From NCBI GenBank assembly GCA_001769035.1, contig MENF01000160.1, forward strand, positions 1-36,753: a stretch of 36,753 nt of DNA, read 5' to 3'. The notes beneath the pieces were generated by a model. The model was not told the DNA's origin and did no database searches. It was given only the letters and a program-made list of their open reading frames with translations. The stretch comes from Bacteroidetes bacterium GWA2_32_17 (GTDB lineage: Bacteria > Bacteroidota > Bacteroidia > Bacteroidales > GWA2-32-17). Position numbers and translations under genes: made by a program. Shown here piece by piece: positions 1-36,753 of this stretch (positions within the stretch are counted from its first letter, which is position 1; each line of letters starts with the position of its first letter).

Positions 1-46
1 GAAGTTTTGAAAATCAAGGAGTTTACTAATGTAAATGACTGTTTTC
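1..46 (+). repeat. Dispersed intergenic repeat, copy 1
   Basis: The first ~45 bases recur at 18460-18505 with about four differences. Three of these fall in the centre, where the loop of a small hairpin (arms TTTAC and GTAAA) reads TAAT here and TGTA in the other copy, so the arms are kept while the loop varies. This suggests a dispersed repeat family rather than chance. The element may start before the window edge. The rest of the stretch up to 314 holds no gene I can support. Confidence 0.65.
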
Positions 47-244
47 AAAACGAGCATAACGCAGTCAGCGGACTTTATAGACAGACTCTATTTATATCGC
101 TTTTTTTAGCCATGTAGTGTTAGCTTCGATTAATTGCCTAAGGTAAATGCTTGATTTTTTAATCTGGAGTAATAAATTTTCAAATTAAAGACGGTTCTAT
201 AAATTACTCACAATATTATTAATTTTGACAAGATTAGTTACCAA

Positions 245-269
245 TTTTATTTTTCAAAATTTTTTCTGA
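245..269 (+). promoter_or_regulatory. 25-base upstream element shared with icmF (copy 1)
   Basis: TTTTATTTTTCAAA followed by a T run and CTGA lies 45 bases before the BRO-N start. The same 25 bases, with one difference, lie at 1227-1251, 30 bases before icmF. The position suggests promoter or leader DNA. AT richness makes part of the match cheap, but the ...TCAAA...CTGA frame is specific. No clear Bacteroidota TAnnTTTG box was found beside it. Confidence 0.35.
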
Positions 270-314
270 AATTTACAATTTAAATATTTCACAAGAAAAT
301 TTTACAAATATTAA

Positions 315-1151
315 ATGGAAAAACAAAACGCAATAAAAGTATTCAACAGTAAAAAGATTCGTACAATTTGGAATGAGGATAAAGAAAAATGGTATTTTTC
401 GATTATAGATGTAATAGCCGTATTAACAGAAAGTGTTGATGCAAATGCCTATTGGAGAAAACTTAAGCAAAGACTAAAAGAAGAAGGAAATGAAACCGTG
501 ACGAATTGTCACGGTTTGAAAATGATTGCTCCAGATGGTAAAATGCGACTTACCGATGTTGCTGATACAGAGCAATTATTTCGACTTATTCAATCTGTTC
601 CTTCGCCAAAAGCCGAACCATTTAAAATGTGGCTTGCAAAAGTTGGCAGAGAAAGAATTGATGAAATTGAAGACCCTGAAATTGGAATTGACCGTATAAT
701 GGATACTTATTTGCGAAAAGGTTATTCAAAAGAATGGGTAAATCAACGACTTAAAAGCATTGAAGTAAGAAAAGATCTAACTGATGAATGGGATAAATGT
801 AGAGTTAAAAAAGGCCAGGAATATGCAATACTTACCGATGAAATTACTAAAGCATGGGCAGGAGTAACAACAAAACAATACAAGAAACTGAAAGATCTGA
901 AAAAAGAAAATCTTCGTGATCACATGACAAATTTGGAATTAGTTCTAAATATGCTTGCCGAAGCCACTACAACTGAAATTTCTAAGAAAAAAGAACCGAA
1001 AACTTTTGAAGAAAATAAAGCCATTGCTAAACAAGGAGGCACCATAGCAGGAAATACAAGAAAAGAAATTGAAGCTAAAACCGGAGAAAAAATTGTTACA
1101 GGAAAAAATGCCAAAAGACTAAAGAATAATGAAAATAAAGAGTTGAAATAA
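315..1151 (+). CDS. BRO-N domain protein (DinD-like / phage antirepressor family)
   Basis: A 278-aa protein. The N-terminal ~110 residues fit the BRO-N DNA-binding fold found in phage antirepressors and in many stand-alone chromosomal genes: residues 8-50 (IKVFNSKKIRTIW...WYFSIIDVIAVL), the ETVTNCHGLKM stretch, and RLTDVADTEQLFRLIQSVPSP. The C-terminal end has the Gly/Ala-rich segment AKQGGTIAGNTRKEIEAKTG followed by a basic tail, a motif I associate with DinD-like members. The likely role is sequence-specific DNA binding, possibly damage- or phage-related; this is inference from family. It is a lone gene with no integrase, repressor or other phage gene nearby. The start is set by the ATG after an AT-rich leader. 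A perfect 10-base hairpin lies inside the coding sequence at 493-517. Confidence 0.8.
   Translation: MEKQNAIKVFNSKKIRTIWNEDKEKWYFSIIDVIAVLTESVDANAYWRKLKQRLKEEGNETVTNCHGLKMIAPDGKMRLTDVADTEQLFRLIQSVPSPKAEPFKMWLAKVGRERIDEIEDPEIGIDRIMDTYLRKGYSKEWVNQRLKSIEVRKDLTDEWDKCRVKKGQEYAILTDEITKAWAGVTTKQYKKLKDLKKENLRDHMTNLELVLNMLAEATTTEISKKKEPKTFEENKAIAKQGGTIAGNTRKEIEAKTGEKIVTGKNAKRLKNNENKELK
493..517. repeat. Perfect hairpin inside the BRO-N gene
   Basis: AAACCGTGAC, five bases GAATT, then GTCACGGTTT: a perfect 10-base inverted repeat. It encodes the ETVTNCHG segment, which I believe is conserved in this protein family, so codon constraint alone could create it. It could also act as an internal operator. 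Confidence 0.6.
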
Positions 1152-1166
1152 CCATAAAAGTTTTAG

Positions 1167-1207
1167 AAAATTTGTACTCCCGAAACTTCGAGATTGTGGC
1201 AAATTTT
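1167..1207 (+). terminator. Possible terminator or leader hairpin between the BRO-N gene and icmF
   Basis: AAAATTTG at 1167-1174 pairs with CAAATTTT at 1200-1207 around a 25-base loop, 15 bases after the BRO-N stop. The stem is AT-rich and no long T run follows, so termination is uncertain. Confidence 0.25.
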
Positions 1208-1226
1208 ATTATAGTTGCATAACATT

Positions 1227-1251
1227 TTTTATTTTTCAAATTTTTTTCTGA
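1227..1251 (+). promoter_or_regulatory. 25-base upstream element shared with the BRO-N gene (copy 2)
   Basis: Differs from 245-269 at one of 25 positions and ends 30 bases before the icmF ATG. It may be a common promoter or 5' leader element. The region between the BRO-N stop and icmF holds nothing else I can name. Confidence 0.35.
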
Positions 1252-1281
1252 CTTTTGAAGTCTTTATAAATAAAATTATTT

Positions 1282-4200
1282 ATGCAGGATATTGAGCCAT
1301 ATAAACCAAAAAATCATATAAGAATTGTAACTGCAGCTTCGTTATTTGATGGACACGATGCTACAATTAATGTTATGCGTAGAATACTTCAGTCGTCGGG
1401 AGCCGAAGTAATTCATTTAGGTCATAACATTTCGGTACAGGAGATTGTTGATTGTGCTATTCAGGAAGATGTTCAGGCAGTTGCAATTACTTCGTATCAA
1501 GGCGGACATCTTGAATTTTTTAAATATATGCTCGATTTATTTAAGGAAAGAGGCTGTGGACACATTAAAATTTTTGGTGGCGGTGGAGGAGTTATACTTC
1601 CCAAAGAAATTAAAGAACTTCAAGAATATGGTATTACCCGATTATATTCGCCCGATGATGGTAGGGCAATGGGTTTGCAGGGAATGATTAATGACATGTT
1701 AGAAAAATGCGATTATCCTTGCGGTAAAAAAATAAAAATCAACATTAAAGAAATTCAAAACAATGACCACCATTCAATTGCAAAAGTTATTTCGGCAGTT
1801 GAAAATTATCCCGATGAAATAAGAAAAGAAATTTCAGAAATAAACAAACTTGCATCAAAAATCACAATTCCCGTATTAGGAATAACGGGTACAGGTGGCT
1901 CAGGCAAATCGTCGCTAATTGATGAATTTGTCAGAAGATTTTTAATTGAGTTTCCAAAAAAACAAATTGCAATAGTTTGTGTTGACCCTTCAAAACGCAA
2001 ATCGGGTGGCTCGTTATTAGGCGACAGAATAAGAATGAATTCCATAATCAATCCACGAGTTTATATGCGTTCAATGGCAACACGACAATCCAATTTAGCT
2101 TTATCAAAATATGTAATAGAAACAATAAACATACTAAAAATTGCAGGATTCGATTTAATAATTATAGAAACATCAGGTATTGGACAATCTGATACAGAAA
2201 TTATTGACCACAGTAATTTTTCGCTTTATGTTATGACACCCGAATACGGTGCAGCATCGCAATTAGAAAAAATTGACATGCTCGATTTCGCAGATATAAT
2301 TGCGATAAATAAATTTGATAAACGTGGTGGAATGGATGCACTTAGAGATGTAAAAAAGCAATATCAACGTAACCATAAACTTTTCGAAAAAGATGTTGAT
2401 TTAATGCCTGTTTATGGAACTATTGCTTCACAATTTAACGACCCTGGAGTTAATCAGCTTTTTAAAGCTATAATAGAAAAATCTAATGAAAAACTCGGTG
2501 TGCACTTTAAATTAACAACTCACATAAAAAATGAAATTCCTGAAAAAATTTTCATAATTCCTCCTCAACGAGTAAGATATTTATCGGAGATTACAGACAC
2601 AATAAGAGGTTATAACCATAATGTAGAAGAACAAGCTGAAATTGCACAAAAACTATACGGGTTAAAACTTTCTATTGAAGTAATCAAGAAAAATAAAAAC
2701 AATAAACACATTGTTGAAGAATTAGAATCAATTTACAATGATTTGAATGAAGATTTAGAAAAAAACAATCGTAAAATTTTAGAAAACTGGAATGCAAAAA
2801 TCGAATCTTACAAAAAGGAATATTACATTTTTAAAGTTCGCGATAAAGAAATTAAAATTAAAACTCATACCGAAACCCTTTCGCACACTATAATTCCAAA
2901 AATTTCGATGCCAAAATACAAAGCATGGGGCGATATTTTAAAATGGAATTTAAAAGAAAATGTTCCTGGAGAGTTTCCTTATGCAGGAGGAGTTTTTCCA
3001 TTTAAACGCGAAGGCGAAGACCCAACACGTATGTTTGCAGGCGAGGGCGGACCAGAAAGAACAAACAAAAGATTCCATTATGTATCGCGTGGATTATGTG
3101 CAAAAAGGTTATCAACTGCTTTTGATTCTGTAACATTATACGGAAGCGACCCACATAATCGCCCCGATATTTATGGAAAAATAGGAAATTCAGGCGTTTC
3201 AATCAGTTGTTTAGATGATGCGAAAAAATTGTATTCCGGATTTAATTTATGCAACTTATCTACTTCTGTGTCAATGACTATAAATGGACCAGCTCCAATT
3301 ATGGTTGCATATTTTATGAATACTGCCATTGACCAACAATGCGAAATTTATATTAAACAAAATAACCTCACTACTCAGGTTGAAAAAAAGATAAACGAAA
3401 TATACAAAAAGAAAGGAACAGTCCGCCCACAATATCAAGGAAAATTACCCGAAGGAAATGATGGATTAGGACTTATTTTGCTCGGTGTTACAGGTGACCA
3501 TGTTTTGCCTAAAGAAGTTTATGAAAAAATTAAAATAGAAACTATTTCTAAAGTCAGAGGTACCGTGCAGGCCGATATTTTAAAAGAAGATCAGGGACAA
3601 AACACTTGCATTTTTTCAACTGATTTTTCATTGAAATTAATGGGCGATGTGCAGGAATATTTCATAAATAACAATGTTCGCAATTTTTATTCAGTTTCTA
3701 TTTCAGGTTATCATATTGCCGAAGCAGGTGCTAACCCTATATCACAATTAGCTTTTACACTTTCAAATGGATTTACTTACGTAGAATATTATTTATCAAG
3801 AGGGATGGATATTGATAAATTTGCACCTAACCTTTCATTCTTTTTCTCAAACGGTATTGATATTGAATTTTCGGTAATTGGACGAGTAGCCCGTATTATT
3901 TGGGCAAAAGCAATGAAATTAAAATACAAAGGAAATGCACGTTCACAACAATTAAAATATCATATTCAAACTTCTGGTCGTTCATTACATGCACAAGAAA
4001 TAGATTTTAATGATATACGCACAACCTTACAAGCCCTTTATGCAATTTACGATAACTGTAACTCTTTGCACACAAATGCTTATGACGAAGCCATAACAAC
4101 ACCAACCGAAGAATCTGTTCGCCGTGCTATTGCAATTCAAATGATAATAAATCATGAACTTGGTTTAGCTAAAAATCAAAATCCCACACAAGGTGCATTT

Positions 4201-4656
4201 ATAATTGAAGAGTTAACAGAATTAGTTGAAGAAGCTGTAATGGCAGAATTTGACAGAATTACTGAACGTGGGGGAGTTTTAGGTGCAATGGAAACAACAT
4301 ACCAGCGTAGCAAAATTCAAGAGGAATCGCTTTATTACGAAACTTTAAAACATTCTGGTGAACTTCCTATAATGGGAGTAAACACATTCTTGTCAAGCAA
4401 AGGTTCGCCTACGGTTACTCCAGGCGAAGTAATTCGTGCGACTGAAACCGAAAAGAAATACCAAATTTATATGCTTGAACAACTTCATAAAACTAACGAA
4501 GATAAAGCCCCAGCATTACTGGAAGAATTAAAACATACTGCAATAAAAAATCAAAACATATTCGAAAAATTAATGGAGGTAGGTAAATATTGCTCTATTG
4601 GACAAATTACCAATGCATTGTTTGATGTTGGAGGGGAGTATAGAAGGAATATGTAG
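1282..4656 (+). CDS. icmF: Fused isobutyryl-CoA mutase IcmF (B12 domain, G protein, mutase)
   Basis: A 1124-aa adenosylcobalamin enzyme that rearranges the carbon skeleton of isobutyryl-CoA and n-butyryl-CoA (some relatives accept isovaleryl/pivalyl-CoA). Residues ~12-145 form the B12-binding domain with DGHD, His25 being the expected lower cobalt ligand, and GG-rich loops near 99-104. Residues ~190-410 are a MeaB-like G domain with P-loop GTGGSGKSS (203-211), ETSGIGQS and NKFD (343-346). The mutase barrel runs from ~540 to the end. In the substrate pocket, Phe585 (MFAGEGG) aligns with Tyr89 of methylmalonyl-CoA mutase and Gln773 (KEDQGQN) with Arg207, the Phe/Gln pair known for isobutyryl-type mutases. 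It is complete and slightly longer than typical (~1090). Because of the fused chaperone it does not need the separate meaB at 21543-22631. Confidence 0.95.
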
Positions 4657-5161
4657 CTACATTGTTCAAAAAGTTTATAGTTTCGAGTTTATAGTTTTTG
4701 ATTCACTATTCACTTTTTGTCATTCTGTCCCGATGCTTCGCATTGGCGTCAAGTTAAGGATTGAATTTATGGGCTAAAGCCCGCATCAAATGTGGCATTC
4801 AAACCCCCGACATAAATGTAGGGTTTATTAATTAGACATTATATAAGTTAAGTGTTTAATGTGACTTTAAAATTATTTAACCCACAGCAAATTTCCGTAA
4901 TAAAATAGACATTCGATTGTTAATTATTTTATCTTTGTTCTATTGATATTCTAACTTATATAATATCTATTATAATTGAATAGAATTATTAGCCCCGACC
5001 TTCAGGTCGGGGTATATAGATGCACCACAAAACAGGGGACTTTAGTCCCAATCATTTTATTGAGAATCAGGGGCTTTTAAGCCAAAAATGGGTTATTAGC
5101 TTGACGCGTATGCGATGCTTCGGGAGATTAGCGAAGAATCTGCTTAAGTTTTTAAAATCTA
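4657..5161. repeat. Gene-free region with an array of short palindromes
   Basis: No gene is supported here. Perfect palindromic units are GGGCTAAAGCCC (4771-4782), a nested hairpin with outer arms AAACCC/GGGTTT (4801-4826), CCCCGACCT-TC-AGGTCGGGG (4993-5012), GGGACTTTAGTCCC (5036-5049) and GGCTTTTAAGCC (5072-5083). A further long-range pair, agacattatataagtta at 4834-4850 and its complement at 4952-4968, matches at 16 of 17 positions and may bound a ~135-base element. The CTTTAG/CTAAAG cores resemble those at 12533-12674. This looks like a REP-type repeat cluster between convergent genes. Confidence 0.7.
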
Positions 5162-5177
5162 TCCCGATGTTTCGGGA
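5162..5177 (-). terminator. Likely terminator of the SNF2 gene
   Basis: TCCCGA, loop TGTT, TCGGGA lies 10 bases past the stop codon of the minus-strand helicase gene and is followed on that strand by a T-rich tract. The same TCCCGATG...CTTCG motif also occurs near 4728 and 5113, so it may be a repeat that serves as terminator. Confidence 0.45.
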
Positions 5178-5186
5178 CTATTTATT

Positions 5187-8100
5187 TTAATATTTTTCAA
5201 GTTTAAAAATATCCCTTAACTCTCTGTTACTTAAATTACCAATCCAGTTTTCTCCTGTAGCTACTGTAATATCGGCGAGGTGCTTTTTACTCTGAATCAT
5301 ATCATTAATTCGTTCTTCAAAAGTATTTTTAGTAATAAACCTGTGAACCATTACGTTACTTTTTTGCCCGATTCGATATGCTCTGTCTGTGGCTTGAGTT
5401 TCAACTGCGGGGTTCCACCAAAGGTCGTAATGAATTACATGATTGGCTGCGGTGAGATTTAAACCAGTTCCGGCTGCTTTAAGTGAAAGTATAAATATTT
5501 TTTCGGCACGGTTAGTTTGAAAATTGTTTACCATTTCGTTACGTTGTTTAATGTTACAGCCACCATGATAAAACATTGGTTCATCTTTATATCTTTCGGT
5601 AATAAAATGTTTTAGAAGTTTTCCCATTTCGGTAAATTGTGTAAAAACAAGAACTTTTTCGTTGCTCTCTGTTATGCTGTCGAGCTTATCGAAAAGCAAA
5701 TCTAATTTACCGCTAAGCGAAACATCAAGCACGTTGTTTTTAAGAAACTGGGTAGGGTGATTGCAAATTTGCTTTAATGCCAGAATCATCTGCAAAACCA
5801 ATCCTTGCCTTACAAATAAAGATTTATGGTCGGTAGAGGTAATTCCTTCAATTTCGTCAAGAGCTTTTTGTAAAGTGTTCTCGTACAACGAAGCTTGCTC
5901 TTTGGCTAAAGTTGCAAAACAGTCCATCTCAATTTTATCAGGCAAATCGGAAATAATTGATTTATCCGATTTCAATCTTCGCATAAGAAAAGGAGATGTA
6001 ACTTTTTTGAGTTTTTCGGCAACTTCTATATCATTAAATTGTTGAATAGGGTTACCATAAGTATCATTAAATTCTTTCAGATTACCTAAAAATCCGCGAT
6101 TACTATAATCAACAATACTCCAGAGTTCACTTAACCTGTTTTCAACAGGTGTTCCGCTCATTGCAATAAAATTATTGGCAGGAATGCTTTTAATTGCTTT
6201 GGTTTGCTCGGTGTTAATGTTTTTTATGTTTTGTGCTTCATCAATAATTAAAGTATGCCAGTTTTTCTTTTTTAAATTTTTTGCATCACTTCTAATCACG
6301 CCATACGAAGTAATTAATACATCAAACTCCTCTTTATCTTCTATTTTGCGATTTGTTCCATGAAAAATTTTTGCTTTTAAAGAAGGTGCGAATTTTTGAA
6401 TTTCTGCTTCCCAGTTACTTAATAGTCCGGTAGGTACAACTACTAAAACTTTATCATTTTCGAGCAAGCCTTCTTCTTTATATTTTTGTATGGTAGCAAT
6501 TACCTGTATAGTTTTGCCTAATCCCATATCATCGGCAATAACACTGCCAAAACCAATTTTTGCGTTACGATACATCCATGAATAGCCACGCTTTTGATAA
6601 GGACGAAGTTGTGCATTAATACCATTTGGCAGAGGAATTTCGTTAAATTCAGTTAATTCTTTTATCATTTTATTTACCTCTTCAGTCATTTCAATTTTAG
6701 CTCCGAGATACTCACCACTTAAAGCCGAACGAAGTATTTGAAAGGCGCTTAGTTCTTTGGTTTCGGTAAAATGTTTATACAATTTTTCCAACTCCTCTTT
6801 TTTAACATAAATGTAACTGGTTTTAAATTTTATTAAGCCGTCTGATTTTTGCAGAAGCTTTTTAAATTCTTCTTCATTCATTAATGTATCGCCAATAGCC
6901 ACTTGCCAGTCAAAATCGAGCAACTGGTCGAGTCGGAGAAACGATTTTCCATTTTTTTCTTTGCTTTTTACTTTTATACTTGCTTTTGGTTTAAGAATAT
7001 ATTGCAACGATTTTGGAAGAAGTATTGAAATATCAAGTAACTGAATTGCAGGAATCATCTGAATTAAAAAAGGTGCAAAAGTATCTATATCCAATTCAAT
7101 TATTGTATTTCCGTTGGTATTTATATATGTATCAAGTCCGGGAATAAAATTGCTTAACTGGGTTAATGATTGTAAAATTTCGTATCGCTCAAGTTCATGT
7201 TTTTTCAAATTCAAAATATCATAAAGCGAAACTGGTATATCAAATTTTTTTATAGTGTTTTCGATGTTAATTGTTACAAGAAATTTCTCGTTTGGTAATT
7301 CTTTTACTGTAATTGCAGGTTTATATGTACCTTGTGTTATAAAATATTTATTTATCCAAACCGAAATACCTCCGCTTAGTGCGTCTTCACCGGGTTTTGT
7401 AAATGGATAATTTATTTTCTTGAAAAATAAATTCAGAAACAAATCATCAATTTTAAATTCTCCTAAGATATTAATTAATTCGGTAATAAAAAGTGAAAGC
7501 AAATTAAAGCCGGTATTGTTATTAATTTCTTTGTATTTATTTTGTGTTTCCCATAGAAAAATTTCGGGTGGCAAAATATCATTTAACTTTTCGACCAATT
7601 GTTTAACTTCTTTACATAACAAAGCGGGTACCCACCGAATAGAATATTCTTTATTTTTTAACTGAACAATTTGCGGAACAACGGCTCCGTTAGCCAATAA
7701 ATGAATAGCAAAGTGCAAAACAGTATGCAAAGAAGCTGTTGAAGGTTGGTAGTCAAGAATTTTTGACGAAGGAATTTGTGCTAACTGGTGAAGAAAATCA
7801 AACAGCGAAAATCTGTTATCATTAACAAGTACACGCGAATAAAATTCTTCATTAATAGTAATTTTTTGCGATGTTCTGTGATTAATGTCTAATTCGTGAA
7901 TTTTTGCATTTATAAAAAGATTCTCTAAACTTATTTTTCCGTGTACAACTTTCTGAGCATTTTTAACTATTTTATTCAGCATGATGCTGTATTTTTCTTT
8001 AAAATTACCACTGCCGGTATAAAAAGGTGGAAAATCGGAAAGTAAAGCTATTAATGGTTCGTGAATAGGAGTAAGTTTTGAAAAAACAAGTTTTTGATAA

Positions 8101-8741
8101 GCGTTTTCAGTATTATAATCTTTTTTCTTGTTCTTTTTGTTATCAAAATACAAATCAATTATTTTCGGAATTTCTGCACTTTCTTTGTTTACTTTAATTC
8201 CTATTTTGTTGAGTTCGGCAATTAAATTAACATTATGCAGATTGAATACCAGAAAAGGATTATTATCAATTTCGGTACTTAATTTATAAATTACAGAAGC
8301 TAAATGTTTGCATGGTACAGCCCAATCGGGACAAGAGCATTGCATTTTAAAATCGGTCCATTGTTTTGGAAAAACTTTTAATCCCATTGTTTGGGCAATA
8401 TTTAGAACTTCAGGGTCGAGTTCTCTGTTCAATAATTTTGAAATAATAACGGGTTTTTGGGCTAATTTTAGTATAAATTCTCTTAATTCAGGGTCAAAAA
8501 AAGGAGGTAGAATAATATCAACCTTATAGGGTGTTGGGCGACTGCCTGCAACTTTTGCACTAATACGATTATTAGTTATTGTTATTTGTTTTACTGCACC
8601 TTTGTTAGCATAACTAATTCCACGAGGAAGACGATTGCTGTAATCAATATTGTTTAGCGAATTAAGCCATTGTTGTCCCCACCATGTTTTTCCAAAATTT
8701 GACATTTTATTATATTTAAATTTGTAAATATTCTTATTCAT
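5187..8741 (-). CDS. SWIM zinc-finger SNF2-family helicase
   Basis: An 1184-aa ATP-dependent DNA translocase of the SNF2 class. A SWIM zinc motif sits near the N terminus (Cys135-x-Cys137, Cys144-x-His146), a common arrangement in bacterial SNF2 proteins. The middle ~400 residues carry no motif I can name. The C-terminal half is the helicase core: motif I DDMGLGKTIQ, motif II DEAQ, SGTPVENR (motif III region), then the second RecA lobe with KVLVFTQF and motif VI QATDRAYRIGQ. The likely role is remodelling protein-DNA or RNA polymerase complexes; the substrate cannot be told. It stands alone, with 173 bases separating it from the phosphatase gene upstream, so it may have its own promoter. Confidence 0.93.
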   Translation of the reverse strand: MNKNIYKFKYNKMSNFGKTWWGQQWLNSLNNIDYSNRLPRGISYANKGAVKQITITNNRISAKVAGSRPTPYKVDIILPPFFDPELREFILKLAQKPVIISKLLNRELDPEVLNIAQTMGLKVFPKQWTDFKMQCSCPDWAVPCKHLASVIYKLSTEIDNNPFLVFNLHNVNLIAELNKIGIKVNKESAEIPKIIDLYFDNKKNKKKDYNTENAYQKLVFSKLTPIHEPLIALLSDFPPFYTGSGNFKEKYSIMLNKIVKNAQKVVHGKISLENLFINAKIHELDINHRTSQKITINEEFYSRVLVNDNRFSLFDFLHQLAQIPSSKILDYQPSTASLHTVLHFAIHLLANGAVVPQIVQLKNKEYSIRWVPALLCKEVKQLVEKLNDILPPEIFLWETQNKYKEINNNTGFNLLSLFITELINILGEFKIDDLFLNLFFKKINYPFTKPGEDALSGGISVWINKYFITQGTYKPAITVKELPNEKFLVTINIENTIKKFDIPVSLYDILNLKKHELERYEILQSLTQLSNFIPGLDTYINTNGNTIIELDIDTFAPFLIQMIPAIQLLDISILLPKSLQYILKPKASIKVKSKEKNGKSFLRLDQLLDFDWQVAIGDTLMNEEEFKKLLQKSDGLIKFKTSYIYVKKEELEKLYKHFTETKELSAFQILRSALSGEYLGAKIEMTEEVNKMIKELTEFNEIPLPNGINAQLRPYQKRGYSWMYRNAKIGFGSVIADDMGLGKTIQVIATIQKYKEEGLLENDKVLVVVPTGLLSNWEAEIQKFAPSLKAKIFHGTNRKIEDKEEFDVLITSYGVIRSDAKNLKKKNWHTLIIDEAQNIKNINTEQTKAIKSIPANNFIAMSGTPVENRLSELWSIVDYSNRGFLGNLKEFNDTYGNPIQQFNDIEVAEKLKKVTSPFLMRRLKSDKSIISDLPDKIEMDCFATLAKEQASLYENTLQKALDEIEGITSTDHKSLFVRQGLVLQMILALKQICNHPTQFLKNNVLDVSLSGKLDLLFDKLDSITESNEKVLVFTQFTEMGKLLKHFITERYKDEPMFYHGGCNIKQRNEMVNNFQTNRAEKIFILSLKAAGTGLNLTAANHVIHYDLWWNPAVETQATDRAYRIGQKSNVMVHRFITKNTFEERINDMIQSKKHLADITVATGENWIGNLSNRELRDIFKLEKY

Positions 8742-8749
8742 AAAAAATT

Positions 8750-8864
8750 CTCACGCAAAGGCGCAGAGCTATCTAAGAATAAAGCTCGCAGAGTTGAAAA
8801 AAAATATAAATGATTTTTAACCATTTGCGAACTTATAACTATGCGTATATTGCGTCTTTGCGAG
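8750..8864. repeat. Imperfect inverted repeat of the 'CGCAAAGGCGC' type
   Basis: CTCACGCAAAGGCGCA at 8750 and TGCGTCTTTGCGAG at 8851 are near inverted copies, with AAGCTCGCAGAG between them. Such 'acgcaaaggcgcaaag' motifs are common intergenic repeats in Bacteroidota and other bacteria. It fills most of the gap between the helicase and the phosphatase gene, so the helicase promoter must lie in or beside it. Confidence 0.55.
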
Positions 8865-8914
8865 AAACAATTCATACATGAGTTTAGTAAAATCATATTA
8901 TCCTTATTAATTAC

Positions 8915-11200
8915 TTAAATTTTTATTCCCAAAACAGTAATATCGTCGGTTTGTTCATAGGTCTTTCTCCCGCAATTCATCCACGAATCAATGGTTTCGT
9001 TTAAAATTGTTTTCTGTTCTTCCATTGATTTATTGCTAACATTTTGCAGTAATTTCTTAAAATTACCCGATAAATATTTTCTTTTGTTAGAACCACCATA
9101 TTGATCAGAGAAGCCATCACTAAAAAGGTATAAACAATCACCTTTTGCAACTTTAAAATTATGATTTGTGAACTCATTCATTACGAGATAAATAGCAATG
9201 GGCATTTTATCGCCTTTAAGTTCCTCAAGATTTGACAACTTTTCAAAAGTTGTCAAATCTGAATTACTTCGAATAATATAAAGAGGATTATTTGCTCCAG
9301 CCCACTGACATTCGTTGGTTTCTGTATTAACAACGAGCAACGAAATATCCATTCCGTCTTTTTGTTCATCAACTTGTCCCTTTTGTTGCAATGCGTTAAC
9401 AATTTCCTTTCTAAGTTCGTTTAATACATGATTTGCTTGTGTAATCTCTTGCTTTCGTACTATTTCATTAAGGAAGCTTATTCCGAGCATACTCATAAAA
9501 GCTCCGGGAACACCATGTCCCGTACAATCTGCTACTGCAACAATTAACAATGGGGCATGTCCCCTTGTTTGAGTTGCCCAGTAGAAGTCGCCACTTACTA
9601 TATCACGTGGTTTATATAAAATAAAATAATCAGATAAAATAGAATCAATAATCTCAGGTTTTGGTAATAAAGCATTTTGAATTCTTTTAGCATAATGAAT
9701 GCTTGAAGTTAATTCTGAATGTATTTCTTCAATTTTATTTTTTTGTTCAATTAGCAAATCCCTCTGCGATTCTATTTCGTCTCTTTGCGAAGATATTTCT
9801 TCATTCTGTTGATTAAGTTCTTCGTTTTTTTCTTCTATTTGATGTTTTTGAAATACAAGTAGTTTATTTGCTTTCTTTTTTTGATTATAGCTAACAAATA
9901 TGACAACTGATAAAACAAGCATCAAAATAATACCAGCAATAAGACCAATTTTCTGGGTTTCTTGTTTGCTAATTTTAGCATTTTGAAGTTCTTTATCTTT
10001 ATTTAATAGTTCTATTTCTTTTTGTTTTTTTTCGGTTTGATAAATTGCTTCCATTTCCTTTATCTGTTTTCCAGATTCTATATTGTAAATGCTGTCGTTA
10101 AGTAACTTAAATAACTTTAAATATTGACTTGTTTTTTTATAATTTTCAAGACTATCGTAAGCTGATGAGAGATAATTATATGCACATTTTTGTTCATCAA
10201 GCGAACCAATATTTTTTGCTATTTCTAAACTTCTTTCGGCATATTTAATGGCTTCTTTATAATTTTTTATTTGATTATTTAACAATGAAATATTACCCAA
10301 AACTATTGCCATTCCCTTTTTATCGCCAAGTTTTTCATCAATTTTAAAAGATTTTAAATAATAGTTTATTGCCAAATTATTATTTCCTTTATCAGCATAT
10401 ACCAACCCTAAATTATTATATCTTTCGGACATTCCGGGCTTGTCATTTATTTCTTCAGCAGTTTTTAGAGATTTTTTGTAATATTCAATAGCCTGCGGAT
10501 AATCAGATTGCATATAATAAATAATACCTATGTTGTTATAACATCCTGATATAACACGCTTATCACCAATTAATTCTTCTGTTGCTAAAGCTTTTTTAAA
10601 ATATTCAAGCGAAAGGGGTAAAGCTTGGTTTTCGGCATGAATAGTTCCAATATCATTATAACTTCTTACCATACCTTTTTTACACGATAATGAAACAGTC
10701 AAATTGTTTGATTTACTATATTTTTCAAAAATTTTTAATGCTTTTTGGTATAAATCAAGTGCTTTTAGATAGTTCCCCTGATACATATATACCTCGCCAA
10801 TATTCAAATAACAATATGCCACTTCAGGTTCGTTTTTTTGAATTATCATAACATTTAATAATGTTTGATATGCCTTAATTGCATCTTTGTAATTGCCATT
10901 ATTGCTGTAAAATAATCCTACTTTATTATAACAAATAGTGATAAATTTTGAGTTAGAATTTTTAATTGCTGCTTTTAAAGCAAATTTGTAACAATGTTCT
11001 GCTGAATCGGGATTATCAACTTCAAACACATCTCCAAGTTTAATAAAAAGTGTAATTATTGTGCTGTCTTCTTTTGCAATAGTTAACTGATTTTTAATGC
11101 TATCAGCTAATTGAATGTTTTGTGAATTAACTTTATTATTTAAAAAAAATGAAATAAACAAACTCCATATTAGAAATATATATGTAATATTATTATACAT
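8915..11200 (-). CDS. TPR sensor with SpoIIE/PP2C-type serine phosphatase
   Basis: A 761-aa membrane-anchored protein of a kind very common in Bacteroidota. A signal peptide (residues ~1-26) is followed by about seven TPR units over residues ~40-340 (YNNIGIIYYMQSDYPQAIEY and similar), one membrane segment near 418-438, a coiled coil rich in E/Q/R (~445-500), and a SpoIIE/PP2C phosphatase domain (~520-761) with GDFYW, VADCTGHGVPGAFMS and YLFSDGFSDQYGG, which supply the metal-binding Asp residues. The expected role is a periplasmic sensor driving cytoplasmic dephosphorylation of an anti-sigma or STAS partner, not seen here. Residues ~647-657 (DLTTFEKLSNL) are encoded by a 33-base palindrome and look like an extra loop relative to the family. 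Upstream (11201-11323) is AT-rich with no clear promoter box. Confidence 0.9.
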   Translation of the reverse strand: MYNNITYIFLIWSLFISFFLNNKVNSQNIQLADSIKNQLTIAKEDSTIITLFIKLGDVFEVDNPDSAEHCYKFALKAAIKNSNSKFITICYNKVGLFYSNNGNYKDAIKAYQTLLNVMIIQKNEPEVAYCYLNIGEVYMYQGNYLKALDLYQKALKIFEKYSKSNNLTVSLSCKKGMVRSYNDIGTIHAENQALPLSLEYFKKALATEELIGDKRVISGCYNNIGIIYYMQSDYPQAIEYYKKSLKTAEEINDKPGMSERYNNLGLVYADKGNNNLAINYYLKSFKIDEKLGDKKGMAIVLGNISLLNNQIKNYKEAIKYAERSLEIAKNIGSLDEQKCAYNYLSSAYDSLENYKKTSQYLKLFKLLNDSIYNIESGKQIKEMEAIYQTEKKQKEIELLNKDKELQNAKISKQETQKIGLIAGIILMLVLSVVIFVSYNQKKKANKLLVFQKHQIEEKNEELNQQNEEISSQRDEIESQRDLLIEQKNKIEEIHSELTSSIHYAKRIQNALLPKPEIIDSILSDYFILYKPRDIVSGDFYWATQTRGHAPLLIVAVADCTGHGVPGAFMSMLGISFLNEIVRKQEITQANHVLNELRKEIVNALQQKGQVDEQKDGMDISLLVVNTETNECQWAGANNPLYIIRSNSDLTTFEKLSNLEELKGDKMPIAIYLVMNEFTNHNFKVAKGDCLYLFSDGFSDQYGGSNKRKYLSGNFKKLLQNVSNKSMEEQKTILNETIDSWMNCGRKTYEQTDDITVLGIKI
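9228..9260. repeat. 33-base near-perfect palindrome inside the phosphatase gene
   Basis: agatttgacaactttt, one base C, then its exact complement: 16-base arms with a 1-base centre. It is read in frame as DLTTFEKLSNL within the phosphatase domain, between the expected NNPLYIIR and KGDKMPI segments. I recall palindromes of this TTTGACAACTTTT type as intergenic repeats in Bacteroidota; that is memory, not a search. Confidence 0.8.
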
Positions 11201-11323
11201 TTTTCTTTTTTTATGAATCGTAAATTTATAAAAAATAATTAAATTAAAAAAAAATGTTATTTATTGCGTTAATAAATAGATATTTTACTTTTCAATAAAA
11301 AAAATAAAATTTAAAATTATTAC

Positions 11324-11342
11324 CCCCACTTTTTTGGCGGGG
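11324..11342 (-). terminator. Likely rho-independent terminator of the dar locus
   Basis: CCCC, an A/T-rich loop and GGGG, followed on the minus strand by long T-rich runs (ATTTTATTTTTTTT). It lies about 40 bases after the stop codon of the last gene of the cluster and before the phosphatase gene. Confidence 0.5.
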
Positions 11343-11366
11343 AAAGCTATTCACTTATAATAACTG

Positions 11367-11381
11367 AATCCCTTCGGGATT
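11367..11381. repeat. Hairpin overlapping the stop codon of the last dar-locus gene
   Basis: AATCCC-TTC-GGGATT is a perfect palindrome that overlaps the TAA stop of the ketosynthase-like gene. The final codons (TDVTHRY) are encoded by sequence running into this repeat, so the natural C terminus may have been slightly replaced. Confidence 0.55.
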
Positions 11382-12414
11382 AATACCGATGCGTAACATC
11401 AGTTACCAACATAAAACTATGTTGCTCACCCTTATAATTATTGTATATTAAAAAATTTTTATAGCTCGATTTATTTGAGTTGCATTTAATAAAATGCTGT
11501 GGAATATTTTGATTTTTTATAAATTCGCAAGCCAGCCAAAGTGAAATAGCAGAAGCGGTTGGATACTCTCCGCAAAAATGCTTATATCGGACAATTAATG
11601 TGTTTGCATTTACAATATTTTCGCAAACTTCAAAATATTTCTGTAATCTGTTATCGCTATTTTCACCGGTTATTAAAACATCAATATTTTTGTTTTTTAA
11701 AATTAATTTTAATTGAGCAGCAACTTCAATTTCATTATTTGTGCTTATTGTTTTAATTAATTCAATTTTAGTAATTGCGTTTTCTTCATTATTGTTTAAT
11801 AAAAACATTGAAACACCTTCTCCAGCTATCGTTCCTTTTGTATTGTTATTGTACAATTCTGAATTTTTAATTATTTCGTTTTTATACCAACCGCCAAGTT
11901 TTTCGATGTTATAATTATAAGTAGATATTTCGTCAATTCCACCAACGAGTATGTTGTTATTAGGGTTTTCGGAAAGATACATTTGTGCATCAATTAATGC
12001 ATTTTCGAATGCAAGTCCACGATGGACATGTGTAATGTTATATCCATTATTTTTAATAAGCAATCCCAATTGCGAAGCAATAGTGTTGGGTGTTCCCTGA
12101 ACAAAATTGGTAGGAGTAAGTTTTCCTTCGTCAAAAGTTTTAATCTGATTAAGAAATTTAATGCAATCTTCCATTCCGCCATTTGCAGTACCAATAATAA
12201 TTCCATCTACATTATTTAGTTTACAAATTTGCATAGCTGCACCAATTCCCATTCTTACTGCTTTTCCCATTCGGCGAAGAATATTTAATGGAATATCTTC
12301 GTATTTTGGTTCAATAACATTTAACACATTATTAACAGAAACATTAAGTTTTTCTAAATTAATATCAGAAAATGTTTGTTGTGGCGATATACACGTTGTT
12401 TGATGAATGTACAT
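11380..12414 (-). CDS. Ketosynthase-like protein lacking the catalytic Cys (chain-length-factor-like)
   Basis: A 344-aa thiolase-fold protein of the group that accompanies ketosynthases in flexirubin/aryl-polyene loci. Motifs are MGKAVRMGIGAAMQ, IIIGTANGGMEDC, GTPNTIASQLGL, ILVGGIDEIS and a C-terminal GEYPTASAISLW. Where an active ketosynthase has ACSSS, this protein has THVHRGLAFENAL (from ~128) with no Cys, so it probably cannot load acyl groups and may act as partner or length-setting subunit. I chose the ATG at 12414 rather than a TTG 15 bases upstream because GGAAAG lies just before it and the protein then starts MYIHQTTCISP, as family members do. This start directly adjoins an inverted-repeat end, and the gene is separated from its partner at 13304-14491 by hicB, broken hicA and that element. 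Confidence 0.8.
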   Translation of the reverse strand: MYIHQTTCISPQQTFSDINLEKLNVSVNNVLNVIEPKYEDIPLNILRRMGKAVRMGIGAAMQICKLNNVDGIIIGTANGGMEDCIKFLNQIKTFDEGKLTPTNFVQGTPNTIASQLGLLIKNNGYNITHVHRGLAFENALIDAQMYLSENPNNNILVGGIDEISTYNYNIEKLGGWYKNEIIKNSELYNNNTKGTIAGEGVSMFLLNNNEENAITKIELIKTISTNNEIEVAAQLKLILKNKNIDVLITGENSDNRLQKYFEVCENIVNANTLIVRYKHFCGEYPTASAISLWLACEFIKNQNIPQHFIKCNSNKSSYKNFLIYNNYKGEQHSFMLVTDVTHRY

Positions 12415-12759
12415 TAGACATCTTTCCAATTAAATTTTTAATTGCCATGAGCATTTATTGCCACGACCTGTCATCCTGAGCGAAGTCGAAGGAAGGTCGT
12501 GGGTTGAATTGTGAAGAGGAGAAGCGGCTTTAGCCAAAATATTTTTACTAAATCCGTGTAATTTCAAAATCTCATTATATTCCTTCATAAATATTTTCTT
12601 TGATGTATGGCATAATATTGTTTTGGCTAAAGCCAGATTATTTATTTTAATATTCCACGACCAAAAGGTCGTGGCAATATATAGATTATTTTCAACCTAA
12701 AGGTCATGGCAATATACATATTAATTTTGCAACAATTTATTTGGAAAGATGTCTATTGT
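12411..12759. mobile_element. MITE-like element with 15-base inverted ends
   Basis: tagacatctttccaa at 12415-12429 is exactly inverted at 12741-12755, with 3 of the next 4 outer bases also matching. Further in, the arms continue as an imperfect inverted repeat: ATTGCCATGA/TCATGGCAAT, ATTGCCACGACCT/AGGTCGTGGCAAT and GGCTTTAGCCAAAA/TTTTGGCTAAAGCC, plus the small hairpin CCACGACC-AAAA-GGTCGTGG at 12655-12674. No gene is found inside (375 bases without a gene from 12430 to 12804). It could be a non-autonomous transposable element or a compound REP. No clear target duplication was seen. Confidence 0.6.
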
Positions 12760-12804
12760 AATAATTTTGAAAAAAAATGTAAAATGTTACAATTATAATT
12801 CAAC

Positions 12805-12993
12805 TTAAAATGGTGAAGGAATTTCCAAATCTTTGCATATTTTCTTACACAAATTATTTTTTATTTCTTTATGACGTGGAACTGCAGAAATTTTATTATT
12901 TACAACATTTATATAAATACTATGATTACCGCCTTCTCTATATAATTCGCATCAGTTTACTTTTAGATGTCTTATAAAATCAACTATTTTCAT
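12805..12993 (-). pseudogene. hicA: hicA mRNA-interferase toxin, broken by an early stop
   Basis: Reading from the ATG at 12993 gives 13 residues MKIVDFIRHLKVN, a TGA at 12952-12954, then in the same frame CELYREGGNHSIYI...AVPRHKEIKNN...KICKDLEIPSPF to a TAA. This is a complete HicA (dsRBD-like toxin that cleaves mRNA) with the GGNHSIY catalytic-His motif, interrupted at the position where relatives have Gly in 'NGC'. A single GGA-to-TGA change explains it. The ATG overlaps the hicB stop (TAATG), the usual coupled arrangement. Other genes in the window show the standard code, so the TGA is a real stop; toxin activity is presumably lost. Confidence 0.85.
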
Positions 12994-13235
12994 TAAGCAA
13001 AAACAATATCTTCTCTTATATATTTTCTTTTTGGAGCAGGATTATTTTTTAATTCTTTCTTTGCTAAAGTACGTCGAGTTTCCATAACTAAATTAAGGGC
13101 GTCGAGAATATTCGCTTTTGCTTCGTCGAGTGTTTCGCCTTGTGTGTTTACTCCAGGAATTTCTTCGATATATGCTATAAAACCACCATCTTCATCAGGC
13201 ACAAAGACAGCAGTTAGTTTCATATTAGTTTTCAT
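12993..13235 (-). CDS. hicB: HicB-family antitoxin
   Basis: About 80 aa. The HicB partial-RNase-H fold is shown by KLTAVFVPDEDGGFIAYIEEIPGVNTQGETLDEAKANILDAL (given here by its key parts FVPDEDGGFIAYIEEIPG and GETLDEA). The C terminus NNPAPKRKYIREDIVFA is a short tail without an obvious DNA-binding domain. I prefer the ATG at 13235 (MKTNMKLTAV) over an upstream start at 13286 because the homologous fold begins there and the extra residues look random. It normally neutralises HicA; here the toxin gene downstream is broken, so the antitoxin is an orphan. It sits as an insertion within the dar locus, in the same direction. Confidence 0.85.
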   Translation of the reverse strand: MKTNMKLTAVFVPDEDGGFIAYIEEIPGVNTQGETLDEAKANILDALNLVMETRRTLAKKELKNNPAPKRKYIREDIVFA

Positions 13236-13303
13236 GGCAAATATATTTATATAAATTATATTCAAAGATACAGAGATTCTTAACAATTAAAAAATATTAA
13301 CAA

Positions 13304-14491
13304 CTATAATTTTGAAAATATTAATGAACTGCAATTTCCACCAAACCCAAATGAGTTTGTTAAAACATGTTCGAAAGATTTTTTTTGATATTTGAGATTG
13401 GGAATCAGCTTAGTGCTTTCAATTGGAGTATTAAAATTTAAACTTGGATAAATTTCCTGATTATAAAGTGCTAAAATACTGAACACTGCTTCAATTGCTG
13501 CCGATGCGCCTAAAGTATGTCCTGTTTTTGATTTTGTAGATGCAAAAGGTGGAACATTTTCAAAAACTCTAATCATAGCTTTACTTTCAACTTCATCGTT
13601 ATTTTCAGTTCCTGTGCCATGACAATTTATATAACCAATTTGTTGTGGGAATAAATTGGCAAGTTTTAAAGCTTCAGTCATAGCTAAAAAAGGACCTTCG
13701 CCATTTTCAGATAAAGCAGAAGCGTGAAAAGCATCATTGGCATTGCAATAACCAGATAATACTGCATAATGATTTTTGTTTATTGCATCACTTTCTTTTT
13801 CTAAAACTAAAAAGCCAGCTCCCTCGCCTAAATTTAATCCATTTCTGTCTTTATCAAATGGTTTACAATTTTGAGGAGCTAAAATTCCTAATGAATTAAA
13901 CCCGTTAATTGTAAACTTTGCCAAACTATCAACACCACCAACTATTGCACGTTTTGCAAAACCGTTTTTAATTAATCGAGCTCCGAAAATAATTGCATTT
14001 GCCGATGACGAACAAGCAGTATTTATTGTGTTACAAACTCCTTTTATTGCATATTGTTTTTGTAAAAACAAAGTAACAGAACCGCAATCGTAAGAGGAAA
14101 GATAAGGGGAGCCATTTGTATCGCTATTGGCATCATTGTATAATTCATCAGTTAAACACATACCACCAACAGTATTGCCAACAATAAGTGCTGTATCGTA
14201 CGAAGATATTTCATTAAAATTTAAACCACTATCTGCAATTGCCTCTTTAAGTGCATGAAATGCTAAAAGTGATGTTCGCGTATTGCTTTCATCATTAACA
14301 TTAAGAATGTTCTTTAATTTGTTATTTTCAATTTTAATTTCGCCGAACTTAAATAAATCGGAGTAATTTGTTTTAAAATTATCTAATGCAGATAAACCGC
14401 ATTTTGAATTTACAAGCGAATTGCGATTTTCAACAACTGAATATCCAAGCGAACTAATTGCACCAATGCCAGTTACAACTATTCGACTCAT
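13304..14491 (-). CDS. Beta-ketoacyl-ACP synthase (FabF-like, active)
   Basis: A 395-aa condensing enzyme of the KAS I/II type. All catalytic residues are visible: Cys160 in NTACSSS, His291 in NCHGTGTEN, Lys321 and His325 in SKTGHTLGAS. It would extend acyl chains on the adjacent ACP by two carbons through malonyl-ACP. It follows the ACP gene after five bases and is separated from its probable Cys-less partner (11380-12414) by the hic insertion. Gene order ABC ATPase, permease, ACP, ketosynthase matches the core of flexirubin-type loci as I know them. It is too specialised in context to be the housekeeping FabF, though sequence alone does not exclude that. Confidence 0.88.
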   Translation of the reverse strand: MSRIVVTGIGAISSLGYSVVENRNSLVNSKCGLSALDNFKTNYSDLFKFGEIKIENNKLKNILNVNDESNTRTSLLAFHALKEAIADSGLNFNEISSYDTALIVGNTVGGMCLTDELYNDANSDTNGSPYLSSYDCGSVTLFLQKQYAIKGVCNTINTACSSSANAIIFGARLIKNGFAKRAIVGGVDSLAKFTINGFNSLGILAPQNCKPFDKDRNGLNLGEGAGFLVLEKESDAINKNHYAVLSGYCNANDAFHASALSENGEGPFLAMTEALKLANLFPQQIGYINCHGTGTENNDEVESKAMIRVFENVPPFASTKSKTGHTLGASAAIEAVFSILALYNQEIYPSLNFNTPIESTKLIPNLKYQKKSFEHVLTNSFGFGGNCSSLIFSKL

Positions 14492-14496
14492 AAAAA

Positions 14497-14760
14497 TTAT
14501 TTTGTTCTATGTTCTTGGATATAATCGAGCATAGTGTTAATATCAACTAACACTTTTCTTCCTTCTTTGGGGTCTTGAATTTTAATTCCGTATTCTCTTT
14601 CCAATAAAACAATTAGCTCTAAAGAATCGATTGAATCTAAACCCAAACCTTCGCCGAACAATGGCTGGTCATCTTTTATGTCATCAGGAGTCATTTCAAG
14701 CAAATTCAAATACTTGATTATATGTTGTTTCAATTGAAGTTTTAATTCTTCTTTTTCCAT
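14497..14760 (-). CDS. Acyl carrier protein
   Basis: An 87-aa ACP with the phosphopantetheine attachment site at Ser43 in GLDSIDSLEL and the usual acidic helix. It carries acyl intermediates for the ketosynthases and for DarB. The ATG overlaps the permease stop by one base, and the next gene starts 5 bases later, so it is translationally coupled on both sides. It is a pathway-dedicated ACP by context. Confidence 0.9.
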   Translation of the reverse strand: MEKEELKLQLKQHIIKYLNLLEMTPDDIKDDQPLFGEGLGLDSIDSLELIVLLEREYGIKIQDPKEGRKVLVDINTMLDYIQEHRTK

Positions 14761-16028
14761 TATATTAAATTTTTTCGTTTTAAGCCAATAAATGCAATAA
14801 GTTGAAAAATTACAATATTTATAAGCAAAGGTAAAATATTTATTAAAACATCAATAAATTTATTATTTTCTAAAAATAAATCGTAGTATGCTTGCAAGCT
14901 CCAATAAAAAGGCGAAAATTTAGTAATTAAATGGAACGAATCGGGCATTGCAAAAGGCGGAACAAAAACGCCACCAATCACAGCTAAAATAACAATAGAC
15001 ACTGCTCCAAAACCACTCGACTGTTCTTGAGTATTTGCAAAAACGCCGATACATAAGGCATAGCTAATAGCAGTTAATCCGCAAACAGTAGAAACTAAAA
15101 ACAATCCTAAAATATTATTTGGCATATTTAAAGCAGGCAAATTGATTAAAGGAAAAATCCAAATTCCGATTGAAAAGATTGTGATTACAAGAACTACTAC
15201 TACTAACAAATAAATAATTTGTTTTGAAATTAAACTAACAAAATAACTTGCAGGCAAAATTTTTAATCTTATAAAATTTCCACTCAATTTTTCTCTTACA
15301 ATATTTCCACCAAGTGAAATAATCATAAAAAACATAGCGAAAACTGTCCAAGCAGGAATGTTGTGTTGAGTAGCATTAGGTATTTTATTTTTGTCTTTTA
15401 TTGTAATTTTTTTTTTAAAAACATTTCCATCGTTAATTATTTCTTTTTCAAACGATTCGGAAATTTCTTTACCGTTAATTTCAAAATACAACTCTTTTAT
15501 TAACAATCTGTTTTCGGTAATAAACATAGCACTTTGCAACGCACTATTAATTGCATAACGATAGTTATTCTGCAAAGATCTGTTAAATGTTATTGCGATA
15601 GAATCTGCTAAAATATTTTCATTTGCAATCGTAGAATCATTATTTAACCCAAAATTAATCAATGCTTTGTTACTGATTTTCTTAATTTTATTTTTAATCT
15701 GTTTCGAATAATTTTGAGGAATCTCAATTACTACAAGTGCATTATATTTTTTTATTTCAGTATTACAAACTCTTTTTTTAATATTAATAACATTAAACAT
15801 TTCGGTTTTTTGCAACGAAGAAATAAAATCCTTTGACACATTACCCGAATCATTATTACAAACAATCACATTAACTCCCTTATTTTTAATAAAATCGAAA
15901 GCGTTATTTTGAATATTTGTAATTATTATGACTAATGTTATTGGCATAATAAACATTAGTGCTAATCCAACTTTATCGCGAATCAGTAATCGAAATTCTT
16001 TTAATATTGATGCCCAAAATTTAAACAT
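14760..16028 (-). CDS. ABC-2 type permease of the dar locus
   Basis: A 422-aa membrane protein: one N-terminal membrane span (~19-40), a large extracytoplasmic domain (~45-225), then about five to six spans in the C-terminal half, the layout of ABC2_membrane_3 family exporters (YhgE/drug-export type). It starts on the last base of the ATPase gene stop, so the two form one unit. It probably exports or flips the lipid-like product to the outer membrane side; the substrate is inferred from the gene neighbours only. Confidence 0.85.
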   Translation of the reverse strand: MFKFWASILKEFRLLIRDKVGLALMFIMPITLVIIITNIQNNAFDFIKNKGVNVIVCNNDSGNVSKDFISSLQKTEMFNVINIKKRVCNTEIKKYNALVVIEIPQNYSKQIKNKIKKISNKALINFGLNNDSTIANENILADSIAITFNRSLQNNYRYAINSALQSAMFITENRLLIKELYFEINGKEISESFEKEIINDGNVFKKKITIKDKNKIPNATQHNIPAWTVFAMFFMIISLGGNIVREKLSGNFIRLKILPASYFVSLISKQIIYLLVVVVLVITIFSIGIWIFPLINLPALNMPNNILGLFLVSTVCGLTAISYALCIGVFANTQEQSSGFGAVSIVILAVIGGVFVPPFAMPDSFHLITKFSPFYWSLQAYYDLFLENNKFIDVLINILPLLINIVIFQLIAFIGLKRKNLI

Positions 16029-16765
16029 TAGTCTCTGTATGCTTTTCCTGTTAATTTTAAAAACAATCCTTCAAGTCCCGATTCATTATACTCTTTTAAT
16101 AAATTCACAAGTGAATTATTTGCAATTACTTTTCCTTCATCAATTAAGGCAATATGTTCGCATAAATCTTCGGCTTCTTTTAAAAGATGCGAAGTATAAA
16201 TTAAGGTAGTTCCTTCGGAATTTAATTGTTTAAGATAATTAATAATTGCATGACGGGTTTGCACGTCAACGCCAACAGTAGGTTCATCGAGAAACAGAAT
16301 ACGAGGTTTGTGAATTACTCCAATTGCAAGATTAACTCTACGTTTCATTCCACCCGAGAATTTTTTAATAGCAATTTTTCTGTATTCTGTTAATCCAAGA
16401 ATTTCGAGAAGTTCATCAGTTCTTTGTTTTATTTCGTTTTTATCTATACCCGACCATGCTCCGAAGTATTCTAAATTATGTTCGAGTGATAATTCTTCGT
16501 AAAACGCAAAATCCTGAGGAACAAATCCGAATAATCGCTTTACACCATTACGTTGTTTTATTTTTCTGCCAAAAACCATAGACTCACCAGAAATAGGTTG
16601 TAGTAATCCTGTCATTAAATATATTAAGGTTGTTTTTCCAGCACCGTTTGGTCCGAATAAACCAAACCTTTCGCTTTCGTTTATTTGTAAATTAATATTT
16701 GAAAGACACAAATTTGCTTGTCCTTTATATCTGAAATTCAAATTATTAATTTCTAAAGCCAACAT
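16028..16765 (-). CDS. ABC transporter ATP-binding protein
   Basis: A 245-aa ATPase of the ABC-2 drug/lipid exporter type. Walker A is GPNGAGKTT (~38-46), the signature is FSGGMKRR, Walker B is ILFLDEPTVGVD and the H-loop is YTSHLLKEAE. I start it at the ATG at 16765 (MLALEINNLNF) and not at an in-frame TTG 15 bases earlier, because family members begin there and it leaves only two bases after the preceding stop. It pairs with the permease at 14760-16028. Confidence 0.92.
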   Translation of the reverse strand: MLALEINNLNFRYKGQANLCLSNINLQINESERFGLFGPNGAGKTTLIYLMTGLLQPISGESMVFGRKIKQRNGVKRLFGFVPQDFAFYEELSLEHNLEYFGAWSGIDKNEIKQRTDELLEILGLTEYRKIAIKKFSGGMKRRVNLAIGVIHKPRILFLDEPTVGVDVQTRHAIINYLKQLNSEGTTLIYTSHLLKEAEDLCEHIALIDEGKVIANNSLVNLLKEYNESGLEGLFLKLTGKAYRD

Positions 16766-16767
16766 TT

Positions 16768-17787
16768 TTAATTTTTCCAATTAATTTTTGACAAAGATTT
16801 AAAAGCGTTTTTTTCAACATCAGCAACTTCCAATAAATAATTTCCCATATCCTGAAAATCTATAATAGATGTAATACGACCTTTAAAAATTCCTGCGGCT
16901 TGAACTGCAGCCGAACGCCATAAATCGCCAGATTTTGTAAATTGTTCCGAAATTTTTAAAAGCTCTTCTTTTTGATGAAACTGATATGCCTGTTGTAAAA
17001 ATGCTGCATAAATAAACCTAAATCCGCCACCGCCGGTTCCAATTTCTTCCTGCATTCTAACTAATTGTGCTAAATATAATCCCGCTGTTTTTACACCAAG
17101 TTTCTCTCGCCACTTAACTATTTTTCGGGCAGTAAATTTTATTCCACTTATACCTGCAATTCCACCTGGAATGAATAACATATCGCGAACATTTCGTTTT
17201 ATACCTTTTGTAATTGCAAATCTAATTTGATCATCTGTAACTTCAGTTCTAATTTTAGGATAATAAAGTTGTCCTTTTGGTGCTAATGCTCCTTTTGCAA
17301 AACGAACTCTTTGTAATTCATACGATGATAAAGTTGTAGGGTGCTCCATTACTGGATCACTAATTAAATAATTATCATCTTTTTTACCAAATACAACAAT
17401 ATTATGTGCATTAAAATGGAAACGATATTCTTTTGGAAAATATGTTAGAAAATAAACACCAACTTGACAACCAACAGGCTGTCCTGATTTTAAACATTCG
17501 TCTAAATAATTCTGTGCTTGTTCTGGTGAGCTAAATTTTTTTCGTATTACTTCAACACATAATGATTTACATGTTCTTTTGAATATTAATCCCGGCATTG
17601 TTCTATACGAAAATGCTGGTCCGTTATTAACTTTCATAAACGGGATATAAATAAAAAACAATCCTGAACCAATTCCAAAAGCAAGAGGTTCGGTAATTTT
17701 ATCTAATCCCTCGTATCGCAACAGATTTGAAGTTACGCCATTTTCGCAATGTGCCGCTTGTATATGTTGAAAATTAATTTGCATCAA
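16768..17787 (-). CDS. BtrH-like protein (BtrH_N plus DUF4872)
   Basis: A 339-aa protein with the papain/C39-like BtrH N-terminal domain, named for the butirosin acyltransferase BtrH that moves an acyl group from an ACP to its acceptor. A Cys/His/Asp set is visible: Cys14 (AAHCENGVTSNLL), His128 (FNAHNIVVFGK) and Asp144 (LISDPV). The second half matches the DUF4872-like region usually fused to it. In a dar locus with a dedicated ACP, a natural proposal is ester or amide transfer of an acyl group from the ACP; this is inference. It overlaps the upstream 135-aa gene by 14 bases; the second Met (17784) is an equally good start. Confidence 0.8.
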   Translation of the reverse strand: MMQINFQHIQAAHCENGVTSNLLRYEGLDKITEPLAFGIGSGLFFIYIPFMKVNNGPAFSYRTMPGLIFKRTCKSLCVEVIRKKFSSPEQAQNYLDECLKSGQPVGCQVGVYFLTYFPKEYRFHFNAHNIVVFGKKDDNYLISDPVMEHPTTLSSYELQRVRFAKGALAPKGQLYYPKIRTEVTDDQIRFAITKGIKRNVRDMLFIPGGIAGISGIKFTARKIVKWREKLGVKTAGLYLAQLVRMQEEIGTGGGGFRFIYAAFLQQAYQFHQKEELLKISEQFTKSGDLWRSAAVQAAGIFKGRITSIIDFQDMGNYLLEVADVEKNAFKSLSKINWKN

Positions 17788-18181
17788 ATTTTGGATTTTT
17801 TAATTCATCAACACTAATTTCAAAAAGTTTGGCATATTTCAATAATTTTTTTTCTGACAAGTTATTAAAAACATTTAACTTTAAGTGACGTTTTACCTGC
17901 CATTTCCAAAATCCAGTATAAGAAGAAACAATATTTAAATCCATCATTTTGTTTTCCATAAAATAGTTAATAGGGCTACACTTTCCTTTAAAATAATCTT
18001 CTTTGGCTTTTTCTACACGTTGTTTAACATCATCCCAAGTTAAATTTAAAGCTGTTGCCTTTACTTCCCAGCCTCTGCTTTTTTCGGTTACATATTTTCC
18101 AGAATCATCGGTAACATAATACACATCTTTTGTGAAATTATCTAATAAACTTGGATCTTGGGGAGTATCGCTCTTTTTCAT
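17774..18181 (-). CDS. Small conserved-looking protein of the dar locus, function unknown
   Basis: A 135-aa soluble protein without signal peptide or membrane segment. The N terminus is polar (MKKSDTPQDPSLLDNFTKDV), the middle is a charged helix (TWDDVKQRVEKAKEDYFKGK), and the C terminus has a Trp/Lys-rich stretch (FWKWQVKRHL) followed by LSEKKLLKYAKLFEISVDEL, which resembles a helical end seen in small helix-turn-helix proteins but is not a clear one. Its overlap with the BtrH-like gene implies coupled translation and a joint task. I think small proteins of this type precede BtrH-like genes in flexirubin loci, but I cannot name a family. Confidence 0.7.
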   Translation of the reverse strand: MKKSDTPQDPSLLDNFTKDVYYVTDDSGKYVTEKSRGWEVKATALNLTWDDVKQRVEKAKEDYFKGKCSPINYFMENKMMDLNIVSSYTGFWKWQVKRHLKLNVFNNLSEKKLLKYAKLFEISVDELKNPKFDAN

Positions 18182-18697
18182 TTATTTTGACGCTGATTTG
18201 TTATTAGTTGAAAAGTTTCTGGTTTTTAGTTTCGGGTTTTTGGGGTTTGTCATTTCTTAGACGCTGATTTACGCTGAAAAACGCTGATTTTTTTAGTTCG
18301 CCATTCGTTAATTGATATTCGATATTCATCATTTTTTTATACTTATTTTTTTGACGCTGATATACACTGAAACCGCTGATAATATTTTTACAGATAAGTT
18401 AATTAGTGTCTGTCCATAAACTCTGTGTCTGATTCATAATGTTCGAGTTTGAGGCATGCGAAGTTTTGAAAACCAAGGAGTTTACTGTAGTAAATGACTG
18501 TTTTTATACTTATTTTTTTGACGCTGATATACACTGAAACCGCTGATAATATTTTTACAGATAAGTTAATTAATAGCTGTTTTACTTCTTAAATCATCAT
18601 TCGTTAAACGATATTCGATATTCATCATTTTTTTTATACTTATTTTTTTGACGCTGATTAACGCTGATTGCTTATGATTTATAATAATACTATAAAA
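18182..18697. repeat. Repeat-filled 516-base gap between darB and the rest of the locus
   Basis: No gene is supported here. A 72-base unit (TTTTTATACTTATTTTTTTG... to ...AAGTTAATTA) occurs identically, or nearly so, at 18334-18405 and 18501-18572. A second overlapping unit (CATTCGTTAA...GATATTCGATATTCATCA through GACGCTGAT) occurs at 18302-18362 and 18599-18659. Many GACGCTGAT/ACGCTGA words are scattered between. The dispersed repeat of window position 1-46 recurs at 18460-18505. 'Acgctgatt' words are a common bacterial intergenic repeat type. The gap may separate two transcription units. Confidence 0.8.
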
Positions 18698-19840
18698 TTA
18701 ACAAACTGTCAATAGTCCATACATATATGAAAAACGAGCACTTTCTGGAACTGTCAAAAATATTTTTTGTCCTTTTTGTAATTTTCCACTATTAAAAAGT
18801 TCTTCTAACATTAAGTAAATTGCGCCGGCACCAACATTACCAACAGTTGTTAAATTTGTAAACCATTTTTCTTGTGGAATATGCATACCATTGCTATCTA
18901 ACATTTCTGCCATTTTGATTCTAAAAAACTCACTCGACATGTGAGGTAAAAAATAATCAATATCGTTTGGCGTTAATTTATTTTTATCAAATAATTCTTT
19001 TATTTGAGCGAAACCGTACGATACAATGTATTTGCTCAATAATTTAACATCTTGCTTAATACTTAAAATAGATTTTTCGATTATTTCATTACTCGAATAA
19101 TCCATATAACTTTTAAGAGTGCCATCTTCATTTTTTTCTGATGCCATATACATACACGGCTCATTTACATTAGCATACGAAACTCCTTCTAAAAATTCGA
19201 TGTGTAAACTAATTCCTTTTTCGTTCTTTTTATTATTAAGTAGAACTGCACCGGCTCCATCTGATAACATCCATCTTAAAAAGTCTTTATCAAAAGTTAT
19301 ATATGGGTTTTTTTCGGCTTCAATTAGTTTTTGTGTTTCTTCTTTAAAAACATCGGAACGTAAAATTCGTGATAATCTTTCAGAGCCAGTTGCTACAGCA
19401 TTTTTTACTTCACCAAGCTTAACCGACATCCATGCATATTTTAATGCGTGCATTCCCGAACAACAAACTCCCGATGGCGAAACCACCTCAATTGCTCTTG
19501 TTTCGGGCAGCCAACCATGTACCATAACACCGTGCGAAGGCATCATTTGGTCGGGAGTAGATGTACCACAACTTAACAAATCAATTTTCTTAAGCTCTTC
19601 CGAATTTTCAAATAAATTACGAACAGCTAAAGCGGTCATTTGGGAATTAGTATGAGTGCAGATTCCGTTTTTATCTATGGCATAATACCTGCTTTTTATT
19701 CCATTATTTCGTAAAACTATGTTTTTCGATTTAGATGTTTTATTATTAATTAATCCCAAATAATCTTCCATCTCATCATTTGAAACGGGATTGTTTGGCA
19801 AAAATTTAGATGCTTTATTGATATATACTTCGTTAATCAT
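18698..19840 (-). CDS. darB: DarB, KAS III-like dialkylresorcinol ketosynthase
   Basis: A 380-aa KAS III-type condensing enzyme. The N terminus (INEVYINKASKFLPNNPVS) is typical of Bacteroidota DarB. Cys127 in SGVCCSGMHAL is the expected nucleophile (Cys126 is adjacent), with PHMSSEFFR supplying the active-site His and TTVGNVGAGAIY the Asn/Gly-rich loop. DarB enzymes of Photorhabdus, Pseudomonas and flexirubin producers join two beta-ketoacyl or acyl units head to head and cyclise them to a dialkylcyclohexanedione. darA lies 318 bases upstream in the same direction, but both flanks are filled with repeats, so this gene may be transcribed alone. Confidence 0.92.
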   Translation of the reverse strand: MINEVYINKASKFLPNNPVSNDEMEDYLGLINNKTSKSKNIVLRNNGIKSRYYAIDKNGICTHTNSQMTALAVRNLFENSEELKKIDLLSCGTSTPDQMMPSHGVMVHGWLPETRAIEVVSPSGVCCSGMHALKYAWMSVKLGEVKNAVATGSERLSRILRSDVFKEETQKLIEAEKNPYITFDKDFLRWMLSDGAGAVLLNNKKNEKGISLHIEFLEGVSYANVNEPCMYMASEKNEDGTLKSYMDYSSNEIIEKSILSIKQDVKLLSKYIVSYGFAQIKELFDKNKLTPNDIDYFLPHMSSEFFRIKMAEMLDSNGMHIPQEKWFTNLTTVGNVGAGAIYLMLEELFNSGKLQKGQKIFLTVPESARFSYMYGLLTVC

Positions 19841-20158
19841 TTCAATTTAAATATTCGTGGAAATAATTTTCAAAGTAACGAAAAATAAATAAATTTTCAA
19901 ATTAAAAAATGAGTAGATTGCTTCGTTTCTCACAATGACGAAAAGAAGCGGGGAGTTTTGAAGATTACATGTAATTTGCTCAAAACATAGTTCGAAGCGT
20001 CTTTGCGAGTGAGCTTACATAAACCGAAAGGATTAACTAATATAAAGAGAGCGAAGCAATCTCATTAATTTGAATCTGTATTATAATTAAAGGGCGTTGA
20101 GTTTAAACCAGATTGCTTCGTGCCTCGCAATGACTAAAAGATGTGTGAGTAAAAGGAA
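19841..20158. repeat. Intergenic repeats of the 'GATTGCTTCG..TCGCAATGAC' type
   Basis: GATTGCTTCGTTTCTCACAA at 19917 and GATTGCTTCGTGCCTCGCAA at 20111 are direct copies, and GCGAAGCAATCT at ~20051 is an inverted one. This word family is a widely spread bacterial intergenic repeat. AGTTTTGA...CTCAAAAC near 19957-19985 is a further imperfect hairpin. No gene is supported, and no obvious promoter box for darB was found. Confidence 0.7.
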
Positions 20159-21058
20159 TTAATTTACATTCAAATAATACTCTTTTTGTTTTTTTATTTT
20201 ATTTGTTAAAAATGGTTTAATAAATAAAATGTAAAATAATAATATTAATGGTGATAAAATAAACAAAACGAATATTAAATAACATTTAAATAAATGAATC
20301 CATAATTTACGATTTCTTTTTTTAAGGACGGTTCTTGCCCATATTTTAAACATCATATAACCTCGGGATTCTATAAAAAGAATATTTGATTTTACTTGTA
20401 GTGCCTTATTTTTAATTAATTCTGATTGCAGATTATGTAAATTGTTATTTTTAAAATGTTCTAAAACTATTTCACCATATTTTTTTGCCGATAAAATATC
20501 TTCATCAGAAATTCCAGGTTTTGGAAAAATACCAAGCCAATTGTCTTTTTTCCCGGTAAACATCCAGTATTGAACGGTTATAGCACTTATTAAATTTGAG
20601 TTTCTGTCGTGCAAAGCAATATTTCCGACAAGAATTGCAACGGCGTCTTTTAAATATTTCTTAATTTGTTCTTGAGCCATAAGCCACATGTTTCGTGAAC
20701 CTATTAAAGTTACTACAGGTGTGTTTATTAAAACATTTTTAAATTCTTGATTTTGTAAAACAGAGTTTGCCGGGATGCTTGGCGACAAATACCATGGTTG
20801 GTAAGCAAAAACAATTAAATCATAAGTTTCTCTTTTAAAAATGGGCTCATTAAGTTCGGTTGGAATTCCTGCAACACTTTCAGGCATAGCATCAAAAAAC
20901 TGTTCGCTTGTCCATGGAAAAGGAAAATCGTTAACGGGTTTTATTTTGCAATATTCTACGTCAATATCAGAATTAACAAATGGCAAAGTAAAATTATTTA
21001 CAATTTGTTCTAATTGACCCGATTGTGAATAATACACAACTAAAATACTTTTACTCAT
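20159..21058 (-). CDS. darA: DarA, dialkylresorcinol-forming flavodoxin-like enzyme
   Basis: A 299-aa protein. The start ILVVYYSQSGQLEQIV is a flavodoxin-type FMN phosphate loop, and FAYQPWYLSPSIPANSVLQ is characteristic of DarA as I know it. In studied systems DarA works with DarB and oxidises (aromatises) the cyclohexanedione to the dialkylresorcinol. The C terminus has a hydrophobic segment at about residues 259-283 followed by a basic tail, so it is probably membrane-attached, which suits a lipophilic substrate. It follows the 157-aa gene after 8 bases. Confidence 0.92.
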   Translation of the reverse strand: MSKSILVVYYSQSGQLEQIVNNFTLPFVNSDIDVEYCKIKPVNDFPFPWTSEQFFDAMPESVAGIPTELNEPIFKRETYDLIVFAYQPWYLSPSIPANSVLQNQEFKNVLINTPVVTLIGSRNMWLMAQEQIKKYLKDAVAILVGNIALHDRNSNLISAITVQYWMFTGKKDNWLGIFPKPGISDEDILSAKKYGEIVLEHFKNNNLHNLQSELIKNKALQVKSNILFIESRGYMMFKIWARTVLKKRNRKLWIHLFKCYLIFVLFILSPLILLFYILFIKPFLTNKIKKQKEYYLNVN

Positions 21059-21066
21059 TTATTAAT

Positions 21067-21540
21067 TTAAATATCTTTTATTTTTAGGATTTTTGAAGTT
21101 TTGCTGTAATCTACTATTGCGTTTTTTACTGCGATTTCCAATTTACTATAATTCTGAATAATCATTTGCTTGTCTTCTTCTATATTTTTGCTGTACATTA
21201 ACATTGAAGGGCAATTTTCTTGAATCATTATTCGCAAAAAACGATATTCGGCATTTTGTTTTTCATTTAATATTGCATCTTCTAATAATTGTTTTCCCTT
21301 TTTAAAAAAACTCAATTTCTCTTTTAGGGAACTCATCAAACCAGCTTTTTTCATTAACAAAGCTCCCATAAATGCTTTTTTTTCTACAAATTTGGAGTTG
21401 GCAACAATTTTAAGTTGGTTGTTTATTAAAATAGTATCATTTGACGAAAGAGTATTATAGTAATCAACTTTATATGAATTACAAATTGCAAATAATGAGC
21501 TTAACAATAACACAAATAAAAGGAATATTGATTTATTCAT
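21067..21540 (-). CDS. Small secreted protein of the dar locus, function unknown
   Basis: A 157-aa protein with a clear signal peptide (SIFLLFVLLLSSLFA, residues ~4-18) and no lipobox Cys right after it. The remainder is helical and charged, with FFKKGKQLLEDAILNEKQNA followed by EYRFLRIMIQENCPSMLMYS, resembling a TPR-like helical pair. It sits 2 bases after meaB and 8 bases before darA, so it is co-transcribed with darA. I believe similar secreted proteins neighbour darA in other Bacteroidota, but no function is known to me. It could bind or hand on the product in the periplasm (speculation). Confidence 0.75.
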   Translation of the reverse strand: MNKSIFLLFVLLLSSLFAICNSYKVDYYNTLSSNDTILINNQLKIVANSKFVEKKAFMGALLMKKAGLMSSLKEKLSFFKKGKQLLEDAILNEKQNAEYRFLRIMIQENCPSMLMYSKNIEEDKQMIIQNYSKLEIAVKNAIVDYSKTSKILKIKDI

Positions 21541-21542
21541 TT

Positions 21543-22631
21543 TTATATATTCAAAATTTTATTTGCAGCTGTTATAGGTGAAATTGTGCCTGATAAAACT
21601 TGTTTTTCTAATTCAATTAGTTTTGCTTTTATTTTAGGTTGCTCGTAAAAATTTTGTTTTAGGTTTTCATCAATAGTTTCGTACAACCATTGTTTTGACT
21701 GTTGTTTACGTTTCTGATTAAAATATCTCGACTTTTTAACCTGAGAAATAAATTGTAATGTTAAATCTGCTAACTCCGGAATTCCTTTTTTCGTTATTGC
21801 AGAACAAGTTACAACCTGAGTAACCCATTTTGATTTAGAAACAGGAAAAAGATGTAAAGCATTTCTATATTCAACAGCAGCCATTTCGGCTTTTTTAATG
21901 TTTGAACCATCGGCTTTATTAATTGCAACGATATCAGCCATTTCCATTATACCACGTTTTATTCCCTGAAGTTCATCGCCGGCACCTGCAAGCATAAGTA
22001 ATAAAAACATGTCAACCATTGTATTAACAACAGTTTCGGATTGTCCAACACCAACTGTTTCTACAAATATTGTATCGAAACCAGCCGCTTCGCACAATAT
22101 AATTGCTTGTCGTGTATGCCTTGCAACGCCACCTAGCAAACCCGACGAAGGACTTGGACGAATAAAAGCGTTTGCATCATTTGCAAGCTCTTCCATTCGT
22201 GTTTTATCGCCTAAAATACTACCTTTTGAAAATTCACTGCTTGGGTCAATTGCCAAAACGGCGAGTTTTTTCCCTTTAGAAATTAAATATTTGCCAAATG
22301 TTTCAATAAAAGTGCTTTTACCTACTCCTGGCACTCCCGAAATCCCTATTCTTATTGAATTTCCAGAGAATGGCAAGCAACACGCAACAATTTTATTTGC
22401 AATATTTTGATGTTCGGGTAAAGTGCTTTCAACTAATGTAATTGCCTGACTTAATATTGTTCGATTACCTTTTTTTATTTCTTTAATAATTTGTGATGCT
22501 TCAATCCGATAGCTATTGGATTTGTTTTTTCTTTTATCGCGAATATTTTTAATACTTTCAATATTAACATTTGAAGGTTGTTGAACTCCTTTACTTGTAC
22601 TTAAAGCTGATTTATGTTTTTTATTAATCAT
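21543..22631 (-). CDS. meaB: MeaB/ArgK-family G-protein chaperone of B12 mutases
   Basis: A 362-aa SIMIBI-class GTPase. The P-loop is GVPGVGKST (99-107), followed by AIDPSSEFSKGSILGDKTRM, ETVGVGQSE (switch) and NKAD for guanine recognition. It guards and reloads adenosylcobalamin-dependent methylmalonyl-CoA mutase; no mutA/mutB genes are in the window, and IcmF has its own fused G domain. A polar ~40-residue N-terminal extension makes it slightly longer than usual (~330). Its start overlaps the flavodiiron stop by four bases (ATGA), and the next gene follows after 2 bases. Confidence 0.92.
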   Translation of the reverse strand: MINKKHKSALSTSKGVQQPSNVNIESIKNIRDKRKNKSNSYRIEASQIIKEIKKGNRTILSQAITLVESTLPEHQNIANKIVACCLPFSGNSIRIGISGVPGVGKSTFIETFGKYLISKGKKLAVLAIDPSSEFSKGSILGDKTRMEELANDANAFIRPSPSSGLLGGVARHTRQAIILCEAAGFDTIFVETVGVGQSETVVNTMVDMFLLLMLAGAGDELQGIKRGIMEMADIVAINKADGSNIKKAEMAAVEYRNALHLFPVSKSKWVTQVVTCSAITKKGIPELADLTLQFISQVKKSRYFNQKRKQQSKQWLYETIDENLKQNFYEQPKIKAKLIELEKQVLSGTISPITAANKILNI

Positions 22632-23863
22632 TGGTCACATTCCGATTTAACTACTTGTTTCATTAAAACTTTAGCAAATTCTTTTCCCTGTTCAACTAAC
22701 ATATTTCTAACTTCACCAAAAGGAAAGAATTTAACAGCAATGCCATCTCTAATAACATTTAACTTTAAACTTTTAAGTGAAGCGTCAATAATTTTAACAG
22801 CTTCGCCACTCCAACCATAAGAGCCAAATGACAATGCGGGTTTGTCTTTTTCACGAATTGGGTTTATCATCGAAAATATTTTATAAACAGGCAACATAAT
22901 ATTTTGATTTAAAGTTGGCGAACCAACTATTAATCCATTTGCTCGTATTAACTTTGCATCAATTTCGCCAACTGTCATGTGTTCTACATCTGCTAACACC
23001 ACATCAATATTTGGATTTTCGAGTTTAATTCCTTCAGCTAATGCTTTAGCTATTTGACGTGTATAACCATAGGCTGATACATAAGCGATAAGCACATTTT
23101 TATTTTTGCTCGTTGTTTCTTTAATATATTCTAAAGATAATTTTTGAGCTAAATCAACATATTTTTTCCAATAAGTTCGAAGAATTGGACCATGCCCTGT
23201 GCAAATTGTTTTAATTTCGAGTTGTTTAATTTTTTCAATTGCCTTTAGCATAAATTTGCTATATGGTTTTAAAATCACATCGAAATAATATTGGTATGCA
23301 TCATCAAAATTTGGCACTAAATCGTCGAACATTTCTTTTTTACAAAAATGAGAGCCAAACGAATCACAGGTAAATAATATTTTTTCTTCAACAAGGTAAC
23401 TGTACATTGTATCGGGCCAGTGTAAATTTGGTGCTGCAATAAATTTTAAAGTTTTATTTCCAAGATTTAACGTATCGCCATCTTTAACTTGTTTCGATTT
23501 AAAAGGTATATCTACAATATCCTGTAAATACCTAATAGCATTACCACTTCCAATAACCACAGCGTTTGGTGCAATTTTTAAAAGATGCCGCAAACAACCC
23601 GAATGGTCAGGTTCGGTATGATTCATTATAATATAATCAATACTTTCGGGAGTAACCACCTGCTTAACTTTATTAAGATATATTTCGGTAAAGTTTTCCT
23701 TTGCAGTTTCAATTATCACCTTTTTTTCGGCATTAATAAAATATGAATTGTAGGTTGAACCGTATTTGGTTTCCATTACAACATCGAAAGTTACCAAAGA
23801 TTCATCTAAAATTCCAATCCATTTTACATCATTTGTAACATTAATAATTTGAGCGTCTATCAT
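22628..23863 (-). CDS. Flavodiiron protein (O2/NO reductase, FprA type)
   Basis: A 411-aa protein reducing O2 to water or NO to N2O in anaerobes and microaerophiles. The N-terminal metallo-beta-lactamase-like domain shows the diiron ligands His82-x-Glu84-x-Asp86-His87, His148, Asp167 and His224. The C-terminal ~155 residues are a flavodoxin domain starting VLIAYVSAYGYTRQIAKALA, with the FMN loop. There is no fused rubredoxin or flavin reductase domain. It is the first gene of the minus-strand run and overlaps meaB by four bases. It indicates an organism that meets low oxygen or nitrosative stress. Confidence 0.93.
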   Translation of the reverse strand: MIDAQIINVTNDVKWIGILDESLVTFDVVMETKYGSTYNSYFINAEKKVIIETAKENFTEIYLNKVKQVVTPESIDYIIMNHTEPDHSGCLRHLLKIAPNAVVIGSGNAIRYLQDIVDIPFKSKQVKDGDTLNLGNKTLKFIAAPNLHWPDTMYSYLVEEKILFTCDSFGSHFCKKEMFDDLVPNFDDAYQYYFDVILKPYSKFMLKAIEKIKQLEIKTICTGHGPILRTYWKKYVDLAQKLSLEYIKETTSKNKNVLIAYVSAYGYTRQIAKALAEGIKLENPNIDVVLADVEHMTVGEIDAKLIRANGLIVGSPTLNQNIMLPVYKIFSMINPIREKDKPALSFGSYGWSGEAVKIIDASLKSLKLNVIRDGIAVKFFPFGEVRNMLVEQGKEFAKVLMKQVVKSECDQ

Positions 23864-23912
23864 ATTTATAAATCATTAAATATTAATAAATTACGATATT
23901 ATTTTCAATTTC

Positions 23913-23947
23913 TAAATCCTAAATCGTAAATCCTAAATCCTAAATTG
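23913..23947. repeat. Five tandem heptamers TAAATCC
   Basis: TAAATCC, TAAATCG, TAAATCC, TAAATCC, TAAATTG stand in a row in the 126-base divergent spacer between the flavodiiron gene and the glycosyltransferase. The position is that of both promoters. It is a short tandem heptanucleotide repeat whose copy number could vary. Confidence 0.8.
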
Positions 23948-23989
23948 ATTAATTGGTTGTAAATTTATGAAATTTTTTTTATTGCTGAA

Positions 23990-25102
23990 ATGACTTTTAT
24001 TTTTTTTTTAATTTTTGTTATTAGTTTAGCTTATTCACTTCTAATTATATATTATACAATTGGTTGGGTTAAAGCAAAAAAGAATATTAATTATAATATA
24101 ACTTCTAATACATTTATTTCAATTGTTGTTTCTGCACGAAACGAAGAAAAAAACATAAAACATTTACTCGATTCAATTAATAAACAAACCTATACGAATT
24201 TTGAACTAATAATTATTGATGACCACTCAAAAGATAACACTGTTCAGATTATTGAAAATTTTAACTTTAAAAATTGTTCAGTATTAAAATTAAACGACAA
24301 CCAACAAGGTAAAAAAGAAGCTTTATATACTGCAATTTCAAAATCAAAGGGCGAATTAATTGTTACAACAGATGCCGATTGTATTATGGGTAAAAATTGG
24401 CTATACAATATTGCAACATTTTTTCAACAAGAAAAAGCCGAATTTATTATTGGTCCAGTAAAGCAAACTATCACAAATAATTATTTTCAAAATTTATTTT
24501 CGCTCGATTTTTTAAGTTTGCAGGCTGCTGGAGCTGGAGCTACTGAATTACAAAATCCTTTTATGTGTAATGGAGCAAATTTAGCTTTTACTAAAAATTT
24601 ATGGGAAAAGATAAACATTATTGAAGGACAAAAATATGCTTCCGGCGATGATGTTTTTTTTCTTCATACAGCAATTAATATAATTCCTAAAAAAAGTATT
24701 CGATTTCTTTTTTCTGAAGATGCAATTGTTTCAACTAATTCGCCAGCAAATATTTTAGAATTTTTTGAGCAAAGAATAAGATGGGCATCAAAAGCAAAAG
24801 GATATAAAAACAAAATAGCAATTTTAACGTCATTTATTATTTTAATGTATAATTTGTTATTGTTATATTTATTAACGGTTTCGCCATTTTCAATTAAAGT
24901 ATTTTATGGATTTATTTTAACACTTTCTGTAAAATTAATTATAGATTTTCCAATACTTTATATTTCATCAAAATTTTACGGGCAAAAAAAAATATTGTGG
25001 TTTTATTTACCGCTTCAATTAATTTATTATTTGTACCTGCCAATTATTGCTGTACTATCCCTTATTAAAAAATATAAATGGAAGGGAAGGGTTTGCGATT
25101 AA
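23990..25102 (+). CDS. Membrane-bound family 2 glycosyltransferase
   Basis: A 370-aa GT2 enzyme. An N-terminal membrane span (~2-25) is followed by the GT-A domain: ISIVVSARNEEKNIKHLL, IIDDHSKDNT, the DxD motif in TTDADC, and EQRIRWASKAKGY as the C-terminal QxxRW-like motif. Three hydrophobic spans close the protein. It adds a sugar from a nucleotide donor to a lipid or polysaccharide acceptor; the sugar cannot be told. Because flexirubin loci often carry a GT2 gene, a link to the dar cluster is possible, but this one is divergent from it and resembles general membrane GT2 proteins. Confidence 0.85.
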   Translation: MTFIFFLIFVISLAYSLLIIYYTIGWVKAKKNINYNITSNTFISIVVSARNEEKNIKHLLDSINKQTYTNFELIIIDDHSKDNTVQIIENFNFKNCSVLKLNDNQQGKKEALYTAISKSKGELIVTTDADCIMGKNWLYNIATFFQQEKAEFIIGPVKQTITNNYFQNLFSLDFLSLQAAGAGATELQNPFMCNGANLAFTKNLWEKINIIEGQKYASGDDVFFLHTAINIIPKKSIRFLFSEDAIVSTNSPANILEFFEQRIRWASKAKGYKNKIAILTSFIILMYNLLLLYLLTVSPFSIKVFYGFILTLSVKLIIDFPILYISSKFYGQKKILWFYLPLQLIYYLYLPIIAVLSLIKKYKWKGRVCD

Positions 25103-25217
25103 TATAAACAGCATGTCAAAGGAAGAACAGAAAAATAAAATTCAGGAAGAAATTGAAAACTGAATGGCAAATATGAATAGGTTGATGATATGTGTGTTAT
25201 TGGAGTGAGGGTGTAAA

Positions 25218-27251
25218 TTATTTTACAATAGAACCATTAACAGATAATTCAGAAGGCGAAACAAGTTTTAAAACCCCATCGGGTCCGCATGCCATCAAAA
25301 TCATACCTTTTGATTCAACCCCTTTAATGTTTCGTGGTTGCAAATTTGCTAAAATACAAACCTGTTTACCAATAATACTTTCAGGTGAGTAGTATTCAGC
25401 AATTCCAGAGATAAGATTTCTAATATCAAGCCCTGTATCCACTTTTAGTTTTAAAAGTTTTTGAGTTTTAGGAACGCGTTCGGCTTCGAGAACAGTTCCA
25501 ATTCTAATGTCCATTTTAGAAAAGTCGTCGAAAGTTATTTCTGATTTTGAAGGTTCAACAGACAGAGATACTTGCTCATTCATGGTTTTAGTTTTTTGTA
25601 ATTTTTCTATTTGTTTTTGAATTTCTTCATCTTCAATTTTAGCGAATAATAAAAAAGATTCGCCAAGTATATGTCCTTCGGCAAGTGGATGTTGTTCTCC
25701 AATATTATCCCATTTTTGAGGAGATAGATTTAACATTTTACACAATTTTTTGGAAGTAAATGGCAAAAATGGCTCACATAAAGATGTTAAAGCACCTGCT
25801 ATTTGAAGCGAATAATATAAAATTGTAGCAACTTTTTCTGGTTCAGTTTTAAAAATTTTCCATGGCTCCGAATCGGCTAAATATTTATTGCCTAATCGGG
25901 CAATATCTATTAAAGCTTTTAATGCCTCACGAAAACGAAAATTTTCAATTGAATATTCAAGATTTTTTTTAAGCTTAATAATAGCTCTATTGAGTTCTGT
26001 TTCAACAATAGTTACATTACCTTTGACAGGAACTTTTCCATCAAAATATTTTGATGTTAAAACCATTGCACGGTTAACAAAATTTCCAAGTATTGCAACA
26101 AGTTCGTTATTGTTTCTTGACTGAAAATCTTTCCATGTAAAATCATTGTCTTTTGTTTCGGGCATATTTGCACAAAGAGCATAACGTAACACGTCCTGTT
26201 TGTCGGGAAAATCTTCTAAATATTCGTGAAGCCAAACTGCCCAGTTGCGTGATGTAGAAATTTTATCTCCTTCGAGATTTAGAAATTCATTTGCAGGTAC
26301 ATTTTCGGGTAATATAAAACTTCCCTCTGCCTTTAACATTGCAGGAAACATTATGCAATGAAACACAATATTATCTTTTCCAATAAAATGAATTAATCGG
26401 GTATCTTCATCTTTCCAGTATTTTTCCCAGTCATTTGTTAATTCTTTAGTTGCAGAAATGTATCCGATTGGTGCATCGAACCAAACATAAAGAACTTTTC
26501 CTTTTGCTCCATCAATTGGAACTGGCACACCCCAATCTAAATCGCGGCTAACTGCTCGTGGTTGTAAACCTAAATCGAGCCACGATTTGCATTGACCGTA
26601 AACATTTGCTTTCCAATCTTTATGTTCTTCCAATATCCATTTTCTTAAAAATGTTTCATATTTATCCAAAGGCAAAAACCAGTGACTTGTTTCTTTTTTT
26701 ATCGGTTTACTTCCGCTAATTGTGCTTTTCGGATTTATTAAATCGGTAGCATTTAACGAAGTTCCACATTTTTCGCACTGGTCGCCATAAGCTTTTTCGT
26801 TATTACAGTGCGGGCAAGTGCCGGTGATGTACCTGTCAGCTAAAAATTGTTTTGCCTCTTCATCGTAATATTGTTCTGTTGTTTTTTCAATAAATGCTCC
26901 TTTTTCATAAAGTTTTTTAAAAAATTCTGATGCCGTATCGAAATGTGTTTTGTTGGATGTTCTTGAATAAATATCAAATGAAATTCCAAAATCTTCAAAC
27001 GATTTCTTTATAATGATATGATAGCGGTCAACAATAACTTTTGGCGAAACTCCTTCTTGTCGTGCTTTAATTGTAATAGGTACACCATGTTCGTCGCTAC
27101 CGCAAATAAAAATTACGTCTTTGCCACGTTGGCGAAGATATCTGACATAAATATCAGCAGGAATATATACTCCGGCTAAATGTCCGATGTGTATTGGTCC
27201 ATTTGCATAAGGCAAAGCAGAAGTAATGGTATATCGTTTATATTTTTTCAT
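25218..27251 (-). CDS. metG: Methionyl-tRNA synthetase
   Basis: A 677-aa class I synthetase. HIGH at residues 21-24, a zinc knuckle of four Cys (146, 149, 159, 162), and KISTS (330-334) in place of the textbook KMSKS; I believe this variant is usual in Bacteroidota MetRS. The C-terminal ~110 residues are the EMAPII-like tRNA-binding/dimer domain ([35 protein letters not shown]). Complete, with normal length for the long MetRS form. It converges with the glycosyltransferase gene and diverges from the LD-carboxypeptidase gene with a 54-base spacer. Confidence 0.97.
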
Positions 27252-27305
27252 TTTAAATAAAATTTATTACTAAATTTAGCCTCACAAAGATACAAGAATT
27301 TAATA

Positions 27306-28208
27306 ATGACAATTCCTCCATTTTTAAAAATTGGCGATAATGTTGCAATCATTGCACCATCTGGTTTTTTAGTTAAAGAACAAATAACAAATGCAATCGA
27401 AATGCTTTCTAATTGGAATTTGAAAGTTCATATAGGAAAAAATATTTTTTCGAAATTTTACACATTTGCAGGAAATGATGAACAAAGATTATTTGATTTT
27501 CAAAATGCAATAGACGATAATAGCATCAAGGCAATATTTTGTGCTCGTGGTGGATACGGTACTCTAAGAATTTTAGATAAAATTAACTGGACAAAATTTA
27601 TTGAAAAACCTAAATGGCTCATTGGTTACAGCGATATTACTGCAATTCACTCATGTTTAAATAATTTTCTTACTATTGTTTCTATTCATGGTCCAATGCC
27701 TGTTAATTTTGAAAAATTAAAAGAAGAAAAATCTTCTTTAGAAAATCTAAAAAAAATACTTTTTGGAGAAAAAATCAAATATATTTTTCCAAATGAGAAA
27801 AAATTAACTAATACCGTTATAGAAGGAAAATTAATTGGCGGCAACTTATCTCTTTTGTATAGTTTAAGAGGTACAAAATATGATTTTAATTCTAATAATT
27901 GCATATTGTTTATTGAAGAAATTGGTGAATACATGTATCATATCGACAGAATGTTACATAATTTTAAATTTGGAAATAATTTTTCGGGATTAAAAGCTAT
28001 TATTTTAGGCGGTTTTACCGATATAAAAGAAAATGATTCACCTTTTGCATATTCATTAGCCGAGATTATAAAAGAAACCACTAATAATAAAACACCTGTT
28101 ATTAATGATTTTCCAGCAGGGCACTCAATTCCAAATTACCCAATAATATTAGGTCAGAAAGCCAAAATAACAATTAGTAATAAAGAAATTGTTTTTGAGC
28201 AAGGTTAA
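27306..28208 (+). CDS. LD-carboxypeptidase (peptidase family S66)
   Basis: A 300-aa cytoplasmic serine peptidase that trims the terminal D-Ala from murein tetrapeptides during wall recycling, or a microcin-C-resistance (MccF-like) relative. The likely triad is Ser109 in GYSD, Glu204 in LFIEE and His273 in PAGHSIPNYP. Also typical are IIAPSG near the N terminus and ARGGYGTLRIL. Its stop overlaps the end of the convergent gene at 28205 by four bases. Confidence 0.92.
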   Translation: MTIPPFLKIGDNVAIIAPSGFLVKEQITNAIEMLSNWNLKVHIGKNIFSKFYTFAGNDEQRLFDFQNAIDDNSIKAIFCARGGYGTLRILDKINWTKFIEKPKWLIGYSDITAIHSCLNNFLTIVSIHGPMPVNFEKLKEEKSSLENLKKILFGEKIKYIFPNEKKLTNTVIEGKLIGGNLSLLYSLRGTKYDFNSNNCILFIEEIGEYMYHIDRMLHNFKFGNNFSGLKAIILGGFTDIKENDSPFAYSLAEIIKETTNNKTPVINDFPAGHSIPNYPIILGQKAKITISNKEIVFEQG

Positions 28209-28918
28209 TGGTCGTAACTTTGAAATTCTTTAGGTATAACAAATATGTCGGGAGCTAATTGTTGTTTGTTAATTTGTGTTACACGTAATGTCATTTTTTG
28301 TTCACGCAAGGTAGTCCTTTCTTCGCTAAGCATTGGAAAGTAACCTTCGGTTTCGGGTATTTTTAAAAAATATTCGGCATGCTTTTCGGAACGGTTCCAT
28401 AACTTTAAAAAATCTTCGAAGAATATAAAATTATCTTGAGCTACCCAATATGAAACCTCTGTATTTTGTGCTTTGTTTCTAACTCTCCACTGAAAACATT
28501 TATATCCCTGAATTTTTTTACTGTTATTTGTTTTTATAATCTGAAAGTTTTTGTCATTATTTGGCATATATGGTTTAGTAGGAATATTCGTGTACATTTT
28601 ATGAATAGGGTCAATTGCAGTAATTGTCTTTTTGTCTAAATCAAAAAGCATATAACTATCTTTGTTTTTACAATTTCTACAATTATTTTGCGGTTCAAAT
28701 CTTATTATTCTGTTTTTTATGTAATAAGTATATGAAAGAGTATCTTCAATAAATTCTTGTACAAAATTTATTACACCTTCAAATTTCTTGTTTTTTGAAG
28801 GCAGATTATCAAGTTTATCGTTTTGAGAGTTGTTATTTGGTTGCGAAAACAATAAATTAGTTCCCAGAAAGAAAAATCCTAGAAATAATTTAAAAAATAT
28901 TTTGTAAATATTTTGCAT
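28205..28918 (-). CDS. Secreted DUF4412-like protein
   Basis: A 237-aa protein with a signal peptide (~residues 5-26, ending LLFSQ). The body begins FEGVINFVQEF and contains SYTYYIKNRIIRFE, YMLFDLDKKTITAIDP and a late GYKCFQWRV, which resembles the DUF4412 beta-sheet fold of exported Bacteroidota proteins (also near the GLPGLI group). Two Cys in NNCRNCKNK could form a disulfide or bind metal. No role is known. It converges with and overlaps the LD-carboxypeptidase gene by four bases and diverges from yraN. Confidence 0.65.
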   Translation of the reverse strand: MQNIYKIFFKLFLGFFFLGTNLLFSQPNNNSQNDKLDNLPSKNKKFEGVINFVQEFIEDTLSYTYYIKNRIIRFEPQNNCRNCKNKDSYMLFDLDKKTITAIDPIHKMYTNIPTKPYMPNNDKNFQIIKTNNSKKIQGYKCFQWRVRNKAQNTEVSYWVAQDNFIFFEDFLKLWNRSEKHAEYFLKIPETEGYFPMLSEERTTLREQKMTLRVTQINKQQLAPDIFVIPKEFQSYDH

Positions 28919-29022
28919 TCAACTACTTTTAAAAAGATTATTAAAAATATTATTTAATTTTCGATTTTTATACGTTATAAAACCATTAATGTTACATATT
29001 TTAGCAATAAATTTTAATAAAA

Positions 29023-29394
29023 ATGAAATCTAAAATTGAAATTGGTTTTGAAGGAGAGAAAATAGCAGGACAATATCTTGAAAATAAGGGCTATATAGTT
29101 TTATATAAGAATTGGCGATTTAAGCATAAAGAAGTTGATATTATTTGTAAAGACAAATCAACATTAGTTTTTGTTGAAGTAAAAACACGTACAAGCGATT
29201 ATTTTCAAAAACCCTACGAAGCCGTTCAAATTAATAAACAAAATTTATTAGCCGATGCTGCTGAAGCTTTTATATGTGATTATACTGATTTTGATGATTT
29301 AAGATTTGATATCGTTTCAATTATTTTTGAAAAAAATATTGTCAAAGAAGTTGAGCATATTAAAGAGGCATTTATTCCAGGTTTAAATTCATAA
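29023..29394 (+). CDS. yraN: YraN family (UPF0102) endonuclease-fold protein
   Basis: A 123-aa protein of the PD-(D/E)XK nuclease fold: GFEGEKIAGQYLENKGY at the start, then EVDII (Glu37, Asp39) and VFVEVKTR (Glu52, Lys54), the expected catalytic set. The family is widespread and linked in some bacteria to Holliday-junction-like DNA processing, but the role is uncertain. First gene of a + strand run; dtd follows after 4 bases. Confidence 0.93.
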   Translation: MKSKIEIGFEGEKIAGQYLENKGYIVLYKNWRFKHKEVDIICKDKSTLVFVEVKTRTSDYFQKPYEAVQINKQNLLADAAEAFICDYTDFDDLRFDIVSIIFEKNIVKEVEHIKEAFIPGLNS

Positions 29395-29398
29395 AAAC

Positions 29399-29851
29399 AT
29401 GAGAGTTATAATTCAAAGAGTAAAAAAAGCATCAGTTTTAATTGAGAATAAGATATATTCTTCGATTGAGAATGGGCTTTTGGTTTTTGTTGGAATTGAA
29501 AACAGCGATAATTTAGATGATGTAAAATGGCTATCAAATAAAATATTAAATCTTCGCATTTTCAACGACAATAATAATGTTATGAATCTTTCGGCAATAG
29601 ATATGGATGCAGAAATACTTGTTGTGAGCCAATTTACACTTCATGCTCTAACCAAAAAAGGCAACCGCCCTTCGTATATAAAAGCTGCATCGCCCAAAAT
29701 TGCAATACCTTTATATAATGCAATTATTAATGAATTGAAAATATTGCTTTGTAAAGAAATTAAAACTGGAGTTTTTGGAGCAGACATGGAAATTAATTTA
29801 ATAAACGATGGTCCGGTTACAATATTAATTGATACAAAAAATAAAGAATAA
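29399..29851 (+). CDS. dtd: D-aminoacyl-tRNA deacylase
   Basis: A 150-aa proofreading enzyme that removes D-amino acids (and glycine) from mischarged tRNA. MRVIIQRVKKASV at the start, the SQFTL motif (77-81) and the Gly138-Pro139 (NDGPVT) cis-Pro motif that forms the chiral filter across the dimer are all present. Full length. Its stop overlaps the next gene start (TAATG). Confidence 0.97.
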   Translation: MRVIIQRVKKASVLIENKIYSSIENGLLVFVGIENSDNLDDVKWLSNKILNLRIFNDNNNVMNLSAIDMDAEILVVSQFTLHALTKKGNRPSYIKAASPKIAIPLYNAIINELKILLCKEIKTGVFGADMEINLINDGPVTILIDTKNKE

Positions 29852-30801
29852 TGATTGAAATTGTTAATCAATCTGTTAATCCATATTTTAATATTGCTTC
29901 TGAAGAATATTTATTAAAAAACTTCGAACACGATTGTTTTATGTTATGGCGAAATGCACCATCATTAATTATTGGTAAACATCAAAATACTTTAGCCGAA
30001 ATAAACATCAATTTCGCCGAAAAAAACGATATAAAAGTAGTTAGGCGAATATCGGGAGGCGGAACAGTTTACCACGATTTAGGAAACTTAAACTTTACTT
30101 TTATAACAAATCACGATAACAATAAAATTATAAATTTTGCTTTGTATTTGAAGCCAATTACTGAGCTGTTAAATAATTACGAGATTAATGTAAAACTTAA
30201 CAAAAGAAACAATTTGTTTGTTGAAAATAAGAAAATATGCGGTACCGCTGCCCATATTCATAAAAATAAAATTATTCATCACGGAACTCTTTTGTTTGCA
30301 ACAAATATTGATAGTTTAGAAAATGCAATTAAAATAAATTACGAAAATTTTACAGACAAATCCATAAAATCAGTAAATAATATTGTAACAAACATAAATG
30401 AACATATTAAAACTAAAATATCTATAAATGAATTTGCAGAACAATTGAGTCAAAAAATCAATGCTGATTTTATATGCAAAGAAAAATATTTTCTTTCCGA
30501 TGCAGATATTTTAGCAATAAATGAACTTGTAAAAACAAAGTACAATACATGGGAATGGAATTTCGGATATTCTCCCGATTATAATTTTAATAAGACATCA
30601 AAAAACAATTTGCTAAATATTTCTGTTGAAGTAAAAAAAGGTATAATTACAAATTTAAAAATTATAGGAACAAAAGATTTTAGCACAATTGAAAATTTAT
30701 TAGTAGGTGTGAAACACAAAAAATCAGATATTTTAGGTTTAATTAAAGATATTGAAATAGAAAATATTTCAAAAGAAGAATTTTTAGAATTATTTTTTTA
30801 A
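29851..30801 (+). CDS. lplA: Lipoate-protein ligase A
   Basis: A 316-aa enzyme that activates free lipoate with ATP and attaches it to lysine of lipoyl domains. It has RRISGGGTVYHDLGNLNF (from residue 65) and the catalytic Lys128 in NKKICGTAAHIH, and a C-terminal accessory domain (~245-316). It could instead use octanoate, as some relatives do. One-base overlap with dtd; it is read as part of the same operon. Confidence 0.93.
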   Translation: MIEIVNQSVNPYFNIASEEYLLKNFEHDCFMLWRNAPSLIIGKHQNTLAEININFAEKNDIKVVRRISGGGTVYHDLGNLNFTFITNHDNNKIINFALYLKPITELLNNYEINVKLNKRNNLFVENKKICGTAAHIHKNKIIHHGTLLFATNIDSLENAIKINYENFTDKSIKSVNNIVTNINEHIKTKISINEFAEQLSQKINADFICKEKYFLSDADILAINELVKTKYNTWEWNFGYSPDYNFNKTSKNNLLNISVEVKKGIITNLKIIGTKDFSTIENLLVGVKHKKSDILGLIKDIEIENISKEEFLELFF

Positions 30802-30811
30802 TGTAAATAAT

Positions 30812-30819
30812 TATATTTG
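30812..30819 (+). promoter_or_regulatory. Possible Bacteroidota -7 box before the lipid kinase gene
   Basis: TATATTTG matches the TAnnTTTG consensus exactly and ends on the G of the GTG codon at 30819. No TTTG-like -33 box was found at the usual distance. If real, transcription would start after that GTG and the protein would have to begin at the TTG at 30837. Confidence 0.3.
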
Positions 30820-31718
30820 TGATAAATAATGAACAGTTGAAAAAAAATCTTTTCGTAATAAATCCCAATGCTGGAGTTAAAGCCAGAATTAATATAGCTG
30901 AAAGCATTAACAAATGGCTTGATGGAAAGGCATTAGCTGAATTTCTTTATTGGGAAAACGCAAGTTTTGATATTTCAAAAGCTGTTACAGAGAAAATTAA
31001 AAAAGAAAATTTTGATGCAGTTGTTGCAGTAGGTGGCGACGGAACAGTTAACAATGTAGCAAAAGCAATAATTAACACAAATATTCCTTTTGGAATTTTA
31101 CCTATGGGTTCTGGGAATGGTCTTGCAAGACATTTAAAAATTCCAATGAATTTGCAAAAAGCTATTAATGTTATTATTGATGGAAACGCCAAGCTAATAG
31201 ACTATTGCACTATTAACAATGTCCAATTTTTTTGCACATCTGGTGTAGGCTTCGATGCACATATTGGTCAGCTTTTTGCAAATTCTAAAACCAGAGGTTT
31301 TAAAACTTATACTAAAATAGTTTCATCAGAATTTAAAAAATACAAAGCAGAGAAGTATAAAATAATTGCCGATGGTAAAGAAATTAACACCGAAGCGTTT
31401 TTAATTACCATTGCAAATGCTAACCAATATGGCAATAACGCATTTATTTCGCCTCTTTCAAATATTTCGGATGGACTTATGGATGTTGTTATTTTAAAAC
31501 CTTTTAATTTGATTTATTCACCATTAATAGTTTCGAGGTTATTTTTAAAAAAAATGCATAATTCAAAATTTGTTCAAACTTTTAAAGCAAAAAATATTAT
31601 TATTTACAGAAACGAACAAAAACCCATTCATTTTGATGGAGAACCTTATATAATGGGCAAAGAACTGATTTTTAAAATATTTCGTAATTCGTTAAAAGCA
31701 ATTATTCCAAAAAAATAA
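30819..31718 (+). CDS. YegS/DagK-type lipid kinase
   Basis: A 299-aa kinase that phosphorylates diacylglycerol, sphingoid base or a similar lipid. VAVGGDGTVNNVAKAI carries the GGDGT nucleotide loop (72-76), and PMGSGNGLARHLKIP is the second family motif. The start is unsettled: there is no in-frame ATG. The GTG at 30819 gives MINNEQLKKNLFVINP; the TTG at 30837 gives MKKNLFVINP, closer to usual family N termini and consistent with the possible -7 box. It follows lplA after 17 bases. Confidence 0.9.
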   Translation: MINNEQLKKNLFVINPNAGVKARINIAESINKWLDGKALAEFLYWENASFDISKAVTEKIKKENFDAVVAVGGDGTVNNVAKAIINTNIPFGILPMGSGNGLARHLKIPMNLQKAINVIIDGNAKLIDYCTINNVQFFCTSGVGFDAHIGQLFANSKTRGFKTYTKIVSSEFKKYKAEKYKIIADGKEINTEAFLITIANANQYGNNAFISPLSNISDGLMDVVILKPFNLIYSPLIVSRLFLKKMHNSKFVQTFKAKNIIIYRNEQKPIHFDGEPYIMGKELIFKIFRNSLKAIIPKK

Positions 31719-31719
31719 A

Positions 31720-31727
31720 TATTTTTG
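31720..31727 (+). promoter_or_regulatory. Possible -7 box before the surface-protein pair
   Basis: TATTTTTG fits TAnnTTTG and lies 59 bases before the ATG at 31787, right after the lipid kinase stop. The -33 region is not recognisable, so this is weak. Confidence 0.25.
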
Positions 31728-31786
31728 TGAATTATAAGGCAACCAAATTGACCTTAAAATTGACTTACTAATAAAAATAAATATTT

Positions 31787-32170
31787 ATGAGAACTTCAAT
31801 CATCGTTTTTTCGATTTTAATTTTATTTAGTGCGAAAAATATATTCGCCCAAAATAATAGTCTTACAGTTAAAATAAACAAAATTTCAAATGATTTTTAT
31901 TCAGTAAATGAACAAGATAAGCATTTAGTTTCATTTGAAATAATTGGTATTAAAAGTAATAAACAAGCCGAAAATCTTCTGAAATCTGTTCGGGGATATA
32001 GGGGTGTTGAAAATTTTAATCTTTCACAAATAAGTGAAACTAACAACTGGCAAGCAACAGCAGTGTTTTATAAATACGCTAAAGAAGATTATTTCAAATA
32101 CTTTTTTAAGTTTATGAAAGTAAATGAATTAATAATTGACAGTAATAAAGTATTAATTGAAAATTTATAA
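31787..32170 (+). CDS. Small secreted protein, unknown function
   Basis: A 127-aa protein with a signal peptide (SIIVFSILILFSAKNIFA). The mature part alternates beta strands and helices (LVSFEIIGIKSNKQAENLLKS and VENFNLSQISETNNWQATAV), which resembles a ferredoxin-like or HMA-like fold, but there are no Cys residues for metal. It is 4 bases upstream of the giant surface protein gene and so probably co-expressed with it; it may be an accessory factor (inference). Confidence 0.75.
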   Translation: MRTSIIVFSILILFSAKNIFAQNNSLTVKINKISNDFYSVNEQDKHLVSFEIIGIKSNKQAENLLKSVRGYRGVENFNLSQISETNNWQATAVFYKYAKEDYFKYFFKFMKVNELIIDSNKVLIENL

Positions 32171-32174
32171 CATT

Positions 32175-35100
32175 ATGAAACATACATTATTAAAATCTGT
32201 AATAATTTTATTTTCAATACTTATTGTAAATAAATTAAATGCTCAATTAGTTGTTAATACTGGGCAAACACCTACTCAATATGTTCAAAATGTATTAGTT
32301 GGCGGAGGCGTTTTAGTAAATAATGTTACCTTTGTTGGTAGTACATCAGGTCCAAATTGGCAAATAGGCGAATTTAGCAATGGAAGCACAACAAATCTTG
32401 GAATCAATAATGGTGTTGTTATTTCTTCAGGTAATGTAACAGTTATCCCAAATGCTTCTTCACAACAATTAGATAATGGCTATGGAACTAGTGGAGATGT
32501 AGATTTAGACGCATTAGGTGCAGGCACTACTTATGATGCTGCTGTACTTGAGTTTGATTTTCAACCTTTATCTAATACAATAAATTTTAAATATGTGTTT
32601 GCATCAGAAGAATACAACGATTACGTAAATTCTTCCTATAACGATGTTTTTGGTTTTTTTATTAGTGGACCTGGGATTACAGGACCTTATTCAAACAACT
32701 CAGATAATATTGCACTTATTCCCTTTACAACAAATTTTGTTTCAATTAATAATGTGAATAATGGTGGTCCAACTAGTGGTTGTGCTTCCGGACCTTGTAC
32801 TAATTGTGCATATTATTTTGATAATTGTAATGGTACCACAATTATTTATGATGGTTTCACAACTGTTTTAACTGCTACTGCAACTGTTCAGCCATGCCAA
32901 TGGTATCACATTAAACTTGCAGTGAGTGATGTTGGTGATGGTGTGTATGATTCAGGCGTGTTTCTCGAAGCAAATAGCTTTTCATCCGATGCTGTTAATC
33001 TTGTTTCGTATTACACAAACCCTATACTTGGTTTAAGCGCAATAGAAGGATGTTCAGATGGTTTAATAAGTTTTACATTAAATAGTCCTGCAACTGTTAA
33101 TGATACAGTTTATTTTACGATAAGCGGAACTGCAACAAATGGTATTGATTATACTACAATTCAAAGTTACGTTATAATTCCAGCAGGTTTCGATTCAACT
33201 GCAATTATTATTAATGCTGTAATGGATGGGTTAACCGAAGGTACCGAAACTGTTATTTTACATGTTCAAACTTCTTCGTGTGGAACACAAGATATAACTA
33301 TAAATATTACAAACAATACCCCTATACAGGCAACGGTTACATCAGACCAAACAATTTGCGATGGAAATCAACCGGTTAGTTTTAGCGTTGCCGCTACCGG
33401 CGGAGTTTCTCCAATTGGGTTTGTGTGGAGTAACGGATTAGGCACTAATTCAAATATAACAACAAGCCCGCCTGTTGGAGTTAATACATATACTGTAACT
33501 GCTACCGATGCATGCGGAGCAACAAAAAAAGATAGTGTTGTTATAACTGTTAATCCAACCCCAACTGCAACATTTACTGTTGAAAGTCCAATTTGTGCTG
33601 GCGATTCTTCTTCAATTGAGTACACAGGTGTTGGTGGAACAACTTTTACATGGAACTTAAATGGAGCAACAATTTTATCGGGAACTCCAAGTTCTGGAAA
33701 TCCGTTTACAATTACATGGAATACCGCAAATACTTATGCTATAACATTATCGGTAACAAATAACGAGGGTTGTGTAAGTGCACTCGAAACTCACTATATT
33801 CAGGTGCTTGGTGCAGGTACTCCAAACTGTTGTATTGCACCTACACCCGATGCTGGTCCAAATTTACAGTTTTGTGGTCTAATGGGGCAATTTCAAGCTG
33901 CAACTCCCGACGACCCAAGTTACGTTGGCACATGGAATCAATTAACAGGTACCGGAGTTTCAACTTATGGTGATAATCATTTAATAAACTCAACTATTAC
34001 TGTTTCTTTATCTGGTACATATACATATCAATGGAATGAAGTAAACGGTCCTTGTGACTCTGCTGACGTTGTTTCAGTAACTTTTATTCAAAATCCCATT
34101 GCTAATGCTGGTCCAGACTCGTCGTTATGTGGATTAAATTACAACATGCTGGCTCAACCAAGTACAGGTACAGGCACATGGACAGGTACAGGAATTATTA
34201 CTCCAAACGCTCCAAATTCTGCAGTAACAGTAGTTGCTTATGGTTCTTATACTTATGCATGGACAGAAAACAATTCGGGTTGTGTAAGTAGCGATACTGT
34301 AATAATTAACTTTTTGCAAGTTCCTAATGCCAATGCAGGTCCAGATGATTCGGGTTGTGGTTTTAATGCTACTTTATCAGCAGATAGTACATATCCAGGT
34401 TTTTGGACTGGACCTCCCAGTGTTATTTATGTTGATGGAGATACTCTTCCAACAACGGGCATAATAATTCCAACTTATACAGGTTCTTCATATACAGCAA
34501 CATTTACATGGCATGCGCATAATGGAAGTTGCACAGATAATGATGATGTTAATATTACTTTTATTCGCCCTCCTCATGCCGAAGCGGGTAACCCACAAGA
34601 TGTTTGTGGTACATTAGCTCAGGTTTTTGCTGATACTATTGGTTCTGGTCTTACTTCGGGATATTGGACAGTTAATCCATTAGGACCACAACTTACATCA
34701 ATTGTTCCTTATGGCTCTAATGTTGATATTTCAAGTTTAGGAAGTTCTGTTTTTCACTTATCAGTTGCTAATTTTTATTTTATTTTCTTTGCTCAAAATG
34801 GACAATGCGTTGGTTCAGATACAGTAAAAGTTACATTTTATGATGTGCCTGTAGCTTATGCAGGTGCCGATGATTCTATTTGCGGTAAATCTTATAATTT
34901 GAATGTAAACTGGAGTATAGATAATCCTGTTGGGCAATGGTCAGCAATTTCTGGTCCCGGAACAGCAAACTTCGTTAATCCTACAAATAATGCCACATCT
35001 GTTACAGTAACTCAATTTGGAGTTTATGAATTTGTTTGGAAAGAATCAAATGCATTTCATACCATTTGCTCCGACCGCGATACAATTGTGGTTAATTTTA

Positions 35101-36753
35101 AAACTATTCCAATGCCCGATGCCGGATTAGATTTTGGAGTTTGCGGTAAATTTGCTTACATCTGTGCCGATACTACTGTTGCAGATGGGAGCTGGAGTTG
35201 CCCTACTAGTGGAGTAGCTTATTACGATGCTCCAATAGATTCAATTAATTATTATGATGCAAGTAACCAATATATTCCTTGTACATGGATAAGATACCTT
35301 TCTGAAAACGATACAGTTACAATGTATTGGTCAGAGTTTAACGGAGTATGTTCGGGTTACGATTCTATAAATGTTTACTTTGGAACTATCCAAACAGCTT
35401 TACAAAATGTGGACCCAACTGATACTTTTGTTTGCGGACCAACTTTCTATCATTTGAGTGCACAACAACCTGCTGAAGGTTATGGTTATGGTTACTGGAT
35501 TGATACAGTAGCAAATACAGTTTTTTCGCCAAGTCCCAATAGTAATCAGAATCTAACTGCAACAATAGATACAGGAGGAACAAGTTATTATGGATGGCAT
35601 CATTTTTACTGGATAACAAATAATGGGGGTTGTCGCGATACATCTACTGTAGTTCCGGTATTGTTTATTGAGAATCCTGTTGCAAATGCCGGCTTAAATT
35701 ATTGGCCCGGATTATTTGGTCCCAACAATGAAATAAAAACTGATACTGTTTGCGGTTTGTCGTGGCAAATGGGAGCAATTCCTTCGGTAGGAACTGGAAC
35801 ATGGTACTCAGGTACGGGTGTTCACTTTGGTACAATCATAGGACCACCAACTTCGTCAATATATAATGATAGCGTGTATTTATCAGCTTCCGGTGGTTAT
35901 ACAGTATTTGGTACACCAAAATATCGCGAATTTATTTGGCAGGAGAATAACAACGACTGTTTCGACAGCGATACAATCCGTTTATATTTTGCACCATACC
36001 CGAGCGGTCAGTTTGCCGTAACAATTCCACAATGCCGCCACGACAGCTCAATGATTATTGCAACAACATGGAATTTACCAAATAATGTTGATTATGGTAT
36101 AACAAATTTCTATTGGCAATATCCAAACGGGGTTTTAGATTCATCAATTGCAAATCCAAATAGTTCTGATACAATTTTTGTAAGCTGGGCAACAGGCGAA
36201 CAACATCCTGTAACATTAATCACAACAAATCAATGGGAATGTCAGAGTGGAACTGCAACTCATAATGTAGTAGAGCCGCTTCCATTTAGTCCTATTTACG
36301 ATTTAATCGAAGCATCATGCGGATTATGTAATGGTGAAATAGAATTAAGTACTTCATACATAAATCCTTCAAATGACACCCTTACAAATTATTACACATT
36401 TAATTGGACAGATTCAATTTTCGGAAATTCACCAGCTCTTATTCAGGATAGTTTGTGTCCATTAACTTCTTACGGAATAATTGTAAACGGACAATCACTT
36501 TCGCCTGATGCAACACCCGGTTCGTATTGCCACGACTCAATTGCAATTTTTATGCCCGATACCGGTTATGTAAATGCACAATTTGATACATTAACACTTG
36601 AGCAAAATCAGGCAGCACCATACAATGTACAATTTATAAATACTTCAACTGGTGGTCGTAAATATTCGTGGAGAATTTATGATGAAACAGGTGAACTTAT
36701 ATACACAAGCACATTAGAAGATCCAACTTACAATTTCGAAGATGAAGGTTGTT
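32175..36753 (+). CDS. Giant secreted surface protein with choice-of-anchor-L domain, truncated by the window end
   Basis: Open from ATG 32175 to the last base (about 1526 codons) with no stop. A signal peptide (VIILFSILIVNKLNA) is followed by a choice-of-anchor-L domain (~25-275: VVISSGN, FKYVFASEEYNDYV, FGFFISGPGI, SDVGDGVYDSGVFLEA), a Calx-beta-like module (~285-375: GTATNGIDYTT, DGLTEGTETVIL), a PKD/Ig-like region (~380-550), then about eight modules of ~75-100 residues each opening with an 'AGPD...CG' motif (bases ~33850-35760), and a further PKD-like end (RKYSWRIYDETG). Proteins like this are exported adhesins, usually by type IX secretion with a C-terminal sorting domain, which would lie outside the window. 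Very large genes of this type often close with a gliding-motility C-terminal (CHU_C) domain. Confidence 0.9.
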   Translation, partial: MKHTLLKSVIILFSILIVNKLNAQLVVNTGQTPTQYVQNVLVGGGVLVNNVTFVGSTSGPNWQIGEFSNGSTTNLGINNGVVISSGNVTVIPNASSQQLDNGYGTSGDVDLDALGAGTTYDAAVLEFDFQPLSNTINFKYVFASEEYNDYVNSSYNDVFGFFISGPGITGPYSNNSDNIALIPFTTNFVSINNVNNGGPTSGCASGPCTNCAYYFDNCNGTTIIYDGFTTVLTATATVQPCQWYHIKLAVSDVGDGVYDSGVFLEANSFSSDAVNLVSYYTNPILGLSAIEGCSDGLISFTLNSPATVNDTVYFTISGTATNGIDYTTIQSYVIIPAGFDSTAIIINAVMDGLTEGTETVILHVQTSSCGTQDITINITNNTPIQATVTSDQTICDGNQPVSFSVAATGGVSPIGFVWSNGLGTNSNITTSPPVGVNTYTVTATDACGATKKDSVVITVNPTPTATFTVESPICAGDSSSIEYTGVGGTTFTWNLNGATILSGTPSSGNPFTITWNTANTYAITLSVTNNEGCVSALETHYIQVLGAGTPNCCIAPTPDAGPNLQFCGLMGQFQAATPDDPSYVGTWNQLTGTGVSTYGDNHLINSTITVSLSGTYTYQWNEVNGPCDSADVVSVTFIQNPIANAGPDSSLCGLNYNMLAQPSTGTGTWTGTGIITPNAPNSAVTVVAYGSYTYAWTENNSGCVSSDTVIINFLQVPNANAGPDDSGCGFNATLSADSTYPGFWTGPPSVIYVDGDTLPTTGIIIPTYTGSSYTATFTWHAHNGSCTDNDDVNITFIRPPHAEAGNPQDVCGTLAQVFADTIGSGLTSGYWTVNPLGPQLTSIVPYGSNVDISSLGSSVFHLSVANFYFIFFAQNGQCVGSDTVKVTFYDVPVAYAGADDSICGKSYNLNVNWSIDNPVGQWSAISGPGTANFVNPTNNATSVTVTQFGVYEFVWKESNAFHTICSDRDTIVVNFKTIPMPDAGLDFGVCGKFAYICADTTVADGSWSCPTSGVAYYDAPIDSINYYDASNQYIPCTWIRYLSENDTVTMYWSEFNGVCSGYDSINVYFGTIQTALQNVDPTDTFVCGPTFYHLSAQQPAEGYGYGYWIDTVANTVFSPSPNSNQNLTATIDTGGTSYYGWHHFYWITNNGGCRDTSTVVPVLFIENPVANAGLNYWPGLFGPNNEIKTDTVCGLSWQMGAIPSVGTGTWYSGTGVHFGTIIGPPTSSIYNDSVYLSASGGYTVFGTPKYREFIWQENNNDCFDSDTIRLYFAPYPSGQFAVTIPQCRHDSSMIIATTWNLPNNVDYGITNFYWQYPNGVLDSSIANPNSSDTIFVSWATGEQHPVTLITTNQWECQSGTATHNVVEPLPFSPIYDLIEASCGLCNGEIELSTSYINPSNDTLTNYYTFNWTDSIFGNSPALIQDSLCPLTSYGIIVNGQSLSPDATPGSYCHDSIAIFMPDTGYVNAQFDTLTLEQNQAAPYNVQFINTSTGGRKYSWRIYDETGELIYTSTLEDPTYNFEDEGC
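33849..35770 (+). repeat. Tandem ~230-290-base coding modules ('AGPD...CG')
   Basis: Module starts are near 33850 (DAGPNLQFCG), 34100 (NAGPDSSLCG), 34325 (NAGPDDSGCG), 34577 (EAGNPQDVCG), 34855 (YAGADDSICG), 35116 (DAGLDFGVCG), 35407 (PTDTFVCG) and 35684 (NAGLNYWPG then DTVCG). Most follow with a GTWTGTG/GYWT-type strand and end in VTF, IINF or similar. They have diverged well at the DNA level, so recombination between them should be limited. Confidence 0.75.

Follow-up and report, generated by a model that had tools for sequence, protein, structure and literature searches.

A REP/REPIN-like palindrome in frame in a predicted surface loop of a Bacteroidota SpoIIE/PP2C phosphatase, with a RAYT-type gene as candidate mobiliser

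Palindromes that lie within genes and are translated are already known in Rickettsia and for REP elements. RAYT subclasses 2.4 and 2.6 were treated in a study from 2018 whose first author is reportedly Quentin, and a palindromic amphipathic repeat coding sequence has been studied, reportedly under the name PARCEL. REPINs are inverted doublets of REPs that form hairpins (PMC3116915, 2011), and PMC3733652 (2013) presents GTAG and CGTC REPs as mostly intergenic; the few that lie inside genes are supposed to be accommodated by loops or linkers. REP inserts in frame in RAYT genes are described for subclass 2.4, which is abundant in Cyanobacteria and Bacteroidetes, and atypical structures for the flanks of subclass 2.6 in Bacteroidetes (both PMC6006769, 2018). 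Rickettsia palindromic elements (Ogata 2000, 2002) are about 150 bp long and fall into ten families, according to a review (PMC10969869), and the palindromic amphipathic repeat coding sequence is peptide-coding and horizontally distributed (PMC2996958). Palindromic repeats and MITEs are also reported from Thiomargarita nelsonii (PMC4853749).

The window, i.e. the whole stretch of DNA analysed (36,753 nucleotides, contig MENF01000160.1 of Bacteroidetes bacterium GWA2_32_17), contains a 33-nt palindrome, here termed F1, with arms of 16 nt each (9228-9243 and 9245-9260) that are 100% complementary and separated by a 1-nt centre (Table 1). Genomes, contigs and loci are referred to by G, C and L numbers, G000 being the window's genome, a draft of 234 contigs. 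A preliminary description made from the sequence alone had reported the palindrome with its perfect arms, and reading of the sequence and an inverted-repeat scan confirmed it. F1 was the sole palindrome of the window with a 1-nt centre and perfect arms of at least 10 nt; 30 simulated windows (first-order Markov) held a mean of 0.2 such palindromes at an arm length of 10 nt and 0 at 12 nt. Folded as single-stranded DNA, F1 formed a hairpin of -13.5 kcal/mol (z -7.75). The host protein matched PF07228 (SpoIIE, E 2.7e-20, Pfam) and also contains TPRs; its reading frame is intact, and the peptide DLTTFEKLSNL lies in frame within the SpoIIE/PP2C domain as had been claimed, its residues, first given as about 647-657, being those listed in Table 1. 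For the last 281 residues of the host protein the best fold match was SiaA-PP2C (6k4e; TM 0.77 by query), the only solved relative found by sequence, and the alignment of the two had gaps of 4 and 6 residues at the F1 peptide segment. In a structure model built from 40 aligned domains (mean pLDDT 85.9), the F1 peptide, a block with a confidence of 75-80, sits between predicted beta strands (model residues 160-163 and 178-181), and by this model it occupies a surface loop of the host phosphatase.

Table 1. Features of the host gene and the palindromes in it, as positions in the window.
Feature	Position	Strand	Basis
F1 palindrome AGATTTGACAACTTTT-C-AAAAGTTGTCAAATCT, 33 nt, 16-bp perfect arms	9228..9260	.	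Sequence read, inverted-repeat scan, 8 exact genome copies
Codons of extra peptide DLTTFEKLSNL, residues 648-658	9227..9259	-	Structure model, gaps in alignment with SiaA 6k4e
Host gene, TPR + SpoIIE/PP2C phosphatase, 761 aa, intact	8915..11200	-	ORF, Pfam, fold match
SpoIIE domain PF07228, residues 552-760	8921..9547	-	Pfam
Imperfect F3-like palindrome AACAAGGGGACATGCCCCATTGTT (coding strand), encodes TRGHAPLL, in other loop of host gene	9546..9569	.	54-domain alignment

The window's genome was searched with the 31-nt core of F1, which gave eight matches, all of them exact, and none at 1-3 mismatches; F1 as a unique palindrome is ruled out by these eight copies. Half of them are in frame in SpoIIE genes, always in the same loop: four paralogues carry one each, two of TPR type (in the window and on C149), one of regulator-propeller type (C127) and one of PAS type (C181; all types by Pfam). 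The other half lie outside ORFs of at least 90 aa (C63, C83, C150 and C226). The centre base is C or G in the four SpoIIE genes and A or T in the four remaining copies. F1 was also considered as an Rfam RNA and rejected as such, only two miRNA models having matched, far under their gathering scores.

In an alignment of 54 domains, SpoIIE members without the palindrome do not show the DLTTFEKLSNL residues, and the SpoIIE alignments rule out that the F1 peptide consists of ordinary conserved residues. The family had been said to have usually only a short loop at this site. Uninterrupted loops do exist (for example IRND-ELIEYKADKMP and VTPQK-ELKEIKPDKQP), but the loop, which lies between NPLYII and ELKGDKMP, is hypervariable: some members keep it short, and it is often taken up by other inserts. 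A second 33-nt palindrome, F2 (AAACCTAACAGGTTTT-C-AAAACCTGTTAGGTTT), encodes NLTGFQNLLGL at the same loop position as F1, a third, F3 (AACAAGGGGGCATGCCCCCTTGTT), encodes TRGHAPLL and is nested within F2 in two paralogues, and further fillings consist of what we label heptamer-like repeats. Each of the five genomes of the genus has F2-type palindromes (at most 3 mismatches), and so does G004. The form AAACCTAACAGGTTTTCAAAACCTGTTAGGTTT of F2 was seen in frame at the matching loop position in L018 (8658-8690; G000 C149) and in L020 (C75), and in G005, a genome of a related genus, the same SpoIIE loop holds the repeat-like inserts CLPVGKAG and SLPAGKVG (L193, L167). F3-like units occupy a second loop, often in tandem, in 11 of the 18 domains of the window's genome in the alignment, the host gene included, and perfect, tandem and nested versions of F3 occur in paralogues (C149, C150, C172, C200 and others); the F3-site loop is short in most of the same-genus relatives shown.

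The loop that holds F1 is an insertion hotspot, with two or more further palindrome families in the paralogues, one of them sitting inside another, and the window's genome has 48 matches to the SpoIIE domain. Tentatively, and with some doubt on our part, the loop may be, in this Bacteroidota lineage, a recurrent landing site for the unrelated palindromes F1, F2 and F3, some of them nested, and for other short repeats, with inserts passed among dozens of paralogues by short conversion tracts, such that selfish palindromes would make up a self-diversifying loop cassette of a signalling enzyme family. The palindrome could instead be a selected functional part of the phosphatase, either as peptide or as an mRNA hairpin that slows translation, the identity of the paralogues then being due to selection rather than to mobility. 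All four SpoIIE copies are exact in both arms, as such selection would have it, and the C181 copy is so even though its flanks have no conversion patch; yet the same 33-mer also stands between genes, both in the window's genome and in those of other organisms, the corresponding site of sister domains is occupied by F2 or other repeats or is merely a short loop, and unrelated proteins carry the 33-mer, so that selection of this kind is improbable as an account of F1.

The kinship of the four carriers was determined from a maximum-likelihood tree with the loops masked, in which 14 of 50 inner branches were weak. The carriers do not form one clade. The partner of C181 was a gene of G006 whose loop is short (100/100), that of C149 a neighbour with repeats (99/95) and that of the window gene an F2 carrier (92/64); C127 and C181 fell into a supported group of five together with three non-carriers (98/93). 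This last grouping, and the insert codon shared by all four carriers with AATTC on its left, would suit one ancestral insertion that was inherited by duplication alone, with neither repeated insertion nor conversion. We regard that history as very improbable: a single clade of the four carriers was rejected (p-AU 2e-47, 50 rows) in a test in which four long-branch rows were left out and the group was named after the tree had been seen, so that p is indicative only; the loop is short in C181's sister, which comes from a different genome of the genus; the nearest relatives of the window gene carry F2 or repeats; and high identity is confined to a patch. This patch was measured between the window and C127 or C149, where nucleotide identity is 93-100% in three ten-codon bins around F1, as against 33-86% elsewhere. 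In a same-codon test on identical residues, the flank codons of F1 agreed more often than the remaining codons for three of the six carrier pairs (p 0.0008, 0.005 and 0.047), whereas the three pairs with C181 gave no patch (p 0.28-0.51); among 13 control pairs one gave p 0.018. These sequence comparisons suggest that short gene conversion explains three of the carriers, and the C181 copy may go back to an earlier transfer or have been inserted independently.

Outside the window's genome, a family survey of 10 genomes gave F1 matches in G005 alone (25 copies, at most 3 mismatches) and a phylum sample of 395 genomes in G372 alone (18 copies, at most 2 mismatches), each besides the window's own genome. 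At least 118 stretches with F1 were found in a scan of named genomes, the matches listed being from Bacteroidota, with isolates of Mucilaginibacter, Taibaiella and Aquirufa among them, and from MAGs that bear the names Thiomargarita, Thiotrichaceae, Desulfamplus, Desulfatirhabdium and Desulfobacteraceae; exact copies were present in the Bacteroidota, those isolates included, and in MAGs of Thiomargarita, Desulfamplus and Desulfobacteraceae. Four genomes searched one by one contained 25, 35, 1 and 112 copies (at most 2 mismatches), the last number being that of one Desulfamplus MAG. A pattern search found no exact F1 in IMG/VR contigs, and PLSDB plasmids and INPHARED phages gave no F1 match. 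The distribution of F1 is patchy, and it crosses phyla if the MAG names hold. An assembly or binning artefact might be suspected from the draft state of the window's genome, with its 234 contigs, and from the cross-phylum records (Thiomargarita, Desulfobacterota), which are MAGs, but it is hardly credible, given that the isolates Mucilaginibacter, Taibaiella and Aquirufa carry the same 33-mer, that the flanks differ among copies and that 112 copies stand in one Desulfamplus MAG. Closely spaced copies were seen in Thiomargarita, where L039 (1826-2172) has five exact copies with a 79-nt period, and likewise in L055, L094 and L122.

Genomic context was counted for 125 copies in loci L037-L154, a sample of the listed matches from which loci shorter than 3 kb were dropped. 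Intergenic copies stood between tandem (63), convergent (25) and divergent (7) genes, 14 copies lay in or at ORFs of at least 100 aa and 16 at locus edges; control positions were 83% coding, with the intergenic ones 17% convergent, 59% tandem and 25% divergent. Nearly half of the tandem-gene copies (29 of 63) were centred 20-58 nt past the upstream stop. The early statement that palindromes of this kind are otherwise intergenic in Bacteroidota is borne out for the majority of copies, the 14 exceptions being drawn from a sample of all phyla, and it falls short in that REP inserts in frame had already been published for RAYT genes, in a subclass that is abundant in Bacteroidetes (PMC6006769).

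ORF-associated copies were found in L048, L050, L071, L072, L086, L097, L114, L126, L127, L135, L137, L139, L142 and L150; L072, L086, L114, L126 and L135 alone were taken as clear genic cases, the remainder lying at ORF edges, near ORF starts or in unidentified ORFs (L127, L137, L150), with the copies of L137 and L150 in another phase. For five of the 125 copies the surrounding gene could be assigned to a known family or to the RAYTs: two lie in genes for HemC and a RAYT-like protein, and three in those for a type ISP enzyme, a P-type ATPase and a TIR protein. All five are read in the DLTTFxKLSNL phase. Counted as events, six of six are in phase 0, a weak bias because 3 in 5 would be expected anyway. 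In HemC (L135) F1 fills a variable loop; all 17 relatives compared are without F1 and most have a shorter loop, although in two of them (L333, L335) it is about as long as the F1-filled one, and part of the insert aligns gap-free with distant solved HemCs. The alignment of the P-type ATPase runs through F1 with a single 1-residue gap on either side, and an insertion is not apparent there. In-frame insertion of F1 with the peptide kept was found in the unrelated genes SpoIIE, HemC and RAYT. In a TIR-domain gene of Thiomargarita (L114, 5139-6692), F1-like peptide units occur four times almost in tandem (RGEADLTTFQKLPNL...), which looks like an amplification of the palindrome inside the gene.

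The RAYT-like gene is that of L126, from a Flavobacteriales MAG, in which F1 lies in frame between the HUH and Y positions of an HUH-motif gene that had no Pfam match at 1e-5. Its homologue in the isolate Mucilaginibacter phyllosphaerae (L045:849-1472; the same locus in G372), with the motifs NHFH and YIHANP, matched NCBIfam REP_Tyr_transpos with E 9.2e-13 and 48 bits, under the curated cut-off of 80. Here F1-family palindromes are linked to a RAYT-like gene in one isolate: upstream of it is a palindrome variant with a paired change, and downstream is an array with a period of about 87 nt, made up of five F1-type palindromes of which two have the exact core. Half-units of F1 are present downstream as direct repeats; the unit alone gave no hairpin on folding. 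Among close RAYT homologues (E <1e-40), 6 of 9 had long palindromes, of several different sequences, adjoining or inside them, or 5 of 8 when L126, which had been found via F1, was left out; 7 of the 9 are rows of the search alignment. Palindromes stood on both sides of the RAYT in G372, C165, C134 and G415 C69 and in frame inside it in L126 and C165. In the window's genome, three of four close RAYT genes (C165, C134 and C110; not C176) have palindromes other than F1 but of like build, the background density, with F1 left out, being 13 palindromes in 112,324 bases. At L353 (G000 C165), the RAYT-like gene at 1184-1898 has AACTTTGCCAAAGTT-type palindromes on both sides and one in frame inside. 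Y1_Tnp (PF01797) genes of the bacterial family to which the window's genome belongs were tried as partners and rejected, with no F1 or F2 near the 30 loci scanned.

In none of the RAYT loci fetched for G000, G005, G404, G405 and G407 is the RAYT flanked by F1, despite the 8 to 112 copies of F1 in these genomes, some RAYT matches of the scan being without locus, nor was F1 found near the NCBIfam RAYT loci of G407, G404 and G405. In those five genomes F1 could have been mobilised in trans, been left behind by a RAYT since lost, or have spread otherwise. The same loci, and G004, which has two F2-like copies and no Y1_Tnp match, speak for a spread of F1 without RAYT, by replication slippage, template switching or another transposase, with incidental landing as the cause of the linkage. 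This we consider rather unlikely in view of the F1-family palindromes on both sides of the M. phyllosphaerae gene, the in-frame copy in a second RAYT and the different, like-built palindromes beside other RAYTs.

Constraint on the stem was judged from mismatched copies. Among the rows listed for G404 and G405, 17 of 21 two-mismatch copies had paired changes that keep the stem, as would be expected if the hairpin itself is recognised, and subfamilies copied after one paired change would give the same pattern; in the fetched loci, which are biased towards exact copies, 28 interior changes were uncompensated versus 10 compensated. No target-site duplication of 4 nt or more stood above shuffles in 154 copies, in which direct repeats amounted to 60 matches of 1 nt (at most 59 in 200 shuffles) and 10 matches of 3 nt (mean 4.6). 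The bases just outside the 33-mer were complementary in 15 of 137 copies, compared with about 38 expected by arithmetic from the marginals, and a palindrome longer than 33 nt seems unlikely. In the flank profile none of the bases beyond the 33-mer was strongly conserved, and no GT[AG]G or CGTC foot was found beside or within F1.

Taken as a whole, it is likely in our judgement that F1 is a REP/REPIN-like mobile palindrome that was spread by a RAYT-type HUH transposase, is tolerated in loops and was shared by conversion among carriers. It would consist of two 16-nt units in inverted orientation, which fold into a hairpin when the DNA is single-stranded, and a RAYT-type HUH (Y1) transposase probably spread it in trans. 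Most surviving copies are intergenic, often directly past stop codons, with few having landed in genes; one phase of F1 has no stop codon except where a TAA arises at the centre, and genic copies would persist where these 11 codons (33 nt) come to lie in a surface loop that tolerates them, and the protein would gain DLTTF[E/Q/K]KLSNL. In the window's genome F1 would have entered the SpoIIE/PP2C loop, after which at least three of the four carriers would have shared it via short conversion tracts, the peptide presumably being neutral in the host protein. On this reading, protein-coding palindromes extend beyond Rickettsia to an element that has no foot and is letter-identical across what the record names give as three phyla, and F1 gains a candidate mobiliser in a cultured isolate. 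One enzyme family, its loops recording different insertions at the same site, would offer a natural test of how proteins absorb selfish DNA. An element common to distant hosts, its likely RAYT and a multiply invaded phosphatase loop add to this interest.

The arms and peptides of F1 had no occurrence in the full-text literature searched. The preliminary description had likened F1 to the Rickettsia palindromic elements, and the likeness holds in the way of working, in that an in-frame peptide is added, no stop arises and the gene is kept, and Rickettsia elements likewise lie in frame in unrelated genes and code for peptide; it does not extend to membership, since F1 differs from them in its 33 nt (about 150 bp in the review, PMC10969869), its other hosts and its link to a RAYT. 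Compared with the palindromic amphipathic repeat coding sequence (PMC2996958), which reportedly forms tandem intragenic repeats of repeat proteins, F1 is mostly a single insert. F1 is a multi-copy, short and mainly extragenic palindrome, as REP/REPIN elements are, and its placement resembles that of REPs, which PMC3733652 locates mostly outside genes in unidirectional or convergent spacers; like the GTAG- and CGTC-tagged REPs it is so placed, but it has neither tag. REP/REPIN elements with their RAYT (TnpA-REP), notably those of subclasses 2.4 and 2.6, are alike in that short, mostly extragenic palindromes flank RAYT genes, and they are the nearer kin because F1-family palindromes flank the RAYT-like gene of M. 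phyllosphaerae. F1 departs from them in lacking a GTAG/GTGG foot, in its perfect 16-bp arms with a 1-nt centre, in its exact copies in three phyla (by record titles) and in being inserted in frame in a family of phosphatases and in further genes that are not RAYTs. F1 comes closest to a REP/REPIN-like element that lacks the usual foot, and not to a Rickettsia element.
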